Source: an uncultured Brachyspira sp.
GTDB taxonomy: Bacteria; Spirochaetota; Brachyspiria; Brachyspirales; Brachyspiraceae
Length of the DNA stretch: 44,510 nucleotides
Direction: 5' to 3'
NCBI RefSeq assembly: GCF_944390595.1
Contig: NZ_CALXRN010000118.1
Span: forward strand, 1 to 44,510
In this document: piece after piece, positions 1-44,510 of the stretch
Numbering within the stretch: the first letter of the stretch is position 1
How the letters are laid out: every line of letters begins with the position of its first letter
Notes under the pieces: model-generated
What the model saw: only the letters and a program-made list of their open reading frames with translations
What the model was told of the DNA's origin: nothing
Databases searched by the model: none
Translations under genes and position numbers: made by a program

Positions 1-402
1 ACTTACGGACTTGAAAGAATATGTATGTATCTTCAGAATGTTGATAATGTATATGATTTGGAATGGGGACATGGCATAAAATACGGAGATGTACATTTAC
101 AAAGTGAAAGAGAATTCTCTAAATATAATTTTGAAATAGCTGATACAGATATGTATTTCAGACATTTTAAAGAATACGAAGAAGAATGCGACAGATGTTT
201 AGCTAACGGATGCGTTCTTCCTGCTTATGATATGGTTATGAAAAGTTCGCATGTATTCAATATGCTTGATGCTAGAAATGCTATAAGTGTTACTGAACGT
301 GCCGGATATATAGCAAGAGTTAGAGAACTTATGAAAAAAGTTTCTGCTGCTTATATAGAATCAAGAGAAAAAATGGGATATCCATTAATAAAAAATAAAT
401 AA
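1..402 (+). CDS. glyQ: Glycyl-tRNA synthetase alpha subunit, C-terminal part (partial)
   Basis: The reading frame is already open at the first base ([12 protein letters not shown]) and runs to a TAA at 400-402, so the window cuts the gene. The conserved stretch [19 protein letters not shown] followed by [15 protein letters not shown] is typical of the catalytic alpha subunit of the alpha2beta2 bacterial glycyl-tRNA synthetase, which charges tRNA-Gly in the cytoplasm. The C-terminal segment with [23 protein letters not shown] is also diagnostic. About 134 residues of a protein usually near 290 are present. The beta subunit (glyS) is not downstream, because the next gene converges, so glyS must lie elsewhere. 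Confidence 0.95.
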
Positions 403-422
403 TATTTAAACATTAAAAATAA

Positions 423-458
423 AAAAGGCTGGTATATGATAATATATATCAGCCTTTT
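423..458. terminator. Bidirectional terminator between glyQ and aroK
   Basis: AAAAGGCTG at 423-431 pairs with CAGCCTTTT at 450-458, and the stem extends through AT pairs with one wobble. A-rich and T-rich tracts on either side suit termination from both convergent genes. Confidence 0.8.
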
Positions 459-460
459 AT

Positions 461-982
461 TTATATATAACTTTTTATTTCTTCCAAAAATTTTTTGAAA
501 GTATTATTTATACTATCTTCCCAAGTATTATGAGTAAATATTATATGAGCTGTCTCTCTGTATAAAGGATCTCTTTGTTTTGAGAGTTCTAATAATTTAT
601 TTTTATCTTTGGCAAGAAGAGGTCTTTCTCTAGGATCTATATTATCAAGTATAATATTAGGGCTTCTGTCTATAAAAATTGTTAATCCTTTTTCTTTCAT
701 AATTTTTCTATTTTTTTCTGCTAATACTATACCGCCTCCCGTTGATATTACAGTATTATTTAAATTACTAAGCTCTTCTAAAACATTGCTTTCAATATCT
801 CTAAAATAAGTCTCTCCGCTGTCAGCAAAGATATTCGTTATAGTTTTGTTTTCTCTTTTTTCTATAAATGAATCCATATCATATAAAGTATAATTTAAAT
901 GTTTTGCAAGCATTTTAGATAATACACTTTTACCGCATCCCGGCAATCCTATTATAAATATAGTGCTGTAATTATTATTCAT
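461..982 (-). CDS. aroK: Shikimate kinase
   Basis: This cytoplasmic enzyme phosphorylates shikimate with ATP in chorismate synthesis. The protein has 173 residues, the usual size. It shows the Walker A loop GLPGCGKS (residues 12-19), the shikimate-binding DMD (35-37) and R61 in YFRD, the GGG turn (82-84) and the lid-type RERPLL around R120. The ATG lies inside the last codons of pheA (GATGAATAA), giving an 8-base overlap, so the two genes are almost certainly co-transcribed and translationally coupled. Pairing shikimate kinase with the phenylalanine branch enzyme fits a small aromatic amino-acid operon. Confidence 0.95.
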   Translation of the reverse strand: MNNNYSTIFIIGLPGCGKSVLSKMLAKHLNYTLYDMDSFIEKRENKTITNIFADSGETYFRDIESNVLEELSNLNNTVISTGGGIVLAEKNRKIMKEKGLTIFIDRSPNIILDNIDPRERPLLAKDKNKLLELSKQRDPLYRETAHIIFTHNTWEDSINNTFKKFLEEIKSYI

Positions 983-2084
983 CGTACTGCCCCAATATTA
1001 CTAAATTCTCAACGCTTCTTTCAAAATCCATTAACTCATCATTATACTTATCAAAATCACCAGTCATATCAATATAAAAATAATACTGCCACTTTCTATC
1101 GCTATGAGGACGGCTTACTATAGAAGTTAAATTAAAACATTTTAACTTATCAAGAGAATTAGCTAAACTTCCATTCTCATGCGGAAGCAAAAATCTTATA
1201 GTCATTTTATTTCCAGTTCTTAAAGAATTATCATAGTTAGCAACTATTATAAAACGAGTTGTATTTCCTTTTATGTTTTCAATATTTTCTTTTAACATTT
1301 CCAAGCCATAAATTTTGCATGCATTTTTATTTGAAATAGAAGCAATAGTTTTATCATTTTCATTTGCAACTATATATGCAGCCTCAGCTGTGTTTGATGC
1401 TGCAGCCTCTTCAAAATCGTTTTCTTTTATAAAATTTGAACATTGCTTTAAAGCCTGATGATGAGATATAACTTTTTTGATATCTTTTATACTGCTTCCT
1501 TTCTTTGCCATAAGTCCGTATTCTATAGGAAGATAAATTTCTCCTACAATTTTGCAATTATAGTCAGCTAGTATATCCAATACTTCATTAACCATGCCTG
1601 TAGAAGAATTTTCTAAAGGAAGAACTCCGTAATAACTTTCACCGTTTCTTATACTTTCTAGAACCTCATCAAAATATGCTTTTTTTATAAACTTCGCATT
1701 ATCTCCGAAAAATTTACAAGCAGCTTCATGTCCGTTTCCTCCCTCGCGTCCCTGATAAACAACCGTTTCATCATACTTTATTTTATTTTTATTATCACTC
1801 TCTGTTTTTGCTTCATCAATTAAATGTTTCTGCAGCTGCTTTGATGTATACATTATATCATTATACATAGTTGTAATAAGAGATGATAATTCTTTATTCT
1901 CAAGCAATTCAATCTTACTTGCAATAACCTCTTTTTCTCTCTTAGGATCAAATATAGGAATATTGTTTTTTTTCTTAGTTTCCCCAACCATTAAGCTAAT
2001 TTTCATTCTTTCATCTATTAAATTTATTATTTGCTTATCTATTATGTCAATTTCATTTCTTAGTTTAATTAACTCTTCATTCAT
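975..2084 (-). CDS. pheA: Bifunctional chorismate mutase / prephenate dehydratase (P-protein)
   Basis: Converts chorismate to prephenate and then to phenylpyruvate for phenylalanine synthesis. An N-terminal AroQ-type mutase helix bundle (LRNEIDIIDKQIINLIDER) covers about residues 1-85. The dehydratase domain follows with YQGREGGNGHEAA, the GVLPLENSSTG loop, SHHQAL and the NTTRF motif. A C-terminal ACT regulatory domain contains NGSLANSL and IVSRPH. The frame is open upstream to 2162, but the ATG at 2084 is preferred. It has AAGGA eight bases upstream, it starts exactly at the mutase domain, and a consensus promoter at 2116-2144 would start transcription near 2109. The ACT motif normally written ESRP reads VSRP here. 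Confidence 0.93.
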   Translation of the reverse strand: MNEELIKLRNEIDIIDKQIINLIDERMKISLMVGETKKKNNIPIFDPKREKEVIASKIELLENKELSSLITTMYNDIMYTSKQLQKHLIDEAKTESDNKNKIKYDETVVYQGREGGNGHEAACKFFGDNAKFIKKAYFDEVLESIRNGESYYGVLPLENSSTGMVNEVLDILADYNCKIVGEIYLPIEYGLMAKKGSSIKDIKKVISHHQALKQCSNFIKENDFEEAAASNTAEAAYIVANENDKTIASISNKNACKIYGLEMLKENIENIKGNTTRFIIVANYDNSLRTGNKMTIRFLLPHENGSLANSLDKLKCFNLTSIVSRPHSDRKWQYYFYIDMTGDFDKYNDELMDFERSVENLVILGQYDE

Positions 2085-2115
2085 AAAAAATTTCCTTACA
2101 AACTTTAATATGTAG

Positions 2116-2144
2116 ATTATACAAAAATGAATACAAATTGTAAA
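2116..2144 (-). promoter_or_regulatory. Sigma-70-type promoter for pheA-aroK
   Basis: On the minus strand TTTACA (2144-2139) is followed after 17 bases by TATAAT (2121-2116). Transcription would begin near 2109, which excludes the longer upstream start of pheA. Confidence 0.65.
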
Positions 2145-2210
2145 GTGTTTTATAAAATACATATTTTTTATAAAACATATATTACATTTATATTGTTTTT
2201 TATATATTTT

Positions 2211-2250
2211 TTGATTGATTATGATTGTTTTTGATTGAATTTGATTGATT
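2211..2250 (+). promoter_or_regulatory. Four phased 10-bp repeats, probable operator of the fructose operon
   Basis: The 40 bases are four consecutive 10-mers: TTGATTGATT, ATGATTGTTT, TTGATTGAAT and TTGATTGATT, all sharing TGATTG at the same phase. One repeat per helical turn puts all copies on one DNA face. Short direct repeats are usual operator style for DeoR-family regulators, and such a regulator is encoded just downstream. The last repeat overlaps the -35 box of the promoter. Confidence 0.6.
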
Positions 2251-2272
2251 TTTATGTTTTTTTTTATATAAT
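2245..2272 (+). promoter_or_regulatory. Promoter of the fructose operon
   Basis: TTGATT at 2245-2250 and TATAAT at 2267-2272 are separated by 16 bases. The start would fall near 2279, giving a leader of under 30 bases before the regulator gene. Confidence 0.6.
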
Positions 2273-2306
2273 TATTAATATAAAGATTAAATAAAGGCTG
2301 AATTAA

Positions 2307-3044
2307 ATGCTTAAAGTAAGCAGATACGAATTAATATTAGAACTCATAAAAGATAAAAAAAATATTAAGCTGGAAGAATTAATTGAAAAACTTAATGTAT
2401 CTGAGGCAACCATAAGAAGAGATTTAACATTTCTTGAAGAAGCCGGAAAAATCAGAAGAGTTCATGGAGGAGCAATACTAATTGATTCTGAAGAAGAAAG
2501 TTTAATATATAAAAAAGAAATTCATTCTGAAGAAAAAGAGAAAATAGCAAAGTTTGCAGCTTCTTTTGTTGAAAGAGGCAGTATTATATATTTGGATGCA
2601 GGAACTACAGTATTTGCAATGATTAAATATTTAGCCGGTATAGAAAATATAAAAGTTATAACAAACGGACTTACTCATGTAGAAGAACTTTATAATAAAA
2701 AAATAGAAACGTATTTAATAGGCGGAAAGATAAAAATGCTTACAGGTGCTTTAGTCGGAGCAAGTGCTGCTTTATCAATTAAAAGCTTCAATTTTGATTT
2801 AGCATTTATGGGAGCAAACGGTATAGATATTAACGGATATTCAACTCCGGATCCTGAAGAAGCATTAATAAAAAATGAGGTTTCTTTAAAAGCTGATAAA
2901 ACTTATTTTTTATGCGATGAATCTAAATTTAATAAAAAAAATTTAATAAATTTTTGTAATTTGGAAGACACATATTTAATAACTAATGCCAAAGAAATCA
3001 ATGATGATATAAAAAATAAATTAAAAGGATTATATATTATTTAA
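2307..3044 (+). CDS. fruR: DeoR-family transcriptional regulator of the fructose operon
   Basis: The protein has 245 residues, typical of the DeoR family. An N-terminal winged helix-turn-helix (LEELIEKLNVSEATIRRDL, about residues 20-40, then EEAGKIRRVHGGA) binds DNA. The C-terminal sugar-phosphate isomerase-like sensor domain contains YLDAGTT, TNG and GG motifs (DeoRC). It begins 15 bases after an AAAGG ribosome site and is 24 bases from fruK. First place in a fruR-fruK-fruA operon implies autoregulation with a fructose-phosphate inducer, as in other such operons. The exact ligand is inferred from context. The four 10-bp repeats upstream are the likely binding site. Confidence 0.88.
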   Translation: MLKVSRYELILELIKDKKNIKLEELIEKLNVSEATIRRDLTFLEEAGKIRRVHGGAILIDSEEESLIYKKEIHSEEKEKIAKFAASFVERGSIIYLDAGTTVFAMIKYLAGIENIKVITNGLTHVEELYNKKIETYLIGGKIKMLTGALVGASAALSIKSFNFDLAFMGANGIDINGYSTPDPEEALIKNEVSLKADKTYFLCDESKFNKKNLINFCNLEDTYLITNAKEINDDIKNKLKGLYII

Positions 3045-3068
3045 TTAATAAAAATAGGGAGATTATTT

Positions 3069-3986
3069 ATGGTATATACTTTAACATTAAATCCTGCTGT
3101 TGATTATTATATAGATATGAATAACTTTGAAGAGGGAGAATTAAATAAAGTTAATAATGCCTATACATTAGCCGGAGGTAAAGGCATAAATGTTTCAAAA
3201 GTTCTTAAAAATTTCAATGTTGATTCTATAGCTTTAGGATTCTGCGGAGGCTTTACAGGAGATTATATAAAAAAACATCTTAAAGAATACGGCATAAAAG
3301 AAAATTTTATTTATTTAGAAGAAGATACAAGAATAAATATAAAATTAAAAACTGAAAAAACAGAAAGCGAAATAGCAGGAAAATCTCCTAATGTACCAAA
3401 AGAAAAATCAGATGAATTATTAACATTTATAAATACAAATATAAAAGAAAATGATATATTAGTATTATCCGGAAGCGTTCCAAATTCTGTTTCAAGCTCC
3501 ATATATAAAGAAATAATAAATAAATCATGCAAAAATATAAAAATAATATTAGATGCCAGAGATGAAGCATTTAAAATTGCAGTAAAAGAAAAAGTATTTC
3601 TTACAAAACCTAATAAAAAGGAATTAGGAGAATATTTTAATAAAACAATAGAAACTACAGAAGATATCATAAAGTATGCAAAAGAATTAATAAAAGAAGG
3701 AAGCGAAAATGTAATAGTATCATTGGGTAAAGAAGGCTCTGTTCTTGTAACAAAAGATGAAGTATATATAGGAAATGCTCCTGAGGGCAAATTGATAAGT
3801 TCTGTTGGCTCAGGAGATTCTATGGTAGCAGGAATAGTTTACGGACTAAGTAAAAATTTAAGTTTATCTGATGCTTATAAATATGCTATAGCAAGCGGAA
3901 GCTCTACAGCATGTTCTGAGGGACTGACAACATTTGAGAATATGAATAACTTTTTAGAAAAAGTAGAAATAAAAAAAATTAATTAA
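3069..3986 (+). CDS. fruK: 1-phosphofructokinase
   Basis: PfkB-family (ribokinase-fold) kinase that phosphorylates fructose 1-phosphate to fructose 1,6-bisphosphate in the cytoplasm. It has 305 residues, the normal size. Visible hallmarks are the N-terminal TLNPAVDYYI typical of FruK/LacC, the GGKGINVS signature (residues 36-43) and the C-terminal GSGDSMVAG with the catalytic base at D250. An AGGGAG ribosome site precedes the ATG. It sits between the regulator and the fructose permease, completing the fructose uptake and entry-to-glycolysis route. Tagatose-6-phosphate kinase (LacC) is the nearest alternative, but the fructose EII next door argues for FruK. Confidence 0.92.
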   Translation: MVYTLTLNPAVDYYIDMNNFEEGELNKVNNAYTLAGGKGINVSKVLKNFNVDSIALGFCGGFTGDYIKKHLKEYGIKENFIYLEEDTRINIKLKTEKTESEIAGKSPNVPKEKSDELLTFINTNIKENDILVLSGSVPNSVSSSIYKEIINKSCKNIKIILDARDEAFKIAVKEKVFLTKPNKKELGEYFNKTIETTEDIIKYAKELIKEGSENVIVSLGKEGSVLVTKDEVYIGNAPEGKLISSVGSGDSMVAGIVYGLSKNLSLSDAYKYAIASGSSTACSEGLTTFENMNNFLEKVEIKKIN

Positions 3987-4011
3987 TGTTATAAATAAAT
4001 GGAGGCTAGCA

Positions 4012-5889
4012 ATGCTAAAAGACGTTATAACTTTAGATTGTATAAATATTGATTTAAAGGGACAAACAAAATCAGAAATTATAGATGAAATGGTTGATAT
4101 TCTCTATAATAATGGTAAATTAAATGACAGAGAAGAGTATAAAAAAGAAATTCTTAAAAGAGAGGCACAAAGTTCAACAGGTATGGAAGAAGGAATAGCT
4201 ATACCTCATGGAAAGACTAAAGCTGTAAAAATTCCTACTGTGGCAATAGGAATTTCAAAAAAAGGTGTTGATTATGAATCTTTAGACGGCGAGCCTTCTC
4301 ATTTATTTTTTATGATAGCAGCTCCGGAAAACTCTAACGATTCTCATATTGAATTATTATCCAAAATAACTACTTTACTTCTTGAAGATGATATAAGAGA
4401 AGCATTATTAAATGCTAAAAGCAAAGAAGAAGTATTAGATATATTAATGAAAAATGCTGAAAAGGATAATGAAGATTCATCTCTAAATCAGGAAAATAAT
4501 TCTGAAAATACATATCAAGTATTAGCTGTAACAGCTTGTCCTACCGGAATAGCACATACTTATATGGCAGCAGATGCATTACTCAAAAAAGGAAAAGAAT
4601 TAGGAATTACTGTTAAAGTGGAAACTAATGGTTCAAGCGGTGTAAAAAATGAACTTACAAAAGAAGAGATAAAAAATGCAAAAGGCATAATAGTAGCTGC
4701 TGATAAAAATGTTGCTATGGAAAGATTTGCAGGAAAGAATGTTGATATAGTAGGTGTAAAGGAAGCTATAAAAAATCCTGAACAGTTAATAAGAAATGCT
4801 GTAAATCAAACTGCACCAATATATCAGTCAAGCAATGATGCTTCTACTTCAAATAATAGATTTGCTAAAAAACCTAAAACCGGAGTATATAAGCATTTAA
4901 TGTCAGGAGTATCAAATATGCTTCCTTTCGTTGTAGGAGGAGGTATACTTATAGCTTTTTCATTTATGTTTGGAATTAATGCAAGCAATCCTAATGATCC
5001 TTCTTACAATTATTTTGCGAAGCTTTTAAATGATATAGGCGGCGGCAATGCTTTCTTCTTAATGGTACCTGTAATGGCTGCATTTATAGGTATGAGTATT
5101 GCCGACAGACCTGGATTTGCTCCTGCTATGGTTGGAGGCTTAATATCTTTAAATAGCGGCGGCGGTTTCTTAGGCGGTTTAATAGGAGGATTTTTAGGCG
5201 GATATATAACACTTTTACTAAAAAAAATATCCAGCAAATTGCCTGACAGTTTGGAAGGAATAAAGCCTGTTTTATTATATCCATTATTCGGTATATTCTT
5301 TACAGGTGCTATTATGTACCTATTTATAGTAGAGCCTATAGCAGCAATCAATTCAGGACTTTCAGTATTTTTAAAAAGTTTGGGAACTGGAAACTTAATA
5401 CTTCTTGGTGCTATATTGGGAGCTATGATGTCAACTGATATGGGAGGACCTATAAACAAGGCTGCTTTCACATTCGGAATAGCAATGATAGCTTCAGGAG
5501 ATTATGCCCCTCATGCTGCTGTTATGGCAGGAGGTATGGTTCCGCCTTTGGGAATAGCATTAGCTACTACAATATTCAGAAATAAATTCACAGCTGATGA
5601 AAAAGATGCTGGAAAAACATGCTATATTATGGGATTATCATTTATTACTGAGGGAGCTATACCATTTGCCGCATCTGATCCTATAAGAGTATTGCCTTCA
5701 TGTATAATAGGTGCTGCTATTTCAGGTGCTTTATCTATGGCTTTTCATATAGAACTTAGAGCCCCTCATGGAGGATTATTTGTACTTCCTATAGTTAATA
5801 ATCCGGCATTATACCTGCTTGCTATAGTTATAGGTTCTGTTATCACTGCTGTAATACTTGGATTTATAAAGAAACCCGTAAATAACTAA
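4012..5889 (+). CDS. fruA: Fructose-specific PTS permease EIIABC
   Basis: Imports fructose across the inner membrane and phosphorylates it to fructose 1-phosphate. Three domains are fused in 625 residues: EIIA (about 1-145) with the phospho-acceptor H66 in AIPHGK; EIIB (about 168-265) with C176 in TACPTGIAHT; and EIIC (about 290-620), a polytopic membrane domain with GGG-rich segments and the conserved MGGPINKAAF and TEGAIPFAA regions. A clear GGAGG lies seven bases before the ATG. It is the last gene of the operon and is followed by a strong hairpin. HPr and enzyme I are not in the window. Confidence 0.94.
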   Translation: MLKDVITLDCINIDLKGQTKSEIIDEMVDILYNNGKLNDREEYKKEILKREAQSSTGMEEGIAIPHGKTKAVKIPTVAIGISKKGVDYESLDGEPSHLFFMIAAPENSNDSHIELLSKITTLLLEDDIREALLNAKSKEEVLDILMKNAEKDNEDSSLNQENNSENTYQVLAVTACPTGIAHTYMAADALLKKGKELGITVKVETNGSSGVKNELTKEEIKNAKGIIVAADKNVAMERFAGKNVDIVGVKEAIKNPEQLIRNAVNQTAPIYQSSNDASTSNNRFAKKPKTGVYKHLMSGVSNMLPFVVGGGILIAFSFMFGINASNPNDPSYNYFAKLLNDIGGGNAFFLMVPVMAAFIGMSIADRPGFAPAMVGGLISLNSGGGFLGGLIGGFLGGYITLLLKKISSKLPDSLEGIKPVLLYPLFGIFFTGAIMYLFIVEPIAAINSGLSVFLKSLGTGNLILLGAILGAMMSTDMGGPINKAAFTFGIAMIASGDYAPHAAVMAGGMVPPLGIALATTIFRNKFTADEKDAGKTCYIMGLSFITEGAIPFAASDPIRVLPSCIIGAAISGALSMAFHIELRAPHGGLFVLPIVNNPALYLLAIVIGSVITAVILGFIKKPVNN

Positions 5890-5908
5890 CATATATTCTT
5901 CGAAAAAA

Positions 5909-5935
5909 GGCTAGAGTTTATATCAAACTCTAGCC
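5909..5935. terminator. Terminator after fruA
   Basis: A perfect 11-bp stem, GGCTAGAGTTT with AAACTCTAGCC, encloses a five-base loop. It is flanked by an A6 tract and a T-rich tract, so it can serve both fruA and the convergent oppA gene. Confidence 0.9.
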
Positions 5936-5956
5936 TAAATTTTTTAACAATTAAAC

Positions 5957-7570
5957 TTATTCTAAATAACATTTATGAAATCTATGCAAACCTAAAGAAT
6001 CATAATAAATATCTTTAAGTTTTGGAGATACAAGCAATGGTTCTGTATAATAATATATAGGTATTATAGCTTCTTCTTTCATAAGCATTTCTTCAGCCTT
6101 ATGCATAGTCTCCATTCTAAACTTTTGATCACCGGAAAGCATAACTTCATTAATCATATCATCATAAGCCTTATTACTATAAACACTATAGTTGTTTGGA
6201 GAATAGCTTACACATAAAGTCATAAAATTAACAGGATCATCAAAATCACCATTCCATCCGCCGCGTGCCATAGTAATGTTTCTGTCATATCTAGTCTGTA
6301 AAAATACAGCCCATTCTTCCTGTGTTAAAGTAACATCAATACCAAGATTCTCCTTCCACATTTGCTGAACAGCCTCAAATATTTTTACATGTATTCCAGG
6401 ATCAGCTTTAAACTCCATAACAGGAAAACCTTCTCCATTAGGATATCCGGCTTCAGCCATTAATCTTTTAGCCTCTTCAACATTTTTAGCATATCCTTCT
6501 TTACTTACATCAATATATTCTCCGGCATTTTCTCTAAAATCGCCTTCATAATCTGATATACCGTAAGGAACTAATGCACCTGCTGGTTTTTCTCCTCCCA
6601 TAGTTACCTGCTCTACTATATAATTTCTATCAATAGCAAGAGATAATGCTCTTCTTACTCTAACATCCTTTAATATATCATTAGTTAAATTTAAGCAATA
6701 ATAATATGATGATATTCTAGGCTTAATAACTATAAGTCCGTCTTCCTGCAATGCTTTTATATCCTGTCTAGGAAAAGATCTGGCAAAATGCAAATTTCCG
6801 CTTTTAACTCCTGCTACAGAACCAGTTTCATTTTCCATTAAAACAAATGTAAGTTTATCAGGAACTATGTTTTCTATATTCCAGTAATTAGTATTTTTTT
6901 CCATAACAAGACTTTCATCTCTGTTTCTCTCTACAAGTTTGAAAGCACCATTTCCAATATAAGTATCTGCTTTTAATGTCCATTTGTCTCCATACTTATC
7001 TATAATATCTTTTCTTAAAGGATAGAAAGTAGGAAAACTTAAAAGCTCCAAAAAGTAAGCTGTAGGAGCTTCTAATGTAACTTCTAAAGTATAATCATCA
7101 ATAGCCTTTACTCCTAAACTTTCCTTAGGCATATCGCCTGCTGTTATTGCCTTAGCATTTTTTACAGGTTCATGCTGATATCCGTATTGACTTCCAGTAG
7201 CAGGATCAACAACCCTTTGCCAAGAATACACAAAATCATTGGCTGTAACAGGTTTGCCGTCTGTCCATTTAGCGTTAGTTCTTAATTTAAATGTATAAGT
7301 AAGACCATCTTCGCTAATTTCCCAGCTCTCTGCAACTGCAGGCGACAATTTACCATTAAAATCTTTTTCTACTAATCCCTCAAATGTATGTATTAAATAA
7401 AATACTGCATCCGAAGTAACATTAATACTTGGATCAATAGTATTAGGTTCAGGACCTGTGTTTATAAATATAGATATGCCGTCATTTGATGAAGCGGTCT
7501 TTGATGAAGAACATGCTGTTATGAACGACATAATAATAATTAAAATAAATGTTATACTTATCCTATTCAT
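5957..7570 (-). CDS. oppA: OppA-type peptide ABC transporter substrate-binding lipoprotein
   Basis: Extracytoplasmic solute-binding protein family 5, which captures oligopeptides for an Opp permease. The 537-residue product begins with a lipoprotein signal (hydrophobic run then ITAC, lipidated C20). The mature part shows NTGPEPNTIDPSINVTSDA, FEGLVEKD, AESWEISEDGLTYTFKLR and a WNGDFDDP segment, all family hallmarks. AGGAG lies seven bases before the ATG. It lies 44 bases after the next oppA paralogue on the same strand, so the two are probably co-transcribed. No permease or ATPase genes are nearby, so these are orphan binding proteins that would serve a transporter encoded elsewhere. Confidence 0.92.
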   Translation of the reverse strand: MNRISITFILIIIMSFITACSSSKTASSNDGISIFINTGPEPNTIDPSINVTSDAVFYLIHTFEGLVEKDFNGKLSPAVAESWEISEDGLTYTFKLRTNAKWTDGKPVTANDFVYSWQRVVDPATGSQYGYQHEPVKNAKAITAGDMPKESLGVKAIDDYTLEVTLEAPTAYFLELLSFPTFYPLRKDIIDKYGDKWTLKADTYIGNGAFKLVERNRDESLVMEKNTNYWNIENIVPDKLTFVLMENETGSVAGVKSGNLHFARSFPRQDIKALQEDGLIVIKPRISSYYYCLNLTNDILKDVRVRRALSLAIDRNYIVEQVTMGGEKPAGALVPYGISDYEGDFRENAGEYIDVSKEGYAKNVEEAKRLMAEAGYPNGEGFPVMEFKADPGIHVKIFEAVQQMWKENLGIDVTLTQEEWAVFLQTRYDRNITMARGGWNGDFDDPVNFMTLCVSYSPNNYSVYSNKAYDDMINEVMLSGDQKFRMETMHKAEEMLMKEEAIIPIYYYTEPLLVSPKLKDIYYDSLGLHRFHKCYLE

Positions 7571-7614
7571 AATATACTCCTAAATAATATTTATTGAATT
7601 AAAGTAGATTTTTA

Positions 7615-9231
7615 TTATTCCAAATATGCCTTAGAAAAACTATGTTTACCCATAGAATCATATTGAACGCCTTTTAATTTCGGAGATACCAATAAAGGTT
7701 CATTATAAAAATAAATGGGTATTATAGCCATATCTTTAATTAATAATTCTTCTGCTTTATGCATACTGATCATTCTATGGGAAGGATCTGTAATTAAAGT
7801 GGCACTTCTTATTAAATCATCATATCTATTATTACTGTAGACACTATTATTATTTGCTGAATAACTCAAAAATAGAGATAAAAAATTAATAGGATCATCA
7901 AAATCTCCATTCCAACCGCCGCTTGCTATTTCTATATTTTTATCGAATCTTTGAGTAACTAAATCTGACCATTCTAATTCTTCCAAAACAACATCAATAC
8001 CAAGATGTTCTTTCCACATTTTCTGTATAGCTTGAAATATATACTTATGTACGCCATGAGTAGTTTTGAAAGTTAAAGTAGGAAATCCTGAACCATTAGG
8101 ATAACCTGCAAGCATCATAAGTCTTTTCGCTTCTTTAACATTATCATCATAACTTCCTTTAGTTAAATCTATATAATCACCGCCATTCTCTCTAAAATCT
8201 CCGAAAAATCCTGATACTCCATAGGGAACTAAAGCCCCTGCAGGTCTCTCACCACCTTTTGTGATATTTTCAACTATATAGTTTCTATCTATAACTAAGG
8301 ATAAAGCTTTTCGGACATTAATATCAGATAAAACGCTATTGGTTATATTGATAAAATAGAAATAACTTGCTACTCTTGGTACATTGTGTATATATCCGGA
8401 TTTATTTAGAGATATTATATTCTCTCTTGGAAAATTTCTAGAAAAATGAAGCTCATTATTTAATACAGCATTAGCCGAATAATTATTGTTATTAGTTAAT
8501 ATAAATTCCAATTTTTTCGGATATACTTCTGCCTTATTCCAATAAAATTCACTTCTCTCCATAACAATAGATTTATTAAAATCTCTTTTTGTAACTTTGA
8601 AAGGACCATTACCAATAAAAGTTTCAGGAGATTTTGTCCAATTGCTTCCATGTAAAGATATTATATCTTCTCTTAAAGGATAAAAAGTAGGATATGCCAA
8701 AATTTCTAAAAAATATGTTAAAGGCAATTCTAATATTATTTCTAAAGTGTAGTCATCAATAGCCTCAACTCCTAGATATTTTGTCTCTATTTCTCCGCTA
8801 TTAATGGCTTTAGCATTCTTAATAATATTATATTGATAAGCATATTTACTTTTTATTTGAGGATCGAATAATCTTCTGAAAGAATAAACAAAATCTTTAG
8901 CTACAACAGGGTTGCCGTCGCTCCAATAAGCATCATTTCTTAGATGAAAAGTATATACAAGTCCATCGCTGCTAACATTCCAGCTTTTAGCAACAGCAGG
9001 TATTATCTTACCATCCTTATCTTTATTTACTAAACCTTCAAATATATGAGTTAAATAAATTAATGTATCAGCTGTTACATTAACACTTGGATCTATTGTG
9101 TAAGGTTCCGAACCTATATTAATTACCAATTCCTGATCTTTATTAACCTGTTTATAAGGTACAGCCTCTTCTATTTCAGAACATGAAATGGACAATAAAA
9201 ATACAGCGAATAAAAAATAATGTTTTAGCAT
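7615..9231 (-). CDS. oppA: OppA-type peptide-binding lipoprotein, second tandem copy
   Basis: A diverged paralogue of the neighbouring binding protein. It keeps NIGSEPYTIDPSVNVTADT, THIFEGLV and GGWNGDFDDPINF, and has a lipoprotein signal ending LSISC (lipidated C17). The frame is open to a TTG at 9243, but the ATG at 9231 is chosen. GGA lies seven bases upstream of it, and the resulting signal peptide has normal length (538 residues in all). A consensus promoter sits at 9266-9294. Tandem orphan binding proteins of this kind usually widen the peptide range of one shared permease. That role is inferred. Confidence 0.9.
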   Translation of the reverse strand: MLKHYFLFAVFLLSISCSEIEEAVPYKQVNKDQELVINIGSEPYTIDPSVNVTADTLIYLTHIFEGLVNKDKDGKIIPAVAKSWNVSSDGLVYTFHLRNDAYWSDGNPVVAKDFVYSFRRLFDPQIKSKYAYQYNIIKNAKAINSGEIETKYLGVEAIDDYTLEIILELPLTYFLEILAYPTFYPLREDIISLHGSNWTKSPETFIGNGPFKVTKRDFNKSIVMERSEFYWNKAEVYPKKLEFILTNNNNYSANAVLNNELHFSRNFPRENIISLNKSGYIHNVPRVASYFYFINITNSVLSDINVRKALSLVIDRNYIVENITKGGERPAGALVPYGVSGFFGDFRENGGDYIDLTKGSYDDNVKEAKRLMMLAGYPNGSGFPTLTFKTTHGVHKYIFQAIQKMWKEHLGIDVVLEELEWSDLVTQRFDKNIEIASGGWNGDFDDPINFLSLFLSYSANNNSVYSNNRYDDLIRSATLITDPSHRMISMHKAEELLIKDMAIIPIYFYNEPLLVSPKLKGVQYDSMGKHSFSKAYLE

Positions 9232-9265
9232 ACAGTATTCCAATAAATATTACATGATATATTTG

Positions 9266-9294
9266 AGTATATATTCTATATAAATTAATGTCAA
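9266..9294 (-). promoter_or_regulatory. Promoter of the tandem oppA genes
   Basis: On the minus strand TTGACA (9294-9289), a 17-base spacer and TATACT (9271-9266) match the sigma-70 consensus. The start falls near 9259, leaving a leader of about 28 bases before the chosen ATG. Confidence 0.65.
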
Positions 9295-9303
9295 ATAGTA
9301 TTT

Positions 9304-10698
9304 TTACTCTCTTAATTTAAAATAAGATATTATTTTCTTTAATTCTTTAACTTCATCTGATAAAAATTTGGATGATTCGGTAGCCTTATCAATAAACTGA
9401 GAATCTGTAGCATTGTTAACATCTTTACTAGAATCGTTAATCATATCAACATATTCATGTATTTTATCAGAATTATTTGAAACAGTATTAACTTTACCTT
9501 TTACAACAGTAATTATATCATTTAAATATTTTACTGTACTATTAATCCCTCTGCTCATATCCCCAATTTCATCATTTAATTTAAGATAATCTTCAGAAAC
9601 ATCCCAAGATATATCTCCATCTTTTATTTTAACAAGATTGTCATTCAATACATTAACTACTGATACTACTTTTTTATTTATAATAGAAGGTACAATAATT
9701 ACTATAAATATAATTGTTGCTGATATTATAATCCATATCATTATTATTATTTTGTAATTACTTAAAAATTCTGCTTTAGCAGATACAGCTAATTCTATTC
9801 CCCAATACACATCATCAAACATATGTATTGGTTTGAAAAGATAAAAATATTTACTTGAGCTTTGTTTATTATATGATTCCTTTAATATAGTCTTATTAGA
9901 ATATACTGTTTCTAATAAATCATTATTTCCATATATATCAGATGAATTAGTAATATTTTCACCTATGCGGTATCTATCTGTAGTGCAGTAAATAATATTA
10001 CCTTTCTCATTAAAGAGTGAAATTGTAAATCCATTTGTATCTTCATAAAATGTAATATTATCTAAAGATAGATTTAAAGAAGATACAGCAATTATTTTAT
10101 CATCTTTAGAAAATATTGGTATTGAGTATGTATACATAGGTACATATTTTCCGCGTACAGGATAATAATTTAATGATGTAATATGAGGCTTTCTGCTTTT
10201 TATAGTAGTATTCCAATAACTATATTTTAAATCTGTTTTTTTCATATCTGTTCTAGATACATTATTATCTTTATCTTTAAGTAAATATATACCTAATCTT
10301 CCATCAATATTTTGATAAAGGGGATTATTAACATACATACTGTCATTATCAATAGCATTAGAAGCAAATATTAAATATACAGATGTTGCATTAGTACTCA
10401 TTTCATTTGCAAATTTTAGCATTAAATCTTCATATACTTCTCTCTCTCTAATATTATAATCATATAAATTTTCTATAGAATGTTTTATATTATTGAGATA
10501 GTTTAATTCTACATCAATTATACCTTCTATTTCAAATACTTCTTTATCAGACATTTGAGATATAGCAAATAACGACATTTGTTTTGTTATATTATATATA
10601 TAAATTGTATTTATAATACCAAATATTAATATTATCGTTATTACAGGTATCATAATAAATAAACTTATTTTTATATTTAAGCTTACTTTATCATTCAT
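9304..10698 (-). CDS. Chemoreceptor-like protein lacking the signalling hairpin
   Basis: 464 residues. TM1 (about 10-35), a periplasmic dCache-type sensor, TM2 (about 315-340) and a HAMP segment (DGDISWDVSEDY.KLNDEIGDM) match the neighbouring receptors. After the HAMP a short helix leads directly to the terminal SSKFLSDEVKELKKIISYFKLRE, which aligns with the very end of the intact receptors. The whole CheA/CheW-binding tip ([16 protein letters not shown] in the paralogues) and the methylation helices, about 180 residues, are absent, yet the frame is intact. It may be a decaying receptor, a decoy or dominant-negative partner that forms mixed dimers, or a sensor with another output. GAGAG precedes the ATG. 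Confidence 0.8.
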   Translation of the reverse strand: MNDKVSLNIKISLFIMIPVITIILIFGIINTIYIYNITKQMSLFAISQMSDKEVFEIEGIIDVELNYLNNIKHSIENLYDYNIREREVYEDLMLKFANEMSTNATSVYLIFASNAIDNDSMYVNNPLYQNIDGRLGIYLLKDKDNNVSRTDMKKTDLKYSYWNTTIKSRKPHITSLNYYPVRGKYVPMYTYSIPIFSKDDKIIAVSSLNLSLDNITFYEDTNGFTISLFNEKGNIIYCTTDRYRIGENITNSSDIYGNNDLLETVYSNKTILKESYNKQSSSKYFYLFKPIHMFDDVYWGIELAVSAKAEFLSNYKIIIMIWIIISATIIFIVIIVPSIINKKVVSVVNVLNDNLVKIKDGDISWDVSEDYLKLNDEIGDMSRGINSTVKYLNDIITVVKGKVNTVSNNSDKIHEYVDMINDSSKDVNNATDSQFIDKATESSKFLSDEVKELKKIISYFKLRE

Positions 10699-10720
10699 AA
10701 AAACTCTCTCAATTTTTAAT

Positions 10721-12673
10721 TTAATCTCTTAATTTAAAATATCCAATTACCTCTATTAACTCGCTTGCTTCATTAAGAAGAGACTGTGAGGAAGCGGTTG
10801 CCTCTTCAACCAAAGCAGCATTTTTTTGAACAGAAGAATCCATATTTCCTATAGCTAAATCAACTTGTTCTATACCTTTCTGCTGTTCCTGAGATGCTAT
10901 ATTGATTCTATCCATCATATTTGAAGCACTATCCATTTTCTGAGAAATATCTATAAACATTTCTTTAGAAGATTTTACACTTTCAGCAGCTAAATTAGTT
11001 TTTTCATTACTGTCTATTATAAGTGCCGTAATATTTTTTACAGATTCTTGAGTATTCTGAGCAAGATTTCTTACTTCACTTGCAACAACAGCAAAACCTC
11101 TTCCCTGTTCCCCTGCTCTTGCTGCCTCTACAGAAGCATTTAAAGCAAGTATATTAGTTTGAAAAGCGATGTTTTCTATAAGTTTCGTAATATCCATTAT
11201 CTTAGAACTTGCCTCATAAACATCATTCATTTTATTAACACTCTCTTCTACTATTATACCGGCTTTATTCAATGATTCTTTAGCATCAGATACAATAGAT
11301 GCACTTTCATATACACTTTCGGCTGATTCTTTTATAGCACTAGCCATTTCATTCATAGATGCCGCTGTTTCCTCTAAACTAGATGCCTGAGCCTCTGTTC
11401 TTTGAGATAAATCATTATTGCCTGCTAAAACTTGATTTGCAGCAATAGAAACTTGTTCAGCTGAATTTTTTACAGTTGTTACAACTTTATTAAAACTATT
11501 TAATATATTATCTAAGCTTGTAGCTATATCTCCCCACTCATCATTCATATTCAAAAAATTATCTGATATATGGAATGATATATCTCCGCTTGAAATTTTA
11601 GACATATCATTAGATAGAGATTTTATTACACTCACAACTCTAGTTCTAATTATAAAAGGAACCATTATAGATGCTGTAATAATTATTACCAAAGAAATTA
11701 TAATCATAACATTTCTCAGCATATCGCTGTCTTTAAATATATCTTTGCTTGCCGCCATTATTTCAAGTATCCAATACTGGCCTTCTACAATTTCTAAAGG
11801 AATGAAATAATAGGTAGCATCTCCTTTATAATAAGATGTATAATCTTCAAATGATGTTGATTTGCCGCTTGATAATATTTCATATACATTATGAGTTTTA
11901 TATTTAGGATACATGTCATACATATTTCTTCCCAAATCTTCATCATCTACTAAATCATATAATAAATTACCTTTATGATCAAACAAAAGTCCCTCTGAAG
12001 TTTCAAATGGGTTTATAGCTTCCATAGTGCTTTTTAATGTTTCTACATTTATGTCTGCAGTTATAACACCTATAGGTTTATTTTTATACATTATAGGTAT
12101 AGCCCAAGTATACATTTTAACTATTTTATTATCACCCACATTAAATTCATATATTCCAGATAAATATTCTTTAGCCTTTCTTATAGGCTCTACATAATAA
12201 TCAGCACTTATATCCTCTTTGGATAAAGCTCTTTCATTTATTTTATTATCAGATGATCTGGATACATAATATGTTTGCTGCCCGTCTGTCAAAGGATAAT
12301 CATTTATAAAATTAATATCATTTCCTAAAGCATTAGTTTCAAAAGCTATCATAACTCCAATTACAGTATTAGGTAATATATTGAAAAAATTTCTGGTAAC
12401 ATTTTCATAAGCTCTTCTATCTGTAACACCTGAATTATACATATTTTCTAATGTATATTTAAGCCCTGTTATTTGATAAAGATCATCTTTTACAACAGCA
12501 GTTAATTTACTTCCTTCTCCTTTTCCTACCTCTTCTAAAATTTTATAAGATAATTTACTGCTAATATTTTGAACATAAATGATATTAACTATATTAGATA
12601 TAGCAATCATTATTAATATTGGTATTAATATTACCAAACTAATTTTTACTTGAAGACTTACTTTCTTAAACAT
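10721..12673 (-). CDS. Methyl-accepting chemotaxis protein (dCache sensor)
   Basis: Inner-membrane chemoreceptor of 650 residues. TM1 is at about 10-33, the periplasmic dCache sensor at about 40-310, TM2 at 322-342, HAMP at about 343-395 and the cytoplasmic signalling coiled coil at 396-650. The hairpin tip that binds CheA and CheW is complete ([20 protein letters not shown]). The chain ends in IGYFKLRD, a tail shared with its neighbours. It is one of four closely related receptor genes in a row, all on the minus strand. Only a weak GGGG ribosome site is seen ten bases upstream. The ligand cannot be read from the sequence; small metabolites such as amino acids or organic acids are usual for dCache. 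Confidence 0.93.
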
Positions 12674-12834
12674 CTTATAGCCCCAATTATTTTATATTTA
12701 ATATAAAGCATAATAAATATTAAACTTTAATTTTTCATTTAAAACAATTAAAATTAATCACAATAATTATATACAATTAAATATATATTTCAATAATAAT
12801 TATTTTATTTTAGATAAAATAATTATAATATTCA

Positions 12835-14784
12835 TTAATATTTTAATTTAAAATATTCTATAGATTTAATTAATTTATTAGCCTCGCTTAATAATGATTC
12901 TGATGAAGATGTAGCTTCTGATACTAAGGCGGCATTTTTTTGAACAGCAGAATCCATACTGCTTATAGCCATATTAACCTGATTAATTCCTTTTTCCTGT
13001 TCCTGAGCTGCGATATTAATTCTATTCATTATAGAAGAAGCACTGTCCATTTTTTCAAATATTTCATTAAAAATATTTTTTGATTCCTGAACACTTGCAG
13101 CAGCCAACTTTATTTTATCATTACTATCTGTGATTAATGAAGTGATATTTTTTACAGATTCTTGGGTATTCTGAGCAAGATTTCTTACCTCGCTTGCAAC
13201 AACGGCAAAACCCCTTCCCTGTTCTCCAGCCCTTGAAGCCTCTACAGAAGCGTTTAAAGCAAGTATATTAGTTTGAAAAGCAATATTTTCTATAAGTTTT
13301 GTAATATCCATTATCTTAGAACTGGATTCATAAACATCATTCATTTTATTTACGCTCTCTTCTATTATTAATCCAGCTTTATTCAAAGACTCTTTTGCAT
13401 TTGATACCATAGAAGTACTTTCATATACACTCTCAGCAGATTCTTTTATAGCACTAGCCATTTCATTCATAGAAGTAGCTGTTTCCTCTAAACTAGAGGC
13501 TTGTGTTTCTATTCTTTGGGATAAATCATTATTTCCCATCAAAACATCATTTGCAGCATTTGATACACTATCTGCAGAATTCTTTACAGTTGATACTATA
13601 TTGTTTAAATTATCTATTGTTGCATCTAAATTTTTAGCTATATCTCCCCATTCATCATTTCTCATTGAAAAATGTTTGGATGTCTGCCAAGATATATCTC
13701 CATTAGATAATTTTTTTATATCAACATTTATTTTTGATATTATATTAGTAACTTTCATTTTTAATATTAAAGGAACTATTATAGAAATTACAATAATTAT
13801 TATCATAGATATTAAAAACATGACATTTCTTATAGTATTGCTGTCTTTTAAAATAACTTAATTAGGGGCTGTTATTTTTAGTCCCCAATATTTATTTTCT
13901 ATTATTTCCATTGGGGTAAATGAATAGGTATAATTCTTTTTCAATGTTCCGCTGAAAGCTTGAAACAATACATCTTTACCGTTTATGATATTATCAAATA
14001 CATTATGCTCTTTATAAAAAGGATATATATCATGAAGCTCTTTAAATATATATTCTTTTTTATCACTGTCATAAACTATAAATCCGGAATTATCAAATAG
14101 AGTTGTAGTAGTACCTTCAAATAATTTTATACTATCTAATATATTATAAATAGAGTCTATAGGAATATCTATGCAAATTACTCCTATTGTAGTATTTCCT
14201 GATTTTATTGGTATAGCCCAAGTATAAATCATAGCATTATTATGCAAAGGAGAGCTGTATACATCTGTAACATATACTTTACCATTTTTTAAAACTTCCG
14301 TATAATATTCTTTTTGAAAAATATCTTTATTTAAATATGACTGCCCGATATTTTCTCCATTTCTTGATAAATAATAATTAAATCTCCCGTCAGCTGCTGC
14401 ATATTTTTCTGAGTTTATATAATCATTATCATTTCCAAGTAAATTTGGTTCAAATACTATTAATAGTCCGATTACTTTATCTGGTAAATTTTTAAAAAAA
14501 TTATCAGACATTCTTTCATAAAAATCTCTGTTTCCAATTCCTTCATTATAAAATCCCGATACAGTACTTGCAAATCCAATTACATAATCTGAGTCTTTTT
14601 CCATAAAATATTTTAATTTAGATACCTCATATTTAGCATTATTATTAAGTATGCTGTATATAAGCTCTACCGTAGATTTTCTTACATAGATAATATTTAC
14701 CATATTTGAAATTATAAGCATTATAACTAATGGTATTAATATAAACAAACTTATTTTTACTTGTAAACTTACTTTTTTAAACAT
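12835..14784 (-). pseudogene. Chemoreceptor gene interrupted by one in-frame stop codon
   Basis: Bases 14784-13861 encode the first 308 residues (TM1 and dCache sensor, ending YWGLKITAPN). A TAA at 13860-13858 follows, and the same frame continues without a shift as [14 protein letters not shown]2, HAMP and a complete signalling domain to 12835. The intact neighbours have a lysine (AAA) at that place (VPNKVIFKD), so one A-to-T change explains the break. Apart from this codon the gene would encode 649 residues. The signature reads [12 protein letters not shown], with Ser in place of the usual Ala. A downstream product could start at the ATG at 13821 within TM2, but no ribosome site is seen there. 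Readthrough or a sequencing error cannot be excluded. Confidence 0.85.
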
Positions 14785-14972
14785 GTTAAAGATATCCCAA
14801 CAAAATATAGTGTTATCATATAATTATATTACTTATTATATTATTTTCAATATTGTTTCATTTAACATGATAAAAAATTATATTAAAATATATTATTATA
14901 ATCATTTTTAATAATTAAGATAATATATATTTATCAAACTAATTTTTAAAAGTAAAATAATTTCATAGTTTT

Positions 14973-16913
14973 TTATTTTTTTAATTTAAAATATTCTATT
15001 GATTTTACCAATTCATTAGCTTCGTTAAGCAATGACTCAGAAGCAGCAGTAGCTTCTTCTACTAAATAAGCATTTTTCTGAACAGCTGCATCCATATTAT
15101 TAATAGCATTATTAACCTGATCTATTCCTTTTTGCTGTTCCTGAGCTGCTATATTTATTCTCTCCATTATATTTGATGCACTATCCATTTTTGCAAATAT
15201 ATCATCAAATATTTCTTTTGATTCTTTTACACTCTGAGCTGCTAAATGTATTTTATCTGTACTATCAGTTATTAAAGAAGTAATATTTTTAACTGATTCC
15301 TGAGTATTCTGAGCAAGATTTCTTACCTCGCTTGCAACAACAGCAAAACCTCTTCCCTGTTCTCCAGCCCTTGCTGCCTCTACAGAAGCATTTAAAGCAA
15401 GTATATTAGTTTGAAAAGCGATGTTTTCTATAAGCTTTGTAATATCCATTATCTTATTGCTAGATTCATAAACATCATTCATCTTATTTACACTGTCTTC
15501 TACTATAATTCCTGCTTTGTTTAAAGATTCTTTAGCTTCAGAAACCATAGAAGTGCTTTGCGATACTCCTTCAGCTGATTCTTTGATAGCACTAGCCATT
15601 TCATTCATAGATGCAGCTGTCTCTTCCAAACTGGATGCCTGTGCTTCTGTTCTTTGAGATAAATCATTATTTCCTGCTAAAACTTTATTGGCTGCTGTAG
15701 AAACCTGCTCTGCAGAATGTTTAACTGTTGATACAACTTTATTTAAATTACTCAATGTTAATTCAAATCCTCTTGCTATATCTCCCCATTCATCATTCAT
15801 ACTCAAAAATCTCTTTGATATTCTAGCAGATATATCACCGCGTGCCATTTTATTAATATCTTTAGAAATATATCCTATTATAGTAGTAACTTTATTTCTT
15901 ATTATAAATGGTGCTATAATAGATATCATTATGATCATCATAATTGATATGATTGACATTATTTTTATAATTACATAAATATCTTTAAATATAACTTTAT
16001 TAGGAACTACTATTTCTAACCCCCAATATTTTCCTTTTATCATTTCAATAGGAGTAAAAAAGTATGTTACATTTTGCTTCATACCTAAACCATAAGTCTC
16101 AAAAACAGATATTCTATTATTATTGATATTTTCTAATACATTATATTCTTTATAATTAGGATAAGCATCATATATGCGTTTAAATACATTTGCTGCATTA
16201 AGACTATTATATAAAGCAACTCCCTTATCATCAAAGAAAGCCACTTCTGTACCTTCAAATGGTTTTATTGCTTCTAAAATAGGATAAATAGATTTTATAT
16301 CTATATCTATTCCTATGACACCTATAACTTTATTGCTGCTTATTATTGGCACACTCCAGCTGAAGAGTATTAGCTTTTCATTATCTATATTTGATTCATA
16401 TATTTCTGTTATATAATTTTCTCCTGTTTGAATAGGTTTTATATATTGAGAATTCTGAAATTCATTTGCCGGTAATATTTGCGGTCCTTTCCTTGTCATA
16501 TAATAATTAAATTTACCATTATATAATCTATACTCATCTAAATTTATATAATCATAATCATTTCCCATTGCATTAGTGGCAAAAAGTATAAATATTCCTT
16601 TCACATTATCAGGAAGCCCTGAAAAAAAATTATTTACATTATCCTTATAAATATTTCTATCTCTAATTCCATTTTTATATATACTTTCTAAATTTATTTT
16701 AAACCCTATTAAATAATTCAATTCTTCATAAAAATTAATCTTTAAATGATTAACTTCAGAATCAGATGTTTCTTCCAAAATTCTATAAGAAAGATTTTTT
16801 CCAACTTTATACATATACAAGGTTGTTAAAATACTGGATATTATTATCATTATCAATACAGGAATTAATATAACAAGCGTAATTTGAAACTGCAATCCAA
16901 TTTTCTTTATCAT
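14973..16913 (-). CDS. Methyl-accepting chemotaxis protein (dCache sensor)
   Basis: Intact inner-membrane receptor of 646 residues. It has TM1 near the N-terminus, a dCache sensor, TM2 around 315-345 ([20 protein letters not shown]), HAMP ([20 protein letters not shown]) and a full signalling domain with [23 protein letters not shown] ribosome site precedes the ATG. The signalling half is nearly the same as that of the two neighbours, while the sensor half has diverged strongly. This suggests duplication followed by sensor diversification, with the core held constant by selection or gene conversion. It ends in IEYFKLKK. Confidence 0.93.
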
Positions 16914-16981
16914 AAATAACTCTCCGATTATAAATGTGTATTATTATTAATCAATTATAGTATAATAAATATTTTCTTTAT

Positions 16982-17021
16982 TTTCAATAAAATGATATAT
17001 TAATATAACATTTTATTGAAA
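16982..17021. repeat. 40-bp near-perfect palindrome between chemoreceptor and MATE genes
   Basis: TTTCAATAAAATG (16982-16994) is the exact reverse complement of CATTTTATTGAAA (17009-17021). The spacer contains the palindrome TATATTAATATA. It lies after the MATE stop codon on the transcribed strand but no T-run follows, so it is not a standard terminator. It could be a protein-binding dyad or a 3' end-protecting hairpin. Confidence 0.7.
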
Positions 17022-17107
17022 TTTAATTATTAATATTTATGTACAATTGATACATTAAGGAAATAAATAGATAATAAAATTATATTAATTATACATTTAC
17101 AGCAACA

Positions 17108-18490
17108 TTAATTGATATTTAAATTTATTAACTTTTTAAAATATATTGTAAATAATGTTACCGTTGTACATACAGCAAGAAAATCGGCTATAGGTTCTGC
17201 TAATAATACAGCCATAACTTTATTTTCAAGAAATATGGGAAGTATAAATATAAGCGGTATCAATAATATGATTTTTCTCAAAATTGCCAAAAATGAAGAA
17301 ATTTTAGCATTTCCTAAAGCAATAAATGTCTGCTGACATGCGGTCTGTGCCCCAAATATTAAAGAACTGGCCATATATATTCTTAAAGCCCATATACTAT
17401 AATCTATAAGTTCCTGATTGCTTGTAAATATTCTCACAAAAAGATATGGGAAAAATTCGGATATAATCCACATTAATGTAGAAAATGATAAACAGCTTAT
17501 CAATAATATTTTAAAAGCACTTTTTACCCTATCAATATTACCAGCTCCATAATTATAACTAATAATAGGCTGCGAGCCTTGAGTAAGTCCCATTATAGGA
17601 AGAAAAGAAAACTGCATAATGCTGCTGAGTATTGTCATAGCACCTACTGCTAAATCTCCTCCGTATTTCAATAAAGATGTATTAAATGATACAAATAAAA
17701 CACTCTCTGTAAACTGCATTATAAAAGGTGAAAAACCTAAAGCCAAACATGGTAATATTACATTAGCAGATATTTTTAAATTACTTAATTTTAATTTTAA
17801 GACTGTTCTTTTTGAAGTCATAAATGTCAATATCCATATACAAGATATAGCCTGAGATATAATAGTTGCAAGTGCTGCACCTCTGACATCCATATCAAAA
17901 ACAAATATAAATATAGGATCTAGTATTATATTTGTTACAGCTCCAATTAAGACAGTAAACATACTGGTTTTTGCTTTTCCCTGTGCAGTTATAAATGCAT
18001 TAAGTCCTAATGCTAATTGTACAAATATTGTACCTATTGAATATATTCTCAAATATCTTAGAGCATAAATAATTGTATTTTCACTAGCTCCGAAAAGCAT
18101 TAGTATAGGTTCAGCAAATATTATCAATAATATTGTTATAACTATAGATATTATAATCAAAGTCAAAGCACAGTTTCCGAGTATTTCCTCTGCTTTATCA
18201 TAATGCTGTTTTCCCATCATAATAGAAGCACGAGGAGATCCTCCCATACTTACAAGATATGCGAATGCTGATACAGCAATAATAACAGGCATTGTTACAC
18301 CTATTCCGGTTAAAGCAGATGCTCCTATATTAGGAATATGCCCTATATACATTCTGTCAACTACATTATATAAAACATTTATTATCTGTGCGGCTATAGC
18401 CGGCAGAGAAAGTTGGAATAGTAATCGAAAAATAGGTTTATTTGCTAAATCATCTGCCTTATTACTATTTAATGCTGATTCATTACTCAT
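17108..18490 (-). CDS. MATE-family efflux transporter
   Basis: 460 residues with about twelve hydrophobic membrane segments. Features typical of the DinF/NorM/MepA superfamily are NVLYNVVDRMYIGHIPNIGASALTGIGVTMP at the start, GSPRASIMMG and the second-half repeat GLTQGSQPIISYNYGAG. It would export drugs or metabolites using a Na+ or H+ gradient. The substrate is not predictable. GGG lies ten bases before the ATG and a promoter is visible at 18527-18554. It is a single gene; a second, different MATE gene is at the end of the window. Confidence 0.92.
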   Translation of the reverse strand: MSNESALNSNKADDLANKPIFRLLFQLSLPAIAAQIINVLYNVVDRMYIGHIPNIGASALTGIGVTMPVIIAVSAFAYLVSMGGSPRASIMMGKQHYDKAEEILGNCALTLIIISIVITILLIIFAEPILMLFGASENTIIYALRYLRIYSIGTIFVQLALGLNAFITAQGKAKTSMFTVLIGAVTNIILDPIFIFVFDMDVRGAALATIISQAISCIWILTFMTSKRTVLKLKLSNLKISANVILPCLALGFSPFIMQFTESVLFVSFNTSLLKYGGDLAVGAMTILSSIMQFSFLPIMGLTQGSQPIISYNYGAGNIDRVKSAFKILLISCLSFSTLMWIISEFFPYLFVRIFTSNQELIDYSIWALRIYMASSLIFGAQTACQQTFIALGNAKISSFLAILRKIILLIPLIFILPIFLENKVMAVLLAEPIADFLAVCTTVTLFTIYFKKLINLNIN

Positions 18491-18526
18491 ATTTAACCCA
18501 TAAATAATTTAAAATATAGTTTTAAT

Positions 18527-18554
18527 ATGATAAACCTATTTATATTTTAGTCAA
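18527..18554 (-). promoter_or_regulatory. Promoter of the first MATE gene
   Basis: On the minus strand TTGACT (18554-18549), 16 bases, TATCAT (18532-18527). The start would fall near 18520, about 30 bases before the ATG. Confidence 0.5.
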
Positions 18555-18634
18555 ATTAAAAAATCTGATTTATTTATTAAACAATGATATTATATGAATT
18601 ATAAATTTTAATATAAATATATAAGAAAAATTTA

Positions 18635-19015
18635 TTAAACGTATTTTTCCATTTGATGATATATTATATCAGCCAAACCGAAAGTTTTAGTTTTTGAAAA
18701 TTCTTTTGCATATTCATCATAAAGCATATCTTCAAAAATTTGTTCAGCCATACCGCCGTCTATTAAACCGCTTTTATCTACTGTTTTTCTCATTTCTTTA
18801 AGCATTTGATTAATCATTAATGCTTCAAAATCTTCGGATACTTGTCTTAAACGTTTTTTTTCAAACTCTTTATCATATTTTCTTATATTATTATTTTCTA
18901 CAGAAGAAGTTTCTTCTATAGAAAACTTAGCATTTCCATATTGTTTCTTAGTATTTTCTAATTTAGAAATATTAGCCGTATTCATGCTTAAATTATATTT
19001 ATCAGTTATATTCAT
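18635..19015 (-). CDS. flgJ: FlgJ-like rod-binding protein (single domain)
   Basis: 126 residues. The C-terminal half (VSEDFEALMINQMLKEMRKTV, then GGMAEQIFEDMLYDEYAKEFS and FGLADIIYHQM) matches the rod-binding domain of FlgJ, which caps and helps assemble the flagellar rod in the periplasm. The muramidase domain found in enterobacterial FlgJ is absent, as is usual in spirochaetes. The frame extends to 19072, but the ATG at 19015 is preferred because TGGA lies about eight bases before it and the longer version adds an unlikely hydrophobic leader. It stands apart from a flagellar operon and is followed upstream by a chemoreceptor, so the link is motility. Confidence 0.85.
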   Translation of the reverse strand: MNITDKYNLSMNTANISKLENTKKQYGNAKFSIEETSSVENNNIRKYDKEFEKKRLRQVSEDFEALMINQMLKEMRKTVDKSGLIDGGMAEQIFEDMLYDEYAKEFSKTKTFGLADIIYHQMEKYV

Positions 19016-19095
19016 TATTTTAATCCAAATCGTTAATATATAGAATTTTATCGGTAAAGTTAATAAAGACATTAGTATATTTTTAGTTAAATAAA

Positions 19096-19125
19096 AAGGC
19101 TCAAATCATTAAAGATTTAAGCCTT
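19096..19125 (-). terminator. Terminator after the 964-residue chemoreceptor
   Basis: AAGGCTTAAATC and GATTTGAGCCTT (minus-strand reading) pair over 12 positions with one wobble around a six-base loop. A TTTTTATTT run follows. Confidence 0.85.
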
Positions 19126-19137
19126 ATTGTTTATAAA

Positions 19138-22032
19138 TTACCAAGTTACAATATATTCTGTATAAATATACCCCTTACTTATTGATTTAGTCATTTTTAC
19201 TTTAGAACTATTAGGGTATTTATATCTAATTATATTTTTTATCATTTCATCATAATATGTTTCTATCATAGAATCATAGTTAGGGAAATAATGTAAATGA
19301 TAAATTATACGCTTTCTCTCTGCTTTAACTACTTCAATATTAATATTTTTAAACATCTTTTTATTGAAGTTAATAAACACATCAGCTAAACTGCGTTTTT
19401 GAGATATTTTTATCTTTATTTTAGTAAGAAGACTGAATTTTTTAAAGTCATATCTAGCTTTTTCCCTTATACCGTCTCTTGATCCTTCATAGAATTCATC
19501 CATTATGCTAGTCATTGGTATAAAGCATGAAGAAGATAGAGGATATTTCTTTCTAAATTTCAATTTTTTAATATCTTTAAATAGAATTTTAGAATCATCC
19601 GGTAAACTATCAAGCATTTTTTGATATTTATCTTTACCAAAATTTCCTACTACAAATTTATATATACTTTGAACAAATGTACGTCTTCCGTAAGCCCTGT
19701 CGCCTTCATTAATAATCTTAATCTTTTCTTTGATAACTTCTTCAAAATCTTTTATAACATAATCGGACATTTCTTTTTCCAAATTGTCCACAGAATCATT
19801 AGCAACATTAGATAATTGCTCTATCTCTTTAATAAGTCCGAATACATTTCCTATACTTTCGCTCATATTCTGAGTTTTAGAAACTATATCATCAGTATTC
19901 TGAGATACCATTTTCATAGCTTCATCATTCTTCTTAGACAAATCGGAAAGATTTACCAAATCATCTTTAGCAATAGATATTCTTCCATGCAAAGCAGTAT
20001 ATTGTTCCTTAATATCTTTTACAGCATCATATAAACTTTCTATAGAACTTGTTATTTCATTAGTAGAAATATATTTTTCATCAGAAACCTTTTTTACCTT
20101 CGTCATAGTATTAACAAAATTCTGCATTTTATTAAGCATATCTTCTATGCCTATTATTCTGTCAGTCATACTAGACATAATAAGGTTCATTTCTTTTTCT
20201 ATATCTCTAAGTATTTTCCAAGCCTTTTCAGACTGTGAATTTGTAGTTGTAGCTAATTTTCTAATCTCTTCAGCAACAACTGCGAAACCTTTACCTTGCT
20301 CGCCGGCATGAGCAGCCTCAATAGCAGCATTCATCGCCAACATATTTGTCTGCTGAGAAATATCTATAGTTGAATTTACGAAATCTGTTATACCTCTTAT
20401 GGAAGTAATAAGAGATTTTGTAATGGTCTCTGTTTTCATTATTTTTTCTTTACTATCTTCTGTTAAAGCAACCATTTTTTCAGATTCTTCTTTTGCCTTT
20501 CCTACAGAAGCTGATACTTCCTGAATATCCTTTTGCATAGTTACTGTTAAGGAATTAATCTGATTCAAGCTTACAGATTGATCATCAATTTTTCTTTGAA
20601 GATTATTAGTCATATCATCGATAGAAATTAATTCTGCCAAACTTGAAGCTATAATCTTATATATCTCTAAATTACTGCTTTCTACATGTTTGAACTCTGT
20701 CTGCTGAGATGATATATTGTCTACTATTAAACTTACAGATTCTGTCATTGATCCTGCAGACTCAGATATATCTATCATCTTTTCTTTTAAAGCATTGCTT
20801 TGCTCTTTGGATATTTTAAGAGTTTTTGATACACTTGAAAATACATGCTGAACCATATCAAAAAATATTCTTATCCAAGTACTCAAATCACCAAGAGAAT
20901 CTTTAGAATTAATTCTGCTTACATTTACAAATATATTATTATCAAATACACCTGATTCCAACTCTTGTGATATTTTATCCAAAGGTTTTAATGATATAGG
21001 TATTGTAACATTCAATACAACTATAATTATTATTATAGCAACTATCAATATTAGGAATATTGTATTATTGGTAGCTGTTAAAACATTATAGAAGAAATTT
21101 GTAGGAACATACATGAAAATATTATAAAAACCATTATCAAATTGTCTGAAAAATAAAGAATAAGAATTATCTCCAACCATATAATTTTCTCTTATTCTTG
21201 TATTAGTATAAAACGTTGTATTATCAACGGCATTATTAACCCAATCTATATTTGTTATGTTTGAAAGTATATAATTAGGGTCATCATGATAAACTATTTT
21301 TTTATTTCTAGAATCAAAAATTATTGTATTAAAAGGACCTGTTTTAACTATATTAGTAAGCATTTCATAAGCTATATCTAAAGAAAGATCAGATAATGAA
21401 ACTCCTATAAGATGATCATTAATACTTGAATATATAGGAGATGAGAAAGAAATAACTTTCTGCGGCTTATCTATATTTTTTAGATATGGAGAAGAAAAAT
21501 ATATAGGGCTTGGTCTTTTAGCTTCTCTATTCCAATTATTAGGCAAAGCTAGAGAATAAAACTCCTCTTCAGTATAATTATCGCTAGCTGTTTCAATTTT
21601 AGGCTGCATATTTCCTGTATTGCCTACATCGTATAAATATAATGAATAAATATCTCTCATATAAGGATTATTTTCTATAATATTTGGTTCAAAATATATA
21701 CCATTAGCAATTACATGATGTAAAGCTGTTTGAGACTTATGAAAGCGGTAAATAATTTTTCTAAGGTTTGTAGCTACATCTCTAACTGCTCCTGTAGAAT
21801 ATAAGTCATAAGATACTGTGGCAATATCTGATAAAGAAACTGTTCCAACACTTGTAGAGGCAAATATATTATCAAAAGTAGATACCATATCATAGAAATA
21901 GTTCTGAGATACTGACATCGCTGAATCATACAATGCCTTCTTATTTGTTCTTGTATTTATAAAGATAGTAGGAGATAATGCCAAAATGACTACTATGACA
22001 ACCAAAAGAAGTACCTTATTCTTTAAACTCAT
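19138..22032 (-). CDS. Large methyl-accepting chemotaxis protein with C-terminal extra domain
   Basis: 964 residues, about 300 more than its neighbours. TM1 is at about 5-25, with a long periplasmic sensor, TM2 near 325-347 (two adjoining hydrophobic runs ending in NVTIPISLKPL), a HAMP-like segment and a signalling domain with MLAMNAAIEAAHAGEQGKGF. A region of about 200 residues (near 765-964) follows the coiled coil. It is basic, contains YPLSSSCFIPM and LHYFPNYDSM, and ends YIYTEYIVTW. Its pattern loosely recalls DUF2378/heme-NO-binding-like cytoplasmic sensor domains, which is a guess. This receptor is not closely related to the other array members. AAGG precedes the ATG by seven bases. 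Confidence 0.88.
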   Translation of the reverse strand: MSLKNKVLLLVVIVVILALSPTIFINTRTNKKALYDSAMSVSQNYFYDMVSTFDNIFASTSVGTVSLSDIATVSYDLYSTGAVRDVATNLRKIIYRFHKSQTALHHVIANGIYFEPNIIENNPYMRDIYSLYLYDVGNTGNMQPKIETASDNYTEEEFYSLALPNNWNREAKRPSPIYFSSPYLKNIDKPQKVISFSSPIYSSINDHLIGVSLSDLSLDIAYEMLTNIVKTGPFNTIIFDSRNKKIVYHDDPNYILSNITNIDWVNNAVDNTTFYTNTRIRENYMVGDNSYSLFFRQFDNGFYNIFMYVPTNFFYNVLTATNNTIFLILIVAIIIIIVVLNVTIPISLKPLDKISQELESGVFDNNIFVNVSRINSKDSLGDLSTWIRIFFDMVQHVFSSVSKTLKISKEQSNALKEKMIDISESAGSMTESVSLIVDNISSQQTEFKHVESSNLEIYKIIASSLAELISIDDMTNNLQRKIDDQSVSLNQINSLTVTMQKDIQEVSASVGKAKEESEKMVALTEDSKEKIMKTETITKSLITSIRGITDFVNSTIDISQQTNMLAMNAAIEAAHAGEQGKGFAVVAEEIRKLATTTNSQSEKAWKILRDIEKEMNLIMSSMTDRIIGIEDMLNKMQNFVNTMTKVKKVSDEKYISTNEITSSIESLYDAVKDIKEQYTALHGRISIAKDDLVNLSDLSKKNDEAMKMVSQNTDDIVSKTQNMSESIGNVFGLIKEIEQLSNVANDSVDNLEKEMSDYVIKDFEEVIKEKIKIINEGDRAYGRRTFVQSIYKFVVGNFGKDKYQKMLDSLPDDSKILFKDIKKLKFRKKYPLSSSCFIPMTSIMDEFYEGSRDGIREKARYDFKKFSLLTKIKIKISQKRSLADVFINFNKKMFKNINIEVVKAERKRIIYHLHYFPNYDSMIETYYDEMIKNIIRYKYPNSSKVKMTKSISKGYIYTEYIVTW

Positions 22033-22121
22033 ATAAAAACCTTATTATTTTATTAAAAAATTATTACTTAAATTGTCGGATACTTTTAATATATTATTGA
22101 GAGCTATAAAAAAATATATAT

Positions 22122-23735
22122 TTATTTTTTGACAAACTTTCTTAATAGTTTTCCTTTAAACATATTAATAAAGGATACAAAATCATCATTTCTCAATACT
22201 ATATTAGTTATAGAATATACTAATATTCCAAGCAATATCAGTATAAAAACTTTAAATATAAAAAATATCCTAGAATCACTATTATTATACAATAAATAAT
22301 ATTTTACACCAAAAACAGCAGCAGCCATAAATAAACTTGATATAATAGTTTTCACTACCTCAATCTTTTTATTAATTACAGATTTAATAGCCATTCTTTT
22401 CATAAGCAATATATATAGTATACAAAAAGATACAATATTTGCAATAACACTTGATATTGATATTCCTATAATATCGAATTTAAATATATAAACACATAAA
22501 TAATTACTAACAGCATTGATTATAAATGTAAAAAATGCCACATAAACAGGAGTTTTCATATCTTTCATAGCATAAAAAGACTGAACCAATATCCTATAAC
22601 TTGCTACAAAAAATAATGATATAGATAAATATCTTAAAGCACTTGATACTAAATATGTAGATTTTGAAGAAAAAGCACCATATTCAAATATCATTCTTAC
22701 AATTTCCTTACCTAATACTACAAATCCGAAAGCAGCCGGAATAGTAACTAATGCTACAAGTCTTAAAGAATAAAATAAATTTTCAACAGCCTCATCTTTT
22801 TTATTATCAGCTATTAATTTACTTAAAGTAGGAAGCATAACAGTAGCAACACTTACAGCAAAAACTCCCAAAACAAATTCATGTATTCTAGTAGCAAAAG
22901 TAACAGCTGAAACCCTGCCCTCCCCTATAGCTCCGGCAAATGCAGTAGAAACAAGTAAATTTATCTGATATATACTTGCCCCAAAAATACCAGGAGCGAA
23001 TAATTTTATCATTTTTATAACATAAGGTTCTTTGAAATGAAAATAAGGCTTGAAACTAAAACCCTGCTTATGTACAAAAGGCATTTGATATGCAAATTGA
23101 ACGAACCCTCCAAGCAATACAGCAAAAGCAAATACATAAGCCATATTATTGAAAAAGTTAGGCAAAAAGAATTTAAAAAACAATGCCATAGATATAATAA
23201 CAGTATTTAACAAAATAGGACTTGCCGCTGATATGGAATAATATCCTCTTATATTAAGCACTCCCTGCATCAAAGCGGCTAATGATATGAATAATAAATA
23301 AGGAAACATTATCCTTGATAAATCAGCAGCAAGATTAAGTGCTTCTATATTATTATGTGCTGATTTATAAAGTATTTTTACAAGCAAAGGAGATATTATT
23401 ATTCCAATTCCTACAACACCTATAAGTATTAATCCAAGAAGAGTAAATACAGCTCTAAAAAATTTCTTTGATTCCTCTATACCCTTTTCTTTTTCAAGTT
23501 CAGTGAATACTGGTATAAAACTAGCTACCATATTACCTTCAGCAAATAAACGCCTTAAAAGATTTGGAAGTATAAATCCTATGGCAAAAGCATCAGCTAT
23601 AAATGTAGTACCAAGCAAAGCAGCCTGTATTTGATCTCTTACAAGTCCGAATATTCTGCTTACTGTAGTTACCAATGACATTTTTAATGATGATTTGGCT
23701 ATTTTCTCTTTGCTTACTGTTTTATTTTCCGGCAT
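22122..23735 (-). CDS. murJ: Lipid II flippase MurJ (MviN)
   Basis: 537 residues with about 14 hydrophobic membrane segments, the usual size. It begins with KMSLVTTVSRIFGLVRDQIQAALLG and PNLLRRLFAEGNMVASFIPVF, the classical MviN/MurJ signature. The protein flips lipid-linked peptidoglycan precursor across the inner membrane and is normally essential. AGAGGA stands directly before the ATG. It appears as a single gene between the chemoreceptor and the toxin-antitoxin pair. Confidence 0.96.
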   Translation of the reverse strand: MPENKTVSKEKIAKSSLKMSLVTTVSRIFGLVRDQIQAALLGTTFIADAFAIGFILPNLLRRLFAEGNMVASFIPVFTELEKEKGIEESKKFFRAVFTLLGLILIGVVGIGIIISPLLVKILYKSAHNNIEALNLAADLSRIMFPYLLFISLAALMQGVLNIRGYYSISAASPILLNTVIISMALFFKFFLPNFFNNMAYVFAFAVLLGGFVQFAYQMPFVHKQGFSFKPYFHFKEPYVIKMIKLFAPGIFGASIYQINLLVSTAFAGAIGEGRVSAVTFATRIHEFVLGVFAVSVATVMLPTLSKLIADNKKDEAVENLFYSLRLVALVTIPAAFGFVVLGKEIVRMIFEYGAFSSKSTYLVSSALRYLSISLFFVASYRILVQSFYAMKDMKTPVYVAFFTFIINAVSNYLCVYIFKFDIIGISISSVIANIVSFCILYILLMKRMAIKSVINKKIEVVKTIISSLFMAAAVFGVKYYLLYNNSDSRIFFIFKVFILILLGILVYSITNIVLRNDDFVSFINMFKGKLLRKFVKK

Positions 23736-23838
23736 ATTTCCTCTATATATAAATAAACTGCTTAATAGTTTTTATTTTAAAATATTATTAATTATAACAG
23801 TATATCAAACATATAATAAAAAATGATATTATAATATC

Positions 23839-24261
23839 TTACTCTTTTATTATCAAATTTATAAATACATCAGGCTGTAATGTTTTTACTTTAGAATTTA
23901 AAAAATCTGATATATTTCTAGTTACTATATAATCTAAACCATATTCTTTAGCACATTCTATTTGTAATCCATCTTCTATATCTTTACAGCTTTTATCTAT
24001 AAGCACCAAATTAATTTTTTTATGATCTATAGGTATAATAGTAAATATTTTAGATAATTCTAAAATAATTTCTTTTCTTTCATCATATGAATAATATTTT
24101 CTAAGTATATAAAATAAATTAGTTATTGTATGTGCTGCTATATAACATTCTATAGTATTATTAACACATAAATCTATTATTTTTTTTGAATTGTCAAAAA
24201 ATGGTTTACGGTTAATTAAATAGTCTAAAATGATATTAGTATCAATTAAAATTCTTTTCAT
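23839..24261 (-). CDS. PIN-domain toxin (VapC-like ribonuclease)
   Basis: 140 residues forming one PIN domain (PIN_3 style). IDTNIILDYL carries the first metal-binding acid, D7. IEDGLQIECA carries E96/D97. GLDYIVTRNISDF supplies the TRN..DF motif near 114-120. Proteins of this kind are Mg2+-dependent ribonucleases that act as toxins of type II modules. The ATG overlaps the preceding antitoxin gene by 20 bases with no clear ribosome site of its own, so translation is probably coupled. Its target RNA is unknown. Confidence 0.85.
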   Translation of the reverse strand: MKRILIDTNIILDYLINRKPFFDNSKKIIDLCVNNTIECYIAAHTITNLFYILRKYYSYDERKEIILELSKIFTIIPIDHKKINLVLIDKSCKDIEDGLQIECAKEYGLDYIVTRNISDFLNSKVKTLQPDVFINLIIKE

Positions 24262-24463
24262 TTCTATATTCTTCTAACTCTTTTTTATAATCAAAATTTT
24301 CAGGCAGTCTTCCTTGATACTTATTTAAGTTTTCTAAAGCCTGTTTTTTATCATTTATTATTTTTTCATTTGAATCACTTTTTATAAAATTTATTACTGA
24401 TAAAAGTTTATCTTCCGGTAGCTCTTTGATTAAATTTAATGTCTTTTCTCTTAACTCTGTCAT
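24242..24463 (-). CDS. Antitoxin partner of the PIN toxin
   Basis: 73 residues, highly charged, upstream of and overlapping the PIN gene, the normal order of type II pairs. The N-terminal part (REKTLNLIKELPEDKLLSVINFIKS) matches small antitoxins of the DUF2281 kind. The C-terminal part (NFDYKKELEEYRNEKNF) is a plausible toxin-binding peptide. AAGGAT lies eight bases before the ATG. It would neutralise the toxin and may repress its own promoter in the 24.46-24.66 kb divergent region. Confidence 0.8.
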   Translation of the reverse strand: MTELREKTLNLIKELPEDKLLSVINFIKSDSNEKIINDKKQALENLNKYQGRLPENFDYKKELEEYRNEKNFN

Positions 24464-24558
24464 TTTACTATATCCTTTTAATATTATTATATATTAAATC
24501 TATAATAATTGCATATAAAAATCTATACTATCAAATCATTTTTTATACAAAACACACT

Positions 24559-24573
24559 TTACACTTTTTGTAA
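24559..24573. promoter_or_regulatory. Operator palindrome 1 upstream of the HTH-nuclease operon
   Basis: TTACA-CTTTT-TGTAA, a perfect 5-bp inverted repeat with a 5-base spacer. It is the same design as the second site centred 24 bases downstream. Confidence 0.6.
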
Positions 24574-24581
24574 TTAAAAAT

Positions 24582-24598
24582 TTTACATTTTTTGTAAA
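24582..24598. promoter_or_regulatory. Operator palindrome 2 overlapping the -35 box
   Basis: TTTACA-TTTTT-TGTAAA, a perfect 6-bp inverted repeat with a 5-base spacer. Its left half is also the -35 element of the promoter at 24582-24609, so bound protein should block transcription. Autorepression by the adjacent HTH protein is the simplest reading. Confidence 0.65.
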
Positions 24599-24609
24599 TA
24601 TACTATACT
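24582..24609 (+). promoter_or_regulatory. Promoter of the HTH-OLD nuclease operon
   Basis: TTTACA (24582-24587), 16 bases, TATACT (24604-24609). The start falls near 24616, giving a leader of about 44 bases. Confidence 0.6.
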
Positions 24610-24659
24610 ATAAATGTATTGAAAATTCATTGTTATTTTAATAAAAGAGAAAGATAAAA

Positions 24660-25160
24660 ATGGAAAACAAACTATTAAGAGAAAAAATAAAAGAGCTTGA
24701 TATTAGAATTATGGACTTAGCCAAATATATGGAAATGTCAAGACCTACTATTTACAAGTATATAGAAATGTACGAAACAGGACATCGCAATGAAATAGAA
24801 TCAAAAATTTTAACTGTTTTTGAATACATTGATAATAATGATAATATAGGCAAGACTAATGTTATAAAATTCATATTAGAAAATATATCAAAAATAGAAG
24901 AAAATATCAGCGAAACAGAAAAGAAAAAAATTCAAATAAGAAATTTATTAAAGCATCAAAATAAAACCAAAGAAGATTTCATATATCTTATTTCGGAAGA
25001 TAATTTCTTTGACCCTATTTTAGATTATTTAATAAAATGCAAAAATATAGCTGATAAAAAAATAACTAATGAAGAATACGAATTTATAAAACCTTTAGAA
25101 AATCTATATAAAACTCAAGGCTTTAAAATAAAAATTAATAAAAAAAGGAGCAGCAAATGA
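24660..25160 (+). CDS. Helix-turn-helix DNA-binding protein, partner of the OLD nuclease
   Basis: 166 residues. An N-terminal helix-turn-helix is clear (DIRIMDLAKYMEMSRPTIYKY, residues about 14-34). The rest is helical and charged, with no recognised fold. The stop overlaps the start of the nuclease gene (ATGA, 4 bases), so the two are translated as a unit. Two palindromes overlap or flank its promoter and are likely its own operators. It is probably the repressor and gatekeeper of the nuclease. A structural partnership with the ATPase is also possible, because coupled genes often encode interacting proteins. The family could not be named. Confidence 0.75.
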   Translation: MENKLLREKIKELDIRIMDLAKYMEMSRPTIYKYIEMYETGHRNEIESKILTVFEYIDNNDNIGKTNVIKFILENISKIEENISETEKKKIQIRNLLKHQNKTKEDFIYLISEDNFFDPILDYLIKCKNIADKKITNEEYEFIKPLENLYKTQGFKIKINKKRSSK

Positions 25161-27106
25161 GCAGAAGATTTCTAAAAATTCAAAACTTTAGAAATATAGG
25201 AGTTACAAAAAACTTGGAAGAATTTCAAACACTTTATTTAAATAACACTTTGAATAAAGATGAAATTGGAGAGCTTATAATACTTATAGGCGAAAACAAT
25301 GTTGGTAAATCAAATATACTAGATGCTGTTAATGTAATAAGCCCTATAGAAAACATAAAAAGTATAGATTTAAAAAAAGATATTCCAGACTTTATGGACT
25401 ATGAAGATGCAAAGCCTAGAATAAAACTTATTTATGCTGATAAAAACGAAAGCCCAAAAATAGAATATTTTTTAGATGAAAATAAAAATATTAAATATGA
25501 ATTTAATAATCCTAAAGAATTATCATATTTAGAATTAGAATATCTTAAAAAAGAATTTGAAATAAATATTACATTATTAGAAGATAATATAGAATTATCT
25601 CAAGATATAAACATAATTAATACCTATAAATTAAAAATTAATAATATATTGGAAAATTATGATAATATATTAAATAATAATCATTCTAATATAATAGATG
25701 AAATAAAAATGATATTAAAAAAATTAGAAAAAGTAAATAATGAATATAATGAATGTATAAAAAAATATAATCTAAATCTCTCTAAAATATCATTTAAAGA
25801 TTTAGACCCTGATGAACATCATAAACAAATATTAGAAAAGAATCAAGAAAAATATAATATTAACTTTATACCTAATATTATTTATTACAAAGAAGAAGAA
25901 CTAAAAAATAGTGATTTGATTACTACACCCGAAAACATTAAAAATTCTAGTTTTTTTAATTCCCTATTTAAAGCCATAGATAAAGATGTAGACACTGTAG
26001 AAATTTCTTATGCAAAAGATAAAGAAATAAGAGGATATAAGGATCAATTCCAAAATAATATTAATGAAAAACTAAACAAAGTAGTTAGTAAAAAATTTAA
26101 TGATTTATATTTTCAGGGATTAAATACACAGGAATATAATTTTCACATAAAATTTGAAAAAGATGAAATTTATTTATACATACAAAAAAACGGACATATA
26201 ATTTCATTACAAAATCAGTCTGTAGGATTTAAATGGTTCTTTAACTTCTTCTTTAACTTTTTATATTCTAATAAATTAAATACTGGTGATATTGTTTTAA
26301 TAGATGAACCTGATGCTCATTTAGCTTTGCCTGCTGTAAGAGATTTAAGGAATTTTATCAAAAAATTTGCCAGAAATAACGGCATAACATTTATAGTTAC
26401 TACTCATAATCCTTCATTTATAGATGTTGATTATTTAGATGAGCTTAGAATCGTAAAATTCAAAAAAGATAAAACAGGTGTTGAAATACAGAATGATTTT
26501 TCTGTTATAGCCGAAAATGAAGTTGATACATTAAATGAAATAATAAATGGTTTTGGGATTCTTCATAGGGATATAATAACCAATCCTAATAATAAAGTAA
26601 TATTTGTTGAAGGACTTATGGATTATAATTACCTTACAGCTTTCAAGAAATTAAAAGAGGAAAAAGAAAATAAAAAAATCAATTTAGTATTCTTACCTAT
26701 TTGCGGACTTGGAAAAGATGATGAAAAAATGAATAAGAAATTAGAACATCTAGTACAGTTTAGAGAGGCTATTATATTAACAGACAGTGATGAGAGAGCA
26801 AATTTATTCAAAAAAGCTTCAGAATCAACTTCTTTAATGAAAGAGAGATTGACAGTATTTCAATTAAAAGAAGTAGATCCATCTTTCAAACAAATAGAAA
26901 GTCTATTTAGTGATAACGATAAAAAAAGGTATATAGAAATGATACAAAATAAAAGCGGAAGCCTTTCTTCATTATTTAAAAATAATATTCTTAATAGAGA
27001 ATTAGATAAAGAAACCATGAATAATTTTAATAGACTGCTTAACTATTTAAGCGATATGGTATTAACAGATAATTCAAATAACTATGAAAATCAAGGAAAC
27101 AAATAA
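25157..27106 (+). CDS. OLD-family endonuclease (ABC-type ATPase fused to TOPRIM domain)
   Basis: 649 residues. The N-terminal ABC/SMC-like ATPase has Walker A GENNVGKS (45-52), a long coiled-coil insertion rich in Lys, Glu and Asn (about 130-230), Walker B VLIDEPDAH with D383/E384, and the H-loop TTHNPS. A C-terminal TOPRIM domain follows, with E485 in FVEGLMD and the TDSDE pair D543/D545. This order is that of OLD nucleases such as P2 Old and GajA, which cut DNA or RNA under nucleotide control and often protect against phages. No UvrD-type helicase partner is present, so this is not Gabija. The partner here is the HTH protein. The gene is followed by a terminator and sits in an apparently accessory region. 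Confidence 0.88.
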   Translation: MSRRFLKIQNFRNIGVTKNLEEFQTLYLNNTLNKDEIGELIILIGENNVGKSNILDAVNVISPIENIKSIDLKKDIPDFMDYEDAKPRIKLIYADKNESPKIEYFLDENKNIKYEFNNPKELSYLELEYLKKEFEINITLLEDNIELSQDINIINTYKLKINNILENYDNILNNNHSNIIDEIKMILKKLEKVNNEYNECIKKYNLNLSKISFKDLDPDEHHKQILEKNQEKYNINFIPNIIYYKEEELKNSDLITTPENIKNSSFFNSLFKAIDKDVDTVEISYAKDKEIRGYKDQFQNNINEKLNKVVSKKFNDLYFQGLNTQEYNFHIKFEKDEIYLYIQKNGHIISLQNQSVGFKWFFNFFFNFLYSNKLNTGDIVLIDEPDAHLALPAVRDLRNFIKKFARNNGITFIVTTHNPSFIDVDYLDELRIVKFKKDKTGVEIQNDFSVIAENEVDTLNEIINGFGILHRDIITNPNNKVIFVEGLMDYNYLTAFKKLKEEKENKKINLVFLPICGLGKDDEKMNKKLEHLVQFREAIILTDSDERANLFKKASESTSLMKERLTVFQLKEVDPSFKQIESLFSDNDKKRYIEMIQNKSGSLSSLFKNNILNRELDKETMNNFNRLLNYLSDMVLTDNSNNYENQGNK

Positions 27107-27141
27107 AAATTCTTAAGCATAAATAATTAGAATTTCAAAAT

Positions 27142-27169
27142 AAAAGGGACTGTTTATTACAGCCCTTTT
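27142..27169 (+). terminator. Terminator after the OLD nuclease
   Basis: AAAAGGG-A-CTG pairs with CAGCCCTTTT around a seven-base loop, leaving one bulged A, and a T-rich tail follows. The sequence closely resembles the terminator at 27746-27773. Confidence 0.8.
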
Positions 27170-27295
27170 TTATTATAAGCTTCATAAAAATATTTAAATA
27201 TATTAATTAACTATAAAAAATTAAATTTTGAGGAACTTTCATAAAATAATATTCGTCTAACTAATAAATTAAATATACTACTAGTGAGTACACCT

Positions 27296-27724
27296 ATGAA
27301 AAGAAATATTTTTGTTATTTTTACGCTATTATTAACAGCATTTGTATGTAATGCTCAGACAGCAAAAACTAATGAAGCTGCATACGAACTTGACAATGTA
27401 AAAGCTGCGGGTAAAAACGGCTTGGCTCTTAATGATTTTATATCATTATGGAAATCTGATCCTAATATAATATTAGTTGATCTAAGAACACCTAAAGAAA
27501 TTAAAGAAACAGGAATTATAAAAGGGGCTATTAATATTGACTATAGAGCTGAAGGATATTCAAAAAAAATATTATCATTAGATAAAACTAAAAAATACAT
27601 GTTCTATTGTAAAAGCGGCGGACGTTCAGGAAAAAGTGTTCAATATTTACTTGATAATGGATTTAAAAATGTGCATTATCTAAAAGATGGAGGATACGCA
27701 GAATTTTCAAAAGCTTTAAAATAA
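27296..27724 (+). CDS. Exported rhodanese-domain protein
   Basis: 142 residues. A signal peptide (KRNIFVIFTLLLTAFVCNA, cut before Q) is followed by one rhodanese domain. This has IILVDLRTPKEIKETGIIKGAINID and the active-site loop YCKSGGRSG with the catalytic cysteine, ending in FKNVHYLKDGG. Rhodaneses move sulfane sulfur or bind oxyanions. A periplasmic copy may help in sulfur or thiol handling. The frame is open from a GTG at 27284, but the ATG at 27296 is favoured because it gives a normal signal peptide and has GAG seven bases upstream. It is a single gene flanked by two look-alike terminators. Confidence 0.9.
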   Translation: MKRNIFVIFTLLLTAFVCNAQTAKTNEAAYELDNVKAAGKNGLALNDFISLWKSDPNIILVDLRTPKEIKETGIIKGAINIDYRAEGYSKKILSLDKTKKYMFYCKSGGRSGKSVQYLLDNGFKNVHYLKDGGYAEFSKALK

Positions 27725-27745
27725 AATAATTATTTTTTAACCAGA

Positions 27746-27773
27746 AAAAGGGACTGTTTTTACAGCTCCTTTT
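27746..27773 (+). terminator. Terminator after the rhodanese gene
   Basis: AAAAGGGACTGT pairs with ACAGCTCCTTTT, with one wobble and one mismatch, and is followed by T6. It resembles the upstream terminator at 27142. Confidence 0.75.
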
Positions 27774-27818
27774 TTATTTACTTATAATTAATTATAAAAT
27801 TTATTATATATAAAGCTA

Positions 27819-27846
27819 TTGAATAAATGTATTTTAAATATATTAT
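27819..27846 (+). promoter_or_regulatory. Promoter placed for a leaderless DUF2752 transcript
   Basis: TTGAAT (27819-27824), 16 bases, TATTAT (27841-27846). The -10 ends only six bases before the ATG at 27853, so the start point would coincide with the start codon. Confidence 0.4.
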
Positions 27847-27852
27847 AAATTA

Positions 27853-28293
27853 ATGTTTAAAATCATAAAAATTATATTAATAGCATTATTGGTATTATTT
27901 ATAAATTATGATAATAAAAATCATAAAGCAGCTTATAGCATACCAATAGATGATTTATGTATTATAAGAAATAACACTGGATTTCCATGTCCAAGCTGCG
28001 GAATGACTAGAGCACATATAGAAGTTCTAAAATTAAATTTTAAAAAAGCATTTCATTATCATCCGCTATTCATGCTGCCGAGTATAATTTTTTTAGTTGT
28101 AATGCTAAGAAATAAATCAAAAATAGCAAATTACATATACAACAATAATTTTATTACAATTACTGTATTAATAATATTTATAGCAGTATATGTAGTAAGA
28201 TTCATAATGCTTTTTCCAAATACAGAGCCTTTCACATACAACTATGACAGTAATTTATACCTATTTATTAGAATAATGCAAAACATAAAATAA
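27853..28293 (+). CDS. DUF2752-family membrane protein
   Basis: 146 residues with an N-terminal hydrophobic helix, the FPCPSCGMTRA motif (about residues 49-59) and two further membrane helices (about 70-90 and 105-125). The CP.CG.TRA motif before a membrane segment defines DUF2752, a family of small bacterial inner-membrane proteins without a settled role. The two cysteines could bind a metal or form a disulfide. There is no ribosome site. A -10-like element ends six bases before the ATG, so the mRNA may be leaderless. Confidence 0.8.
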   Translation: MFKIIKIILIALLVLFINYDNKNHKAAYSIPIDDLCIIRNNTGFPCPSCGMTRAHIEVLKLNFKKAFHYHPLFMLPSIIFLVVMLRNKSKIANYIYNNNFITITVLIIFIAVYVVRFIMLFPNTEPFTYNYDSNLYLFIRIMQNIK

Positions 28294-28413
28294 ACTATTA
28301 AGCATAAATTTTATAATATGAAATTATTGATTTTTTTTTGATATTATATATAATACATTGACACTATATTTTACATAAATTATTGTTTATTTACTAAATT
28401 GGTTGGATATCTT

Positions 28414-29097
28414 ATGATACTTTTTAATAAATTAAAACTATATATAATAGTTTTTATAATATCATTTAACATTGTATTTGCTAAAAGCGGTTTTGAAGCT
28501 ATGTTAAATATTCCTTTTGGGATAACATTATCATATCCAAACGAACATATAAAAAACTTAGGATATCAAATGGCTCCTAATGTAGATGCTACAGTACTTT
28601 TTCAAACAGGATATATGTTTTCAGTAGTTGATAATTTTGCTATAAGCATATTAGGAGAAATAGGATATTATTACGACTCATTTTCTGTATATAAAAAAGA
28701 AAATAATATTACAGAATTAGTTTCATGCTTAACTCATAATATACAATTGGGATTATTATCAAAATTCAATATAAAACAATATTCTATAGGTATAGGAGGA
28801 GGAATGAAATTTCCTCTTCAAGTCAATTATTTAATAAAAAATAATAACTCAATAGTAAATAATCATGTTATAAATCAATCTAGTATGAAAAATTATTTTG
28901 CATCTTCTTTTTCTTGGTATGTAAAAGCTAGTATAGATTATTATGTATTTTTTACAGATATTCTAGCATTAGATATAGGAGCATATTTTTTATATGATTT
29001 CGGATTAAAAGGTAAAAATGAATATAAGAATACTATCGGATTCAGCAGCTTTGACATAGGTTTACAAATAGGATTTAGATTCGGGCCAAAACCATAA
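28414..29097 (+). CDS. Predicted outer-membrane beta-barrel protein
   Basis: 227 residues. A signal peptide (MILFNKLKLYIIVFIISFNIVFA) is followed by alternating amphipathic strands with many aromatic ends (GYMFSVVDNF, SIGIGGGMKFP, FDIGLQIGFRFGPKP). This pattern suggests a small eight-to-ten-strand barrel ending at an aromatic-rich last strand. The open frame begins at a TTG (28399), but the ATG at 28414 has GGA six bases upstream and yields the proper signal peptide. The function is unknown; such spirochaete proteins are candidates for surface exposure. Confidence 0.65.
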   Translation: MILFNKLKLYIIVFIISFNIVFAKSGFEAMLNIPFGITLSYPNEHIKNLGYQMAPNVDATVLFQTGYMFSVVDNFAISILGEIGYYYDSFSVYKKENNITELVSCLTHNIQLGLLSKFNIKQYSIGIGGGMKFPLQVNYLIKNNNSIVNNHVINQSSMKNYFASSFSWYVKASIDYYVFFTDILALDIGAYFLYDFGLKGKNEYKNTIGFSSFDIGLQIGFRFGPKP

Positions 29098-29142
29098 AAT
29101 ACACATTTAATCACACAAATAATACATTTTGTAATTTTATAT

Positions 29143-29170
29143 TTGACACAACATCAATTATTTTTATATA
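29143..29170 (+). promoter_or_regulatory. Promoter of the TonB-receptor-like gene
   Basis: TTGACA (29143-29148), 16 bases, TATATA (29165-29170). It would leave a leader of about 125 bases before 29301. In that leader an eight-codon frame (MQGVEIGR, 29271-29297) stops three bases before the gene. Confidence 0.5.
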
Positions 29171-29300
29171 TTTATATTGGTATGGTTTAATTTATGTAGA
29201 TTTTTTTACGTTAATGAATGAAAAAAACAATATTAATGTTATAATATATGTTGGGAGTTTTTATTTAATTATGCAAGGTGTTGAAATAGGAAGATAAAAT

Positions 29301-30827
29301 ATGAGATTTTTATTAGTATTATTTATATTGTTATCTGCATATTCTTCACTTCTTTCTGAAGAAATTGACACTAACGAAAATAATAATACCAATAATCTAT
29401 ATATTAATACTAATGAAAATAATACAAACACAACTATATATCTTTATGTAAATAAAGATTATACCAATGTTATAAATATTGATACAAATAAAGAATATAC
29501 AAACATCCAATATGATATGGATACTAATGATTATGAAATATATGATGACGCTGATATTATAGAAAATATAATAGATGAAGATAATACAGATGTGCAAGCG
29601 ATGCATAAGAAAAAACAATTATTAGTTGACAGCATGATAATTATAAGAAAAAAAGACATAAAAGAGTCAAAATCAAAAAATATCGCTGAACTGATAAAAG
29701 AATATGCTAATATAGATATAAAAAATAAAACTGTATATTCTCAATCTACATTTATATTAAATGGTGAAATACTAAATAACGAAAAGAAAAAAATATATTT
29801 GTTTTTATATGATAAAAATAATATAGACTCTATAGATATAAATTATCATATATTAACAGGAAGAATAGTATACAATATTTTAAGCAAACAATATGCTAAA
29901 TCAGAAGAAGTATTATATTTAAACCTATCAAGAGATGTTCAATTAGAGTCATTGAAAACTATAGGATATAAAAAGACACAAACTAATGCAAGCAAATCCT
30001 CTGGAAAGATGAGTTTATTGGAATATAATATAAAAAATCAAAATAACAGTTCCCTAAAGTTCAACTTAAATACATCTGGGGAAGAAAGAGGATTCAGCGG
30101 AAAGAAAAGTACATCTGCTGATTTTAGATCCTATATAAACGGAGATGTTAACTTTAATCTTAATCCTATAAAAGAAATAACCCTAACAGGTAAATATTTT
30201 GTAAATATGCAGACGGATATTGCTTTATTAAATAAAGGCTATACTAATAGCATAAAAAATCAAAATATATATCAAGGCGGAAACATAGGATTATCTATAA
30301 AACCTATAAGTATGATAACAATAGAAGCATTATATTTCATAAGCAGCAAAAAAGACTTATTAGATGCAACTAACAATACTTATTTAACAACACAGGGAAA
30401 TAGAACCAGCATAACATTCAGCATACCTATAAAAAACATTCATTCTACTATAAAAATAAAAGGTAATTATTCTTATTTGGTTGGAAAAAACTTATATAAT
30501 GTAAGCGTTCAAAATAACAGTCTTCCTGGACTTCCTAAACATCAATTTAATACATCATTAGAATATATATATAGTAAAACAACGGATTTAGAATCAAGTA
30601 TACTTTTTAATGTGCAGTATATAGGAGATGAATATAATAATGCCACTCAGACAGAGCTTGATAGAGCATACACAACTTTTGATATTATTAGCTCATTTGT
30701 TTTCAAAAAAGATATATCATTAAAATTCGGAGTCAAAAATATATTAGATGTAAAATATGAAAATATAAAAGGATATCCTATATCAAGCAGAGAATATTTT
30801 ATTAATGTATCAGCAAAATTAAGATAA
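29301..30827 (+). CDS. Short TonB-dependent-receptor-like outer-membrane protein
   Basis: 508 residues, short for a family usually above 600. A signal peptide (to about residue 20) is followed by an Asn/Thr/Asp/Tyr-rich low-complexity stretch (20-95). A plug-like remnant comes next (DSMIIIRKKDIKESKSKNIAELIKEYANI), then beta strands. The end, LKFGVKNILDVKYENIKGYP and REYFINVSAKLR, is the typical TonB-receptor C-terminus (NL.d.KY...G.P..GR). No TonB box was found. It may be a reduced receptor, or a barrel whose plug does not gate substrate in the normal way. GGAAG before the ATG is a good ribosome site. Confidence 0.72.
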   Translation: MRFLLVLFILLSAYSSLLSEEIDTNENNNTNNLYINTNENNTNTTIYLYVNKDYTNVINIDTNKEYTNIQYDMDTNDYEIYDDADIIENIIDEDNTDVQAMHKKKQLLVDSMIIIRKKDIKESKSKNIAELIKEYANIDIKNKTVYSQSTFILNGEILNNEKKKIYLFLYDKNNIDSIDINYHILTGRIVYNILSKQYAKSEEVLYLNLSRDVQLESLKTIGYKKTQTNASKSSGKMSLLEYNIKNQNNSSLKFNLNTSGEERGFSGKKSTSADFRSYINGDVNFNLNPIKEITLTGKYFVNMQTDIALLNKGYTNSIKNQNIYQGGNIGLSIKPISMITIEALYFISSKKDLLDATNNTYLTTQGNRTSITFSIPIKNIHSTIKIKGNYSYLVGKNLYNVSVQNNSLPGLPKHQFNTSLEYIYSKTTDLESSILFNVQYIGDEYNNATQTELDRAYTTFDIISSFVFKKDISLKFGVKNILDVKYENIKGYPISSREYFINVSAKLR

Positions 30828-30841
30828 ACTATAATTCTATA

Positions 30842-30869
30842 TTTACTTATTTCTATAAAATAGTATAAT
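30842..30869 (+). promoter_or_regulatory. Promoter of polA, positioned for a leaderless transcript
   Basis: TTTACT (30842-30847), 16 bases, TATAAT (30864-30869). The ATG at 30878 is only eight bases after the -10 and has no ribosome site. Confidence 0.5.
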
Positions 30870-30877
30870 GACATATT

Positions 30878-33640
30878 ATGAAAAAGACATTTCTTATTAT
30901 TGACGCTTTTGGTATACTTTACAGATACCACTTTATTTTTTTGAAAAGACCTCTTTTAAACTCTAAAGGGCAGAATGTTTCATCTATCAATGGTTTTATG
31001 AGAACTTATTTCTCGCTTATTAATACATATCCTGCAGAATATGTTGCCATAGCTTTGGATAGTTCAAGAAAAACTTTTAGAAATGAAATATATAAAGAGT
31101 ATAAAGAGAATAGAGAGAGCATGCCCGATGATTTAAGAAGTCAGATTCCCATGCTTTATGAACTTATAGATGCATTGGGAATATCGAGAATTGTATTAGA
31201 TAATTATGAGGCTGATGATATTGTAGGCACTATTGCCGAAAGAAATAAAAAAGAAAATATTAAAACTATTATTTATTCTCCTGATAAGGATATACTTCAG
31301 CTTGTAGATGATGATGTAAGAGTAGTTGCAAGCAATAAAGATAATGAGCTTATGGAATATGACAGAGAAACTGTAAAAGAAAAAAGAGGCGTATATCCGA
31401 ATCAAATAATAGATTTACTTGCCCTAATGGGTGATGCTTCTGATAATATACCGGGTGTTAAAGGAGTAGGAGAAAAAACTGCTTTAAAACTTCTTGAAGA
31501 ATATGAAAGTTTAGACGGAATATATAAAAATATTGATTCTATAAAAGGAAAAGTTCAGGAAAAATTATTAGAATCAAAAGATACGGCATATATGAGTTAT
31601 AAACTTGCTACTATTGAAAGAGATATAAAAGATTTTAATTTAGATTACAATGAGATAGCAAGCAATAAAATCAATATTGATGAAGTTAATAGAATATTAG
31701 ATGAACTTGAATTGAAGCAAATAAGAGATAAAATTAATTCTTATATATACGGAGCTTCATCCAAAAAAGAAGAAAAAGTAAAAATATCAAATAGTGAAAA
31801 TAATGCATCAGAAGATAAAAAAGATGAAAGTCCTATACTAAGTGCTAAAAACAATAATGCAAGCTATTATTTAATAGAAAATGAAACAGAACTTAAAAAC
31901 CTTCTAAATGATATTAACAATAAAAAATTAGTATGTATTGACTTTGAGACTACAGGACTTGATACTTTTAAAGATACTATTATAGGAATTTCTTTTGCTA
32001 TAAAATCAAATGAAGCATTTTATTTGGATGTAAGCGGAAGAACAAATATAGATAAAGATAAATGTATGAATCTTGTATTTGATACTTTAGCTAAAGAAGA
32101 TATAAAGGTTATAGGGCATAATCTTAAATATGAATACAAGATGATGAGAGCTATTGGCAAAAGTTTAGGCAATATGTATTTTGATACTATGGTTGCTGCA
32201 TATTTGATTAATCCTACAAGAGGAAGATATAATATGGACGATTTAGCTATGGCCTATCTTTCATACAATACTATCAAATACAGCGATTTAACTGATAATG
32301 CTAAAAAGACATTATTAGATGCACCTTTAAAAGATGTTGTTGAGTATGCATGCGAAGATGCTGATATAACTTTCAGATTTTATGAATGCTTTGCTCCTCT
32401 TTTAAAAACATATAATCTTGAAGAACTATTTTTTAATATAGAAATGCCTCTTATAAGCGTACTTGCCGATATGGAATTCGACGGCGTATATATAAGCAGT
32501 GAAAAAATGAAAGCATTATCCGATGAATATTCTATTTTATTGGAAAAAACTAAATCAAAAATATATTCCGAGGCCGGAGAGGAGTTTAATATTCAGTCTC
32601 CTAAGCAGTTGGAATATATATTGTTTGATAAGATGGGAATACCTCCGACAAAAAAAACTAAAACAGGATTTTCTACTGATGAGGAAGTTTTAACAGAATT
32701 ATCACAAAAGTATAAAATTGCTGAGTATATGCTTACATACAGAAAATATGCAAAACTAAAAAACACTTATCTTGATGTATTTCCAACTTTAATAAATGAA
32801 AAAACCGGAAGAATACATGCTTCATTCAATCAAACTGTAACAGCTACAGGACGCTTATCTTCATCAGAGCCTAATTTACAAAATATTCCGGTAAGAGGAG
32901 AAGAAGGACGCGACATAAGAAATACATTCATAGCCGAAAAAGGAAATTTATTAATAGCTGCTGACTATTCTCAAATAGAATTAAGATTATTGGCACATTT
33001 CAGCAATGATCCTGCATTAGTGGAAGCATTCAAAAATAATGATGATATTCACAGAAAAACAGCAATGAAAATATATTCTGTTAGCAAAGAGCATGTAACT
33101 GCTTCTATGAGAAATATCGCAAAAATAATAAACTTCTCTATCATTTACGGTAAAACAGCATTCGGGCTTTCAAAAGAGCTTGGAATAAAAAGAAAAGAAG
33201 CTGAGGATTTTATAAAAGGATATTTTTCAACTTATTCAAGAGTAAAGCCTTTCTGTGAGGAAGTAGTAGAGGAAGTAAGAAGTAAAGGTTATGTACGCAC
33301 CATGCTCGGACGTATAAGAGATTTATCAAAGACTATTAATTCTTCAAATGCTATGGCTAGAAATGAGGCTGAAAGAATGGCTTTAAATACTCTTATTCAG
33401 GGAAGTGCTGCTGATATGATAAAAGTTGCTATGATTGCCATACATAAAGAGTTTAAAAACCATTTTAAAACTGCCAAAATAGTTATGCAGGTGCATGACG
33501 AATTAGTAGTGGAAGTTTCTGAAAAAGAGGCGGATAAGGCTATGACTATAATGAAAGAGATAATGGAGCATTCCGTTAAAGCTAATGTACCTATAACTGT
33601 TGATATACATAAAGGAAACAGCTGGGGAGAGGTTCATTAA
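30878..33640 (+). CDS. polA: DNA polymerase I
   Basis: 920 residues, full length. The N-terminal 5'-3' exonuclease (1-290) has YEADDIVGT and LMGDASDNIPGVKGVGEKTA. A 3'-5' proofreading domain (about 325-500) has IDFETTGLD with D355 and E357, so proofreading should be active. The polymerase domain has DYSQIELRLLAHFS (D696), KIINFSIIYGKTAFGL (O-helix) and QVHDELVVE (D874). It fills gaps and removes RNA primers in replication and repair. No Shine-Dalgarno is visible, and a TATAAT lies eight bases before the ATG. A hairpin terminator follows. Confidence 0.97.
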   Translation: MKKTFLIIDAFGILYRYHFIFLKRPLLNSKGQNVSSINGFMRTYFSLINTYPAEYVAIALDSSRKTFRNEIYKEYKENRESMPDDLRSQIPMLYELIDALGISRIVLDNYEADDIVGTIAERNKKENIKTIIYSPDKDILQLVDDDVRVVASNKDNELMEYDRETVKEKRGVYPNQIIDLLALMGDASDNIPGVKGVGEKTALKLLEEYESLDGIYKNIDSIKGKVQEKLLESKDTAYMSYKLATIERDIKDFNLDYNEIASNKINIDEVNRILDELELKQIRDKINSYIYGASSKKEEKVKISNSENNASEDKKDESPILSAKNNNASYYLIENETELKNLLNDINNKKLVCIDFETTGLDTFKDTIIGISFAIKSNEAFYLDVSGRTNIDKDKCMNLVFDTLAKEDIKVIGHNLKYEYKMMRAIGKSLGNMYFDTMVAAYLINPTRGRYNMDDLAMAYLSYNTIKYSDLTDNAKKTLLDAPLKDVVEYACEDADITFRFYECFAPLLKTYNLEELFFNIEMPLISVLADMEFDGVYISSEKMKALSDEYSILLEKTKSKIYSEAGEEFNIQSPKQLEYILFDKMGIPPTKKTKTGFSTDEEVLTELSQKYKIAEYMLTYRKYAKLKNTYLDVFPTLINEKTGRIHASFNQTVTATGRLSSSEPNLQNIPVRGEEGRDIRNTFIAEKGNLLIAADYSQIELRLLAHFSNDPALVEAFKNNDDIHRKTAMKIYSVSKEHVTASMRNIAKIINFSIIYGKTAFGLSKELGIKRKEAEDFIKGYFSTYSRVKPFCEEVVEEVRSKGYVRTMLGRIRDLSKTINSSNAMARNEAERMALNTLIQGSAADMIKVAMIAIHKEFKNHFKTAKIVMQVHDELVVEVSEKEADKAMTIMKEIMEHSVKANVPITVDIHKGNSWGEVH

Positions 33641-33650
33641 TATTTGACTT

Positions 33651-33697
33651 TAAGAAAAAAGAGTATTTTATTTTTTATATAAAAACTCTTTTTCTTA
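33651..33697 (+). terminator. Terminator after polA
   Basis: TAAGAAAAAAGAGT (33651-33664) can pair with ACTCTTTTTCTTA (33685-33697) around an AT-rich loop, with one unpaired A. Confidence 0.6.
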
Positions 33698-33956
33698 AAA
33701 TATATTTTGTAATTAACAATTTTAGTACATATTTTTACTATTTTAAAGTGATTTTCAGAAAAATATAAATTTAAAATAATTTTATTAAAACAATAATTTA
33801 TTTGATAACAACTTAAAATATTTTAATAATTAATCAAAAAAATAAAAATCTAAAAATAATTTTTTTAAAATTTAAAAAATATGCATCTTTTAATATTTCA
33901 TTTATTTATATTTTTTGTTATAACTATTTATTGATAATAAAAAATGGGGAATAAAC
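33698..33956. other. AT-rich intergenic stretch
   Basis: Together with the polA terminator this gap spans 316 bases. It is almost pure A and T with no coding frame. The only clear site is GGGGA just before the lipoprotein ATG at 33957. No promoter could be chosen with confidence because many AT hexamers fit. Confidence 0.5.
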
Positions 33957-34619
33957 ATGATAAAAAAAATTGCAGTAATTTCTATTATGATAATATCTTT
34001 AATATCATGCAGCAGCAAATCAGAATCAAATAATAAAAACAGCGAACCTGAGCAAACAGCCGCAAAAGAAGGTTCTTGGAATATAAGTACTCAGCAAATT
34101 GATTCTATGGATGAAAATATAAAAAAAATTTTTACTGATGCATCTAAAGAATTATTAGGAGTAAAAAGAGAGCTAATGCTTTATTTAGGAAATCAAATTG
34201 AGAATAGAACAAATTATGCTTTTATTTGCAGAAGTCAAATACTTACTCCGTCTGCACTTCCTTATTATGAAATTATAATATGTAATGTATCAGATGAAAA
34301 TAAAGTATCTATATCAAAAATAGAAAAAATAATAGAAAGCAGTCAGAATTCAGCCGGAGGTATAAAATGCACTAGCTATGAGGAAGCTAAAATAAATACC
34401 TCTAAGTCAAAAGAGGCAGAAGATATAATAAAAATATTCGATAATGCTGCTAAAAATGTTACAGATATAAAATACAACAGAGAGCTATATGTTGCAAGTC
34501 AAGTTGTAAAGGGTATTAATTATTATTTTGTAGCTAATGATGGTACAAATATAAATTTATTAACAGTAAATAATTTTATGAACTCTAGTGAAATAATAAA
34601 GTCAGAGATAATATTATAA
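33957..34619 (+). CDS. Lipoprotein with two cystatin-like repeats
   Basis: 220 residues. The lipoprotein signal ends SLISC (lipidated C18), followed by a Ser/Asn/Glu linker. Two halves then repeat the same plan: residues about 55-92 (IKKIFTDASKELLGVK..LMLYLGNQIENRTNYAF) and about 157-194 (IIKIFDNAAKNVTDIK..LYVASQVVKGINYYF). The second copy has QVVKG then NYYF, which matches the Q-x-V-x-G loop of cystatins (QVVAG..YY). The first has the degenerate QIENR..NYAF. It may inhibit cysteine proteases or simply use the cystatin fold to bind ligands. No function is proven. GGGGA precedes the ATG. Confidence 0.75.
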   Translation: MIKKIAVISIMIISLISCSSKSESNNKNSEPEQTAAKEGSWNISTQQIDSMDENIKKIFTDASKELLGVKRELMLYLGNQIENRTNYAFICRSQILTPSALPYYEIIICNVSDENKVSISKIEKIIESSQNSAGGIKCTSYEEAKINTSKSKEAEDIIKIFDNAAKNVTDIKYNRELYVASQVVKGINYYFVANDGTNINLLTVNNFMNSSEIIKSEIIL

Positions 34620-34707
34620 TTAGTGAAAAAATATTACAGCTCAATTAACATAACAATGCAGATTTATAACATACAAAACCGATAATAATTTGCAGAGGGT
34701 ATAAACT

Positions 34708-36417
34708 ATGAGAAACATAAGATATAAATATTTGCTTGTTATTTTATCGGTAGTATTAATAACTACTTTAGGAAATTTATATGGTCAAAATAATCTAAAT
34801 ACTTATGCTATACGTATTAATCAAGAAGATGTTTTGATAGATAAATTGGCTAATGGTTATCAAATTTATATAAAGAAAAAGGGCAATACTGCCGGATTAA
34901 AATTATATTCAAAACTTCCAAATGGAAACAACTCTTATCTTTATATTAACAATACAGGGAATTCTAATTCTATAGTTAATATAAAGAATGTTGATTTTCA
35001 TAACAGACTTGGAGAAGTATTTGAAGTATTCATTCCTGAAACATTATATTTAGACAGCAGAAATAATAATTCTGTTTTTAGATTAAGTGATAATATTAAT
35101 ATAGTATTAGAATCTTATGATAATAATGGAAATAAATTATTGGATAATGAAATTGTTTTCAGAATAAATAATACAAATACTTCAAGACCTACTATAACAT
35201 TAAGAAATGTTGAAAAAGAAGGCGATTTATATGCATTCTATTTGTATTATTCAGGAGGAAATAACGGAGAGTATGCTTTCTATGTAAGAGAAGGAAAAAC
35301 AAATACAGCATATAAATTAATAAATACTTCTTATGGAAGCACAGTAAATGTTGATAATAGTGCTATAATACTAGAAAATACTTACAACAGAGTATTAGGA
35401 AAAAAATTATACATTAAAGCATATTTTAAACAGCTTCCGGAAGACAGATATTTATCATTTAATGTATTTAATACAAGAGGAGAAAGTTTCACTTATCCTA
35501 TAGACTATGTTATAGAAACAACTAATGTGAAGCCTGAAGTTATACCTCCTCAAATGCCTAGCGGAGGAGATGAAGGAGCTGTACCTATAAGACCTATAGA
35601 TAAAGTTATAGAAACATCTACAAATACTATTATAATAGGCAGCATAGATAATGAAAAAAAAGATGACCCTGTTAGTTTTTCGCAAAATCCTATGAAAAAT
35701 AATAGTAAAAAAGAGATTAAGGAAACAGTAAAATCAAATGATGTAGAAATCGATGTAATAAAAATTACAGATAATGCTAATAATAATCTTAAAAAAAATA
35801 ATTTTTATAACGGAGAAGCTATGGATGCTTTGGATAATGCAAGCAAAGTATTTCATACACCTAATAATTATGCTGATGATGAGAATAAACTTCCTGATAA
35901 TTTAAAAAATATTATTAATAGATACAAAGATTTCGATACTATAGATTTGGTCATTGTATTAGATACAACAGAAAGTATGCATCCTTATATAAGAAGCATA
36001 AAAAAAGAAATCAGAGGTATAGCAAGACAGTTATTTGACAATCATAAAAAAGCTAGAATTGGTTTCATGCTTTACAGAGATGTTAAAGATACATATTTTA
36101 CAAAAATGATAGATTTCAGCGATAATATGAACCTTATAAATAGAGAAGTTAATTACTTTTTTGCATCCGGAGGCGGAGACAAAGCAGAACCTATGTATGA
36201 AGCTATACAAGAGGCATTAGAAAAATTCAATTTTGTTCATAATAAAAAACTAATAATAGTTATAACTGATGCCCCTGCTAAAGTTATAGGCAGAGCTAAC
36301 TTAGACTTGAATGCTAAAACTGCCAGAGAGAAAGACGTTACTATAGAGTTAGTATTAACTTCTGAAATTGAAGAAGAAGATACATCAGATGATCATTTAT
36401 ATTTTCTAAATTTTTAA
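34708..36417 (+). CDS. Exported von Willebrand factor A domain protein
   Basis: 569 residues. A signal peptide (to about residue 26, NLYGQ) is followed by a beta-rich, Asn-rich region (30-270) and a linker of low complexity (about 275-400). The C-terminal vWA domain (about 412-569) begins IDLVIVLDTTESMHPYIRSI, with a MIDAS-type D419-x-T-x-S423. It continues with ARIGFMLYRDVKDTY, ASGGGDKAEPMYEAIQEAL and IVITDAP. vWA domains bind partner proteins through a divalent metal. It sits in the periplasm or on the envelope. AGAGGG precedes the ATG. It follows the cystatin-like lipoprotein by 88 bases and may be in one transcript with it. Confidence 0.85.
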   Translation: MRNIRYKYLLVILSVVLITTLGNLYGQNNLNTYAIRINQEDVLIDKLANGYQIYIKKKGNTAGLKLYSKLPNGNNSYLYINNTGNSNSIVNIKNVDFHNRLGEVFEVFIPETLYLDSRNNNSVFRLSDNINIVLESYDNNGNKLLDNEIVFRINNTNTSRPTITLRNVEKEGDLYAFYLYYSGGNNGEYAFYVREGKTNTAYKLINTSYGSTVNVDNSAIILENTYNRVLGKKLYIKAYFKQLPEDRYLSFNVFNTRGESFTYPIDYVIETTNVKPEVIPPQMPSGGDEGAVPIRPIDKVIETSTNTIIIGSIDNEKKDDPVSFSQNPMKNNSKKEIKETVKSNDVEIDVIKITDNANNNLKKNNFYNGEAMDALDNASKVFHTPNNYADDENKLPDNLKNIINRYKDFDTIDLVIVLDTTESMHPYIRSIKKEIRGIARQLFDNHKKARIGFMLYRDVKDTYFTKMIDFSDNMNLINREVNYFFASGGGDKAEPMYEAIQEALEKFNFVHNKKLIIVITDAPAKVIGRANLDLNAKTAREKDVTIELVLTSEIEEEDTSDDHLYFLNF

Positions 36418-36426
36418 TATATCTTT

Positions 36427-36459
36427 AAAAGCCCTGTACTATTATTGTATTGGGCTTTT
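36427..36459 (+). terminator. Terminator after the vWA gene
   Basis: AAAAGCCC (36427-36434) pairs with GGGCTTTT (36452-36459), and the stem can extend by GTAC/GTAT pairs. A T-rich tail follows. Confidence 0.8.
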
Positions 36460-36569
36460 TATTTAATAAAATCATTTATTTTTTAATGCCTCTTTTTTAG
36501 CATTAAAACTTTCAAAGCCTTTTAAACTGTATAGAAATTATTTTATTTGTCAATTTGTTTTTTATAATA

Positions 36570-36598
36570 TAGACAAAAAATTTGATGTTAATTATAAT
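36570..36598 (+). promoter_or_regulatory. Promoter of the DUF4132 gene
   Basis: TAGACA (36570-36575), 17 bases, TATAAT (36593-36598). AGGA and the ATG at 36630 follow within about 30 bases. Confidence 0.5.
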
Positions 36599-36629
36599 AC
36601 AAATAAATAACAATATTCTAGGACTATAA

Positions 36630-38030
36630 ATGGACAATAATATATTAACATTGGAAGAAATAAATAATTTGGCAGAAAAAAACTATAATAAAAAATTTGA
36701 TAAAACTACTTCATTCATAGATGATTCTCTTATATCAAATGTTCTTACAAAAGATAAAAACACAGCTGTTCCAAGCAAAGTTATAAAATATATTTTAGGA
36801 GAATACTTACAAATAAAAGAGGCATACAGACTAAGAAATGCCGATTTAATAGGATATTCTTTAGACAGTGAAAGTTTAAGCGAATGCCTTGAAAATGTAT
36901 ATAATATTTGGAATGAAGATAATAAAACTAAATCTATACTTTATCCATACTGCATATTTGCAAATAATATTCAGCTTGATAAACTCTATCAAAGAGCAAA
37001 AGCTATAGGAAGCAGCAGGGCTAAACTCTCATGCTTCATGCTTGAGGCAATAGCTCTAAGCGGTACAAAGAAAGGTTTAGGATTAGTATATGAAGCATCA
37101 AGAAAATTCAAGCAAAACAGCGTAAGAAACACGTGTTCAGAGATTTTATACAATATAACTAAGAAACTAAAAATAAGCAAAGAGGCTTTTGCTGATAAGA
37201 TTATACCTGACTTTGATTTTAATAAAAACGGTATTAGAATTGTAGAAAGCGATGGTAAAAAATTTAGGATAACATTAAATTCAGATTTTACCATATCAAT
37301 ATTTGATGAATTAAAAAATAAAGAATTCAAAACATTCCCAAAAGATTTTCCAGAAGAAGCAAAAAAAGAATTATCAAAAATTAAAAGTGAAATAAACAAA
37401 GTATTAAAAACACAAACAGAACGTCTGCTATTGGTATTTATGGATGCTAGAAAATGGACGCTCACAGAATGGAAAGAAGTATTTTTTGAAAATCCTCTTA
37501 TGAAAGCATTTGCTGTTAAACTTATTTGGGGAATATATGATGAAAACAATAATTTATTAAATACATTCAGATATATGGAAGACGGTTCATTCAATAATAT
37601 AGATGATGAGGAAATAAAAATAGATGATAATTCTTTAATAAGTTTGGTAAGTCCTGTAGAAATTAATAAAGAATTAATAGAAAAATGGAAAAACCAGCTT
37701 TCAGATTATGATATAATACAGCCTTTCAATCAATTATCAGAATATACAAAAGAAGAATTAATTTCAAAGATTCCAAAAAAAGTAACTGTAGGAAATATAA
37801 AAAATACAGCACAAAAACTAGGAATGGAAAAGGAAGAAGGAGACGGAGGATATATTGAAGGATATTTTATACATGATTCATATAATAATGCTTTGATATA
37901 TATTTCTGTATCAAATCTGTATTACGGTTCTGCCAACAATGATGAAACAAATATAAAGATTAATTTTAAAAATTCTGATAACAGATTTGAGTATGGGGCT
38001 TATTTGATATTATCTAATTATTTGAAATAA
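36630..38030 (+). CDS. DUF4132-domain protein
   Basis: 466 residues, soluble, no signal peptide. The N-terminal half is helical and repeat-like (for example AKAIGSSRAKLSCFMLEAIALSG, resembling HEAT-type helices). The middle contains RLLLVFMDARKWTLTEWKEVFFENPLMKAFAVKLIWG, the hallmark of DUF4132, a domain also found in MolR/WGR-type proteins. The N-terminal WGR domain of longer homologues is not seen. The role is unknown in the family. It has its own promoter and a strong terminator, so it is a single-gene unit. AGGA lies upstream of the ATG. Confidence 0.78.
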   Translation: MDNNILTLEEINNLAEKNYNKKFDKTTSFIDDSLISNVLTKDKNTAVPSKVIKYILGEYLQIKEAYRLRNADLIGYSLDSESLSECLENVYNIWNEDNKTKSILYPYCIFANNIQLDKLYQRAKAIGSSRAKLSCFMLEAIALSGTKKGLGLVYEASRKFKQNSVRNTCSEILYNITKKLKISKEAFADKIIPDFDFNKNGIRIVESDGKKFRITLNSDFTISIFDELKNKEFKTFPKDFPEEAKKELSKIKSEINKVLKTQTERLLLVFMDARKWTLTEWKEVFFENPLMKAFAVKLIWGIYDENNNLLNTFRYMEDGSFNNIDDEEIKIDDNSLISLVSPVEINKELIEKWKNQLSDYDIIQPFNQLSEYTKEELISKIPKKVTVGNIKNTAQKLGMEKEEGDGGYIEGYFIHDSYNNALIYISVSNLYYGSANNDETNIKINFKNSDNRFEYGAYLILSNYLK

Positions 38031-38043
38031 AAATAATACCAAT

Positions 38044-38076
38044 AAAAAAAGAGGGAGAATTAATCCCTCTTTTTTT
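38044..38076. terminator. Bidirectional terminator between DUF4132 gene and oppA pseudogene
   Basis: A perfect 13-bp stem (A7GAGGGA with TCCCTCTT-T5) surrounds a seven-base loop. Its A and T tracts make it work in both directions. Confidence 0.9.
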
Positions 38077-38096
38077 ATTTAATATATAAAAATATT

Positions 38097-39706
38097 TTAT
38101 TCTTTATATGAATAATAGAATTTATGTACTGATAGAGGATCATACATAACATCTTTTAATTTAGGGGAAACCAATAAAGGCTCAGAATAGAAATACATAG
38201 GTATTATAGCAAAATTCTCTATCAATATAGCCTCAGCCTTATGCATAGCCTCCATTCTTACAGCTTGATCTGATGTATTTAAAGCTGTTTTTATATACTC
38301 ATCATATTGAGCATTACTGAAAGATGAGAAATTATAAGGAGAATAACTTGCAAATAATTCTAAGAAGTTTATAGGGTCATTAAAATCAGCAAACCATCCG
38401 CCTCTTGCTATTGTGAAATCTCTTGAAAACCTTCTGCTTAAAAATACTGCTAGCTCCTCTTGAACTATTTTTGTATCTATACCTAAATTTTCTTTCCACA
38501 TCTGCTGAACAGCCTCAAAAATTGCTACATTTATTCCAGGATCAGAATTGAATTCAAATACAGGAAAACCATCGCCATTTGGATATCCTGCCTCAGCCAT
38601 TAATTTTTTGGCTTCTTCTACATTTTGTTTATAACTTTGACTGCCTGCATCAAAATATTCTCCGCCGTTCTCTCTAAAGTCGCCGTTTGCATCTTTTACT
38701 CCATAAGGTACAAATACACTTGCCGCTTTCTCTCCGCCTTTTGTTATTTGTTTTACTATATACTCTCTATCAATAGCCAAAGCTAAAGCCTTACGAACTC
38801 TAACATCTTTTAACACTTCATTAGTTGTGCTTAAACAATAAAAGAAAGAAGCCAATGAAGGTTTTATCTGAAGCAAACCCTCATCTTGTAAAGTAGGAAT
38901 ATCCTGTGTAGGAAGTATTTTAGAAAAATCTATAGAACCTTCTTTAATTCCTGCAACAGATGCTGTTTCATTCTGCATTATAATAAAGTTTAATTTTTCA
39001 GCTATAATAGAATCGCTGTTCCAATAATTAGTATTTTTTACCATAACTATTTTATCATCAGCACTTACTTCAATAGTTGTATAAGGCCCGTTTCCTATAT
39101 ATGTTTTTGCATCCAAACTCCATTTATCTCCATACTGTTCTATAATCTCCTTTCTTACTGGAAAGAATACTGAGAATGTTGTTAAATCCAAGAAATATGC
39201 AGTAGGACGCTCAAGCATTACTTCGAGTGTATAATCATCTATAGCCTTAACTCCCAAATTATCAGGTGTTAATTCTCCGGACATAATTTTATCAGCATTT
39301 TTTATAGGAGACATTAAATAATTATAATCGCTTACAGTTACAGGATCAACAACTCTTCTCCATGTATAAACAAAATCATTAGCTGTAACTATTTTACCAT
39401 CATTCCATTTAGCATTTGTTCTTAAATGAAATACATATCTAGTGCCGTTATCAAACTCTTCCCAGCTTTCTGCAACCCCGCCTACTATATTGCCTGATTT
39501 ATCAGTTCTAGTTAATCCTTCAAATGCATGAGAAATATAATATGAACCTATTAATGTTAAACTTAAACTAGGATCCATAGTTTTTACTGAGGACCTAAAT
39601 TTATATTTATTGTATTTTTGTCATCAGATGATTTTGAAGATGAACATGAAATAGATAATATCAATACAAATATTAATATAAAAATAGGCTTTAACTTATT
39701 ATCCAT
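38097..39706 (-). pseudogene. Third OppA-type lipoprotein gene, frameshifted after the signal peptide
   Basis: A normal start lies at 39706 with AGGAG upstream. It encodes a lipoprotein signal (FVLILSISCSSSK, C21) and NTININ-LGPQ, then hits TAA at 39586-39584. The remainder of a complete OppA (MDPSLSLTLIGSYYISHAFEGL to the end at 38097, 493 residues) continues in another frame. Comparison with the two intact paralogues (GPEPNTIDPS) indicates loss of one base between GPQ and KTMDP. The downstream part could begin at the ATG at 39578, but it would lack a signal and a ribosome site. The body is otherwise undamaged, so the change looks recent or is a sequencing error. Confidence 0.85.
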
Positions 39707-39737
39707 TTTATTATACTCCTTAAATATTATGGACACC

Positions 39738-39765
39738 ATTATATATTTCACACATACACTGTCAA
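39738..39765 (-). promoter_or_regulatory. Consensus promoter of the frameshifted oppA
   Basis: On the minus strand TTGACA (39765-39760), 16 bases, TATAAT (39743-39738): both hexamers are perfect. Confidence 0.75.
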
Positions 39766-39896
39766 GCCAAAATTTTCAATTGAAAACTTTTTAAGTTACA
39801 TCCTTCTAACAAATCTATAATAAAAAATTATAAAAATAAAAATTAATTTTGTAATACAGGAACTTTTTTAAAATTGATACGTCTAATATTATATAA

Positions 39897-40007
39897 ATAA
39901 AGTTACTTTGAACACTTAGAGGTTTATGGTAATATTTAAGTTATCTTAAAATGTTTTGGAGGTTCATTTTAAGATACTTTATAACAATACGTTTAAAGTA
40001 ACTTTAT
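39897..40007. promoter_or_regulatory. Nested inverted repeats upstream of the Spy-like gene
   Basis: This fills most of the 323-base gap 39707-40029; the rest holds only the minus-strand promoter at 39738-39765 and AT-rich sequence. Outer arms: ATAAAGTTACTTTGAAC (39897-39913) against GTTTAAAGTAACTTTAT (39991-40007), 17 positions with one wobble. Inner arms: TATCTTAAAATG (39942-39953) against CATTTTAAGATA (39965-39976), perfect. Each outer arm also contains the small palindrome AAAGTwACTTT, so the arms may be paired operators, or the whole may fold as a structured leader RNA. A short frame (MVIFKLS, 39926-39949) lies between, starting GAGGTTTATG just as the real gene does. Confidence 0.6.
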
Positions 40008-40035
40008 CCCATATTTATTAAGGAGGTTTATGAAT

Positions 40036-40413
40036 ATGTTTAATAAGAAAATAATATTAATTGCAGCTGTTATGGTGTTATCCTCAATATCATTATTTGC
40101 TAGAGGATACGAAAAAAAATTTGATTATTGCAGAAGGGGTGTTTACGGTAAAAGACTTCCTGATGTTCAATTAACAGTTGAACAAATATCTCAAATAAAA
40201 GATATAAAAAATAAATATTATACTCAAATACAAGATCTAAAATTAGATATTCATAATCAAATTTATACTATAAGATCAGAAATGGCCAAAGAAACACCAG
40301 ATCAAAATATTATAAATAAAGCCATAGATAGTAAAACACAATCATCTGCAGAATTACAGAAAATTAGAATACAGCGTTTTTTAGAAATAGAAAAAGTATA
40401 TAAAACAAAATAA
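40036..40413 (+). CDS. Small periplasmic Spy/CpxP/ZraP-like protein
   Basis: 125 residues. A signal peptide (KKIILIAAVMVLSSISLFA) is followed by a helical, charged mature part. LTVEQISQIKDIKNKY and SSAELQKIRIQRFLEIEKVY resemble the LTxxQ motifs of the CpxP/Spy/ZraP superfamily of envelope-stress chaperones and metal-responsive proteins. Two ATGs are available. AAGGAGG ends only three bases before 40030 but nine bases before 40036, so 40036 is preferred; the difference is two residues. The upstream inverted repeats suggest tight regulation, in keeping with a stress role. A perfect palindromic terminator follows. Confidence 0.72.
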   Translation: MFNKKIILIAAVMVLSSISLFARGYEKKFDYCRRGVYGKRLPDVQLTVEQISQIKDIKNKYYTQIQDLKLDIHNQIYTIRSEMAKETPDQNIINKAIDSKTQSSAELQKIRIQRFLEIEKVYKTK

Positions 40414-40434
40414 TTCTACTAACTTTTCAAACCG

Positions 40435-40460
40435 AGCCTATATATAATTATATATAGGCT
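40435..40460 (+). terminator. Terminator after the Spy-like gene
   Basis: AGCCTATATATAA is followed directly by its exact reverse complement, a 26-bp perfect palindrome, then G and T8. Confidence 0.88.
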
Positions 40461-40481
40461 GTTTTTTTTAACATTAACAAA

Positions 40482-41477
40482 TCAAGGAACATTGATATTT
40501 GAAAGTAAATTTTCTATAATCATATCGCTATTAACATTTTCAGCCTGTGCTTCATAGCTTATGCTTATTCTATGTCTTAATATCTCATAAGCAACGGCTC
40601 TGATATCCTCAGGCATAACAAATCCCCTGCCCTGCATCATAGCATTTGCTTTAGCTGCCTTAGTTAAATATATGCCTGCTCTAGGGGAAGCACCATATTC
40701 TATATACTCTGACTGAAGTTTATACTCTTTTGGATTTCTAGTAGCATCTATAATATTTACTATATAATCTATAAGTCTTTCTTCTATATGTATTTGATTA
40801 GCTAATTTTCTTAATTTTTCTATAGTTTCTATAGTTGTTATAGATTTTAATTCTTCCGGTTTTGAAGATGACATATTTTTTATGATGGTTTTTTCTTCGC
40901 TTTTTGTAGGGTACTGAACTATTACTTTAAGCATAAATCTATCAACCTGTGCTTCCGGAAGAGGATATGTACCCTCTTGTTCTATAGGGTTTTGTGTAGC
41001 TAATACTAAAAATACATCTGGTAATTGATATGTAGTATCACCTATTGTAACTTGATGTTCACCCATAGCCTCAAGCAATGCTGACTGAACTTTAGCAGGA
41101 GAACGGTTTATCTCATCTGCAAGTATTATATTAGAAAATATAGGACCCTGCTTAGGTACGAATACAGAATTTTTTATATCGTAAATCTCTGTTCCTACAA
41201 TATCTGCAGGAAGTAAATCTGGTGTAAACTGTATCCTTTTATATGTAGCATCTATTGTACTAGCCAATGATTTTACAGTTAATGTTTTAGCCAGCCCAGG
41301 TACTCCTTCCAATAATACATGCCCATCACATATAATACCTAAAAGAAGTTTATCTATCATATTTTCCTGACCGATTATAACTTTCTTTATCTCACCTTTT
41401 ATAGCCTGAACAACATCGAGTGCCATTTTTGACGCTTCTGAAATTACTTGTAAATCTTTTGAATTACTGTCTACCAT
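40482..41477 (-). CDS. MoxR-family AAA+ ATPase
   Basis: 331 residues, the usual size. Walker A is LLEGVPGLAKT. Walker B is LADEINRSPAKVQSALLEAMGE. Sensor 1 is LATQNPIEQEGTYPLPEAQVDRF, the classic MoxR string. A C-terminal lid holds the YGASPRAG motif. MoxR ATPases act as cytoplasmic chaperones for vWA or membrane partners, often with DUF58 and Bat proteins. AAGGA lies nine bases before the ATG. It is 32 bases downstream of a BatD-like gene on the same strand; DUF58 and BatA/B genes are not in the window. Confidence 0.94.
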   Translation of the reverse strand: MVDSNSKDLQVISEASKMALDVVQAIKGEIKKVIIGQENMIDKLLLGIICDGHVLLEGVPGLAKTLTVKSLASTIDATYKRIQFTPDLLPADIVGTEIYDIKNSVFVPKQGPIFSNIILADEINRSPAKVQSALLEAMGEHQVTIGDTTYQLPDVFLVLATQNPIEQEGTYPLPEAQVDRFMLKVIVQYPTKSEEKTIIKNMSSSKPEELKSITTIETIEKLRKLANQIHIEERLIDYIVNIIDATRNPKEYKLQSEYIEYGASPRAGIYLTKAAKANAMMQGRGFVMPEDIRAVAYEILRHRISISYEAQAENVNSDMIIENLLSNINVP

Positions 41478-41509
41478 GTATCAATTTCCTTTTCCTTCAT
41501 TGTTTCTAT

Positions 41510-42031
41510 TTATATGTTTTTTAAAGATTTTTTATTTTGTTTATGCTGGTCTATTATAAATTTATAAATTAAAAAAGCAATAAGCAATATTACAATCCAT
41601 TGTCCTATCATAATGAGTATAAACCAAGAACTGAAAACTCTTATATCATACTCTTTTATAATCTCTTCTTCCGGAACCAAACTATTTCCGCGTTCTATAT
41701 TATAATATCTAGCTTCTAATTCCGGTATCTTAAGTTTGCCTTTAGTAATTGGTTTTAATGTATATGTTATTTTATAATTCATAGTAGAAATTTCATTGTC
41801 TTTATGTATAGTTTCGCTTTCTATTTTTTTATTAACAACCTCAAAATCACTTATAGCATTTTCATTTAAACCTTCAACTTTGAATTTACCCGCATCGCCA
41901 GTAAATAAAAGAGAATACTCTATAGTCTGCCATTCATATATACTCTTTTTATTTACTTTCTCTTCAACTATTACTATAGGATATAGTACATTTGTCATAA
42001 TTATTATTAAAAAAATATAATATTTAACCAT
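41510..42031 (-). CDS. Short BatD-like membrane-anchored protein
   Basis: 173 residues. An N-terminal signal or anchor (KYYIFLIIIMTNVLYPIVIV) leads into a beta-sandwich-like domain (IYEWQTIEYSLLFTGDAG through MNYKITYTLKPITKGKLKIPELEARYYN). A single membrane helix (about 135-160) and a Lys-rich tail follow. The phrase PITKGKLKIPELEARYY recalls BatD, but full BatD proteins are several times longer. With MoxR directly downstream this looks like a reduced MoxR/Bat unit. No ribosome site is seen, and TATAAT lies eight bases before the ATG. Confidence 0.6.
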   Translation of the reverse strand: MVKYYIFLIIIMTNVLYPIVIVEEKVNKKSIYEWQTIEYSLLFTGDAGKFKVEGLNENAISDFEVVNKKIESETIHKDNEISTMNYKITYTLKPITKGKLKIPELEARYYNIERGNSLVPEEEIIKEYDIRVFSSWFILIMIGQWIVILLIAFLIYKFIIDQHKQNKKSLKNI

Positions 42032-42039
42032 TAATGTAG

Positions 42040-42066
42040 ATTATATAAAAAATAAAAAAAAGTCAA
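42040..42066 (-). promoter_or_regulatory. Promoter of the BatD-like/MoxR pair, close to the start codon
   Basis: On the minus strand TTGACT (42066-42061), 15 bases, TATAAT (42045-42040), with the ATG eight bases later. Confidence 0.45.
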
Positions 42067-42077
42067 TATAAAAAAAC

Positions 42078-42827
42078 TTACCTTATAAATCTATTAAAAT
42101 CAAAAGTATATGATAAATAAGCACCTATACCAAAATAGAATCCGCTTGCTAATTGCTCTAAATACGGAGTAAAGTTAAGAGAAAGACTAGCATCGCTGTT
42201 CAATACTAAATATGCTCCCAAACCTAAATGATTTAAATAAAGAAATGCGTTATTATAAAAATCATACCCTATATGATACTCTAAATATATGCCGGCAAGG
42301 GAAAACCCAAATAAAGCACCTGGATATACACCAAATGCAGTTTTCAATCTAACAGACTCAACTACTCCGTGCGGATCATTAAAATACATTGGAACTTCAA
42401 AATTTAAAAATATGGTAAAAAAGTCGCCAAATCCTACCAAATAATGAAGCTGAGGATTAAGTCCGAATTTCTGTTTGGATGATCCTGGAAAAAGAACTTC
42501 TACAGCACCTATGAATCCATTAAAAAACTGGAATCTAGGCATTATAGAAAATTGAGGCTGACCTTCCACTCCAACACCAAGTTCTGGAATATATGTTATA
42601 GGTAAAACCCTCGCAAATATATCAAAATTTCTAAGTATACCAAAATTTATCATAATAGGACTTGATAATGTGTACTTTCCTTTAACACCTATCCTATCAT
42701 TATTAACGTAAAGAGTACCGCCAAGACGCAAAGCTCCTGTCATTCCCGTATACATTTTATACGGAAAAGAATAAAGAAATACTGACAGCAGCAACATAAA
42801 AATAAATGTAAAAACAATCTTTTTCAT
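42078..42827 (-). CDS. Predicted outer-membrane beta-barrel protein
   Basis: 249 residues. A signal peptide (KKIVFTFIFMLLLSVFLYS) is followed by a regular succession of amphipathic strands rich in Gly, Phe and Tyr, for example GALRLGGTLYV, FGILRNFDIFARVLP, HYLVGFGDFFTIFLNF and FGIGAYLSYTFDF. The layout fits a barrel of about ten to twelve strands in the outer membrane. No family was recognised. Only a weak GAAG ribosome site is seen. It lies 46 bases upstream of the BatD-like gene on the same strand. Confidence 0.65.
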   Translation of the reverse strand: MKKIVFTFIFMLLLSVFLYSFPYKMYTGMTGALRLGGTLYVNNDRIGVKGKYTLSSPIMINFGILRNFDIFARVLPITYIPELGVGVEGQPQFSIMPRFQFFNGFIGAVEVLFPGSSKQKFGLNPQLHYLVGFGDFFTIFLNFEVPMYFNDPHGVVESVRLKTAFGVYPGALFGFSLAGIYLEYHIGYDFYNNAFLYLNHLGLGAYLVLNSDASLSLNFTPYLEQLASGFYFGIGAYLSYTFDFNRFIR

Positions 42828-42982
42828 AGTATTACATCTTCTACATGTATAATAATATAATAATATGTATACTAATATAATATATTATCTAAAAAATATC
42901 AATAAATAAATATTGATTTCAAATTATAAATAATTGAATTATTTAATAGATTTTAATAATTTAAAGAATTTTAGTCCAAAAT
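42828..42982. other. AT-rich spacer between divergent genes
   Basis: First part of a 308-base non-coding gap. It is nearly all A and T and presumably holds the minus-strand promoter of the barrel gene (TATTAT-type boxes are frequent), but none stands out. The second part (42983-43135) holds the promoter and leader of the MATE gene. Confidence 0.45.
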
Positions 42983-43010
42983 TTGACTTATAAATCGTAT
43001 ATGATATAAT
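42983..43010 (+). promoter_or_regulatory. Strong promoter of the second MATE gene
   Basis: TTGACT (42983-42988), 16 bases, TATAAT (43005-43010), with an extended -10 (TGA directly before TATAAT). The start falls near 43017, at the first leader hairpin. Confidence 0.75.
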
Positions 43011-43015
43011 ACAAG

Positions 43016-43100
43016 CCAAGTTCATCGGAGGACTTATTGGAAATAAAAATACCAAAGGTTGGATAAGATGTCTAATTATTAGATTTCTTATTCAGCCTTT
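43016..43100 (+). promoter_or_regulatory. Structured leader RNA, probable riboswitch or attenuator
   Basis: The leader begins with hairpin AAGTTC-ATCGGA-GGACTT (43018-43035). A TTGG/CCAA pair follows (43037-43040 with 43052-43055) and then a terminator. The four-base elements alternate as CCAA (43016), TTGG (43037), CCAA (43052) and TTGG (43059), the last inside the terminator stem, so competing folds are possible. It stands directly before a MATE exporter gene. The class cannot be fixed from memory; the guanidine-IV (mepA motif) class is a candidate because it precedes MATE genes and acts by termination. Confidence 0.6.
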
Positions 43101-43105
43101 TTTGT
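43054..43105 (+). terminator. Intrinsic terminator in the MATE leader
   Basis: AAAGGTTGGATAAGA (43054-43068) pairs with TCTTATTCAGCCTTT (43086-43100) over 15 positions, two of them wobbles. The inner palindrome TCTAATTATTAGA extends the hairpin. A T-run ends it. It lies 31 bases before the coding start, so it can only serve as a premature terminator or as a marker of conditional expression. Confidence 0.8.
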
Positions 43106-43135
43106 TTTTAAACTTTTAATATTGGAGTTTTATTT

Positions 43136-44455
43136 ATGGATATGCTTAAAACAGACATGAAAAAGATATTTTTTAAGTATTTATCTGCTAGTTTTGGAAG
43201 TGCTTTGATAGCTGCCATTTATTCTATAGTTGATGTTGCTATGGTAGGACAATATGAGGGTGATAATGGGGCTGCCGCTTTGGCCGTATTTGCTCCAATA
43301 TGGAATGTAATATATGGTATAGGTTTACTATTTGGTATAGGAGGTTCTGTACTTTTTAGTAAGGCAAAAGGCTCTGGAGAATATGGTAAATCAAATACTT
43401 TCTTTACTGTATCATTTATTGCTTTATCAATAGTAATATTTATAATTTGGATTTTATCATTAATATTTGAAGATAATATACTTTATTTTTTTGGTGCTGA
43501 TGAAGTTTTATTAAATTTAGCTAAAAGATATTTTCTTCCTATAAAAATTATTCTTCCTTTATTTGCTTTCAGTCAGTTTTTTGCCGCATTCCTTAGAAAT
43601 GATAATGCACCTATGAAAGCCACTTTAGGAGTTATGGCAGGAGGAGTTTTCAATGTATTCGGTGACTATTTCTTTGTATTTGTATGCGACATGGGTATAT
43701 TTGGTGCTGGACTTGCAACTGCTATAGGACAAATTATTACCGCTTCTATATTGATATCGCATTTATTTAGTAAGAAAAATACTTTAAAATTTCAAAAGGT
43801 TAGAGAATTATTTTCATTGTCAAGGAATGTTGCTTCTATTGGTTTTTCTACATTCTTTATAGATATAGCAATGGGAATATTGGCTTTAATGTTTAATAGG
43901 CAAATAATGAAATATTTCGGAACATCAGCTTTGGCAGTTTATTCTGTAATAATAAATATTAATATATTAGTTCAGTCATCAGCTTATGCAATAGGACAAG
44001 CTGCTCAGCCTATAATATCAACGAATCTAGGTGCCGGTAAAATGGACAGAATAAAATCAGCAGTAAAATGCAGTATATTTTCAGCTTTGGTTCTTAGCAT
44101 AGTATATACTTTATTTACATACTTTAATACAGATTTTTTAATGAAAGCATTTATGAAGCCTTCGGAAGAAGCTTTGTCTATATCAAAAAATATTATGAGA
44201 GCTTACTTTATATCATTTCTAATACTACCTTTCAATGTATATGCAACTTACTATTTCCAAGCGATAATGAAGCCTTCATCTTCTTTTATAATTGCTGTAT
44301 TAAGAGGACTTGTAATAAGCGGTATTTTAATATTTATAATGCCTTTAATATTTGTTAAAGACAGTATATGGTATGTTATGCCTATTACAGAAGTTTTAAC
44401 TTTTATTATTGTTATGGTGTTTTTTATTAAATACAGAACTATATATTCAAAATAG
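43136..44455 (+). CDS. MATE-family efflux transporter, MepA-like
   Basis: 439 residues and about twelve membrane helices. It has SLxxAIYSIVDVAMVGQYEG-type openings, GIGGSVLFSKAKGSG, GVFNVFGDYFFVF and QAAQPIISTNLGAGKMDR, which suit the MepA branch. It would export a small cation or drug at the inner membrane. GGAG lies eight bases before the ATG at 43136. It differs clearly from the MATE gene at 17 kb. The leader with an internal terminator implies that a ligand or translation event controls its transcription. Confidence 0.93.
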   Translation: MDMLKTDMKKIFFKYLSASFGSALIAAIYSIVDVAMVGQYEGDNGAAALAVFAPIWNVIYGIGLLFGIGGSVLFSKAKGSGEYGKSNTFFTVSFIALSIVIFIIWILSLIFEDNILYFFGADEVLLNLAKRYFLPIKIILPLFAFSQFFAAFLRNDNAPMKATLGVMAGGVFNVFGDYFFVFVCDMGIFGAGLATAIGQIITASILISHLFSKKNTLKFQKVRELFSLSRNVASIGFSTFFIDIAMGILALMFNRQIMKYFGTSALAVYSVIININILVQSSAYAIGQAAQPIISTNLGAGKMDRIKSAVKCSIFSALVLSIVYTLFTYFNTDFLMKAFMKPSEEALSISKNIMRAYFISFLILPFNVYATYYFQAIMKPSSSFIIAVLRGLVISGILIFIMPLIFVKDSIWYVMPITEVLTFIIVMVFFIKYRTIYSK

Positions 44456-44510
44456 TTATATTAATTATAGAAATAATTATTAAATTTAATATAATTAAAT
44501 AAAAATATAA

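Follow-up and report, generated by a model that had tools for sequence, protein, structure and literature searches.

The mRNA of a MATE-family efflux transporter in an uncultured Brachyspira sp. probably begins with a transcription-antitermination switch, best read as a riboswitch whose class lies outside Rfam; we give this reading a probability of roughly two in three. The computed support consists of conservation, covariation of both helices, overlapping folds and the range of downstream genes. What we infer beyond this is that a ligand binds directly, which way the switch works and that the ligand is a toxic compound carried out by the exporter. A sequence-only reading of the same DNA had proposed that a terminator ahead of the exporter gene is conditional; this proposal is supported in that the leader is conserved in two phyla and its helices covary.

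Exporter gene, promoter and upstream box

In the window (the whole 44,510-nucleotide stretch of DNA that was analyzed), an ORF on the forward strand (43136–44455) encodes a 439-aa MATE-family efflux transporter, assigned from the ORF itself, a protein search and family profiles. In the best-matching segment, the protein shares 97% identity with its counterpart in B. alvinipulli (L014), and it has matches in other Brachyspira. It scores 83.7 bits against the MepA family, which has a cut-off of 850, and falls under the curated cut-offs of all seven families matched. The initial description as a MepA-type MATE exporter therefore stands for MATE and is loose for MepA.

A promoter on the forward strand at 42983–43010 was identified from a promoter scan and from the leaders of the family. 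It comprises TTGACT at 42983, a spacer of 16 and TATAAT ending at 43010, with TG 5′ of the −10 element, and matches the consensus at 11 of 12 positions. This site ranked first among seven promoter-like sites on both strands of 42800–43200, where shuffled sequences averaged 4.9, so the scan by itself is weak. TTGACT and TATAAT are retained in all five Brachyspira rows of a 42-leader alignment (A4), in agreement with the near-consensus promoter that had been called from the sequence. Across A4, a promoter-like pair lies 5′ of the conserved core in 32 rows, 29 of them at a distance of 8–14 bases (counts made without a shuffle control). Transcription would start at about 43017, and the 5′ end of the RNA would sit only a few bases ahead of the first helix described below.

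A box, TTAGTCCAAAATTTGACTT, surrounds the −35 element on the forward strand (42971–42989) and is common to a second Brachyspira MATE locus. The window contains it exactly at a single site; at least one match with up to three mismatches turned up in 13 of 100 shuffles. Of 315 loci, 34 carry exact copies, L296–L298 of the second locus among them; several of these loci come from the same genomes. The form TTAGTCC(A/T)AAATTTGACTT is common to both unrelated Brachyspira MATE loci, with one change in L300, and is possibly a regulator site or an upstream promoter element.

Terminator and the predicted fold that precedes it

Fold prediction places a terminator on the forward strand at 43054–43103, with a stem formed by 43054–43068 and 43086–43100, an upper hairpin at 43070–43084 and a U-run to 43103. 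In the minimum-energy fold, the stem has 15 pairs and is topped by the six-pair upper hairpin, as expected from the earlier claim of a 15-bp terminator between promoter and gene. The same fold includes a 5′ hairpin with the loop AUCGGA (43019–43034, forward strand), and its energy for the leader is −29.4 kcal/mol against −14.2 for shuffles (z −5.3; 0 of 200 shuffles equal). Against this, a simple terminator scan reported no site.

The RNA that would exist ahead of the terminator 3′ arm (43017–43070) has a different minimum-energy fold, composed of two helices separated by an internal loop. Helix 1 pairs CAUC (43023–43026) with GAUG (43067–43070). The internal loop has a conserved 5′ strand, GGAG (43027–43030), and a conserved 3′ strand, GGAUAA (43061–43066). 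Helix 2 is a hairpin (43031–43060) in which 43031–43035 pairs with 43056–43060 and 43037–43040 with 43052–43055. All of these elements are on the forward strand; the helices are supported by the predicted fold and by covariation, and the loop strands by the predicted fold and their conservation. The 5′ arm of the terminator (43054–43068) draws on three parts of this fold: the helix 2 3′ strand, the loop strand GGAUAA and the opening bases of the helix 1 3′ strand. The aptamer and the terminator would accordingly exclude each other, because the terminator arm reuses a stretch of the predicted aptamer.

The AUCGGA hairpin, which cannot coexist with the aptamer fold, and the alternating CCAA/TTGG 4-mers, whose TTGG/CCAA pairing corresponds to part of helix 2, had both been noticed in the sequence-only reading. 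Both exist, the hairpin in the minimum-energy fold and the 4-mers in the sequence; they look less like the sensor than like alternative partners of the aptamer fold. A kissing-loop model, in which CAUC and GAUG would form a loop-loop contact like that of guanidine-IV, was also considered; it was dropped because the nested pre-terminator fold explains the same pairs, helix 2 and the conserved loop.

Taken alone, the aptamer predicted for the window is a weak fold: at −7.4 kcal/mol (z −1.0), it is equalled by 26 of 200 shuffles, and its support is comparative. The aptamer is the minimum-energy fold in strict register for 33 of 50 family segments; nine more are one base off, with GG after GGAUAA and helix 1 shifted by one base, and eight have another minimum. 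A minimal form of about 33 nt occurs at L203 (CAUC-GGAG-GGUACA-UUA-UGUGCU-GGAUAA-GAUG).

Covariation and covariance models

Covariation among homologous leaders had been named as a check on the leader, and both helices covary. In A4, an alignment of 42 leaders selected in part with knowledge of the core, 78.3% of helix cells pair, compared with 68.0% after shuffling and at most 45.2% after sliding, and double-change cells number 57 against 23.7 expected. The selection means that the invariance of the loop in this alignment is partly built in. In helix 1, the third pair is formed by A-U in 20 leaders, by C-G in nine and by G-C in one, while 12 leaders leave it unpaired, and the helix 2 pair at columns 21/47 fails in 31 of 42. 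In an alignment-free comparison, native segments folded better than the mean of half-swaps in 53 of 55 cases (exceptions, L196 and L042). Covariation in a further alignment, A5, is not independent, because its rows were picked by pairing.

A covariance model built from 21 non-Brachyspira (Firmicutes) leaders alone, R1, gave the window a score of 34.9 bits (E 4.4e-7); the eight intact Brachyspira leaders scored 30.9–39.5 bits. Because the terminator is palindromic, R1 also matches minus strands, with 15.2 bits for the window and as many as 27.7 bits elsewhere. Applied to the genome from which the window comes, with 150 of 1277 candidates scored, R1 listed only a copy on contig C97 and missed the copy in the window. 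The aptamer model R3 scored the window at 51.7 bits and found leaders outside its training set (L208, L211, L216, L241, L296–L298 and L300) at E ≤1e-7, all of them leaders picked by core-containing patterns. Low R3 scores occur among family members (L178, 23.0 bits; L197, 21.2 bits; L019, 17.3 bits), and R3 gave no match to the decayed leaders L016, L018, L040, L101, L103, L105 and L106.

Distribution of the leader and its downstream genes

A search of named genomes with the MATE protein returned 45 loci, and the core CGGAGG...GGA(U/A/C)AA lies 5′ of 34 of them (eight Brachyspira, 26 others). Four loci have decayed leaders (L002, L016, L018 and L040) and seven lack the core, L043 among these having no upstream DNA. 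The CGGAG loop and the U-run were lost jointly in L016, L018 and L040, as would be expected if loop and terminator act as one; L002 lacks the loop and keeps the terminator. At the Brachyspira loci L101, L103, L105 and L106, remnants of the terminator are all that is left of the leader.

Among spirochaetes, the pattern ATCGGAGGN{8,38}GGANAAGAT was matched in 43 of 247 genomes. These include 18 of 26 Brachyspira genomes, 15 with the match at the window locus and four (G137, G139, G140 and G142) with one at the second locus. The second MATE locus (L296, L297, L298 and L300) is not orthologous to the first, and its leader is nearly that of L192–L194 from Lachnospiraceae, a similarity that suggests gene transfer. 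The remaining 25 matched genomes lie outside Brachyspira; in the 12 loci examined, which represent 12 of those genomes, the best R3 score was 24.2 bits and the others were at most 19.6, and these matches were taken as chance because the window scores 51.7. The assembly that contains the window carries a second leader and MATE copy with 93% identity (L047; contig C97 of G000, 264–395), which may belong to another strain because the assembly has 6.8% contamination.

Outside the spirochaetes, a model search of Lachnospirales matched at least 46 of 295 genomes. The core is present in 23 of the 28 loci examined there, followed in 18 of the 23 by an ORF that is MATE-like in its first residues. The ORFs of L180, L186 and L192 score above the cut-off as matE, and the Lachnospirales MATE ORFs fall in MATE groups other than that of the window protein. 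In Lactobacillales, four of 29 model matches examined carry the core (L055, L059, L060 and L061). Another model search, with few candidates scored per genome, matched at least five of 398 genomes. Matches of looser patterns were largely chance. In viral collections such patterns matched 15 and 27 contigs, of which L241 alone has a convincing fold and gene. One core pattern, matched in 177 of 198 genomes, had a control similar in size. A second was found in 33 of 391 genomes (36 matches versus 11 in the reversed control), and five of its 30 examined loci were convincing: L208, L211, L216, L218 and L234. Pattern matches at L228 and L230 were discarded as lying inside long ORFs.

The genes behind the core are varied. 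At L208, a FepA-like MATE gene scores below cut-offs; L211 and L216 are MATE, and L234 MATE-like, by first residues. At L218, which has a loop variant, GGAGAA, a cytidylate-kinase-like gene comes first and MATE behind it. A Bcr/CflA-type MFS gene follows at L203 (177.9 bits; cut-off 200.9) and an MFS-like gene with a weak match at L204 and L205, a Qac-type SMR gene that is apparently frameshifted at L207 (68.4 bits; cut-off 205), and a GNAT-like gene at L060 and L061 (38.6 bits; cut-off 86.4). L204 also contains a SAM riboswitch (RF00162) at 1751–1853, on the strand opposite the MFS leader. Tandem aptamers are present in L011, L037 and L042; the first copy has no terminator arm, a point in favour of the aptamer being a self-contained unit. 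The locus with the MATE-like ORF, L234, shows apparent tandem aptamer-like copies, the second with a GCCGG loop.

Comparison with guanidine-IV riboswitches

The Rfam search that had been suggested for the leader lent no support to a guanidine riboswitch. The window gave no match at gathering scores; the 30 sub-threshold matches at E ≤10, headed by mir-3202 (25.2 bits against a gathering score of 90, E 0.0026), include no guanidine riboswitch. The guanidine-I, -II and -III models, which we take to belong to the Rfam library, had no match in 42950–43150 even at E ≤10. For guanidine-IV, this silence means little, because leaders taken here for that class are unmatched by Rfam as well. In eight of 30 Lactobacillales SMR-gene loci, the 5′ hairpin carries (A/G)CCG(G/A)G and the loop of the terminator carries AGG(U/C)C, and in one of them, L149, the loop GUAGGUCCUAG fits the positions G62, U63, G66, U67, A71 and G72 named in PMC7736828. 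From this fit, the eight leaders would be guanidine-IV riboswitches. All eight (L146, L148, L149, L150, L158, L162, L163 and L173) go unreported by Rfam 15, from which the class seems to be missing.

Leaders of this family resemble guanidine-IV (also GGAM-1 or the mepA motif) in being short, in their predicted use of a terminator-based ON switch and in preceding MATE and SMR genes. The cores differ: guanidine-IV has ACCG(G/A)G and (U/C)AGG(U/C)C joined by a loop-loop contact, whereas the window has CGGAGG and GGAUAAG in an internal loop between two helices. The (A/G)CCG(G/A)G hairpin loop, present in 8/8 guanidine-IV leaders, does not occur in the window leader, nor does the second loop AGG(U/C)C, with positions given as essential G and U in PMC7736828. 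Conversely, CGGAG or GGA(A/C/U)AAG was found in none of the eight, and R3 matched none of their loci at E ≤1. Judged by its sequence, the leader is riboswitch-like and is not a guanidine-IV riboswitch. Of the two options first offered, a spirochaete member of that class or a new class, the new class fits best.

Discussion

As riboswitches in general do, the leader combines a conserved aptamer with occurrence in several phyla and with downstream genes that are not homologous (MATE, MFS, SMR and GNAT-like). In the proposed mechanism, the emerging RNA would fold first into helix 1 and helix 2 with the asymmetric GGAG/GGAUAA loop between them. Binding of a small molecule in this loop would stabilize the aptamer, so that the bases around GGUUGGAUAAG could not enter the terminator and the exporter would be ON; without ligand, the far more stable terminator would form and the gene would be OFF. 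An ON switch is likely on this model, with OFF as the default and ON as the ligand-bound state, because the terminator is predicted to be far more stable (−29.4 versus −7.4 kcal/mol, values for different stretches).

Unlikely, though worth weighing, is an identity of the leader with Gd4v, a published variant of guanidine-IV and an orphan riboswitch candidate enriched in the gut. As described in PMC9788692, Gd4v consists of two hairpins joined by a pseudoknot, is extremely similar in sequence to guanidine-IV and lies upstream of a transaminase gene in more than half of cases; the phyla listed for it are Actinobacteria, Bacteroidetes and Firmicutes, and the abstract counts four phyla. In favour of Gd4v, the window has a hairpin atop the terminator (43070–43084). 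The bases of the window leader, however, are unlike guanidine-IV and its pairs are explained by a nested fold, a comparison made with Gd4v as described; R3, moreover, is silent on guanidine-IV loci. No transaminase gene was recognized behind the family, but the taxa are others and most ORFs were judged by first residues, and Spirochaetes are absent from the Gd4v list. Set apart by description in this way, the window family is probably not Gd4v.

A protein antiterminator in the style of BglG or LicT, binding the purine-rich internal-loop hairpin in place of a small molecule, is rather improbable. BglG/LicT-type RNA antiterminator hairpins are bound by protein and belong to sugar genes, and they share with the window a layout in which a small internal-loop hairpin overlaps a terminator; the motif here, in contrast, spans two phyla and precedes different gene families, and no regulator gene was noticed in passing beside it. 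Ribosome-mediated attenuation, with GGAGG as the Shine-Dalgarno sequence of a leader peptide (UUG GAA ... GGA UAA) and a stalled ribosome blocking the terminator, is very unlikely. Such an ORF ends exactly at the conserved GGA UAA in six of 42 leaders (the window, L003, L008, L012, L015 and L183), but just 16 of 42 have one of at least five codons, and the spacing between the Shine-Dalgarno sequence and GGAUAA is spread over all three reading frames (16, 14 and 12 of 42), within Brachyspira too; the attenuator was rejected on frame. A spirochaete guanidine-IV riboswitch is barely credible: the set of PMC7736828 includes Spirochaetes and MATE genes, so the window leader may have been counted there, and both would be terminator-based ON switches, but neither the loops of that class nor a cross-match of the aptamer model connects the two.

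With the riboswitch reading preferred, a more specific and distinctly doubtful proposal is a new class that turns on MATE, MFS, SMR and GNAT genes in response to a toxic planar or cationic compound, its GGAG/GGAUAA loop being a near-copy of the FMN aptamer and its ligand flavin-like or heteroaromatic. The in-vitro-selected FMN aptamer reportedly has the loop AGGAUAU/AGAAGG; by that sequence, GGAUA is shared and GGAG stands in place of GAAG with the strands permuted, whereas one core base differs, an A is extra and the closing pairs are different. The resemblance is a lead only, since purine-rich loops match easily by chance. The yjdF riboswitch, a class for azaaromatics, reportedly senses toxic aromatic compounds, a role of the kind proposed here; its fold is different and larger, and yjdF had no Rfam match among the leaders examined here. 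Among the open-access papers listed by literature searches, none describes, by title and the start of the abstract, an orphan riboswitch with this core; supplements or subscription journals may hold one.

The leader also points to a likely source of misfiling, since riboswitch-like leaders of MATE genes are not necessarily guanidine-IV switches. Should the core prove to be a new aptamer, the orphan class so defined would have a very small fold and lie before several kinds of multidrug or detoxification genes of gut bacteria. Its ligand, if this is true, would tell what such poorly understood exporters really carry.
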